A stretch of 35,654 bases of DNA from Desulfovibrionaceae bacterium (lineage in GTDB: Bacteria; Desulfobacterota; Desulfovibrionia; Desulfovibrionales; Desulfovibrionaceae), in assembly GCA_029008115.1 (NCBI GenBank), contig JAQXJC010000025.1, forward strand, positions 1 through 35,654, read 5' to 3'. A program made the translations under genes and the position numbers. The notes under the pieces are model-generated. The model was given only the letters and a program-made list of their open reading frames with translations. It was not told where the DNA came from and ran no database searches. This document shows, piece after piece, positions 1 through 35,654 of this stretch (position 1 is the stretch's first letter; every line of letters starts with the position of its first letter).

Positions 1-1336
1 CTCTCCCGCCCCGCTGCCGGAAGCCGGTGAAGCACGCCACGCACTGGAGCAGCTGGGCGCCCGCGTGACCTTCGCCCACGGCTCCATGCCTGTTCCCGAA
101 CAGGGCACCTTGCCGCAGGGCCTGCTCATCCTGCCCGGAGCGGGAGTGGATGCCGCCGATGCCGTGCGCCGCATCGCGCCGCGCTGGGTCACGCGCATTG
201 AGGCCCTGCCGCGGGACGGGACGCGCCTTCCTGGGCTGATCCATGCGCTGGAGCAGCCACTGCCCGGCAATCCGCCCACCCGCACCATTCTGCTGCCGCT
301 GTCCGAAGAGCTGCGCGCCGGCCGCCTGCTCCGCTCGCAGTATGCCGGAGACATGCTTCTGCGCGACCTGCTGTTCGGCAGGGACGACTGCATCCTCTGG
401 GGCCGCCTGCCCCTGCCGGCACAGGAGGGTGCACAGGAGGAAGCGACCATCCCCGGCATCAGCCCCGCGCCCGCCCGCACGGCCTCTCTGCGCGCAGGAC
501 AACGCGCCGTGCCTGAACGCTGGCCCCTGACCCGGCCGGAGCCCCCGCACGGCGGACACGCAGGCCCGCAGCCCTGGGAGGGAAGCTGTCATTTTTCCAC
601 CTATGCCGACCCGCTGCTGGCAACGCTGGCTGCCCGCAGGCCGACGCCGGCGCCGGCCGGACACCAGCTTGAAGCCATGCTGGAGGCGGCCTGCCAGCAT
701 CTGCCCTGGCTGGTGCCCACGGGCCTGGCGGACATCCGCTGGCGCGCCCCTCTGGAGGTAGCGCGCGGCATTACCCGCGAATGCACGCTGACCGCCTCCA
801 CGTCCGTCTGGTTCCGGCCCGACGACCACTTGAGCCGCTTCTGCCCAACGCTCCTTCAGGCGCGTGACCTGGGCCCCGACGGCCGCCGCAAGGCGACATC
901 CAGCGATATATGCTCGGCGCTTGTGCTGCTCTCTCCCGCATCCCGCGCCATCCCGCCCCTGTGGAGCGGTGCCGACCGTGACAATTCGCCCGGATGGACG
1001 GACATGCTGCCGCGGACGGCGGCTCCGGCCAGCTATGCCGGCTACACCTTTCCCGCATATCTGCTGGAGGCCATCCTGCGTCTCGCGGAGCAGTGCCTGC
1101 GGGAAAGCGCGCCCGACGACTGCCACGGCATGCGGCTGGACGGCATAGGCTTCATCTATTTCATGGCAAACGCTCCCTGCGAAGGCGTGCGCTTGGACGT
1201 GCGTCCCACCTTCCGGCAGCCCGGCCGCATCCAGTTCGATGCCCAGGCCACGGCCCCGGACGGACGCATCCTGCTTACCTGCAATACTATTGAATACCTG
1301 CGTCCGGAGGCCACTCCCGACGCATCCGCGTACTGA
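1..1336 (+). CDS. C-terminal part of a polyketide-synthase/dehydratase-like protein (5' end outside window)
   Basis: The reading frame is open from the first base to the TGA at 1334-1336, so the gene begins upstream. The GTG at 65 is only an internal codon. No family is certain. The last ~250 residues resemble the double hot-dog dehydratase of polyketide or fatty-acid synthases: a stretch reading FPAYLLEAILRLA aligns by eye with the hPaLLDAalQ block of such domains, and the tail (GVRLDVRP, then DAQATAPDGRIL) looks like the closing hot-dog strands. In that block the usual Asp and Gln are Glu and Arg, so dehydratase activity is doubtful. The middle is rich in Pro and Ala and looks like a linker. 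The stop lies 10 bases before the start of a TolC-like lipoprotein gene, with AAGGAG between them, so the protein is probably co-transcribed with an export system. The family call is inference; the frame itself is secure. Confidence 0.5.
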   Translation, partial: SPAPLPEAGEARHALEQLGARVTFAHGSMPVPEQGTLPQGLLILPGAGVDAADAVRRIAPRWVTRIEALPRDGTRLPGLIHALEQPLPGNPPTRTILLPLSEELRAGRLLRSQYAGDMLLRDLLFGRDDCILWGRLPLPAQEGAQEEATIPGISPAPARTASLRAGQRAVPERWPLTRPEPPHGGHAGPQPWEGSCHFSTYADPLLATLAARRPTPAPAGHQLEAMLEAACQHLPWLVPTGLADIRWRAPLEVARGITRECTLTASTSVWFRPDDHLSRFCPTLLQARDLGPDGRRKATSSDICSALVLLSPASRAIPPLWSGADRDNSPGWTDMLPRTAAPASYAGYTFPAYLLEAILRLAEQCLRESAPDDCHGMRLDGIGFIYFMANAPCEGVRLDVRPTFRQPGRIQFDAQATAPDGRILLTCNTIEYLRPEATPDASAY

Positions 1337-1346
1337 AGGAGCCATC

Positions 1347-2840
1347 ATGGTCCGTATCTCTCCCCCCTCGCGCGGCACACGCCGCGCCGCCGCCGGCCTC
1401 AGCCTGCTCTGTGCGCTGGGTATGTTCGCCCTTGGCGGCTGCGCCTCGCAGAAGGCCACTATGGAAGCCCCGCAGCTGCCAGCCAAGCACTGGCTGGAAG
1501 AAGCTCCCGGCATTCCTGTGGACAAGAAGGAAAAAGTCAGTGCCGCCGTGCCCAACCTCTACCAGCCCGGCAAGGTCTTCGGCTTTGATGACTGTATCTA
1601 TCTGGCTGTGCAGCAGTCTCCCCTGCTGGTCAACAGCGCCGTGAACCTGGAGATAAAAAAGCTGGCCCTGACCAATGCCGTGTGGAAATACCTGCCCGAA
1701 CCACACATGACCATCATAGTTTCCAACAATCTCACCCGCTATAACGAGGACAACAAGGATACGCCCGACGACTACGGACATACAAAGTTCCGCATCGGCT
1801 TCTACGCACCATTTCCCAATCCCATCCAGACATTCTTCGAACATCAGGCACAGAAGCTGATGGTCAATGTGGCCATCTCCACGCACCGCAAGGCCGTGGG
1901 CGAGGCCATCGCCCAGATCGCCGATCTGTACCTGCGCATGTATGCCAAGCAGCTTATCTACAAAGAACAGAAGGCCATGATTCCGCTCATGCAGGAAATA
2001 GCCAGCTACTGGAAGCAGGTGGAAAGCGTGGATGGCCGACAGGGCGTGGCCGTGAACGTGGCCCAGCAGAATATCCGCGATGCGGAGCTGAAGGCCGAGA
2101 AAACGGCCATGGAAGAAGTCATGCTCCGCACCAAGCTGAAAATTCTTGCCGGCATAGACCCCAAGCAGACGCTGGAGATCGAAGCCAGGGACGTTCTGAA
2201 CATTGTCCAGAGTTTCGACGGCCGGAATCTGCGCTGGGAAGACCGCTGGAACATGACTGAGGATAATCTGCTGCTGCGCGCGCAGGTGAAGCTCCGTGAC
2301 TTCAACATCATGGTAGCCTGGGCGGCCTATGTGCCGCACATGACCATTTCCATGAACCACAACCCGCCAGCGGGCCAGTATCAGCCTGCCAGCGGCGATG
2401 AAGATACCTTTGTGCATCTGAATATCGACTTCCCGCTCATCGACTGGGGCCGCCGCTACCGTGGTGTGCAGACCGCCCGCATGGTAAAGGCGCAGGCCTT
2501 CCACGAGCAGGCCCGCAAGCGCGATGACTATTCCAACAGCTGGCTCCAGGCGGAACAGAATGTGAGTCTGGCAGAGACACAGAAAAAACTGGCATGGAAC
2601 AGCCTGAAGGTTGCCGAGCTGAAGCGTGAGGAAGCAGACATCTCCTACAGGGAAGGCCTTGTGGAATTCCCTGTACTGGCCGATGCCCGCCAGGCGGAAG
2701 CCAATGCCCGCATCGCCGCCATCAACGCGCAGATGGAACTTGAACTGGCCAAGCTGCAATGGATGCAGCTGGCCTCCGTCCTGCAAGAGCGTTACCTTGG
2801 CGTCCCCACCATAGAAGGAATCTCCAATGAAAAGAAATAA
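1347..2840 (+). CDS. TolC-family outer-membrane efflux lipoprotein
   Basis: The 497-residue protein starts at ATG 1347, preceded by AAGGAG at 1336-1341. The start gives a clean lipoprotein signal: a basic N-terminus, a hydrophobic stretch and a lipobox LGGC with the lipidated Cys at residue 32. The rest shows the outer-membrane-factor pattern, with long amphipathic helices rich in Ala, Gln, Glu and Lys (for example the region around residues 170-280 and the C-terminal 100 residues) that would form the periplasmic tunnel of a trimeric OM channel. The length fits the family. Its stop overlaps the start of the adaptor gene by 14 bases, indicating translational coupling. By family knowledge, such a channel joins a periplasmic adaptor and an inner-membrane exporter. 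The nearest inner-membrane candidate here is the flippase-like protein two genes on, not an RND or ABC pump. Confidence 0.85.
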   Translation: MVRISPPSRGTRRAAAGLSLLCALGMFALGGCASQKATMEAPQLPAKHWLEEAPGIPVDKKEKVSAAVPNLYQPGKVFGFDDCIYLAVQQSPLLVNSAVNLEIKKLALTNAVWKYLPEPHMTIIVSNNLTRYNEDNKDTPDDYGHTKFRIGFYAPFPNPIQTFFEHQAQKLMVNVAISTHRKAVGEAIAQIADLYLRMYAKQLIYKEQKAMIPLMQEIASYWKQVESVDGRQGVAVNVAQQNIRDAELKAEKTAMEEVMLRTKLKILAGIDPKQTLEIEARDVLNIVQSFDGRNLRWEDRWNMTEDNLLLRAQVKLRDFNIMVAWAAYVPHMTISMNHNPPAGQYQPASGDEDTFVHLNIDFPLIDWGRRYRGVQTARMVKAQAFHEQARKRDDYSNSWLQAEQNVSLAETQKKLAWNSLKVAELKREEADISYREGLVEFPVLADARQAEANARIAAINAQMELELAKLQWMQLASVLQERYLGVPTIEGISNEKK

Positions 2841-3741
2841 TGCTGTCCTGCTGCCCTGCCTGCTGTGCTGCGTTCTGCTCCTGCTTCCCGCCGCACCGCG
2901 CGCGGATGAACCCCAGTCCACCATTCTCAGCGGGAAGGTACTCACCACGGTAACGCGCATGCCCGCTCTGCCCTTCAAGGCCATTATTGACGAAGTGCTG
3001 GTCGCTCCCGGTCAGGCTGTGGACGCCGGCGCTCCGCTGCTGCGCTACCATCTTCAGGACGAAGCCGAGCGTGCCATCCAGAGGGAGCTGCTCACCGGCC
3101 CCGGCAACACCGAAGATTTGAAGAGCCAGATCGCCACGCTGGAGGGCTCTCTGGCCAGCGCCGTGGCCGAACGCAACAAGGCCCGGCAGCTGGCATCCTC
3201 CGGTCTCGGTTCCGGACAGGCCCTGCGCCGGCTGGAAGCCAACGTCACCTCCCTCCAGAACCGCATTGCCTTCGCCCGCCAGAGCATTGCCAAGGCGGAA
3301 GACAACTTCGCCCTGCGGCTCAAGGAGCTGAGCGGCTATTTCGGGCAGCCCATCTCTCCCGGCACACCTCTGCCGTCCACTCTTGTGCTGACCTCTCCCA
3401 TCAGCGGCCATGTCCTGACCGTGGCCAGCAATGCCAATCCGGACACCCTGATGGCGGCCGGCTCCACCCCCATCAGTATTGGCAATCTCGATCCCATGCT
3501 GATTCAGGTGCAGGTGTATGAAGCGGAAGTCAGCCGCATCCATGTGGGCGATACGGCCGCCGTGGAAATTCCCTCCCTTCAGAACAAGCGGTTCTCCGCC
3601 CGCGTGACGCAGATCGCCTGGGCATCCAATGACATGAACGTGGCCAGTCCGTCATTCTATGCCGTGAATCTCAGCGTGCCCAACCCCGATCTGGAACTGA
3701 AGCCCGGCTTCAAGGCCATTGTACATTTCGGCAAGCAGTAA
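2827..3741 (+). CDS. HlyD-type periplasmic adaptor (membrane-fusion) protein
   Basis: The protein has 304 residues. An N-terminal signal (hydrophobic Leu/Cys stretch ending PRA-DEP) suggests export to the periplasm. A half-barrel/lipoyl-like segment follows (about residues 35-75, IDEVLVAPGQAVDAGAPLLRY). A coiled-coil hairpin spans about residues 98-170, after which the second lipoyl half begins (SPISGHVLTVAS). The C-terminal beta-barrel contains VQVYEAEVSRIHVGDTAAVE and ends PGFKAIVHFGKQ. This order is typical of HlyD/AcrA adaptors, although the protein is short for the family. The gene overlaps the TolC-like gene by 14 bases and ends directly on the ATG of the flippase gene, so the three are almost certainly one transcript. 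The substrate cannot be read from the sequence. The neighbouring synthase-like gene suggests a polyketide, lipid or surface glycan. Confidence 0.85.
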   Translation: MKRNNAVLLPCLLCCVLLLLPAAPRADEPQSTILSGKVLTTVTRMPALPFKAIIDEVLVAPGQAVDAGAPLLRYHLQDEAERAIQRELLTGPGNTEDLKSQIATLEGSLASAVAERNKARQLASSGLGSGQALRRLEANVTSLQNRIAFARQSIAKAEDNFALRLKELSGYFGQPISPGTPLPSTLVLTSPISGHVLTVASNANPDTLMAAGSTPISIGNLDPMLIQVQVYEAEVSRIHVGDTAAVEIPSLQNKRFSARVTQIAWASNDMNVASPSFYAVNLSVPNPDLELKPGFKAIVHFGKQ

Positions 3742-5145
3742 ATGGCGTCACTGAAAGAAATTCCCCGGCGCCTGGGCTATATTCTGGGCGCGCAATGGAC
3801 GCGGGATGCCTCGTGGACGCTGTTCACTATCCTGCTGGCACGCCACAGTCAGGAGACTCTGGGCCAGATCATGCTGGCCCTCTCCTATGGCTATCTGGTG
3901 AAGACGGCGGCGGATGTGGGACTGAACGACTATCTCAGCTCCACCTTCGCCCGCCGCCAGTATCCGCCGCGCATTCTGCTGGCTGAAGTGACCTGGCTGA
4001 AAGCCGCCTTCATGCTGCTGGCCGTACTGGGGGCATGGCTGGCCACGGGCTGGCAGGGGTACACGCCGGAGCTGCGGCTCGTCGTACTGCTCATTGCGGC
4101 TGGCTTCGGGCTGGACGGCGTGACAGACTCCTTCTTCGCCCTGTGTCAGGCGCGGGGCCGGCAGGACGTGGAAATGCGCATCCGCATTCCCTCAGCCCTG
4201 CTGGGCATAGGCTGCGGCATTGCCTGCGTCCTCTGCGACGCGCCTCCCCTGTACATCGCACTCTACAAGCCGCTGGAATCGATCTGCTGTCTCGTCCTGG
4301 CGCACAAGGCGCTGGGGCGCATGCCCCATCTGCGTCTGAATGGCGAGGTTCTGCGCGATCTCGGCGCAAAAATGCGGCAGGGCATCATCTTCACCGGCAT
4401 GGCCGCCTGCGCCATGCTCTACAACAAGCTCAACGTCTTCTTTCTCAAGCAATACGGCGGCGACGCGGCGGTGGGCGGCTACAGCGTGGCCTGGGAGACC
4501 GTAGAGGGTATTTCCACGCTTATTTCCAGCGCCTTGCTGGGCAAGGTCATCTTTCCCCTGCTCTCCCGCCTGTGGCGTGAAGACAGGGAGGAGTTTCGCT
4601 CCCTTTCCGGACAGACGGCACGCTCCCTGTGGGCGGCGGCACTGCCGGTCATCTTCCTCATCTGCGTGGAAAGCGACCGTTTTCTGACCTTTGTCTATGG
4701 TGCGGACTACGGCATGGCCGTCACGGCCCAACGCCTGCTGACACCCTGCCTTGCCACTGCCTTTCTGCACAACCTCGCGGCCTACGCCATGATTGCCATG
4801 CGCCGCGAACGCCTGCTGCTCTGCTTCTATGTCAGCGGCCTGCTGGTGAACATTGCCCTCTGCCTCTGGCTCATTCCGCTGGCGCCTCTGGAAGGGGCCG
4901 CGCTTTCCCTGACCGGAGCCAAGGTATGGGTAGCCATTCTCACGGTCAGCGTCTTTCAGTGGGCCGCCCGGCCCATGTCGGGCGCGCAGTGGCTTCTCAT
5001 GCTGGGCATGAGCGCCGCCGCCGTGGGCGCATGGTGGGGCCTGCGCCCGCTGGCCCCGCGCGAAATCGCGGAACTGGCAGGCGTCCTGCCCCTGCTTCTG
5101 CTGCTCTGGTGGTGGAAGCCGCCCAGCGCCTTCACCAGGGAATGA
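3742..5145 (+). CDS. Wzx/MATE-like polysaccharide flippase, integral membrane protein
   Basis: The 467-residue protein has about 12-14 hydrophobic segments spread along its length, with short charged loops. The overall look is that of the oligosaccharide flippase/MVF superfamily (Wzx-like), including an early Arg/Asp-rich loop (QWTRDASWT), a central long loop (residues ~190-220) and polar residues inside helices. The ATG immediately follows the TAA of the adaptor gene (3739-3741), so translation is coupled. The family normally flips lipid-linked glycans across the inner membrane. Its position after an OM channel and adaptor suggests it is the inner-membrane partner of this export system, which would be an unusual composition. 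The end of the gene (5145) is also the end of normal GC content; AT-rich DNA starts about 35 bases later. Confidence 0.75.
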   Translation: MASLKEIPRRLGYILGAQWTRDASWTLFTILLARHSQETLGQIMLALSYGYLVKTAADVGLNDYLSSTFARRQYPPRILLAEVTWLKAAFMLLAVLGAWLATGWQGYTPELRLVVLLIAAGFGLDGVTDSFFALCQARGRQDVEMRIRIPSALLGIGCGIACVLCDAPPLYIALYKPLESICCLVLAHKALGRMPHLRLNGEVLRDLGAKMRQGIIFTGMAACAMLYNKLNVFFLKQYGGDAAVGGYSVAWETVEGISTLISSALLGKVIFPLLSRLWREDREEFRSLSGQTARSLWAAALPVIFLICVESDRFLTFVYGADYGMAVTAQRLLTPCLATAFLHNLAAYAMIAMRRERLLLCFYVSGLLVNIALCLWLIPLAPLEGAALSLTGAKVWVAILTVSVFQWAARPMSGAQWLLMLGMSAAAVGAWWGLRPLAPREIAELAGVLPLLLLLWWWKPPSAFTRE

Positions 5146-5175
5146 GCGCACATCATGCTCTGGAGACTGCCTGCC

Positions 5176-5667
5176 ATGCGTATTTCTGAAAATACAAAAA
5201 AATTCGTGCTCTGTCTGACAAGCTGCTTTTATTTTCCCTGTGTTCTATTTCTGCTCAGTGTCCCACACTATCCAATATATGCAGTAAAATCACTCGCGAC
5301 GTCTTTCATACCTTCCTTTATATTTTCTGTGATACTCCTTCTTTTGCATGGGAAGCCATTCAAAATACTAGTGAAGGTAAATGCAATATATCTTATTCTA
5401 ATAAACTTTATTCTTATATATCATACATATCTGTATCAAATACCTGTCGCAAATGAAGGATACTTTGTTATCTTTGATGCACTACATCCACAAAATTTTC
5501 ATGAAAATATTGGCTGGCTAAAAGCGAATTTCAGCATTGCAGCTCTTTGCATCACGCTGTTTTTCCTAGCTATATTTATAGCTATTACGAAAAAATTACT
5601 ACAGCACGCATATAAATCTTATATATATATTAATGTCAATAATCTTCCTGTGTGCCGGTCTCTATAA
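5176..5667 (+). CDS. N-terminal membrane part of a split EptA-like phosphoethanolamine transferase
   Basis: ATG 5176 is chosen because GGAG lies at 5162-5165. An upstream in-frame ATG at 5155 is possible but has a weaker ribosome site. The ~163 residues are almost entirely membrane: four hydrophobic helices separated by short loops, as in the first four of the five helices of EptA-family transferases. The frame then ends at 5665-5667 just where a fifth helix is expected. That missing helix (IIFLCAGLYKY) is present in the next frame over, at the start of the sulfatase-like part. The frame change falls in or near an alternating TA tract at 5620-5630; adding one TA unit or removing one base would fuse both parts into a ~540-residue protein of normal family length. 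The DNA is very AT-rich (14 G/C of 60 at 5581-5640), unlike its neighbours, suggesting horizontal gain. Confidence 0.7.
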   Translation: MRISENTKKFVLCLTSCFYFPCVLFLLSVPHYPIYAVKSLATSFIPSFIFSVILLLLHGKPFKILVKVNAIYLILINFILIYHTYLYQIPVANEGYFVIFDALHPQNFHENIGWLKANFSIAALCITLFFLAIFIAITKKLLQHAYKSYIYINVNNLPVCRSL

Positions 5668-6787
5668 ATACAAAAGTCCGGAAGAGCTTTTCAGCAAATA
5701 TCAACAGACAACTATATTCATTCAATATTCACGATACCTGGATATGCTCAAAGAGCTGCGGAGCATAGAACAGACAACAAAAAATATTTCCGTGGAAGCA
5801 TCCTGTACCATATTAGATAAACAACCATTATTTATAATTATTATTGGTGAATCAGCTACAAAGCACCATCTCGGCCTCTATGGCTATACCCGAGAGACAT
5901 CTGCCTTCACAAAAGAAATTTCCCCTCTGCATATCTTTCATGATGTGGTCTCTGCATCAAGCGCTACGATAACAGCGCTCAAGGCTGCCTGCACAATACA
6001 AACATCTTCCAGCCAGACTGCATCTCTTGTTGATTTCTTCAATAGCGCTGGATTTAAGACTGAGTTATATTCAAACCAGCCCACAGGAGGACGCTACGAT
6101 TCAGCTCTGTCATACATATTTAACAATGCCCAGAAAAAATATTACAGTATTAAGTACGGTCAATACGTCAAGGAAGATGGCATACTTCTTGACAAGATAA
6201 TATCATCTATACAGGAACAAACAGGTCCGAAAGTAATATTTATCCACCTATTTGGCTCACATGCAGATTATATAGACAGATACCCAAAGAGCTTTAGCAA
6301 ATTTTCTGGCAGTGATTGCATCGACAACAAAAGCTTCATACCGACAAGTAAAAAAATATATGCGCAGACACGCATAAATACCTATGATAATTCAATATTA
6401 TATACGGACCATATCATAAGCAGGATAATAGAAGCTGCAAAAAACACAAGCAGATACAGCTATGCCATTTATTTTTCCGACCACGGTGAAGAAAACTATG
6501 ATTTCAGAGACTATTCAGGCCGGGGAGGAAACAACTCAAATATCATATATGATATTCCGTTTATCATTTGGACTTCGGAAGACTTTCTTCAAGATCACAA
6601 GAATTTTTTCACAGACGACATAAAGAATCGTCAGCTATATATGAAAAATTTCATCCCATCAGTGCTGCAACTGTCAAATATTTCAACAGACAGCATAAAC
6701 TTTGCCAACAGCTTCTTTGCGCATCATCCATTGCAGCAACAAAGATATTGTGATGATCGTGAATACTCCACACTGATACGTCAATAA
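5633..6787 (+). CDS. Sulfatase-fold catalytic part of a split EptA-like phosphoethanolamine transferase
   Basis: The frame encodes 384 residues from ATG 5633, overlapping the membrane part by 35 bases in another frame. The first residues form a hydrophobic helix, the expected fifth membrane segment. The alkaline-phosphatase/sulfatase fold follows, with recognisable metal and catalytic elements: IIGESATKH (metal-binding Glu), SSATITALKAACT (the region of the catalytic Thr that carries phosphoethanolamine), HLFGSHADY, and YFSDHGEENYD (Asp-His metal ligands). Family members transfer phosphoethanolamine to lipid A or other surface glycans in the periplasm, altering charge and cationic-peptide resistance. 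Alone, this fragment keeps one helix and the catalytic domain. Whether it is made from its own ATG, by frameshifting or not at all cannot be told from the sequence. Low GC (23 of 60 at 6241-6300) marks it as a likely acquisition. Confidence 0.75.
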   Translation: MSIIFLCAGLYKYKSPEELFSKYQQTTIFIQYSRYLDMLKELRSIEQTTKNISVEASCTILDKQPLFIIIIGESATKHHLGLYGYTRETSAFTKEISPLHIFHDVVSASSATITALKAACTIQTSSSQTASLVDFFNSAGFKTELYSNQPTGGRYDSALSYIFNNAQKKYYSIKYGQYVKEDGILLDKIISSIQEQTGPKVIFIHLFGSHADYIDRYPKSFSKFSGSDCIDNKSFIPTSKKIYAQTRINTYDNSILYTDHIISRIIEAAKNTSRYSYAIYFSDHGEENYDFRDYSGRGGNNSNIIYDIPFIIWTSEDFLQDHKNFFTDDIKNRQLYMKNFIPSVLQLSNISTDSINFANSFFAHHPLQQQRYCDDREYSTLIRQ

Positions 6788-6802
6788 ATCCTGAAAAAGT
6801 AT

Positions 6803-6843
6803 AACAGTGCCGCAACAGGGAACACCCCCATTGCGGCACTGTT
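6803..6843. terminator. Shared bidirectional terminator between convergent genes
   Basis: A perfect 13-bp inverted repeat, AACAGTGCCGCAA at 6803-6815 and TTGCGGCACTGTT at 6831-6843, encloses a 15-base loop. It lies between the end of the EptA-like gene and the end of rlmN copy 1, which face each other. On the minus strand the stem is followed by ATACTTTTT, giving a U-tract for rlmN; on the plus strand it is followed by CTTCC. Confidence 0.85.
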
Positions 6844-6865
6844 CTTCCATAGGCTGCATTTCCCT

Positions 6866-7945
6866 CTATTCGGGGGACGCTGCGCTCATCTCCCGCTCGC
6901 TGGCGGCCTTGAGCTGACCGCAGGCGGCATTGATGTCCTGCCCCTTGCTCTTGCGGATAATGGCCGTAATATTGTGATCCCACAGATATTTTTCAAACGC
7001 AAGGATGCGCTCTTCCGTGGGGGCGGCATAAATATCCGTGGCGGAAGGGTTGTAGACAATGAGGTTCAGCTTGCCCTTGACGCGGGAGACCAGGCGTACC
7101 AGCTCCCGGGCCTGCTCAATGCCGTCGTTGACGCCACCCAGCAGCAGATACTCAAAGGTAATCCGCTCGCGCGCCTTGAGGGAATAGGATTCCAGCGCCG
7201 TCATCAGCCCTTCCAGCGGCCAGCGGGCGGCCTTGGGCATGATGCGGGCGCGCAGCTCCTGCGTGGGCGCGTGCAGGGATACCGCCAGATAGGCAAGGCC
7301 GCAGTCGCTCAGCTCCTTCAGGCCCTTCTCAATGCCGCAGGTGGATACGGTAATGCGGCGCGGCGAAAAATTCAGGCCGGTATCGCTGTTCAGACTTTCC
7401 AGGGCGCGCATGACTTCGCGCAGATTGAGCAGCGGCTCGCCCATGCCCATGAACACCAGATTGCGCAGCACGGGATACTCCGGCCTGCGATCGCCCAGGT
7501 AATCGCGCGCCACGAGAATCTGCCCCAGAATCTCGCCCATGCTCATGTTTCGCTCAAAGCCCATGGTACCTGTGCTGCAAAACGTACAGCCCATGGCGCA
7601 GCCCACCTGCGAGGACAGGCACTGCGTCGTGCGGATGCTGCCGTCGCGGCTCTCCGATGGGATGAGCACGGTCTCCACCAGCGCGCCATCTGCCAGCCGC
7701 AGCAGGAACTTCGTCGTGCCGTCCCGGCTTTTCTCCACTTTTGCTACTTCCGGCCAGCGAATTTCCGCCTGTTCCGCCAGCAGTGCGCGCGTCTTTTTAG
7801 AGACATTGGTCATGCACTCAAAGTCACGCGCCATGCGCTGCCACAGCCACTGCCACACCTGCACGGCCCGGAACCTAGGCTCGCCCAGCTCCTCGGTCAT
7901 CCACCGGGTCAGCTCCGGCAGGGTCATGTTCAAAATATCTTTCAT
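6866..7945 (-). CDS. rlmN: 23S rRNA/tRNA adenine-C2 methyltransferase RlmN, copy 1
   Basis: The protein has 359 residues from ATG at 7945 (minus strand), with GAGGA shortly upstream. It is a radical-SAM enzyme that makes 2-methyladenosine at A2503 of 23S rRNA and A37 of some tRNAs. The CxxxCxxC iron-sulfur motif is C116/C120/C123 (GCAMGCTFC). The two working cysteines of the family are present: C109 in TQCLSSQ (equivalent to E. coli C118) and C342 in ACGQL (the methyl-carrying Cys, C355 in E. coli). The SAM-binding MGMGEPLLN and the SLHAPTQELRARIMP block are intact. It follows the HD-domain gene on the same strand, 115 bases away, with a terminator hairpin between. A second complete copy lies at 34119-35192 beside a second HD gene. 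Apart from this duplication nothing in the protein is odd. Confidence 0.95.
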   Translation of the reverse strand: MKDILNMTLPELTRWMTEELGEPRFRAVQVWQWLWQRMARDFECMTNVSKKTRALLAEQAEIRWPEVAKVEKSRDGTTKFLLRLADGALVETVLIPSESRDGSIRTTQCLSSQVGCAMGCTFCSTGTMGFERNMSMGEILGQILVARDYLGDRRPEYPVLRNLVFMGMGEPLLNLREVMRALESLNSDTGLNFSPRRITVSTCGIEKGLKELSDCGLAYLAVSLHAPTQELRARIMPKAARWPLEGLMTALESYSLKARERITFEYLLLGGVNDGIEQARELVRLVSRVKGKLNLIVYNPSATDIYAAPTEERILAFEKYLWDHNITAIIRKSKGQDINAACGQLKAASEREMSAASPE

Positions 7946-7984
7946 GGATTCCTCAACGGCGCGGGCAATGCGGCCTGCGCGCGG

Positions 7985-8025
7985 TAAAAACGGCGGGAGG
8001 GGGAGCCGAGCGGCCCTCCCTCCCG
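7985..8025 (-). terminator. Rho-independent terminator after HD gene copy 1
   Basis: A GC-rich stem runs from 7994-8007 to 8012-8025, with about 14 pairs, one mismatch and one G-U. On the minus strand the sequence GGGAGGGAGGGCC leads into the loop, and TTTTTA follows the stem at 7990-7985. It sits between the HD gene and rlmN copy 1, so rlmN either relies on read-through or has its own promoter. Confidence 0.7.
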
Positions 8026-8060
8026 TATGTGTCGTCCTGCTGCCATGTCCCGCAGGGGGG

Positions 8061-9395
8061 CTACATGGCATTGCGCTTGGCGTATTCGCGCACAAAGGAG
8101 CGCGCGCCGGCCTCGTCCGCCACGTCGCCCGCAATCTGCGCCTGCAACAGGGCCTCGCGAATGATGCCCACCAGCGGGCCGGGAGCCAGCTGGGTTTCCT
8201 GCATGATCTGATTACCGTTCAGCAGCGGCTCCAGCATCTGCTCAGGCGTATCAGCACGGGCCAGATACTTCTGGTTGTGGTTGTAGTACGTGGGGGAAGC
8301 GCCGTGCGCGGCAATGTTGGCACGGGTCATCTCAATGAGGCGGGGATACTCGTCCAGCGCCTTGAAGCGGCGGATGCCCCGGTCGGTAAGCATGAACTGG
8401 AAGCGCATGTGATGGCGCACCAGATGGCAGAGCAGGTCAATGTCTTCCGGCAGGAAGTGCAGGCGGCGCAGTATCTTGCGCGTGACCTTCGCCCCCACGC
8501 GGTGATGCTGGTAGAAGGTCCAGCGGCCATCAAAGTATTCGCCGGTGTACAGCTTGCCCACATCGTGGAAGAGCATGGCCATGGTGCCCAGCCAGTCATG
8601 GTGGAAGCTGCCTTCGGGATAGTGCCGCATGCAGGCCAGCGTGTGTTCAAAGACGGTCTCTTCCGGCCCGTCGTCATCCCTGCGCTGCGTGACGCAGGCC
8701 AGCGCCGCCACTTCAGGAATGAGCCCCTGAAGAATATGCGCGTCAAACAGCAGCTTCACAAAGCGGTGCATGGACTCCGCCGCCACCTTGCGCCATTCGT
8801 TCATAATCTCCGTGCTGGGCACATAGTCCAGCACGCGGGAGGAGGCGCGGACAATGGCCAGCCACGTATTGGGCTCGATGTCCACGTCGAAATTGGCGGC
8901 AAAGCGCAATGCCCGCACGGCCAGCAGGTAGTTGTGCCGCAGGGTCTCATCCGGCAGGCCCAGCAGGCGGATTTCCCCGCAGTCGGTGACATTGGCAAAG
9001 CCTTCATACTTGTCGCCTGTTTCCAGCGGGGAGCCGAAGCCGGATATGCGCATCTGCAGGCGTTCACTTTTCGGCATGCGCGCCATCATGGTGGGCGTCA
9101 CGCGCAGCTGGGCCAGCTCGGGATGCGAGGAGGTTTCCATGTCCAGCGCATAGAAGCGGAAGATGATGCCATTTTCTTCCAGCACGGCCATGGCCCGCTC
9201 GTCCGGGCAGGGGCGCACGTCGGGGAACAGCTTCACCAGCGTGTTGACATCCGGCTCGCAGGCGATGTCGACAGCCATTTCCTTCGATTCTTTGAGGATT
9301 TCCTGCTGCAATGGCGCATTGATGACATGCGCGTCATAGCCGTTGCGCAGCAGGGTTTTGCATATGGTGACAGCCTCTTTGAAAGGTGTGTTCAT
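8061..9395 (-). CDS. HD-domain protein with degenerate tRNA-nucleotidyltransferase-like head, copy 1
   Basis: The protein has 444 residues from ATG 9395, with AGGAG 7 bases upstream. It follows the poly(A)-polymerase/CCA-adding class II architecture: a nucleotidyltransferase-like head (residues ~1-120), a neck (GLPDETLRHNYLLAVRALRF, matching the LRmLRAIRF neck block) and an HD domain (H251, H277-D278, then YQHH near 298). The head has lost the signatures of an active enzyme. Where the family has GG...RD, this protein has N26-A27 and Q30-Q31. Where it has DxD, this protein has A41-V42-D43. The RRDFTIN block reads RVTPTM. Nucleotide addition is therefore unlikely. The HD residues are kept, so metal-dependent phosphohydrolase activity or RNA binding is possible. 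It is next to rlmN, as is its second copy at 32563-33897, with which it shares an identical 32-base stretch (9331-9362). Its exact role is unknown. Confidence 0.85.
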   Translation of the reverse strand: MNTPFKEAVTICKTLLRNGYDAHVINAPLQQEILKESKEMAVDIACEPDVNTLVKLFPDVRPCPDERAMAVLEENGIIFRFYALDMETSSHPELAQLRVTPTMMARMPKSERLQMRISGFGSPLETGDKYEGFANVTDCGEIRLLGLPDETLRHNYLLAVRALRFAANFDVDIEPNTWLAIVRASSRVLDYVPSTEIMNEWRKVAAESMHRFVKLLFDAHILQGLIPEVAALACVTQRRDDDGPEETVFEHTLACMRHYPEGSFHHDWLGTMAMLFHDVGKLYTGEYFDGRWTFYQHHRVGAKVTRKILRRLHFLPEDIDLLCHLVRHHMRFQFMLTDRGIRRFKALDEYPRLIEMTRANIAAHGASPTYYNHNQKYLARADTPEQMLEPLLNGNQIMQETQLAPGPLVGIIREALLQAQIAGDVADEAGARSFVREYAKRNAM

Positions 9396-9423
9396 CAAGG
9401 GCTCCTGAAGAAGGTGGAGATAT

Positions 9424-9459
9424 GGCACAGAGTTTCCCAAGCTGTGCCGGAAAAGTCAA
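9424..9459 (-). promoter_or_regulatory. Promoter with overlapping inverted repeat for HD gene copy 1
   Basis: On the minus strand TTGACT (9459-9454) and GAAACT (9436-9431) are 17 bases apart. A 7-bp inverted repeat, GGCACAG-N11-CTGTGCC (9424-9430 and 9442-9448 on the plus strand), covers the -10 element, as an operator would. The -35 context gcTTGACTTT is identical in front of HD copy 2. Confidence 0.55.
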
Positions 9460-9472
9460 GCCCCGGCATGCT

Positions 9473-10672
9473 TCAGCCATCCCCGCCGGGAAAAAGCCGC
9501 CCCCGCACCACGGCGGCCGGGCCAAAGCGGCGCCGGAGATCATCCAGCGCACCGTCCAGACGCCGCCTCCGGGCTTCCGCCTCCGGCGACGGCCCGTCCC
9601 CCGCCGGCGTTCCTTCCAGCAGAAGCTGCTCCGGCCGCGCGTCAAAGCCGGAAACCGCCACGCCGACAAGACGCACGGGACGGGGCAGCGGCGTGGCGCG
9701 CAGCAATGCCGCCGCCGTATCAAAGATGGTCTGCGTGGCGCTGGTGGCGCGCGGCAGGGTATGGGAGCGGGTTATCAGCCGGAAATCAGCAAAGCGAATC
9801 TTCAGCGTCACCGTGCGGCCGCGCAGGCCCTGCCGCCGCAGACCGGCCCCCACGCGCTCGGCATGCGCCAGCAGCCTGCGCAACAGCACCTCTCTGTCCG
9901 TGGTATCCTGTTCAAAGGTGCGTTCCGCACTTTCTGATTTGGGCACCATGACGGGAGCCACGGGACGAGGGTCCACGCCGCGCGCCCGCTGATGCAGCAG
10001 CATGCCGGCCCGGCCAAAGCGGGCCTCCCAGAAAGATTCCGGCCAGGCCAGTACGTCTCCCGCCGTGGCCACATGCAAAAGGCGCAGGCGCTCCTGCATG
10101 CGCCGCCCCACGCCGGGCAGCCTGCCCACCGGCAGGGAGGCAAGAAAGCCGGGAACCTCCTCCGGCCGCACGACAAACAGCCCGTCCGGCTTGCGCATGT
10201 CCGAGGCGATCTTGGCCAGGAACTTCACCGGCGCGACCCCGGCCGAACAGGTGAGCCCGCCGGTGGCGGCATGAACCGCGCGCTTGATGCGCCTGGCCAG
10301 CGCCTCCACAGGGCCGAACAGCCGCTCCAGACCGGCGGCATCCAGATAGGCTTCATCCACTGAAGCCCGCTCCACGCGGGGAGAAAAGCGTCCCAGCGTC
10401 TCCATGACCACGGCGGACACTTCCGCGTAGCGTTCCTTCCGCCCCGGCAGAAACACCCCGTAAGGGCACAGGCGCCGCGCCTCGCGCACCGGCATGGCCG
10501 AATGCACGCCAAAGGCGCGGGCCTCATACGATGCTGTGGAGACCACGCCGCGCTCGCCTTCGCCGATGATCACCGGTCTGCCGCGCAGGCAGGGATCATC
10601 CAGCTGCTCCACGGACGCAAAAAAGGCGTCCATGTCCACATGGATAATCCACGGCACGTAAGACGCGCCCAT
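9473..10672 (-). CDS. dinB: DNA polymerase IV (Y-family translesion polymerase)
   Basis: The protein has 399 residues from ATG 10672, 6 bases after the upstream gene's stop. It is a Y-family polymerase for damage bypass. The palm motif HVDMDAFFASVE holds catalytic D13, and SVDEAYLD holds D106-E107. The helix-hairpin-helix region LPVGRLPGVGRRMQERL follows at about residues 185-200, and the little-finger domain with TFEQDTTDREVL and KIRFADFRLITRS comes after. The protein is longer than the ~350 residues usual for E. coli-type Pol IV because of a C-terminal Arg/Ala/Glu-rich tail (residues ~345-399). No clear beta-clamp QLxLF motif is seen; the tail ends RGRLFPGGDG, which may be a degenerate form. 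It is co-directional with, and probably co-transcribed with, the YjbQ-family gene. No LexA-type SOS box was recognised upstream. Confidence 0.93.
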   Translation of the reverse strand: MGASYVPWIIHVDMDAFFASVEQLDDPCLRGRPVIIGEGERGVVSTASYEARAFGVHSAMPVREARRLCPYGVFLPGRKERYAEVSAVVMETLGRFSPRVERASVDEAYLDAAGLERLFGPVEALARRIKRAVHAATGGLTCSAGVAPVKFLAKIASDMRKPDGLFVVRPEEVPGFLASLPVGRLPGVGRRMQERLRLLHVATAGDVLAWPESFWEARFGRAGMLLHQRARGVDPRPVAPVMVPKSESAERTFEQDTTDREVLLRRLLAHAERVGAGLRRQGLRGRTVTLKIRFADFRLITRSHTLPRATSATQTIFDTAAALLRATPLPRPVRLVGVAVSGFDARPEQLLLEGTPAGDGPSPEAEARRRRLDGALDDLRRRFGPAAVVRGRLFPGGDG

Positions 10673-10678
10673 GCCGCG

Positions 10679-11083
10679 TCAGTTGTCCAGGCCCGGCAGG
10701 AACTGCACCCAGAGCTGCCGCACGCGCGGGCCGTCGCCCTCGCAGGCGTAGATGCTCTGCCATGTGCCGAGGCAGAGCTCGCCGTCTTCCACCGGAATGG
10801 TGACGGAAGAGCCGAAGAGAGACGCCTTGATATGCGCATCGCTGTTGCCTTCGGCATGGCGGAATTCCTGACTGCGCGGCACCAGCCGGGAAAACCAGCC
10901 CGTCATGTCGCGGCATACGTCCGGGTCCGCCCCTTCATTGATGGTCACGCCGCAGGTCGTGTGCGGCGAAAAAATCACCACAGCGCCCTGCCGCCACGGA
11001 CAGGACGCCACCAGTTCGCGCACATCCTCGGTGACATCCACCATCTGGCAATGCGCCGTTGTCTTTACGCTGAGCTTTTCCAT
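10679..11083 (-). CDS. YjbQ/UPF0047-family protein (secondary thiamine-phosphate synthase-like)
   Basis: The 134-residue single-domain protein spans the whole family length. The hallmark segments are present: FSPHTTCGVTINE near residues 38-50, and the C-terminal block containing HAEGNSDAHIKASLFGSS and GTWQSIYACEGDGPR. These hold the conserved His, Asp and Glu residues that line the putative metal/active site. Some family members show weak thiamine-phosphate synthase activity, but the true role is unsettled and should not be taken as thiamine synthesis here. The stop is 6 bases before dinB on the same strand, suggesting co-transcription. The start at 11083 begins MEKLSVKTTA, in line with the family. 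Confidence 0.9.
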   Translation of the reverse strand: MEKLSVKTTAHCQMVDVTEDVRELVASCPWRQGAVVIFSPHTTCGVTINEGADPDVCRDMTGWFSRLVPRSQEFRHAEGNSDAHIKASLFGSSVTIPVEDGELCLGTWQSIYACEGDGPRVRQLWVQFLPGLDN

Positions 11084-11170
11084 GCGGAAAGTATACGGCA
11101 GGAGGGGAAAAAGACAAGCGACCGCGCAGGTTCCGCGCGCGGCCCCGTGCCGCCGGCCCGCACCGCATGC

Positions 11171-11200
11171 AAAAGCCCCCCGGCAGGCAGCCGGAGGGCT
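11171..11200 (-). terminator. Rho-independent terminator after hom
   Basis: On the minus strand AGCCCTCCGGC (11200-11190) pairs with GCCGGGGGGCT (11184-11174) across a 5-base loop and is followed by TTT (11173-11171). It lies 30 bases beyond the hom stop and before the YjbQ-family gene, separating the two transcripts. Confidence 0.85.
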
Positions 11201-11229
11201 CTGATGTCATGACTGCGCGGGCAATGCGG

Positions 11230-12516
11230 CTACAGCACGGGATAGGCCACGGCGGGCGTGGTCAGCAGGCCGGCCTTGACCGCGCGGGACAGCGCATTGC
11301 GCATGGCGCGGGCGGAAGCCTCATGCGTCATGAAGACCAGGGGCACGCCTTCGCGCTCTCCCGTCTTCTGGATGACCTGCGCCATGCTGATGCCTTCGTC
11401 CGCCATGGCGGCGGCGATGTCGCGCAGCACGCCGGGCGTATCATGCACCATCACGCGCACATAATAGCGGCTGCGCACCTCTTCCGGCGGCAGGATGGCC
11501 GCACGTTCGGGCGTCTGGGCAACAAAGCCCGTGTTGTCCGGCCGCTCGCCGCGGGCCACGGCCAGCAAATCGCCCATGACGGCAGAGGCGGTGGGCAAAT
11601 CGCCGGCCCCGCGTCCGTGCAGGAAGAGCGAGCCCACGGCATTGCCTTCCACGCGGACGGCATTGAAGGAGCCGCCCACACGGGCCAGCAGATAGGTGTG
11701 GTGCACCAGCGTGGGGCACACTCTGGCAGCCAGCCGCCCGTCTTCCACATGCGCCTGGGCAATGAGCTTGATGCGGTAGCCGAACTCGCGGGCGAACTCG
11801 ATGTCCATCCTGTTCATGCCGCGGATACCGCGGATGGGCATGGCCGTATAGGGATATTCCTGCCCGTAGGCCAGCCGGATGAGCAGCACCAGCTTGTGCG
11901 CGGCGTCGTGCCCGTCGATGTCCAGCGTGGGATCAGCCTCGGCATATCCCAGTTCCTGCGCCTGCTTCAGCGCGGTGTCGAAATCCAGCCCTTCCGAGCT
12001 CATTGCCGACAGAATGTAGTTGCTCGTGCCGTTCAGAATCCCCACAAGGGACTCGATGCGATTGCCGGCCAGGCTTTTCTTCAGGGTCTCCACAATGGGA
12101 ATGGCCCCGGCCACGGAAGCTTCGTAGCGCAGGCTCAGGCCCTTTTCCGCCGCCATCTGGAAAAGGCCGATGCCATTTTCCGCCAGCAGGGCCTTGTTGG
12201 CCGTGACCACGTGCTTGCCGCGTTCCAGCGCCCGGGTAATGAGCGCGTGGGGGGCGTCAATGCCGCCCATGAGCTCCACCAGCACGTCGATGTCCGGATC
12301 GTCCGCCAGCTCGTCCGGGTTCGAGGTCAGCACCGCGCCCTCGGGCAGGGCCACGGCGCGCGGCTTGTGCACGTCCCGCACCAGCACCTTGCGCACCTCG
12401 ATGTCGCGCCCGATGCGCTGGCGGATAAGTTCCTGATTTTCCTGAAGGACGCGGACAAGACCGCCCCCCACAGTACCAAAGCCCGCAAGGGCCACGCGAA
12501 GGGGCTTAGCTGGCAT
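11230..12516 (-). CDS. hom: Homoserine dehydrogenase with C-terminal ACT domain
   Basis: The protein has 428 residues from ATG 12516. It reduces aspartate semialdehyde to homoserine, the branch step to threonine and methionine. The N-terminal Rossmann motif is [24 protein letters not shown] carries the conserved Lys. The catalytic segment [14 protein letters not shown] lies in the middle, and a C-terminal ACT domain starts around [20 protein letters not shown]; in this family it senses threonine or other end products. The start overlaps the end of the aminotransferase gene by 11 bases, so the two are translationally coupled. The same order, aminotransferase then hom, is to my knowledge found in other Desulfovibrio. 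Threonine synthase is in the window but 11 kb away, and no homoserine kinase was seen. Confidence 0.95.
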
Positions 12517-13714
12517 CGTGTTCCTCTTCGGGGATGTCCACGCCGCCGGACAGCACGCGGCGGATGCCGCGGATGGCCTGCTTGGTGCGCTGTTCGTTTT
12601 CGATGAGGGCGATACGCACATAGTCGTCGCCATACGAGCCGAAGCCCAGCCCCGGAGACACGGCGACGTGCGCCTCGTTCAGCAGCAGCTTGGAAAATTC
12701 CACCGAGCCCATCTTGCGGAATTCTTCCGGTATCTGCGCCCACACGAACATGGTGGCCTTGGGGGGCTCCACATGCCAGCCTATGCGATCCAGTCCTTCG
12801 ATAAGGCAGTCCCTGCGCTGGCGATACAGCTCCACAGTCTCGTCAACGCAGTCCTGCGGGCCGTTCAGCGCCACGGTAGACGCGATCTGGATGGGCTGGA
12901 AGATGCCGTAGTCCAGATAGCTCTTGATGCGGGTCAGGGCGCCCACCAGCTCGCGGTTGCCCGCGCAGAAGCCCATGCGCCAGCCGGGCATGGAATAGGT
13001 CTTGGACAGGGACGTGAATTCCACGCCCACATCCTTTGCGCCCTTGGCCTGAAGGAAGCTGGGAGCCTTGTAGCCATCGAACACGAGGTCCGCATAGGCC
13101 AGATCATGAATGACCCAGAGGTTGTGCTCCTTGGCAAAGTCCACGACCTTCTGGAAGAACTCCAGCGTGGTGACTTCCGTCGTGGGATTGTGCGGATAGC
13201 AGATGAACAGCACCTTGGGCTTGGGCCAGGCGTTGCGCACGGCCGTGGTCATGTCCTCGAAAAAGTCGCGGCCGGGGCCAATGGGCACGGAGCGCACGTC
13301 CGCGCCGGCCAGCACGGCGGCATACTTGTGGATGGGATAGGTCGGGTCAGGCGCGAGCACCACGTCTCCGGGAGAGAGTATGGCCATGGACAGATGGGCC
13401 AGCCCTTCCTTGGAGCCCATGGTGGCGATGCACTCGCCATCCGGATCGAGATAGACGCCATAATTGCGTGCATAGCGATCGCACACTGCCTTGCGCAGAT
13501 TCGGAATGCCGCGGGAGAGGGAATACCGGTGGTTTGCGGGCTTCTGTGCCGCCTCCACCAGTTTGTCCACGATGTGCCTGGGCGTGGGAGAATCGGGGTT
13601 GCCCATGCTGAAGTCCACGATGTCGATGTTCTGGCGGCGGAGTTTCATTTTCAGATCGCCCACCACGGCAAACACATAGGGAGGCAGTCGGTCTATGCGG
13701 GGAAAAGCGCTCAT
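12506..13714 (-). CDS. PLP-dependent class I/II aminotransferase, AlaC-like
   Basis: The protein has 402 residues from ATG 13714, with GAAGG 7 bases upstream. It is a fold-type I aminotransferase. [14 protein letters not shown] and [12 protein letters not shown] are typical of the alanine/LL-diaminopimelate aminotransferase subgroup. The PLP lysine lies in [15 protein letters not shown], and the phosphate-binding and Tyr/Asn contacts [11 protein letters not shown] and [10 protein letters not shown] are present. The closest match by eye is E. coli AlaC (YfdZ), an alanine-glutamate aminotransferase, but sequence alone does not exclude use of aspartate, methionine or diaminopimelate. It overlaps hom by 11 bases and has its own promoter, so the pair forms a two-gene operon. 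Confidence 0.9.
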
Positions 13715-13757
13715 GGCATGTCCTTCTCTGAATGAGAGTTCGCAAATGTTTCCAATT

Positions 13758-13811
13758 TCCTCCAAGGAGGATTGAAAGCGCAATATACGCGGTTTTACAC
13801 AACATTGTAAA
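13758..13811 (-). promoter_or_regulatory. Promoter and leader repeat of the aminotransferase-hom operon
   Basis: On the minus strand TTTACA (13811-13806) and TATATT (13787-13782) are separated by 18 bases. Just downstream, in the probable leader, lies a compact inverted repeat with arms TCCTCC and GGAGGA two bases apart (13758-13771). The GGAGG half resembles a ribosome site although the real start is 44 bases further on. It could be an operator or affect translation. Confidence 0.5.
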
Positions 13812-13859
13812 GAGGGCGGAGGGGAAAAAGCTGGCCGGAGCACGCCCGGCCGCGCAGTG

Positions 13860-13888
13860 TTGCATCCCTGCCGCGCATGGACTATGCT
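13860..13888 (+). promoter_or_regulatory. Probable sigma-70 promoter of mtnA
   Basis: TTGCAT (13860-13865) and TATGCT (13883-13888) are spaced by 17 bases, about 47 bases before the mtnA start. It is divergent from the aminotransferase promoter. Confidence 0.5.
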
Positions 13889-13934
13889 GTTCAGCCGTTG
13901 TCCCCTGCGCGCCCTTCAACCTGTGAGGTTCCCC

Positions 13935-14981
13935 ATGGAAGACCATATCCGTTACGACAGCGATTCCCACGTGCTTGATCTGCTGGATCAGCGCCTTCTG
14001 CCCACACAGGAATCCCGCGTTCTCTGCCAGTCCACGGCGGACATCGTCACCGCTCTGAAGGACATGGTCGTGCGCGGCGCGCCCGCCATCGGCGTGACGG
14101 CGGCCTGGGGCTGCGTGCTGGCGCTGCGGGAAGTCCGTCAGGAGCCCCTGTGGCGCGCGGCCCTTGAGGATCGTTTGGAGCGTATCGCCTCCGCCAGGCC
14201 CACTGCCGTCAACCTGCGCTGGGCCGTGGAGCGCATGCGCCGCCTGTGGACAGCCCGCGCGGAGGCTGATCCGGACACCCTGCTCTCCCTGTGGCTGGAG
14301 GAAGCCGCCGCCATGCAGGCCGAGGATATTGCCGCCTGCAAAGCGCTGGGCAGATTCGGCGCCGAGCGCATCAGGCCCGGCGATACCATCATGACACACT
14401 GCAATGCCGGCGCGCTGGCCACCGCAGGCTATGGCACGGCACTGGGCGTCATCCGCGCGGCATGGGAAAACGGCAAGAATATCAGGGTTATCGCCAATGA
14501 AACCCGTCCCTTTCTTCAGGGGGCGAGGCTCACGGCCTACGAACTGCACAAAAATGGCATCCCCGTGACCGTGGCCTGCGACAATGCCTGCGCCCTGCTC
14601 ATGCGGCGCGGCATGGTGCAGTGCGTGGTGGTGGGCGCCGATCGCATCGCCGCCAATGGAGATACCGCCAATAAAATCGGCACCTGCGGCGTGGCTCTGC
14701 TGGCGCGCGAACACGGCATTCCCTTCTATGTTGCCGCGCCGCTTTCCACCATTGACAGAAGCATCGCCAGCGGGGCGGACATCCCCATTGAGGAGCGCCC
14801 CGCCCGTGAAGTCACCCACGTGGGCGACACGCGCATCTGTCCGGACGGCGTTCCCGTATTCAACTTCGCCTTTGATGTCACTCCCGCCGCGCTGATCACC
14901 GGCATTGTCACGGAGCAGGGCGTGCTGGAGCCGCCGTACAGCCAGAGCATTCCGGATGCCTTTGCCAGAGCGGGGCGGTAG
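13935..14981 (+). CDS. mtnA: S-methyl-5-thioribose-1-phosphate isomerase
   Basis: The protein has 348 residues from ATG 13935, with TGAGG upstream. It isomerises 5-methylthioribose-1-phosphate to 5-methylthioribulose-1-phosphate in methylthioadenosine salvage and belongs to the eIF2B-alpha-like family. The motifs match well: [10 protein letters not shown] near residues 45-55, [12 protein letters not shown] with catalytic C156, [17 protein letters not shown], and [20 protein letters not shown] with catalytic D236. The length is normal. No other methionine-salvage gene (mtnP, mtnK, mtnB-E or an aldolase) is in the window. An anaerobe cannot run the oxygen-dependent MtnD step, so a shunt is more likely. 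A hairpin follows the stop directly. Confidence 0.93.
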
Positions 14982-14983
14982 GC

Positions 14984-15015
14984 CCGCCGGAGCGGAAGCC
15001 TCCGCTCCCCGGCGG
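14984..15015 (+). terminator. Strong hairpin between mtnA and the next gene, without U-tract
   Basis: CCGCCG-GAGCGGA (14984-14996) pairs with TCCGCTC-CC-CGGCGG (15001-15015) across a 4-base loop, 13 pairs with a 2-base bulge. No T-run follows. It lies 2 bases after the mtnA stop and 3 bases before the GTG proposed as the next start. It may terminate weakly, stabilise the mtnA mRNA end or mask the next ribosome site. Confidence 0.5.
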
Positions 15016-15018
15016 AGT

Positions 15019-16809
15019 GTGCTCGCCTCGTTCAGCACCGCTCTGGCCGCATGGGCCAGGAAGACAGGCGGCCTGCGCATCAGGGACACCGGCTCGGCAG
15101 GCCGCATGACCACGCTGGCGGACATGCTCAACGGCCGCGACAGCGACCGTCTCTCCCCCTGGTGGACCTCGCTGCTATACGAGCGGCATCCGGCCATGAC
15201 GCCCTCCCTGCATGCGCTGTTCCGGCTGTGGCGTGGAGAGACGGATTCCCTTCCCGGCCGGTGGCGCTCCCTGTGCCATGCGCTGATTGCCGCGCTGCGT
15301 CCGGCGGAGGCTGTTCTGCGCTTTCTGCACTGGTGGTGGACAGTGCGCCGCCTGCTGACGCCGCCTCCGCCTTCACGGTCGGCATCCGGCGTCCGTGGCA
15401 TCACCGTGGCCGCCTACTTTCCGCACTGCGATCCCGACGAGGCTGCCCACGGCCATTTCCGCTCCCGCTACTGGGAAAGGCTGCACGACCTGCTGGATGT
15501 TCCCCCCGGTGAGGCCCGGCCCGGCGGACTCACTGCGGGCGGTGTCCACTGGCTGCTGATTCGCGTCCGCGCGCCGGGACAGAGCCTGCGCGAACAGCTC
15601 GCCCTGCGCGACCGCTTCCGCGCCGCCGCCCCTGCCGGTATCAGCTTTCATTACGCGGAAGAGTTTCTGACGCCGCGCGCCATACTCCGGGCATGGGGAC
15701 GCTTTCTGCGCATGGCGCTGGCCTCGCGCCGGGCAGAACAGCCCTTCCGTGCGGCATGCCGCCTCCCTCTGCCGGAACCGCCGGCAGATGCCCGCGAGGC
15801 GGAACGCGGCCTTCATGCCGCCGCGCCGCGCCGCGGCCAGAACTTCTTTCATCTCGTCAGGGGAGACTATGCCGCGTCCTTCCGTGGCTGGCGGGGCCTG
15901 GAACGCTGCCTGCTAGACGAGGCCATCCGCGCCTTTGTCCGCTGGACAGGACCGCAGCGTATGACGCTCTATCCGCAGGAAAACTGTCCCTGGGAGCGCA
16001 TGCTCGTCCATGCCGCCCGGCAGTGGCCGGAGAGCGGCCCGATCATCGGCGCGCAGCATTCCACCGTGCGTCCGGCGGATTTTCGCTATGTGGATGATCC
16101 GCGTACCTTCACGGATGATGCCTGCCGCCGCTTCCAGCCGGATGTGCTGGCGCTGAACGGATCGCATGCCCGGGCAATCCTGCTCGCCGCCGGAATACCC
16201 CCGGAACGCCTGCGCGACGTGGAGGCCCTGCGCTACCAGACCGCCGCGCAGGTCTGTGCGCCACAGGCGAACAAGCCTCCGCATACCCCACTGCGGACAT
16301 CCCGCTCCACGCTGTGCCTGCTGACCGGCTATTTTGCGCCGGAAGTGCGCGCGCACCTGCGCCTGCTGGCCGAAGCGCATGCCGCCGGCCTGCTGGACGG
16401 CTGGAATATTCTGGTCAAAAGCCACCCGTGGTATGACATCCGCCCCGCTGCCCGCGCCATGCTGCCGCATTCTCTGTTCCGCCGCCTGCGCTTCACCAGC
16501 ATGCCGCCGTCCGTTCTGCTTTCCGCCGCATTCTGTCCGTCACCGGCGCTTGCCTGGGTTTCCAACTCCACCTCCGCTGCGGTGGACGCCGTGCTTGCCG
16601 GCTGCCCCCTGCTGGTCATGGGCCCGGCGCGGGGCTTTGACATGTGTCCGCTGTCAGGGCTGCCCGGACTGTCCGTGAGTCGCACGGTGCGGGATGTGCG
16701 CCATGCCCTGGCCGCGCCGCGCCGGCTCCTCCTGCCTCCCGGCTGGCTGCATACTGAGCCTGGCCTGCACCGCTGGCGCGCCCTGCTGACGGAAATACCG
16801 CCGCGCTGA
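15019..16809 (+). CDS. Probable surface-carbohydrate biosynthesis protein (TIGR04326-like)
   Basis: The start is uncertain. GTG 15019 follows GGCGGAG very closely and gives 596 residues; ATG 15106 gives 567. The protein is soluble, Arg-rich and GC-rich. By eye it recalls the TIGR04326 group of surface-carbohydrate proteins: an early [11 protein letters not shown] block, a central [19 protein letters not shown] segment, [12 protein letters not shown], then GAQHSTVRP and [12 protein letters not shown]. The last two resemble the glycosyltransferase/CapZ-like second Rossmann half, with a C-terminal [21 protein letters not shown] reminiscent of nucleotide-sugar binding. No enzymatic role is proven for this family. 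It sits alone between mtnA and selB on the plus strand, and the short gaps suggest it is transcribed with mtnA. Confidence 0.55.
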
Positions 16810-16815
16810 TGCCGC

Positions 16816-16855
16816 CGGAGGGGGACTTGAGACTTCCCTCCGCATGGCGTATTCT
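16816..16855 (+). promoter_or_regulatory. Hairpin and probable promoter before selB
   Basis: A 7-bp inverted repeat CGGAGGG...CCCTCCG (16816-16822, 16836-16842) follows the previous gene. Overlapping its loop, TTGAGA (16827-16832) and TATTCT (16850-16855) form a -35/-10 pair at 17 bases, 33 bases before the selB start. Confidence 0.4.
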
Positions 16856-16887
16856 TGACGCCATTCCATTTCAGCAAGGAGTCCGCC

Positions 16888-18834
16888 ATGCCCATCATCC
16901 TCGGAACCGCAGGCCATATCGACCACGGCAAGACAACGCTCGTCCGCGCCATTACCGGCATCGACTGCGACAGGCTGGATGAGGAAAAACGACGGGGCAT
17001 CACCATTGAGCTGGGCTTTGCCTACTGCGACCTGCCCAACGGCCAGCGGCTGGGCATTGTGGATGTGCCGGGTCATGAACGCTTCGTGAAGAACATGGTG
17101 GCCGGAGCGGCGGGCATCGATCTTGTCATGCTGGTCATTGCGGCGGACGAGGGCGTCATGCCCCAGACCCGCGAGCATCTGGAAATCTGCTCCCTGCTGG
17201 GCATACGCGCCGGCTTTGTGGCCCTGACCAAGATCGACATGGTGGATGCCGAATGGCTGGGCATGGTCACGGAAGACGTGGCGGAATTTCTGAAAGGCAC
17301 CTTTCTGGAAGGCGCGCCCATCCTGCCTGTTTCGTCCACTACCGGCGAAGGGATGGATGCCCTGCGCGCCCACCTTGCCAGCGCCGCGCAGTCCCTGCCC
17401 AAGCGCGATGACGGCGACCTGCTGCGCCTGCCCGTGGATCGCGTCTTCACCCTCAAGGGACACGGCACGGTTGTTACCGGCACCGTCGTCTCCGGCGCCG
17501 TCACCGTGGGAGAAGATGTGGTCTTCATGCCAGCGCAGCTTCCCTCCCGCGTGCGCAGCCTGCAAAGCCACGGCAGCAGTGCGGAGCGCATCCGGCGCGG
17601 CCAGCGCTGCGCGGTGAACGTGCAGGGGCTGGATGTGGCGGACATTGAGCGCGGCTTCGTACTGGCGCGGCCCGACAGTCTTTTTCCCTCGGAACGCTGG
17701 ATTGTGCATCTGACCTGCCTCAGCTCCGCGCCGCGTCCCCTGCGCCACCGCACGGAGGTGCACTTTCACCACGGCTCCCGTGAATGCGCCGCGCGCGTCT
17801 TTCTTATTGATCGGGACCGACTGGCTCCCGGCGAGACCGCGCTGGCGGAAATCCGCATGAAGGAATCCATGTGCGGCGTTTTTGGCGATCACTGCGTCAT
17901 CCGCGCCTACTCCCCGCTGCGCACCGTGGCCGGTGGCGTCATTGTCAGTCCGCTGGAAGTTCCCCTGCGCAAGCGCGATCCCCTGCGGCAGGAAAAGCTG
18001 GAGCAGCTTGCCTCCCTGCCGGAAGCCGGAAGCCCGGCGGCCCTGGCCACGCATGGGGCCGCGCCCCTGGTGCGGACCCTGCTGCGCCTGCGGGGCAGAA
18101 CAGGCGCCTCCCTCGCCCTGCTCAAGGTGCTGTCCGGCCTTGGCGAGCGTCCGCTGGAAAAAAGCCTGCAACTGCTGTCCGCGCAGGGCGGCGCCGTCTG
18201 CTTTGACAAGGAGAGCCGCCACTGGATCAGCGGCACGGACTTTGCGCGCCTGACGGAAGCCTGCCTTGCCCAGGCAGCGGAATTCCACCGCAAAGAGCCG
18301 CTCAAGCCCGGCATGGCCCGCGGCGCGCTGCTGGCAGGCTGGGCCGCCGGCCTCCCGCCAAAGCTCGCGCATATTGTGGTGGAGCGCGCGGTGAAGGCCG
18401 GAACGCTGGTGGCGGAAAACGATATTGTGCGCCTTGCCAGCCATCAGGTCACGCTGGGAGCGAACCAGTCCGATCTCAGGGAGCGTCTGCGGCAGGCGCA
18501 TGACGCGGCGGGCATCACGCCGCCCAATCTCAAGGAGGTGCTTGAGGAACTGGGCGTGACCCCCAGGGAGGCCGCCCCCGTGCTCAGGCTGCTCTGCGAC
18601 GAAAAGGCTCTGGTCAAGCTCAAGGACGGCCTGTACTGCTCCGCCCCGGTCATGGAAGACGTCCTGGACAAGGTCCGCGCATGGTTTGCCGGACACGACA
18701 ATCTCGATCTCGCCGGCCTGAAGGAAATCCTGAATGGCCTGTCCCGCAAATATCTCGTGGCCATCATGGAATACATGGACCGCGAGAAAATCACCGTGCG
18801 CGTGGGCGATGCCCGGCAGTACCGGGGCCGCTAG
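16888..18834 (+). CDS. selB: Selenocysteine-specific translation elongation factor SelB
   Basis: The protein has 648 residues from ATG 16888, with AAGGAG upstream. It is the GTPase that brings Sec-tRNA to UGA codons marked by a SECIS element. The G-domain motifs are clear: GHIDHGKT (9-16), [22 protein letters not shown] (from D59) and TKID (114-117). EF-Tu-like domains II and III follow ([17 protein letters not shown]). The C-terminal ~250 residues are the winged-helix repeats that bind the SECIS RNA, ending [20 protein letters not shown]. The length is usual for SelB. No selA, selD, tRNA-Sec or selenoprotein gene was recognised in the window. The cell should make selenoproteins such as formate dehydrogenases or NiFeSe hydrogenase, as known for Desulfovibrio. 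Confidence 0.95.
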
Positions 18835-18879
18835 CCGCAGCACGGCTCTTCCGCCGGTCTTCCCGGCAAAGGAACGTCC

Positions 18880-19302
18880 ATGAATGCCGCCGCCCTTTCC
18901 GCGCTTCTGCGCCAGCGCCTTCTTGCCGCGCCGCGCCTTGTCCGCTACTTTTTTGTCGGCGGACTGGCCACGGGCGTGTATATGCTCGCGGGCATTGTTT
19001 TCGACTGGCTCTGGCCGCAGCACACGCTGACGGCCAATACCCTTGCCTTCTGCGTGGCCTTTATCGTCTCCTACGCGGGCCAGCGCTACCTGACCTTCAC
19101 CTCCTCCACGGCCACAGCGGCACAGGCGGGCCCCAGATTCCTGATCACCCAGCTTGCCGGACTGGGGCTGAACACCCTCATTGTCGCCGCCCTGCTGCAT
19201 CTGGGCGTGCACTACTACATCTGCATGCCCGTGGCCTCCCTGCTGGTGCCGCTGGCCATGTATCCAATCCAGAAGCGCTGGGCTTTCGGCGTGACGCGCT
19301 AG
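18880..19302 (+). CDS. GtrA-family small membrane protein
   Basis: The 140-residue protein starts at ATG 18880, with AAAGGAA upstream. Four hydrophobic helices fill it. The GtrA/DPMS-type signature is present: RYFFVGGLATGVYMLAG at the first helix, then NTLAFCVAFIVSYAGQRYLTF, LITQLAGLGLNTLIVAALL, and a last helix ending YPIQKRWAF. Family members help move lipid-linked sugars across the inner membrane, usually with a neighbouring glycosyltransferase. None lies directly beside it here; the nearest glycan gene is at 15019-16809 on the far side of selB. It starts 45 bases after selB and may be co-transcribed with it. Confidence 0.85.
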   Translation: MNAAALSALLRQRLLAAPRLVRYFFVGGLATGVYMLAGIVFDWLWPQHTLTANTLAFCVAFIVSYAGQRYLTFTSSTATAAQAGPRFLITQLAGLGLNTLIVAALLHLGVHYYICMPVASLLVPLAMYPIQKRWAFGVTR

Positions 19303-19318
19303 CCTCCCGCAAACAGCG

Positions 19319-19361
19319 GCGCCGCACGGCCCGCTCCCCAAGGAGAACGACCGTGCGGCGC
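19319..19361. terminator. Hairpin between convergent GtrA-like and lactate permease genes
   Basis: A perfect 11-bp inverted repeat, GCGCCGCACGG (19319-19329) and CCGTGCGGCGC (19351-19361), has a 21-base loop. It lies where two genes converge. No T-run follows on either strand, so it may act as a bidirectional or factor-dependent terminator. Confidence 0.6.
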
Positions 19362-19384
19362 ACAGACAGCCGGCGTGAATCAGG

Positions 19385-21019
19385 CTACGGCAGCATGAAG
19401 CGCAGCGGTCCCGTCTGCAGATACGTCAGTACGCAGAGGATCAGCGTCATGGCAATGCTGTGCCCGATGGTGAAGCGGAAGAGGTTGCCTTCCTGTCCCA
19501 CCATGTTGGTGGCGGCGGTAGCCACGGAGAGCGACTGCGGCGAAATCATCTTGGCCGTAACGCCGCCGGAGGCATTGGAGGCCACAGCCAGCTCGGGAGA
19601 CATGCCCACAGCCACGGCGGTGTCCTTCTGCATGCCGCCGAAGAGCGCGCAGGAAGAGGTGTCCGAACCGGTCAGGAACACGCCCAGCCAGCCCAGCAGG
19701 GGCGAGAAGAAGGGGAAGAGCCAGCCGGTATGCGTGAAGGCCAGACCGAGGGTGGAGCTCATGCCCGCATAGTTCATGAGGAAGGCCAGGCCGAGGATCA
19801 TGGCGATGGTGTAGATGGGGAAGATCAGCTGACGGAAGGTGCGCCCGAAGCAGGCGATGGCCCTGGCATAGCCGTAGTTCGGCATCATGGGCACGGAGAC
19901 CAGACCGGCCAGCAGGATGGCGGTGCCGCCGGCGGAGAGCCAGTTCAGCGTGAACTTGGCGGCATAGACGGTATCCTGCGGCACGATGGGGGCGGTCTTC
20001 AGCACTTCGCCATGCAGGAAGGGCCAGTTGAAGGCAAAGACGGCACCAGGCACGCCGTTGAGAATCTTCTTGAATTCGGGCAGACCCCAGAAGAAGACGA
20101 ACACGGCCAGCACAATGTAGGGGCCCCAGGCACGGATGACCGTGGAGGCCGGATAGCCGCTGCCGCCCAGGCTGCTTTCGGCTTCACCGGGGAAGCGGAA
20201 GATACGCGAGGGCTTCCAGACCTTCAGCAGGGCCACCAGCGCCACGATGGTGGCAATGGCGGAACCGATGTCCGGCAGGGTGGGGCCGTGGAAGTTGGCC
20301 AGCAGGAACTGCGCGCCGGCAAAGGCGATGCCGGCCACGAGGATGGCGGGCAGCACTTCCAGCGAGCGCTTGAAGCCGCACATGGTCACGCAGACCCAGA
20401 ACGGCACGATGAGGGCCAGAATGGGCAGCTGGCGGCCGGCGATGGCGCTGACCGTAAGCTGATCCAGACCGGACACGGAGGCGGCCACGATGAGCGGCAC
20501 GCCGATGGCGCCGAAGGCCACGGGAGCCGTATTGGCGATGAGGGCCACGCCAGCGCCCCACAGCGGCGTGAAGCCAAGGCCCACGAGCATGGCGGCGGCA
20601 ATGGCCACGGGCGTGCCGAAGCCGGCCGTGCCTTCAATGAAGCAGCTGAAGGCGAAGGCGATGAACAGGGCCTGGAGGCGGCGGTCGTCCGTCAGACGGG
20701 CCAGGGAATCCTTGATGATTTCAAATTCGCCGGATTCCACCGTCATGTTATAGACCCACACGGCGGTAATCACGATCCAGATGATGGGGAAAAGACCAAA
20801 GGCCGCGCCGTTCAGCGTGGCGCTGATGGCCAGGGGTACGGGCATGCCCCACACAAGAATGGCCACCAGCAACGCGCCGATGAGACCGGCGGCCGCAGCC
20901 ACATGCCCTTTTGCCTGCCGCACGGCAAGCATGTAGAAAAGAATGACAAGCGGGATGGCCGCCAGACAGGCGGAACCGGCAATGCCGCCGACGGGAGCGT
21001 ACTGCTGTACCCAGGGCAT
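19385..21019 (-). CDS. lctP: L-lactate permease
   Basis: The protein has 544 residues from ATG 21019, with GGAGG 6 bases upstream. It is an integral membrane protein of the LctP/LldP family, taking up lactate (and glycolate in some) with protons. It has some 12-14 hydrophobic helices. Family segments visible are FIEGTAGFGTPVAIAAAMLV, LIANTAPVAFGAIGVPLI, GWLGVFLTGSDTSSCALFG and NASGGVTAKMISPQSLSVATAAT, which line the transport path. Lactate is the classic electron donor of Desulfovibrio, so this gene feeds the sulfate-respiration chain whose Dsr part lies at 27112-32101. It stands alone; the upstream gap of ~250 bases carries two inverted repeats that may bind a regulator, and a LysR gene lies 1 kb away. 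Confidence 0.95.
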   Translation of the reverse strand: MPWVQQYAPVGGIAGSACLAAIPLVILFYMLAVRQAKGHVAAAAGLIGALLVAILVWGMPVPLAISATLNGAAFGLFPIIWIVITAVWVYNMTVESGEFEIIKDSLARLTDDRRLQALFIAFAFSCFIEGTAGFGTPVAIAAAMLVGLGFTPLWGAGVALIANTAPVAFGAIGVPLIVAASVSGLDQLTVSAIAGRQLPILALIVPFWVCVTMCGFKRSLEVLPAILVAGIAFAGAQFLLANFHGPTLPDIGSAIATIVALVALLKVWKPSRIFRFPGEAESSLGGSGYPASTVIRAWGPYIVLAVFVFFWGLPEFKKILNGVPGAVFAFNWPFLHGEVLKTAPIVPQDTVYAAKFTLNWLSAGGTAILLAGLVSVPMMPNYGYARAIACFGRTFRQLIFPIYTIAMILGLAFLMNYAGMSSTLGLAFTHTGWLFPFFSPLLGWLGVFLTGSDTSSCALFGGMQKDTAVAVGMSPELAVASNASGGVTAKMISPQSLSVATAATNMVGQEGNLFRFTIGHSIAMTLILCVLTYLQTGPLRFMLP

Positions 21020-21093
21020 AGTGACCTCCGTTCGCTAGAAGTGAAAGACAACAAACTCCCCCTCCTCCGCATAAGGAACAACGCAGGGAATTC

Positions 21094-21108
21094 TGTATTC
21101 TGCATACA
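21094..21108. promoter_or_regulatory. Small dyad upstream of lctP
   Basis: TGTAT-TCTGC-ATACA is a symmetric 5-5-5 dyad 75 bases upstream of the lctP start, a possible regulator half-site pair. It could occur by chance. Confidence 0.3.
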
Positions 21109-21128
21109 CGTTTCCCCTGCGGCGGGGT

Positions 21129-21166
21129 AATGAATTTTTTGCGGGGAAAGGCATGCAAAAAATTCA
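21129..21166. promoter_or_regulatory. Perfect 13-bp inverted repeat upstream of lctP
   Basis: ATGAATTTTTTGC (21129-21141) and GCAAAAAATTCAT (21154-21166) are exact reverse complements separated by 12 bases. The repeat lies in the 247-base gap between lctP and the divergent gene at 21267. The stem is AT-rich, unlike the intrinsic terminators of this window, so an operator or a DNA-bending element is more likely. The rest of the gap shows no gene. Confidence 0.5.
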
Positions 21167-21266
21167 TACGGGAGACAGCATACAAAGATTGGCAGGGAAG
21201 GCTTGCATCTCCGGACAAACAGGTTAGGCTGGGGGAACCGCATGGCGCGGTAAAGGAGGCGACAAC

Positions 21267-21767
21267 GTGAGCGACAACAAAAGCACGGGCTGGAAGGTTC
21301 CCCTGCTCTTCTGTCTGGGCATCGGCGCGGTCACGGCGCTGGGCATTCTGCTGCGGCCGCCACAGGAACTGCCCGAGCTGCGCGTGCCCCCTTCCCTGAT
21401 GCAGGCCATGCGCGCCCGGAAAATAGACCTCGCCGCCTCTGAGGAAGGGCGGCGCTGGCAGGGAGAAATCACGGCTGCGGCCGGCGGCTTTGCGGATGCG
21501 ACGGAGAAAGATGCCAGGATTCTGCGCGTGCTGGATGCGGCGCTGGAAGCTGGACGCTTCGACGCGGCCTGCACGGCATCCGTCCTGCTGCACGATGCCG
21601 GCCGGCGTGACGCGGCGCTGGTACACATTGCGGAGGCAGGCGCAGGGCAATGCCCAGGGCTGGTCTGGGCTGGCATGGCCGCTGCCGGACTGCGCTCCCC
21701 GGAACTGCGGCGCCACTGGGAGGAACGCCTGACCAGACGCTGGGCCGAATGCGGCGGCGAACGCTGA
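21267..21767 (+). CDS. Small membrane-anchored protein of unknown function
   Basis: The 166-residue protein starts at GTG 21267, preceded by a strong AAAGGAGG at 21252-21259, which decides the start. After a short polar N-terminus (MSDNKSTGWK), one hydrophobic helix (VPLLFCLGIGAVTALGILL, residues ~11-29) anchors it, leaving ~135 residues outside, probably in the periplasm. That part is Ala-rich and helical (ARILRVLDAALEAGRFDAACTASVLL) with regular spacing that hints at TPR- or Sel1-like helical pairs, but no repeat consensus is clear. No family is recognised. It is divergent from lctP and shares its regulatory gap; the following LysR gene is 240 bases on. GC and codon use match the neighbours. 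Confidence 0.7.
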   Translation: MSDNKSTGWKVPLLFCLGIGAVTALGILLRPPQELPELRVPPSLMQAMRARKIDLAASEEGRRWQGEITAAAGGFADATEKDARILRVLDAALEAGRFDAACTASVLLHDAGRRDAALVHIAEAGAGQCPGLVWAGMAAAGLRSPELRRHWEERLTRRWAECGGER

Positions 21768-21963
21768 GCATCTCCCCGCTCCATGCGATGCTGAAGCCCG
21801 GCCCGGACACCCCTTCCCCAACAGGGGCGAAGCGGGTTTCCCTTCCGCTCCGCCCCCGCCGCAAGAGGAGCCCGCCCCGGACGCCGCGCGGGACGGCAGG
21901 CAGCGGCAGGCGTCAGCTGTCCGAAGCCTGAGCCTCCTGTGTACATCGTTTTGGAGGAATTGA

Positions 21964-21984
21964 CGCATGATATTAACGTATGCG
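21964..21984 (+). promoter_or_regulatory. LysR-type binding box (T-N11-A dyad)
   Basis: CGCAT-N11-ATGCG is a symmetric interrupted dyad whose inner T and A are 11 bases apart, the pattern of LysR-type binding sites. It lies 24 bases before the lysR start, and a further ATGCG follows at 21990-21994. Autoregulation of the LysR gene is the simplest reading. Confidence 0.5.
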
Positions 21985-22007
21985 CCTTATGCGAAAACAG
22001 AATAGCC

Positions 22008-22895
22008 ATGAACATCCGCATGCTACAAATGCTGGTCGCCGTCGTGCGCGCGGGGGGCTTTTCCCGGGCCGCACCGGTGGTCTATGCCACGCAGTCCACG
22101 GTGAGCAAGGCCGTACAGACCGTGGAAGAACGCCTGAAGGTACGCATCTTTGAACGCCTGCCGCAGGGAGTGCGCCTCACTGTGGAAGGGGAGATGGTCT
22201 ACCGGCACGCCTGCCGCATTCTGGACGCCTATGACGCCATGACGCAGGAAGTGGAGGCGCTGCACTCCCTGGAAAAGGGCATCCTCCGCATCGGCTTCCC
22301 CCCCATCGGCAGCGGCGCGCTGTTTGCGGAATTCTTCACGCGCTTTCACCAGAGCTATCCCGGCATCGTCATCCAGACGCACGAACAGGGATGCGGCGCG
22401 CTGGAAAGCATGCTGCGTTCCGGGGAGCTGGAGCTGGCGCTGACCCTGCTGCCCGTGCCGCCGGAATTTACCTGGCTCTCCCTGCGGGATGAACCGCTGG
22501 TGGTGCTCATGCCCCGGGACTACCCGCTGAACGGACGCGCCAGCCTCAGGCTGGACGATCTGACGGATCGTCCCTTCATCCTCTTTGAAGAGGGCTTCCT
22601 GCTCAACGATCGCATCGGCAGGATATGCCGGGAACGCGGCCTGCCCCTGCGCGAATGCCTCCGCAGCGGACAGGTGGACTTCATTCTCACGCTGGTGGCC
22701 TCCGGCATGGGCGTGGCGGCCCTGCCCCGTCTGGCCCTGGCGGGCAGGGATACGACAGGCGTACAGACCGCCCTGCTGGATGAGGATGAATTGCGCTGGC
22801 GGGCCGTGCTCGCCTGGAGGCGGGAGGCCGTGCTTTCCTCCGCCGCACAGGCATGTATCCGCATGTTGCAGGAAAGTACCGCCGGAAGCGGCTGA
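22008..22895 (+). CDS. LysR-family transcriptional regulator
   Basis: The protein has 295 residues. ATG 22008 ([16 protein letters not shown]) is chosen because it places the helix-turn-helix at the family's usual position; no strong ribosome site is seen and an earlier GTG at 21939 is open. The N-terminal winged HTH spans residues ~1-60 ([20 protein letters not shown], then [18 protein letters not shown]). The C-terminal substrate-binding domain begins around [16 protein letters not shown], and a late [15 protein letters not shown] matches the usual cofactor-domain ending. The ligand and target genes are unknown. Candidates are itself (box at 21964-21984), the small membrane-protein gene upstream or lctP. 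plsY downstream has its own promoter. Confidence 0.9.
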
Positions 22896-22909
22896 ACGCA
22901 CCGGCCCCT

Positions 22910-22938
22910 TTGCAAGCCGGCCTGTTTTCCTGTACCAT
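22910..22938 (+). promoter_or_regulatory. Probable promoter of plsY
   Basis: TTGCAA (22910-22915) and TACCAT (22933-22938) are spaced by 17 bases, about 105 bases before the plsY start. Confidence 0.4.
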
Positions 22939-23043
22939 GCGCATCCATCCGTCAAATCAACCCGTGCGGCTGCGAAAGCGCCGGGCGTGCCTGCTGTCAG
23001 GGCCCGCGCCGCTGTCTTCGCGTCCGCCGCGCAAGGAGCTGCC

Positions 23044-23649
23044 ATGTTCGCCTTTCTCACCGTTGTCGCCGCCTATCTGCTGGGGTCCGTGCCCTACGGG
23101 CTGGTCATAGCCAAAACCTGCTGCGGCGTGGACCCGCGCACGGCGGGCAGCGGCAACACCGGCGCAACCAACGTCGCCCGGCTGTGCGGCTTCGGCTGGG
23201 GCGTCGCCACTCTGGCCTGCGATCTGCTGAAAGGCGCGCTTCCCGTGGCCTTTGCCCTGCATGTCCTTCAGGCTGGCCCCGCTGTCGTTTCCTGCGTGGG
23301 CCTTGCCGCCGTGCTGGGGCATCTGTTCTCCTGCTTCATGGCATTCAGGGGCGGAAAGGCCGTCGCCACCAGCATAGGCATTTTCCTGCCGCTGGCCTTC
23401 TGGCAGCTGCTGGTCGCCTGCCTCCTCTGCGTTCTGGCCATTTGGCGCAGCGGCTTTGTCTCGCTGGGCTCGCTCACGCTGGCCCTGGCTCTGCCCGCGG
23501 CTCTGGCCGTTTCCGGCCAATGGCAGTGGCTGCCGCTCTCGCTGGCCGTCATGGCTCTCATCTACTGGCGGCACAGGGAGAATATCACGCGCCTGCTGCG
23601 CGGCACGGAAAAGCCGTGGCGAAAGAAGCAGTATGACGCGGATGCCTGA
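23044..23649 (+). CDS. plsY: Acyl-phosphate:glycerol-3-phosphate acyltransferase PlsY
   Basis: The 201-residue protein starts at ATG 23044, with AAGGAG 6 bases upstream. It is an integral membrane enzyme that moves the acyl group from acyl-phosphate to glycerol-3-phosphate, the first step of phospholipid synthesis; its partner PlsX is not in the window. All family motifs are visible: [11 protein letters not shown] near the first helix, [13 protein letters not shown] (motif 1) in the first cytoplasmic loop, [12 protein letters not shown] (motif 2), and [15 protein letters not shown] (motif 3) near the C-terminus. Five membrane helices and the length are normal. It stands alone between its own promoter and terminator. 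Confidence 0.95.
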
Positions 23650-23672
23650 TCGCCTCCCGCCTGTCCTTGCCG

Positions 23673-23707
23673 GCGCGCCCTCCCCACTGGAAGGGCGCGT
23701 CTCTTTT
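23673..23707 (+). terminator. Rho-independent terminator after plsY
   Basis: GCGCGCCCT (23673-23681) pairs with AGGGCGCGT (23692-23700) across a 10-base loop and is followed by CTCTTTTT. It ends the plsY transcript just before the thrC promoter. Confidence 0.85.
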
Positions 23708-23711
23708 TAGC

Positions 23712-23741
23712 TTGCCAGCCCCCCGCCTCTTCCCCTACACT
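23712..23741 (+). promoter_or_regulatory. Probable promoter of thrC
   Basis: TTGCCA (23712-23717) and TACACT (23736-23741) are spaced by 18 bases, 38 bases before the thrC start and directly after the plsY terminator. Confidence 0.5.
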
Positions 23742-23779
23742 TTGCACTGCAAAATTTTCACCACGGAAGGAAAAGCTGT

Positions 23780-25225
23780 ATGTGCAAGCATGATTTCCCC
23801 ACCTATCGCGGGCAGATGGAATATGTGTGCCTTTCCTGCGGCGCGCGCCATGCCGGCGACGAGCTTCTCTATACCTGCCCCCAGTGCGGCGGCGTATTCC
23901 TGCTGGAAAATACCAGATTTGACGAGCTGAAGGCCCACGACGGGGCCTGGTGGCGCGATCTGTTCGACCGGCGCGCCTCCACCCGCACCACAGCCCTGCG
24001 CGGCATCTTCCGCTATTACGAGCTGCTGGCCCCCATCCTCGATGAAGAGGACATCGTCTATCTTGGCGAAGGCATCACCCCCATCATCAAGGCCGCGCCG
24101 GCCCTGCGCGACAGCGTGGGCATCCCCTTTGCCTACAAGAATGACGGCCAGAACCCCAGCGCCTCCTTCAAGGACAGGGGCATGGCCTGCGCCTTCAGCT
24201 ATCTGAAGTCCCTCGTCCGCAGGCATGGCTGGACAGACGTGCTCACCGTGTGCGCCTCCACCGGCGATACCTCGGCCGCGGCCGCGCTGTATGCTTCCTA
24301 TGTGGGCGCACCGCTGAAGTCCGTGGTGCTGCTGCCGCACGGCAAGGTCACGCCGCAGCAGCTTTCCCAGCCTCTGGGCAGCGGCGCCACCGTACTGGAG
24401 CTGCCCGGCGTGTTTGACGACTGCATGAAGGTCGTGGAGCACCTGGCCGACCGCTACCGCGTGGCCCTGCTCAATTCCAAGAACAGCTGGCGCATCCTGG
24501 GACAGGAATCCTATGCCTACGAAGTCGCCCAGTGGTACGGCTGGGATGTTTCCAGCCTCTGCGTATTCGTCCCCGTGGGCAATGCGGGCAATATCACCGC
24601 CGTCATGTCCGGCTTCCTGAAGATGCTGGAGCTGGGCATCATCACCGGGCTGCCGCGTATTTTCGGCGTGCAGTCCGCGCATGCCGATCCCGTCTACCGC
24701 TATTATGCCGCCCCCAGGGCGGAGCGGCAGTGGCAGCCCGTGCAGGTTTCCCCCAGTGTGGCGCAGGCCGCCATGATCGGCAATCCCGTCTCCTTCCCCC
24801 GCGTCGCCAGGCTGGCCGCGAAGTTCCAGGAGCTTGGCGGCGAAAAGGCCTTCCAGGTGGTGCAGGTCACGGAGCAGCAGATCATGGATGCCATGATCCG
24901 CGCCAACCGCCGGGGACATATTGCCTGCACGCAGGGCGGGGAATGCCTCGCCGGCCTGATCAATGCCAGGGCCCTCGGCCTGATTGGCCCGGACGAGCAT
25001 GCCGTGCTGGACGCCACCGCCCATGCTCTGAAGTTCTCCGGCTTTCAGGACATGTACTTCAACGGCAGCTTCCCGCCGGCCTATGAGGTCACGCCGGATA
25101 CCAGCCTCTCCAACAGGCCGGAGCTGCTGCTGGATGCCGCCAAGAAGCAGAGCCTTTCCCCCGCAGAATATACCAGAGCGGCTGCCGAGGCCATTGTGCG
25201 GCGCCTGGGGCTGGTGAAAAAATAG
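23780..25225 (+). CDS. thrC: Threonine synthase with N-terminal zinc ribbon
   Basis: The protein has 481 residues from ATG 23780. It converts O-phosphohomoserine to threonine using PLP. The PLP lysine is K131 in NPSASFKDRGM. CASTGDTSAAAALYASY binds the substrate phosphate, and VPVGNAGNITAVMSGF is the Gly-rich PLP-phosphate loop. Unlike the E. coli enzyme, the first 40 residues carry a Cys4 ribbon: C17-x2-C20 and C33-x2-C36 (YVCLSCG, YTCPQCGG). Such ribbons occur in part of the family. It is monocistronic, with its own promoter and a strong terminator, and is separated from hom by 11 kb. The identification as threonine synthase rather than another fold-type II enzyme rests on overall layout and length. 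Confidence 0.92.
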   Translation: MCKHDFPTYRGQMEYVCLSCGARHAGDELLYTCPQCGGVFLLENTRFDELKAHDGAWWRDLFDRRASTRTTALRGIFRYYELLAPILDEEDIVYLGEGITPIIKAAPALRDSVGIPFAYKNDGQNPSASFKDRGMACAFSYLKSLVRRHGWTDVLTVCASTGDTSAAAALYASYVGAPLKSVVLLPHGKVTPQQLSQPLGSGATVLELPGVFDDCMKVVEHLADRYRVALLNSKNSWRILGQESYAYEVAQWYGWDVSSLCVFVPVGNAGNITAVMSGFLKMLELGIITGLPRIFGVQSAHADPVYRYYAAPRAERQWQPVQVSPSVAQAAMIGNPVSFPRVARLAAKFQELGGEKAFQVVQVTEQQIMDAMIRANRRGHIACTQGGECLAGLINARALGLIGPDEHAVLDATAHALKFSGFQDMYFNGSFPPAYEVTPDTSLSNRPELLLDAAKKQSLSPAEYTRAAAEAIVRRLGLVKK

Positions 25226-25249
25226 CCTCTCCGCACTGCGGATGCTACA

Positions 25250-25279
25250 GCCGCGCCCCTGCCGGGCGCGGCTTTTTTT
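25250..25279 (+). terminator. Rho-independent terminator after thrC
   Basis: A perfect 9-bp stem, GCCGCGCCC (25250-25258) and GGGCGCGGC (25264-25272), with a 5-base loop, is followed by seven T. Confidence 0.95.
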
Positions 25280-25303
25280 CAGATGCCGACCGGCGGGCCG
25301 GAA

Positions 25304-25332
25304 TTGATTTCCACGCCCGGACGCTGTAGTAT
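25304..25332 (+). promoter_or_regulatory. Probable promoter of the VKOR-thioredoxin gene
   Basis: TTGATT (25304-25309) and TAGTAT (25327-25332) are spaced by 17 bases, about 76 bases before the start codon. Confidence 0.5.
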
Positions 25333-25408
25333 CGCACCGTTTTCCCACGAGGCGGACACGGGCGCGGGCCCCCGTGCGTCCGGTATGAACCTTCTCCCGG
25401 AGACTCCC

Positions 25409-26431
25409 ATGAAAACATCCCCCCGCAGGCTGCTGTGGCAGCCTCTGGCCGCAGCCCTTGCGGGCGCGCTCTTCTGCTTCTGGATGACGCTGGACAGTGA
25501 AAGCCTCTGCGTGACCACGGGCTGCGCCCTCTTCCAGGACGCCTCCGTGGGGGGCGTCTCCCTGTGGCATTACGGCATGGCCGCCTTCATGCTGCTTTCC
25601 GTACTGGCCGTCTCGGGCTTCGGCGCGGCCGGCCGCCTGGCCTCCGGCTGCTGCCTGCTGGGAGACGTACTGCTGCTGGCGCTCATGGCTGCTACCGCGC
25701 CCTGCGCATCCTGCCTCATTGTCGCCCTGTTCTTTGCCCTGACCTACGGCGCCTTTCGCCGCGAGGCACGCCCCCGCGAAAGCAGGGGAAAGACGCCCAG
25801 CGCCTCCTGGCTGCTGTGGGCATGGGCCCTGCTCTGGGCCATCAACATTCTTGCCGCGGGCAGGAATGCGCTGGGCCCCTGGGTCATGCAGGGCGATCCC
25901 GAACAGGCAGGCATTCACCTCTACTTCTCTCCGTCCTGCCCGTCCTGCATCAAGGCGCTGAAGGTGCTTTCCGGCAATATCGGCGCCGCGTTCTATCCCG
26001 TGGCGGAAACGGACGGCGATGTGGCCGCCGTGCTCCGCATGGAGCAGCTGCGCCGCGCCGGCAGTACCCTGTATGAAGCCCAGCAGCAGGCCATGCAGGA
26101 AGCTCCGGAACTTTCCCTGTGGCGGCAGTGGGCTCCCGAGGTGGCGCTTCTGCGCTTCCGCATGCTGCGCAACAAGGCCCATGTCCTTGCCGCAGGCGGC
26201 CGCGCCGTGCCGTACATTGAATACAGGGGCCTGCCCGCGCACATCGCCCAGAAGGCCGATGCCGAAGAAATGGCCCGCCTGCGCCGCGAGGCCGCGGAGG
26301 CCCTGCGGGATGCGGGAGCCACGCCGCGCTTTACGCCGCGCGGCAGGGAAGCGCGGGAGGACGTGCGCATCCCCGTGGACCTGGAAGGCATCTCGGGGAG
26401 CTGCGGTGGGAGCGCCCCTTGTCCAGAATAG
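25409..26431 (+). CDS. VKOR-like membrane protein fused to a thioredoxin-like domain
   Basis: The protein has 340 residues. ATG 25409 is chosen because GGAG at 25399-25402 is well placed; an in-frame ATG at 25385 lacks such a site. The first ~150 residues hold four or five membrane helices with two cysteine pairs in the positions used by vitamin K epoxide reductase homologs: CVTTGC in the first loop and CASC at the start of a late helix (APCASCLIVALFF). A thioredoxin-like part follows, with FSPSCPSCIKALKVL (CxxC) and a late PYIEYRG cis-Pro region. Bacterial VKOR-thioredoxin fusions reoxidise or make disulfides in the periplasm, replacing DsbB. The C-terminus is charged and carries extra cysteines (SCGGSAPC). 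It is the gene just before the dsr operon, which encodes an exported cytochrome and an exported ferredoxin. A functional link is only inference. Confidence 0.75.
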   Translation: MKTSPRRLLWQPLAAALAGALFCFWMTLDSESLCVTTGCALFQDASVGGVSLWHYGMAAFMLLSVLAVSGFGAAGRLASGCCLLGDVLLLALMAATAPCASCLIVALFFALTYGAFRREARPRESRGKTPSASWLLWAWALLWAINILAAGRNALGPWVMQGDPEQAGIHLYFSPSCPSCIKALKVLSGNIGAAFYPVAETDGDVAAVLRMEQLRRAGSTLYEAQQQAMQEAPELSLWRQWAPEVALLRFRMLRNKAHVLAAGGRAVPYIEYRGLPAHIAQKADAEEMARLRREAAEALRDAGATPRFTPRGREAREDVRIPVDLEGISGSCGGSAPCPE

Positions 26432-26478
26432 CAGCCTGTGCTACAAGAACTCAATTTACCGGCAGAGGAGCACCCCGG

Positions 26479-26521
26479 GCCCGCGCGGGCTCTTGACGCG
26501 GCGTCGCTTCTTGTCTATGAA
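26479..26521 (+). promoter_or_regulatory. Probable promoter of the dsr operon with adjacent GC palindrome
   Basis: TTGACG (26493-26498) and TATGAA (26516-26521) are spaced by 17 bases. Two bases upstream of the -35 lies the perfect 12-bp palindrome GCCCGCGCGGGC (26479-26490). The start of the first gene is 33 bases downstream of the -10. The palindrome may be an activator site or the stem of a terminator for the upstream gene. Confidence 0.6.
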
Positions 26522-26554
26522 GGCATGCCTTTTCACGTTGTTACAGGGTGAAGT

Positions 26555-27094
26555 ATGAACGCGCTGGAAATCTTCCGCAGGCACAGGGACGAGCTGTGCG
26601 CCGCATGGGTGGATGCCGTATTTTCCACATACGAGCTGGACACCAAGGGCTTTTTGCGTACCAAGAAGGACCCTTTTCTGAATCCGGTGGGCGACATGAC
26701 CCAGCAATGCGCCCGCTTTCTCTATGACGCTGCCGCAGGCGAAGACCTGACGGACGAGCAGGTGCGCGACGGCATCGCCCGCTTTGTCAAGCTGCGCGCC
26801 GTGCAGGACTATCCTGCCAGCCACGGTCTGGGCGTACTTTTCCTGATGAAGAACATCCTGCGCGGCAAACTCCTGCCCCTGTTTGCACAGGCGGACATGC
26901 TCCCCAGTTATCTGGAGGCGGAATCCCGCCTGGACACGGTGGCCCTCATGGCCTTCGATCTCTATACCCGGGATCGCGAGCTTGTGCTGGAACAGCGGAT
27001 CAAGGAAATCAAAAACCAACATGCCCAGCTTGTTCGCTGGGCTCGGACGGTGGATGGTGGCCCGGTTGGAGGATCGGGCGAACCCAAACTTTAG
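26555..27094 (+). CDS. RsbRD N-terminal-domain-like protein at the head of the dsr operon
   Basis: The 179-residue soluble protein starts at ATG 26555. It is mostly helical: FRRHRDELCAAWVDAVFSTYELDTKGFL, then NPVGDMTQQCARFLYDA and a long RDRELVLEQRIKEIKNQHAQL helix near the end. This layout resembles the RsbRD_N domain, a globin-like sensor part found in RsbR-type stressosome proteins. The STAS output domain is absent, so it is a stand-alone sensor-like module with a Gly/Pro-rich tail. It is 17 bases before dsrM, shares the promoter at 26493-26521, and must be expressed with DsrMKJOP. I recall, without being able to check, similar small genes before dsrM in other sulfate reducers. A role in sensing or assembling the Dsr complex is inference. 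Confidence 0.7.
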   Translation: MNALEIFRRHRDELCAAWVDAVFSTYELDTKGFLRTKKDPFLNPVGDMTQQCARFLYDAAAGEDLTDEQVRDGIARFVKLRAVQDYPASHGLGVLFLMKNILRGKLLPLFAQADMLPSYLEAESRLDTVALMAFDLYTRDRELVLEQRIKEIKNQHAQLVRWARTVDGGPVGGSGEPKL

Positions 27095-27111
27095 CCCAGT
27101 GAGGTAAGGGA

Positions 27112-28116
27112 ATGATCACTTCATTACTGGTGGTGCTGGTCATCGGCGTCGTCGCCTGGATCGGGGCGAGCATCGGGCTCGCGTCCTTCTTCGGCATCGT
27201 GCTGCCCTATGTGGCCGTGCTCACCTTCATCGCGGGCGTGGTGTGGCGCATGGTGTACTGGAGCATGTCTCCGGTGCCCTTCTGCATCCCCACCACGGGT
27301 GGCCAGCAGCAGTCGCTTGAGTGGATCAAGTCTGCCAAGCTCGACAACCCCAGCACCAAATGGGGCGTTGTCAAACGCATGTTCCTGGAAGTCTTCCTCT
27401 TCCGCTCGCTCTTCCGCAATACCCTTGCGGACGTGCGCCAGGACGGAACTGTCTACTACTCTTCCAAGTGGCTGTGGCTCTTCGCGCTCATCTTCCACTA
27501 CTGCTTCCTGCTGGTGTTCATCCGCCACTTCCGCTTCTTCTGCGATCCCGTGCCGGCCTGCCTCACCTTCATCGAAGCTGTGGACGGCGTGTTCCAGATC
27601 GGCGCTCCCCGCCTGTATCTGACCAGCCTGCTGCTGCTCTGCGCCGTGCTCTTCCTGCTGGGCCGCCGCATCTTCGACCAGCGCCTGCGCTACATCTCGC
27701 TGATGAACGACTACTTCCCTCTGTTCCTGATCATCGGCCTGGTGGGCACGGGTCTCTGCCTGCGCTACTTTGATAAGACCGACATCGCCAGCGTCAAGGT
27801 GCTGACCATGGGCCTTGTCACCTTCTCGCCCAGCATTCCCGCCGGCGTCAACGCGCTCTTCTTTGTGCACCTGACCTTCCTGAGCGTGCTGCTGATGTAC
27901 TTCCCCTTCTCGAAGCTGATGCACATGCCCGGCATATTCTTCAGCCCCACGCGCAACATGCCCAACAACTCGCGCGCTGTGCATCATGAAAATCCGTGGA
28001 ACGACCCCAATGCTCCGTTCACCACGTATGCGCAGTACGAAGACAACTTCCGCGAGGCCATGGCTGAAGCCGGCCTGCCGCTGGAAAAGCAGCCTGAAAA
28101 GGCCAGCGCAGAGTAA
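27112..28116 (+). CDS. dsrM: DsrM, heme b membrane subunit of the sulfite-reduction complex
   Basis: The protein has 334 residues from ATG 27112, preceded by GAGGTAAGGGA. DsrM is a NarI-like membrane protein carrying two b hemes; it exchanges electrons between the quinone pool or periplasm and the cytoplasmic DsrK. Visible are an N-terminal helix pair, then three or four more helices, with candidate heme-ligand histidines in LIFHYCFLLVFIRHFRFF and FFVHLTFLSVLLMYF. The order and 10-17-base gaps of the following genes match the canonical dsrMKJOP cluster of sulfate reducers. Codons here are more strongly biased to C-ending forms than upstream, as expected for highly expressed genes. Confidence 0.95.
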   Translation: MITSLLVVLVIGVVAWIGASIGLASFFGIVLPYVAVLTFIAGVVWRMVYWSMSPVPFCIPTTGGQQQSLEWIKSAKLDNPSTKWGVVKRMFLEVFLFRSLFRNTLADVRQDGTVYYSSKWLWLFALIFHYCFLLVFIRHFRFFCDPVPACLTFIEAVDGVFQIGAPRLYLTSLLLLCAVLFLLGRRIFDQRLRYISLMNDYFPLFLIIGLVGTGLCLRYFDKTDIASVKVLTMGLVTFSPSIPAGVNALFFVHLTFLSVLLMYFPFSKLMHMPGIFFSPTRNMPNNSRAVHHENPWNDPNAPFTTYAQYEDNFREAMAEAGLPLEKQPEKASAE

Positions 28117-28126
28117 GGAGTGACTG

Positions 28127-29752
28127 ATGGCCAAATTACCTACCCCGCAACAGCTGATTGCGAGCCGTCCGGCTTTCCCCAAAGAGAACTGGATGGACAT
28201 CAAGCCCGAATTCAAGCCGGGCAGCTACTGCTATCCGGCCCAGAAAAAGACCATGGAAGAGCTGCACATGCCCAATCCGCACGATTGGGACCCTTCCGCG
28301 GAAGACTGGAACCTGCCCGAAAACTGGGAGCAGATTCTGTGCGACGCCTTCCATGACCGCCTGAAGAAGCACCGCTCCCTGAAGCTCTTCATGGACATCT
28401 GCGTGCGCTGCGGCGCCTGCGCGGACAAGTGTCACTTCTTCCTCGGCACCAACGATCCCAAGAACATGCCGGTCATGCGTGCGGAGCTGCTCCGCTCTCT
28501 CTACCGCCGCGACCACACCATGCTGGGCAAGATTCTCGGCAAGAAAGTGGGCGCCCGCGGCTGGGACAAGGACGTGGTGAAGGAACTCTTCTACTACGCC
28601 TACCAGTGCACCGAATGCCGCCGCTGCTCCCTGTTCTGCCCCTACGGCATCGACACGGCCGAAATCACGGCCATCGTGCGCGAGCTGCTGCATGAAGTGG
28701 GTCTCGGTATCCACTGGATCATGGACCCGGTGAAAAACTGCTCCTTCACGGGCAACCACCTGGGCATCCAGCCCCACTCCTTCGTGGAAATCGTGGAAAT
28801 GCTGGCCGATGACTGCGAAACCATCACCGGCATCCGTCCCAAGACCCCCTTCAACGAAAAGGGCCACGAGATCCTGTTCATCACGCCTTCCGGCGACGTG
28901 TTCGCGGACCCCGGCATCTACACCTTCATGGGCTACCTGATGCTGTTCCACGAACTGGATCTGGACTACACCTTCTCCACCTATGCCTCTGAAGGCGGCA
29001 ACTTCGGTTCCTTCACCACCTTCAACATGGCCAAGAAGCTCAACGCCAAGATGTACGCCGAAGCCGAACGTCTGGGCGCCAAGTGGATCCTGGGTGGCGA
29101 ATGCGGCCACATGTGGCGCGTCATCAACCAGTACATGGCCACCTACAACGGCCCGGCCCCGTCCTGCATGATGGATGTGCCCACCTCCCCCATCACCGGC
29201 ACCAAGTTCACCAACGCGGCTGCCACCAAGATGGTGCACATCACCGAGTTCACGGCCGACCTGATCAAGCACAACAAGCTGAACTTGGATCCCAGCCGTA
29301 ACGACCATATCATCACCACCTTCCACGACTCCTGTAACCCCGCTCGCGGTATGGGTCTGCTGGAAGAACCCCGTTACGTGCTCAAGGCCGTGTGCAACAA
29401 CTTCGTGGAAATGCCCGAGAACACCATCCGTGAGCAGACCTTCTGCTGCGGCGCCGGTTCCGGTCTGAACACCGAAGAAATCATGGAACTGCGCATGCGT
29501 TCCGGTATGCCTCGTGGCAACGCCCTTCGCTATGTGCAGGAAAAGTACGGCGTCAACCACATGGCCTGCGTCTGCGCCATCGACCGCGCCACCCTGCCGC
29601 CCCTGGCCGACTACTGGGCCCCCGGCGTGACCGTGAGCGGCGTGCACGAACTGGTGGCCAATGCCCTGGTCATGAAGGGCGAATGCAAGCGCACCATGGA
29701 CCTGCGTCAGGAAGACCTGCCCAATGTGACCGCCGAGGCCGAGGAGGAATAA
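28127..29752 (+). CDS. dsrK: DsrK, HdrD-like iron-sulfur subunit
   Basis: The protein has 541 residues from ATG 28127. DsrK is the cytoplasmic catalytic-like subunit of DsrMKJOP, related to heterodisulfide reductase HdrD, and is thought to reduce the DsrC trisulfide made by sulfite reductase. Two 4Fe-4S ligand sets are clear: CVRCGACADKC (C92-C102) and CTECRRCSLFCP (C161-C171). CCG-domain elements follow: GGECGHMWR, FHDSCNPARG and FCCGAGSGLN, the last providing ligands of the special catalytic cubane in HdrD. There is no membrane segment, consistent with a cytoplasmic position on DsrM. The length and motif order are those of known DsrK proteins. Confidence 0.97.
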   Translation: MAKLPTPQQLIASRPAFPKENWMDIKPEFKPGSYCYPAQKKTMEELHMPNPHDWDPSAEDWNLPENWEQILCDAFHDRLKKHRSLKLFMDICVRCGACADKCHFFLGTNDPKNMPVMRAELLRSLYRRDHTMLGKILGKKVGARGWDKDVVKELFYYAYQCTECRRCSLFCPYGIDTAEITAIVRELLHEVGLGIHWIMDPVKNCSFTGNHLGIQPHSFVEIVEMLADDCETITGIRPKTPFNEKGHEILFITPSGDVFADPGIYTFMGYLMLFHELDLDYTFSTYASEGGNFGSFTTFNMAKKLNAKMYAEAERLGAKWILGGECGHMWRVINQYMATYNGPAPSCMMDVPTSPITGTKFTNAAATKMVHITEFTADLIKHNKLNLDPSRNDHIITTFHDSCNPARGMGLLEEPRYVLKAVCNNFVEMPENTIREQTFCCGAGSGLNTEEIMELRMRSGMPRGNALRYVQEKYGVNHMACVCAIDRATLPPLADYWAPGVTVSGVHELVANALVMKGECKRTMDLRQEDLPNVTAEAEEE

Positions 29753-29756
29753 CAAC

Positions 29757-30140
29757 ATGTACAACGCCAAAGCTGTCATTCTCGGGATCCTCGTTTTCGC
29801 GGTCCTGTTCTCCACCCCCTTCTGGGCCAACTTCGGCGGTACCAAGGACTACAAGCGTCCTGCCATCGTCCTGCCCCAGAATGAAAAGGAATGCGTGGAA
29901 CCCGTCGAGTTCATGCGCGCCGAGCACATGTACCTGCTCAACGAATGGCGCGATCAGGCCCTGCGCTATGAGAACCGCACCTATGTGTCGTCCACCGGCA
30001 AAAAGTGGCCCATCAGCCTGCAGAACACCTGCCTGAAGTGCCACAGCAACTACGAAGAGTTCTGCGACAAGTGCCACGTGTCCAACAGCGTCGATCCTTA
30101 CTGCTGGACCTGCCACATTCTTCCCAAGGGGAACAAGTAA
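29757..30140 (+). CDS. dsrJ: DsrJ, triheme cytochrome c
   Basis: The 127-residue protein starts at ATG 29757, 4 bases after dsrK. An uncleaved-looking N-terminal hydrophobic helix (AVILGILVFAVLF) anchors it facing the periplasm. Three CxxCH heme sites lie in the last 40 residues: CLKCH, CDKCH and CWTCH. The upstream Cys in KECVEPVEFMR is at the place of the Cys proposed as an unusual heme ligand in DsrJ. Family knowledge puts it as the periplasmic redox subunit of the complex. The stop overlaps the dsrO start (TAATG). Confidence 0.95.
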   Translation: MYNAKAVILGILVFAVLFSTPFWANFGGTKDYKRPAIVLPQNEKECVEPVEFMRAEHMYLLNEWRDQALRYENRTYVSSTGKKWPISLQNTCLKCHSNYEEFCDKCHVSNSVDPYCWTCHILPKGNK

Positions 30141-30922
30141 TGAACAAAAGCAGAAGATCCTTTCTGAAGGTGGCGGGCCTCTCGGTCTTTGCCCTGAGCA
30201 GCGGCCTGGCCACCATGGCCGGCTCTGCCCAGGCCGGTGCGCGCATCGGCTCCTATGAACCCAACGCCAAGGCCCTGAAGGCCAAGCGCTGGGCCATGGT
30301 CATCGACACCCGCGCCTTCAAGAACGCCAAGGAATACGCTCCCATCATCGAAGCCTGCCACAAGGCCCACAACGTGCCCACCATGGAAGGCCATCAGGAC
30401 ATCAAGTGGATGTGGCTCGAAAAGTTCGACCACGCCTTCCCCGACGACCTGAACGAACACCTGACCTCCCGTGTGAAGGATGCCAGCTATCCCCTGCTGT
30501 GCAACCACTGCACCAACCCGCCGTGCGTGCGCGTGTGCCCCACCCAGGCCACCTATCAGATGGAAGACGGCATCATCGCCATGGACTACCATCGCTGCAT
30601 CGGCTGCCGTTTCTGCATGGCCGGCTGTCCCTTCGGCGCCCGCTCCTTCAACTTTGTGGATCCCCGCAAGTACCTGAGCGATCCCGTGCCGAACCCCGCC
30701 TACCCCACCCGCATGATCGGTGTGGTGGAAAAATGCACCTTCTGCGCCGAGCGCCTGGCCGTGGGCCAGATGCCCGCCTGCGTGGAAGCTGCCGGCGGCC
30801 GCATCCTCTTCGGCGATCTCAACGATCCCAAGTCCGATGTGTGCAAGGCCCTCGCCTCCAACTACAGCATTCGCCGCAAGCCCAATCTGGGCACCCAGCC
30901 CGGCGTTTACTACCTCATCTAG
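30140..30922 (+). CDS. dsrO: DsrO, periplasmic ferredoxin-like subunit with Tat signal
   Basis: The protein has 260 residues from ATG 30140, which shares its A with the dsrJ stop. The start is fixed by the twin-arginine signal NKSRRSFLKVAGLSVFALS followed by an AQA cleavage site. The mature part has cysteine sets for 4Fe-4S clusters: CNHCTNPPCVRVCP, CIGCRFCMAGCP, CTFCAERL and a further C-containing stretch (MPACVEAA, SDVCKAL). This is the NrfC/DmsB-like electron-transfer family. It is exported folded and pairs with DsrP on the outer face of the membrane. Confidence 0.95.
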   Translation: MNKSRRSFLKVAGLSVFALSSGLATMAGSAQAGARIGSYEPNAKALKAKRWAMVIDTRAFKNAKEYAPIIEACHKAHNVPTMEGHQDIKWMWLEKFDHAFPDDLNEHLTSRVKDASYPLLCNHCTNPPCVRVCPTQATYQMEDGIIAMDYHRCIGCRFCMAGCPFGARSFNFVDPRKYLSDPVPNPAYPTRMIGVVEKCTFCAERLAVGQMPACVEAAGGRILFGDLNDPKSDVCKALASNYSIRRKPNLGTQPGVYYLI

Positions 30923-30934
30923 GGAGAACAGGCC

Positions 30935-32101
30935 ATGCTTGAAAAATTGCTTACCGGTCCCAAGACCTACTACCTGTGGCTGCTCTTCCTGCTCGCAGTC
31001 ATCGCCGGTTGCGGCCTGGTCTACCTGCAGCAGCTGCAGGAAGGCCTCTCCATCACCGGCATGAGCCGCGATGTCTCGTGGGGCCTCTACATCTCGCAGT
31101 TCACCTATCTTGTGGGTGTGGCCGCTTCCGCCGTCATGCTGGTGCTGCCCGCCTACTTCCACCACTACAAGAAGTTCAAGCGCATGATCATCTTCGGTGA
31201 ATTCATGGCCATCTCGGCCGTGGTCATGTGCGCCCTCTTCATCGTGGTGGACCTGGGCCAGCCCCAGCGCATGATGAACGTGCTGCTGCATCCCACGCCC
31301 AATTCGGTCATGTTCTATGACATGATCGTGCTCATCGGCTACCTGACCCTCAACGCCGTCATCGGCTGGGTCACCCTGGAAGCCGAGCGCCATGACGTGG
31401 AACCGCCCAAGTGGATCAAGCCCCTGATCTACCTCTCGATCCTGTGGGCCTTCTCCATCCACACCGTGACCGCCTTCCTGTACGCCGGCATCCCCGGCCG
31501 CCATTACTGGCTGACCGCCATCATGGCCGCCCGCTTCCTGTCCTCGGCGTTCTGCTCCGGTCCCGCCATCCTGCTGCTGCTGATCTTCATCGTGCGCCGC
31601 CTCACCGGCTTCGATCCCGGCCGCGACGCCATCAAGACCCTGACGACCATCATCACCTATGCCATGTGCATCAACGTGTTCTTCTACCTGTTGGAAGTCT
31701 TCACCGCGTTCTACAGTGGCATCCCCGGTCATCAGCATCCCCTGGTCTTCCTGTTCGCTGGTCATGAAGGCCACGTTTCCTGGGTGACCAACTGGATGTG
31801 GGCCGCTGTGGTCATGGCCGCCGCTTCCCTGATCATCCTGATCCCGCCGCAGTGGCGTACCGGCCCCCTGCTGCCCCTGGCTCTGGTGCTGCTGGTTGCC
31901 GCTTCCTGGATCGACAAGGGCCTCGGCCTGCTCATCGGTGGTTTCACTCCCAACATGTTTGAGACCGTCACCGAATACGCCCCCACCGGCCGTGAGATCA
32001 TCGTGGCCCTGGGCGTGTACGCCGTGGGCGCCCTGGTGCTCTCCCTGCTCTGGAAGATCGCCCTGGGCGTGAAGCGCGAAACCGGTCACTTCAGCGACTA
32101 G
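30935..32101 (+). CDS. dsrP: DsrP, NrfD-like quinone-interacting membrane subunit
   Basis: The protein has 388 residues from ATG 30935, 12 bases after dsrO, with GGGAGA upstream. About ten hydrophobic helices span the protein, as in NrfD/PsrC-type subunits. RDVSWGLYISQFTYLVGVAAS in the early part and FSIHTVTAFLYAGIPGRHYW in the middle are typical of the family, the latter near the proposed quinone site. It passes electrons between quinol and DsrO. It is the last gene of the operon and is followed by a strong terminator. Confidence 0.96.
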   Translation: MLEKLLTGPKTYYLWLLFLLAVIAGCGLVYLQQLQEGLSITGMSRDVSWGLYISQFTYLVGVAASAVMLVLPAYFHHYKKFKRMIIFGEFMAISAVVMCALFIVVDLGQPQRMMNVLLHPTPNSVMFYDMIVLIGYLTLNAVIGWVTLEAERHDVEPPKWIKPLIYLSILWAFSIHTVTAFLYAGIPGRHYWLTAIMAARFLSSAFCSGPAILLLLIFIVRRLTGFDPGRDAIKTLTTIITYAMCINVFFYLLEVFTAFYSGIPGHQHPLVFLFAGHEGHVSWVTNWMWAAVVMAAASLIILIPPQWRTGPLLPLALVLLVAASWIDKGLGLLIGGFTPNMFETVTEYAPTGREIIVALGVYAVGALVLSLLWKIALGVKRETGHFSD

Positions 32102-32120
32102 TTTCACGATCCCGCACTCC

Positions 32121-32151
32121 AAAGGCCCCGTGCTCGCACGGGGCCTTTTTT
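32121..32151 (+). terminator. Rho-independent terminator of the dsr operon
   Basis: A 13-bp stem, AAAGGCCCCGTGC (32121-32133) and GCACGGGGCCTTT (32136-32148), with a 2-base loop and a run of T to 32151. Confidence 0.97.
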
Positions 32152-32442
32152 GTTGCCCGGGGCCTCCGCATGAACGAGGCCGCCCACCTTACCTGAAAGG
32201 ACGGCACGGCACCCCGCCGGACGGCGGCATGCCTCTCACGGGTCTGCCCCTCCCCTGAACGTACGGCCTGATGCCGGGACTCGTGCCTTCTCATCCTGTC
32301 CGCCCCAGACGTTCCGGGGGCTGTCGTGGGGGCGCCCCGGCAGCTTGTGCGGGCATCCGGGCAAGGCTCTCCCCGCAGGCCAGGGCATCGTTTCCAGCCC
32401 CTTTTGCCACCGGGAGACATCGTGCCCGGAGCGCACTGTTGC
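32152..32442 (+). other. Gap between dsr terminator and HD copy 2 promoter, no gene seen
   Basis: About 290 bases with no convincing reading frame, ribosome site or RNA gene on either strand. Several short GC-rich inverted pieces are present, but none has a clear terminator form. It may be the scar of an insertion or join, since the duplicated HD/rlmN module begins just after it. Confidence 0.4.
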
Positions 32443-32501
32443 TTGACTTTGCCCCCATTGCCGCCGATACTGAAATCAGCGGCCTGCAATGCGGTCAGGC
32501 C
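32443..32501 (+). promoter_or_regulatory. Promoter and downstream inverted repeat for HD gene copy 2
   Basis: TTGACT (32443-32448) and GATACT (32466-32471) are spaced by 17 bases. An inverted repeat GGCCTG-N9-CAGGCC follows at 32481-32501, in the start of the transcript. A small GCGGC-TTC-GCCGC hairpin at 32537-32549 sits just before the ribosome site GAGGAG. The -35 context equals that of copy 1. Confidence 0.55.
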
Positions 32502-32562
32502 TTCACAACGCATGTATGCCGGGGATTTCCCTGGATGCGGCTTCGCCGCTTGAGGAGTTTTC

Positions 32563-33897
32563 ATGGAAAAAGCGCTAAAAGACGCCATCACCATCTGCAA
32601 AACCCTGCTGCGCAACGGCTATGACGCCCATGTCATCAATGCGCCCGTGCAGGAACATCTTTTGAAACACAGCAAACAGCTGGCTGTGGACATCGCCTGT
32701 GAGCCCGACCTCGAGACGCTTCTCAAGCTCTTCCCCGAAGCCCGCGTCGAGCCGGACCAGCGTGCCATCGCCCAGATGGAAAAAGACGGCGTTCTTTTCC
32801 GTTTCTATGCCCTGGAAGTGGAGGATGCCAGCCATCCCGAGCTTTCCCTGCTGCGCATCACCCCCACCATGGCCAACATGATGGATCCCCAGGAGCGCCT
32901 GCAGCTGCGCATGACCGGCTTCGGCAGCCCGGCCCCCACCGGGGACGTCTATGACGGTTTCATGGACGTCAAGGGCGGCCTCATCCAGCTCACCGGCCTG
33001 CCGGACGAGACCCTGCGCCACAACTATCTGCTGGCCATCCGCGCCCTGCGCTTCGCCGCCAACTTCGACATCCCCATCGAGCCCAACACCTGGCTGGCCA
33101 TCGTGCGTTCGTCCACCCGCGTGCTGGACTACGTGCCCGCCGCCGACATCATGGACGAATGGCGCAAAGTGGCCGCCGAATCCATGTACCGCTTCGTGAA
33201 GCTCATGTTCGACGCCCACATCCTCCAGGGCCTCATCCCCGAAGTGGCCGCCCTGGCCTGCATCCGCCAGCGCCGCAACGATGATGACGACACCGAGGAG
33301 ACGGTCTTCGACCACACCCTGGAGTGCATGCGCCACTACCCCGAAGAAGGCTTCCACTACGACTGGCTGGGCACCATGGCCATGCTCTTCCACGATGTGG
33401 GCAAGCTCTTCACCGGCGAATACTTCGACGGCCAGTGGACCTTCTACCAGCACCACCGCGTGGGCGCCAAGGTCACCCGCAAGATCCTGCGCCGTCTGCA
33501 CTTCAGCCCCGAAGACATCGACCTGCTCTGCCATCTGGTGCGCTACCACATGCGCTTCCACTTCATGCTCACGGACCGCGGCATCCGCCGTTTCAAGGCC
33601 CTGGACGAATACCCGCGCCTCATCGCCATGTCCCGTGCGGACATCCAGGCCCGCGACGGCAGCTACACCTACTTCAACCACAATATGAAGTATCTGGAGC
33701 GCGCCGAGACCCCCGAACAGATGCTGGAACCCCTGCTCAACGGTAACGAGATCATGAGCGAGACCAAGCTGGCCCCCGGCCCGCTGGTGGGCGTCATCCG
33801 CGATGCCCTGCTCCAGGCCCAGATCGCGGGCGAAGTCACGGATCGTGCCTCGGCCCTGCACTTCGTGTGCGAATACGCCCGCAAGTCCGTGGGCTAG
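32563..33897 (+). CDS. HD-domain protein with degenerate tRNA-nucleotidyltransferase-like head, copy 2
   Basis: The protein has 444 residues from ATG 32563, with GAGGAG upstream. It is the same length as copy 1 (8061-9395) and similar along its whole length, roughly three of four residues identical by eye. It shares the same losses: N26-A27 and Q30-E31 replace the GG...RD of active CCA-adding enzymes, A41-V42-D43 replaces DxD, and RITPTM replaces RRDFTIN. The HD domain is intact (H251, H277-D278, YQHHRVGAKVTRKILRRLHF). Differences cluster in the N-terminal 15 residues, in residues ~47-115 and in the short Asp-rich loop before H251. The conserved core and balanced substitutions suggest both copies are functional. 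rlmN copy 2 follows on the same strand, as in copy 1. Confidence 0.85.
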   Translation: MEKALKDAITICKTLLRNGYDAHVINAPVQEHLLKHSKQLAVDIACEPDLETLLKLFPEARVEPDQRAIAQMEKDGVLFRFYALEVEDASHPELSLLRITPTMANMMDPQERLQLRMTGFGSPAPTGDVYDGFMDVKGGLIQLTGLPDETLRHNYLLAIRALRFAANFDIPIEPNTWLAIVRSSTRVLDYVPAADIMDEWRKVAAESMYRFVKLMFDAHILQGLIPEVAALACIRQRRNDDDDTEETVFDHTLECMRHYPEEGFHYDWLGTMAMLFHDVGKLFTGEYFDGQWTFYQHHRVGAKVTRKILRRLHFSPEDIDLLCHLVRYHMRFHFMLTDRGIRRFKALDEYPRLIAMSRADIQARDGSYTYFNHNMKYLERAETPEQMLEPLLNGNEIMSETKLAPGPLVGVIRDALLQAQIAGEVTDRASALHFVCEYARKSVG

Positions 33898-33950
33898 ACG
33901 CCTCCCGCACCCTGCGGCCCCCAAACGGGACCGCTCCGACATGACCATAA

Positions 33951-33988
33951 GGGAGAGGAAGCACGGCGCCATGCCGTCTCCCTCTCCC
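33951..33988 (+). terminator. Hairpin between HD copy 2 and rlmN copy 2
   Basis: GGGAGAGG (33951-33958) pairs with CCTCTCCC (33981-33988), with an inner stem ACGGC/GCCGT (33963-33967, 33973-33977). No T-run follows. A GGGAGG-type hairpin sits at the matching place in copy 1, so the element may be a conserved part of the module. Confidence 0.4.
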
Positions 33989-34118
33989 TCTCATATTCCC
34001 GCTCCGGCATTTTCCCGGCAGGCGGCCCTTGTGCCGGACACGGGGCCACACGCCGCCCCGCCGCCCTGCCTTTCCCTCCAACCCACGGTCGAGCCCTGCC
34101 GTGGCACCCCCGAAGACC

Positions 34119-35192
34119 ATGATCAATCTCCTCGACTATACCCTGCCCGAACTCACCGACTGGATGCAGAACGAGCTGGGCGAGCCCAAGTTCCGGGCCG
34201 TCCAGGTCTGGCAATGGATCTGGCAGAAGATGGCCCGCGATTTCGACGCCATGACCAATGTCTCCAAAGCCTGCCGGGAACGCCTGGCCCAGTGTGCCGA
34301 GATCCGCTGGCCCGAGATCGTCACCGTGGAACAGAGCAGCGACGATACCACCAAGTTCCTGCTCCGCCTCCAGGACGGCGCCGAAGTGGAGACCGTGCTC
34401 ATCCCCAGCGACTCCCGCGAAGGCGTGCGCCGCTGGACCCAGTGTCTGTCCTCGCAGGTGGGCTGCGCCATGGCCTGCACCTTCTGCAGTACCGGCACCA
34501 TGGGCTTCGAGCGCAACATGACCATGGGCGAGATCCTAGGCCAGATCCTGGTGGCCCGCGAGCACCTGGGCGATACCCGCCCCGACTGGCCCGTGCTGCG
34601 CAACCTGGTCTTCATGGGCATGGGCGAGCCCCTGCTCAACCTCAAGAACGTCATGCGCGCCCTGGAGAGTCTCAACAACGACAAGGGCCTGAACTTCTCG
34701 CCCCGCCGCATCACGGTCTCCACCTGCGGCATCGAGAAGGGCCTGCGCGAGCTGGGCGAGAGCGGCCTGGCCTATCTGGCCGTGTCCCTGCACGCTCCCA
34801 CCCAGGAACTGCGCGCCCGCATCATGCCCAAGGCCGCCCGCTGGCCCCTCGAGGACCTGCTCCAGGCCCTCAAGTCCTATCCGCTCAAGACCCGCGAGCG
34901 CATCACCTTCGAATATCTGCTGCTGGGCGGCGTCAACGACGGTCTGGAACAGGCCCGGCAGCTGGCCCGCGTGGTCAGCGACGTCAAGGGCAAGCTCAAC
35001 CTCATCGTCTACAACCCCTCCGAGGGCGATCCCTACAAGGCCCCCTCACCGGAACGCGTGCTGGCCTTCGAGCAGTACCTCTGGGACCGCAACATCACGG
35101 CCATCATCCGCAAGAGCAAGGGGCAGGACATCAAGGCGGCCTGCGGCCAGCTCAAGGCCGCCCGCCAGAACGAGGCCGGGGAACAGGCCTAG
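34119..35192 (+). CDS. rlmN: 23S rRNA/tRNA adenine-C2 methyltransferase RlmN, copy 2
   Basis: The protein has 357 residues from ATG 34119. This start aligns with copy 1 (MINLLDYTLPELTDWM against MKDILNMTLPELTRWM), although no strong ribosome site is visible. All catalytic residues sit at the same numbers as in copy 1: C109, the cluster C116/C120/C123 (GCAMACTFC) and C342 in ACGQL. MGMGEPLLN is present. The only change inside the cluster loop is Gly to Ala at 119. The protein is close to copy 1 along its whole length, with differences at both ends and in surface loops. Two full RlmN proteins in one genome is unusual; a difference in target (23S A2503 against tRNA A37) is a possibility, but no sequence feature shows it. 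Confidence 0.95.
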   Translation: MINLLDYTLPELTDWMQNELGEPKFRAVQVWQWIWQKMARDFDAMTNVSKACRERLAQCAEIRWPEIVTVEQSSDDTTKFLLRLQDGAEVETVLIPSDSREGVRRWTQCLSSQVGCAMACTFCSTGTMGFERNMTMGEILGQILVAREHLGDTRPDWPVLRNLVFMGMGEPLLNLKNVMRALESLNNDKGLNFSPRRITVSTCGIEKGLRELGESGLAYLAVSLHAPTQELRARIMPKAARWPLEDLLQALKSYPLKTRERITFEYLLLGGVNDGLEQARQLARVVSDVKGKLNLIVYNPSEGDPYKAPSPERVLAFEQYLWDRNITAIIRKSKGQDIKAACGQLKAARQNEAGEQA

Positions 35193-35208
35193 ACAAGAAT
35201 GCTTTCCG

Positions 35209-35251
35209 GGGGAAGGAGGCCCTTTGCCCGCGCTAACGTGCCTCCTTCCCC
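35209..35251 (+). terminator. Hairpin after rlmN copy 2
   Basis: A perfect 12-bp inverted repeat, GGGGAAGGAGGC (35209-35220) and GCCTCCTTCCCC (35240-35251), has a 19-base loop. No T-run follows. It lies 16 bases after the rlmN stop. Confidence 0.55.
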
Positions 35252-35402
35252 GTCCCCTATCCTCTTCAAACGCGCTTTTCCCGGGACAGCTTTGGCAAGC
35301 AGATTGAAAGATCATCACAGCGCTGCAAGCCCCTTTTTATCCCCTTCCAGCGCCCCTCTGGACGCTGAAAAACAAATGTCCGGCAAGAGAGACGTACAAA
35401 CG

Positions 35403-35430
35403 AAAAAGACGCCCTCAGGGCGTCTTTTTT
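35403..35430. terminator. Bidirectional Rho-independent terminator
   Basis: A GACGCCC-TCA-GGGCGTC hairpin (35408-35424) is flanked by AAAAA on the left and TTTTTT on the right, so it can work in both directions. It separates rlmN copy 2 from the converging gene at 35480. The stretch 35252-35402 before it shows no gene. Confidence 0.9.
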
Positions 35431-35479
35431 CGTTATCCGGAACGATGGGGGGCCATGCCGTGGAGCATGGCTGACAAGC

Positions 35480-35654
35480 TCAGGCGCGGGCCCGTCGCCC
35501 CGTGCCCCGGCGACGATCCCACCACAGCCCGCGGCGGGCCAGACGGACAAGGACCAGCAGGGCCCAGAGCAACGCACAGCCCAGGTGGCCATGCTTGATG
35601 AGGGTGTACACAGGGCCGTAGAAGGAAAAGTCCTGGAAGTTGTGCAGGATCAGG
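35480..35654 (-). CDS. C-terminal end of an unidentified membrane protein (cut by window edge)
   Basis: On the minus strand the frame is open from the window edge to TGA at 35482-35480, giving the last ~57 residues. They read HNFQDFSFYGPVYTLIKHGH, then a hydrophobic helix (LGCALLWALLVLVRLA) and a very basic tail rich in Arg and Trp. This fits the last helix and cytoplasmic tail of an inner-membrane protein. No family is recognised from so short a piece. The bidirectional terminator 50 bases beyond supports the end of a real gene. Confidence 0.55.
   Translation of the reverse strand, partial: LILHNFQDFSFYGPVYTLIKHGHLGCALLWALLVLVRLARRGLWWDRRRGTGRRARA

Follow-up and report, generated by a model that had tools for sequence, protein, structure and literature searches.

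Two HD/rlmN gene pairs on one contig

The stretch of DNA described here (the window) is the whole of contig C25, 35,654 bases, of a draft genome, G000, which comprises 1.88 Mb in 52 contigs, with a listed completeness of 99.9% and a listed contamination of 1.1%. As a first-pass annotation had claimed, the window carries two pairs of genes encoding an HD protein and RlmN. Copy A lies on the reverse strand, with rlmN (359 aa) at 6866..7945 and the HD gene (444 aa) at 8061..9395, and copy B on the forward strand, with the HD gene (444 aa) at 32563..33897 and rlmN (357 aa, ATG start) at 34119..35192. Both HD proteins match PF01966, and both RlmN sequences carry the CxxxCxxC motif and exceed the TIGR00048 cut-off, with 386 bits for copy A and 405 for copy B. 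The two copies are 75% identical in the HD protein and 79% in RlmN, and no third RlmN was found in G000 at E <= 0.001.

The HD protein has a likeness to CCA-adding enzymes (TIGR02692, with a score below the cut-off), whose nucleotidyltransferase head usually carries a G-G and R motif. PF01743 (the PolyA_pol head), sought as the mark of a CCA-adding enzyme or poly(A) polymerase, was matched by neither HD protein at E <= 0.001, the sole match in G000 being located on contig C4. Across 84 aligned rows, I/V-N and Q mostly stand where G-G and R would be expected, and the HD motif keeps its histidine in 84/84 rows and its aspartate in 82/84. Across the two window copies (8061-9395 and 32563-33897) and the loci of a named genome collection (L124-L203), the protein is CCA-enzyme-like, with a nucleotidyltransferase head that looks degenerate and an HD motif that is kept, and it is likely to be an HD-type phosphohydrolase that would act on RNA without nucleotide transfer.

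The named collection was scanned with HD copy B as query, giving 99 relatives from which 80 loci were kept, chosen by likeness to copy B and including two strains of Desulfovibrio piger, PG-251-APC-1 (hereafter PG-251) and ATCC 29098, which serve as references throughout. Among the 71 loci with at least 1300 bases downstream, the HD gene is followed by rlmN, on its own strand and at no more than 1 kb, in 37, whereas rlmN is found elsewhere in the locus in seven and is absent from the locus in 27; dsrP, in turn, precedes the HD gene by at most 1.5 kb in 40 of the 72 loci with at least 1600 bases upstream. The adjacency of the HD gene to these neighbors is therefore common but not universal. A literature search combining RlmN and Desulfovibrio returned no title on the HD/rlmN pair.

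Elsewhere in the window, positions 5155-6787 have about 41% GC, against 59-72% in the contig, and hold a 384-aa frame matching the C-terminal part of CptA-like phosphoethanolamine transferases; this stretch looks acquired.

Affiliation of the two copies

A family survey of 149 genomes, G000 included, contains two further genomes of the same genus, G001 and G002. The gene order AlaT-Hom-DinB-HD-rlmN is common to the copy A region and to contig C16 of G001, with 67-93% protein identity, and rlmN of copy A is 83% identical to that of G001 at the amino acid level and 78% identical to that of D. piger at the nucleotide level. In an HD tree of 65 rows (copies A and B of the window, G001, G002 and a set of 61 named loci, 19 of the 80 being omitted), copy A joins G001 and G002 with support 100/97. 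By this grouping and by the DinB-Hom-AlaT neighborhood shared with G001, copy A is native.

Copy B has a different affiliation. Among the matches listed, the two whose HD protein is 100% identical to it in amino acids are the D. piger strains, and in the tree it is identical to the PG-251 row and joins ATCC 29098 with support 100/96. The named collection classes D. piger in Desulfovibrionaceae. At the nucleotide level, PG-251 differs from the window at one of 1335 positions in the HD gene, at 13 of 1077 in rlmN (34116-35192) and at two of 2345 (99.9% identity) in dsrJ, dsrO and dsrP, which lie upstream at 29757..32101 on the forward strand and score over the NCBIfam cut-offs for DsrJ, DsrO and DsrP. 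The corresponding counts for ATCC 29098 are 22/1335, 26/1068 and 6/2345. Since PG-251 is the closer of the two and differences are still left, the source is a D. piger strain near, but not equal to, PG-251.

The D. piger sequence is not limited to the pair. It covers positions 28729..35654 on the forward strand, from the 3′ part of dsrK through dsrJ, dsrO, dsrP, the HD gene and rlmN to the end of the contig, and it aligns at 98.66% with positions 66685-59804 of a PG-251 contig (6926 aligned bases, 49 mismatches, 44 gaps); the differences fall mostly in two intergenic stretches, at about 32.2-32.3 and 35.2-35.3 kb. Copy B is an ordinary dsrMKJOP-HD-rlmN stretch of a D. piger strain. Its order is that of D. 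piger and other named Desulfovibrio genomes, from which the region departs in that its 5′ end, i.e., dsrM and part of dsrK, is not D. piger.

These data bear on the idea that the pair was duplicated long ago within the genus and that both copies were kept. Two full pairs with 75-79% identity, in a family where the two genes are adjacent in many relatives, are what such an event might leave behind. Nevertheless, copy B is a D. piger sequence and no sister of copy A, the two copies not being each other's relatives within the genus in the HD tree; moreover, G001 holds one pair, and G002 one rlmN and apparently one split HD gene. An old duplication is thus extremely improbable. A variant reading, an ancestral duplication suggested by the flanks of the gene order seen in genus g52, which are divided between the copies (the MOP side at A, the dsrP side at B), was abandoned on the D. 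piger identity of copy B. The first-pass annotation had considered an origin of the duplicate in a related species, and as to origin this is correct, copy A standing beside G001 and G002 and copy B with D. piger. Its functional proposals fared otherwise: as the pair was likely never duplicated within a single lineage, the argument that parallel retention indicates joint action of the HD protein and RlmN falls away, and the notion that the duplicate gained another target is not supported.

A change of source within dsrK

The D. piger sequence starts in the middle of dsrK, 3.8 kb upstream of pair B. The dsrK frame (28127..29752, forward strand, 541 aa) derives from two sources: compared with DsrK of PG-251, residues 1-194 of its product are 88% identical and residues 202-541 are 100% identical. 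The native side of the join (25283..28708, forward strand) holds g22, g23, dsrM and the 5′ part of dsrK, and its portion at 26648-28707 is 77% identical to D. piger in nucleotides. Among the genomes compared, g22, g23 and DsrM of C25 are closest to G001 (50, 62 and 80%, respectively), the value for DsrM standing against 66-72% to eight genomes of genus g52, whereas DsrP, HD B and RlmN B are closest to g52 members. The possibility that the whole dsrMKJOP-HD-rlmN block is foreign from 27.1 kb on was discarded, DsrM being closest to G001. GC content was of no use as a marker of the join, the block from 27 kb on remaining at 0.60-0.67.

The reverse change, from D. piger to native sequence, occurs at this very place in another contig of G000, C20. 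At all sites between 28450 and 28990 where C25 and C20 differ, D. piger agrees with C20 up to 28708 and with C25 from 28729, so that the switch must lie within the bases that both sources share at 28709..28728, a word of 20 bases. Longer exact matches between C25 and C20 stand on either side, one of 83 bases at 28574..28656 and the next longest, of 80 bases, at 28778-28857. On the other side of its switch C20 is native, its DsrP being the copy closest to that of G001 (90%), where the operon is whole. The change of source is therefore sharp, it falls in sequence shared by both sources, and the foreign part is near-identical to a known species.

A chimeric contig joining two genomes had already been considered in the first-pass annotation, which placed the join at 32150-32440; it is now the best-supported reading, with the join at 28709-28728 in dsrK, about 3.4 kb before the place first proposed. 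The opposite suspicion, that the D. piger reference assemblies and not G000 are chimeric, found nothing in its favor. ATCC 29098 is collinear with PG-251 across the dsrK switch, at 97% over 7.7 kb, two separate strains thus sharing the order, and the dsrMKJOP-HD-rlmN arrangement also occurs in other Desulfovibrio genomes; this suspicion deserves next to no credence. Among eight protein-database hits compared by halves (P0001-P0004, P0008, P0009, P0094 and P0101, from 120 listed of 7333), none was a whole native DsrK, a result to be read with the caution that clusters at 90% identity could hide one. The best hit, P0001, is a cluster of 888 members with a whole DsrK of D. piger type.

Between 9473 and 26431, the window differs from contig C16 of G001 in order and orientation around dsrMKJOP, SelB, MtnA and PlsY-ThrC, and in G002 SelB stands beside dsrP in the opposite orientation; the region around dsrMKJOP seems to be often rearranged.

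Further Desulfovibrio piger sequence in contigs C20 and C41

The full lengths of contigs C20, C25 and C41 were compared with a 55 kb portion of a single D. piger contig, and the right part of C41 also with two D. piger genomes in their entirety. Two more stretches of D. piger DNA joined to native sequence were located at 56559-69040 of C20 and at 23071-36459 of C41. The former comprises dsrM, g23, g22, sat, a MauG-like gene, ssb and accAD and runs into accC; the latter sets in within accC, includes PNP and typA and stops at position 36459 of 36709. C41 terminates in a 144-base repeat that several PG-251 contigs also carry at their ends. The three stretches form consecutive tiles on the PG-251 contig, at 59804-66685 for C25 (98.7%), 66686-79167 for C20 (99.9%) and 79230-92618 for C41 (99.3%): those of C25 and C20 abut, those of C20 and C41 are 62 bases apart, the order is kept, there is no overlap, and the total amounts to 32.8 kb.

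A second pair of opposite switches connects C20 and C41 in accC, whose frame is hybrid on both contigs. It is less clean than the pair in dsrK: over about 43 bases (C20:69066-69108) letters foreign to D. piger alternate between the two contigs, and in this mixed zone the switch is not carried by any single shared word. One 16 kb stretch of ATCC 29098 matches C41 across the accC switch and, as this strain agrees with PG-251 here as well as at dsrK, the order seen in D. piger does not stem from a faulty PG-251 assembly.

The genes sat, ssb, accAD, accC, PNP, typA and dsrMKJOP are present twice in G000. The native counterparts are found on C20 for sat (9.6-10.9 kb), PNP, typA and dsrJOP, on C41 for ssb and accAD, and on C25 for g22, g23 and dsrM; the adjacency of typA and htpG in the right part of C20 is also seen in G001. 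No second MauG-like gene was found in G000, in a search that covered C41 up to its last 10 kb.

Native DNA flanks the C20 tile left and right, though solely where the two reciprocal switches lie, and the outer ends of the tiles lie at or near contig ends, D. piger DNA reaching the end of C25. In the comparison of the three contigs with 55 kb of the D. piger contig, no other boundary between D. piger and native sequence appeared. This arrangement could be read as a very recent horizontal transfer, in which 33 kb or more of the D. piger chromosome would have been acquired and would then have crossed over with the organism's own dsrK and accC. Both switches are indeed reciprocal and situated in conserved genes, and both species likely belong to one family. 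However, such an event requires a core block (ssb, acc, typA, dsr, rlmN) to have been retained twice, with its identity to D. piger still at 98.7-99.9%, together with at least two separate crossovers, and no outer insertion boundary is visible, the D. piger DNA running to, or almost to, the contig ends. Transfer is accordingly given a small chance.

Copy number in the family

Across the 149 genomes of the survey, an HD match is present in 125 and two full-length matches only in G000; rlmN exceeds the TIGR00048 cut-off in 138, twice only in G000 and in G034, a genome 72% complete with matches at C24:8653-9699 and C143:2566-3600. The first-pass annotation had stated that its case would be refuted if related complete genomes never held two copies, and with one genome in 149 for the HD gene and two for rlmN, G000 counted, this is nearly so. 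Within the genus, G001 has one HD/rlmN pair and G002 one rlmN; the HD gene of G002 appears as one long partial match plus a piece of 61 residues on another contig, and looks like one gene split across two contigs. In G167, two partial HD matches on contigs C58 and C15 overlap in the query, and a single-copy status cannot be called. Weak second HD matches occur in G100, G111, G142 and G145.

DsrP is matched in 133 of the 149 genomes. Apart from G000, two long DsrP matches occur in G153 (C39 and C48) and G032 (C15 and C8). The double matches of G034, G167, G153 and G032 might be further mixed assemblies or real second copies. In G002, which is 76% complete in 330 contigs, two partial DsrM matches on two contigs, one of them with three stops, overlap in the query, and DsrP is 84% identical to the D. 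piger-type copy against 82.5% to the C20 copy; a single dsr operon throughout the genus therefore cannot be asserted.

Origin of the second pair and implications

Altogether, copy B is a D. piger dsrMKJOP-HD-rlmN stretch that was very probably spliced onto the native dsrK when mixed DNA was assembled or binned, and this organism likely has no second pair; the apparent duplication of HD and rlmN is likely not real. A chimera is the simplest account of two reciprocal joins in conserved genes, of a named species matched at near-identity, of consecutive tiles and of the lack of any other boundary in the 55 kb of D. piger compared. At conserved genes with common sequence, the assembler would have mistaken one of two related genomes for the other, and the resulting contigs would have been kept in the bin through their native parts. 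The organism's own HD protein and RlmN would then be those of copy A alone, the usual single set, and mixed reads in the consensus could yield the unclean zone in accC.

Several observations count against a chimera. A word of 20 bases is short for a join, all the more with longer exact runs (83 and 80 bases) on either side; the accC switch is unclean; and the listed contamination of 1.1% is similar to that of most relatives. Furthermore, a genome that truly held both copies would show reciprocal switches just as well after one real crossover between them, and the partial DsrM matches and the DsrP identities of G002 sit awkwardly with the chimeric reading.

A chimeric assembly such as that favored here has counterparts among known artefacts. 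Interspecies translocation is described as a class of misassembly in MetaQUAST (PMC10174551), and C25 is like it in being one contig with two species and a sharp switch. Unlike in that description, the switches here come in two opposite pairs across three contigs of one bin and are known from the assembled sequence alone. Likewise, G000 resembles the redundant contamination by a related lineage outlined for GUNC (PMC8201837), with surplus close orthologues of genes already present, with the difference that its foreign parts are fused to native contigs.

Were the transfer true, a living bacterium would be holding the D. piger block next to its own copies, both sets rearranged by the crossovers in dsrK and accC. 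Whole core blocks would then have been exchanged across genera, giving hybrid DsrK and AccC proteins, and the event would have been observed very soon after it took place. Under the chimeric assembly, the false duplication of rlmN is removed, along with the functional story that rested on it, and a warning is left: even at a listed 99.9% completeness and 1.1% contamination, a draft genome can contain core genes of hybrid make-up, such as dsrK and accC, which would mislead counts of gene copies, scans for transfer and trees of DsrK.
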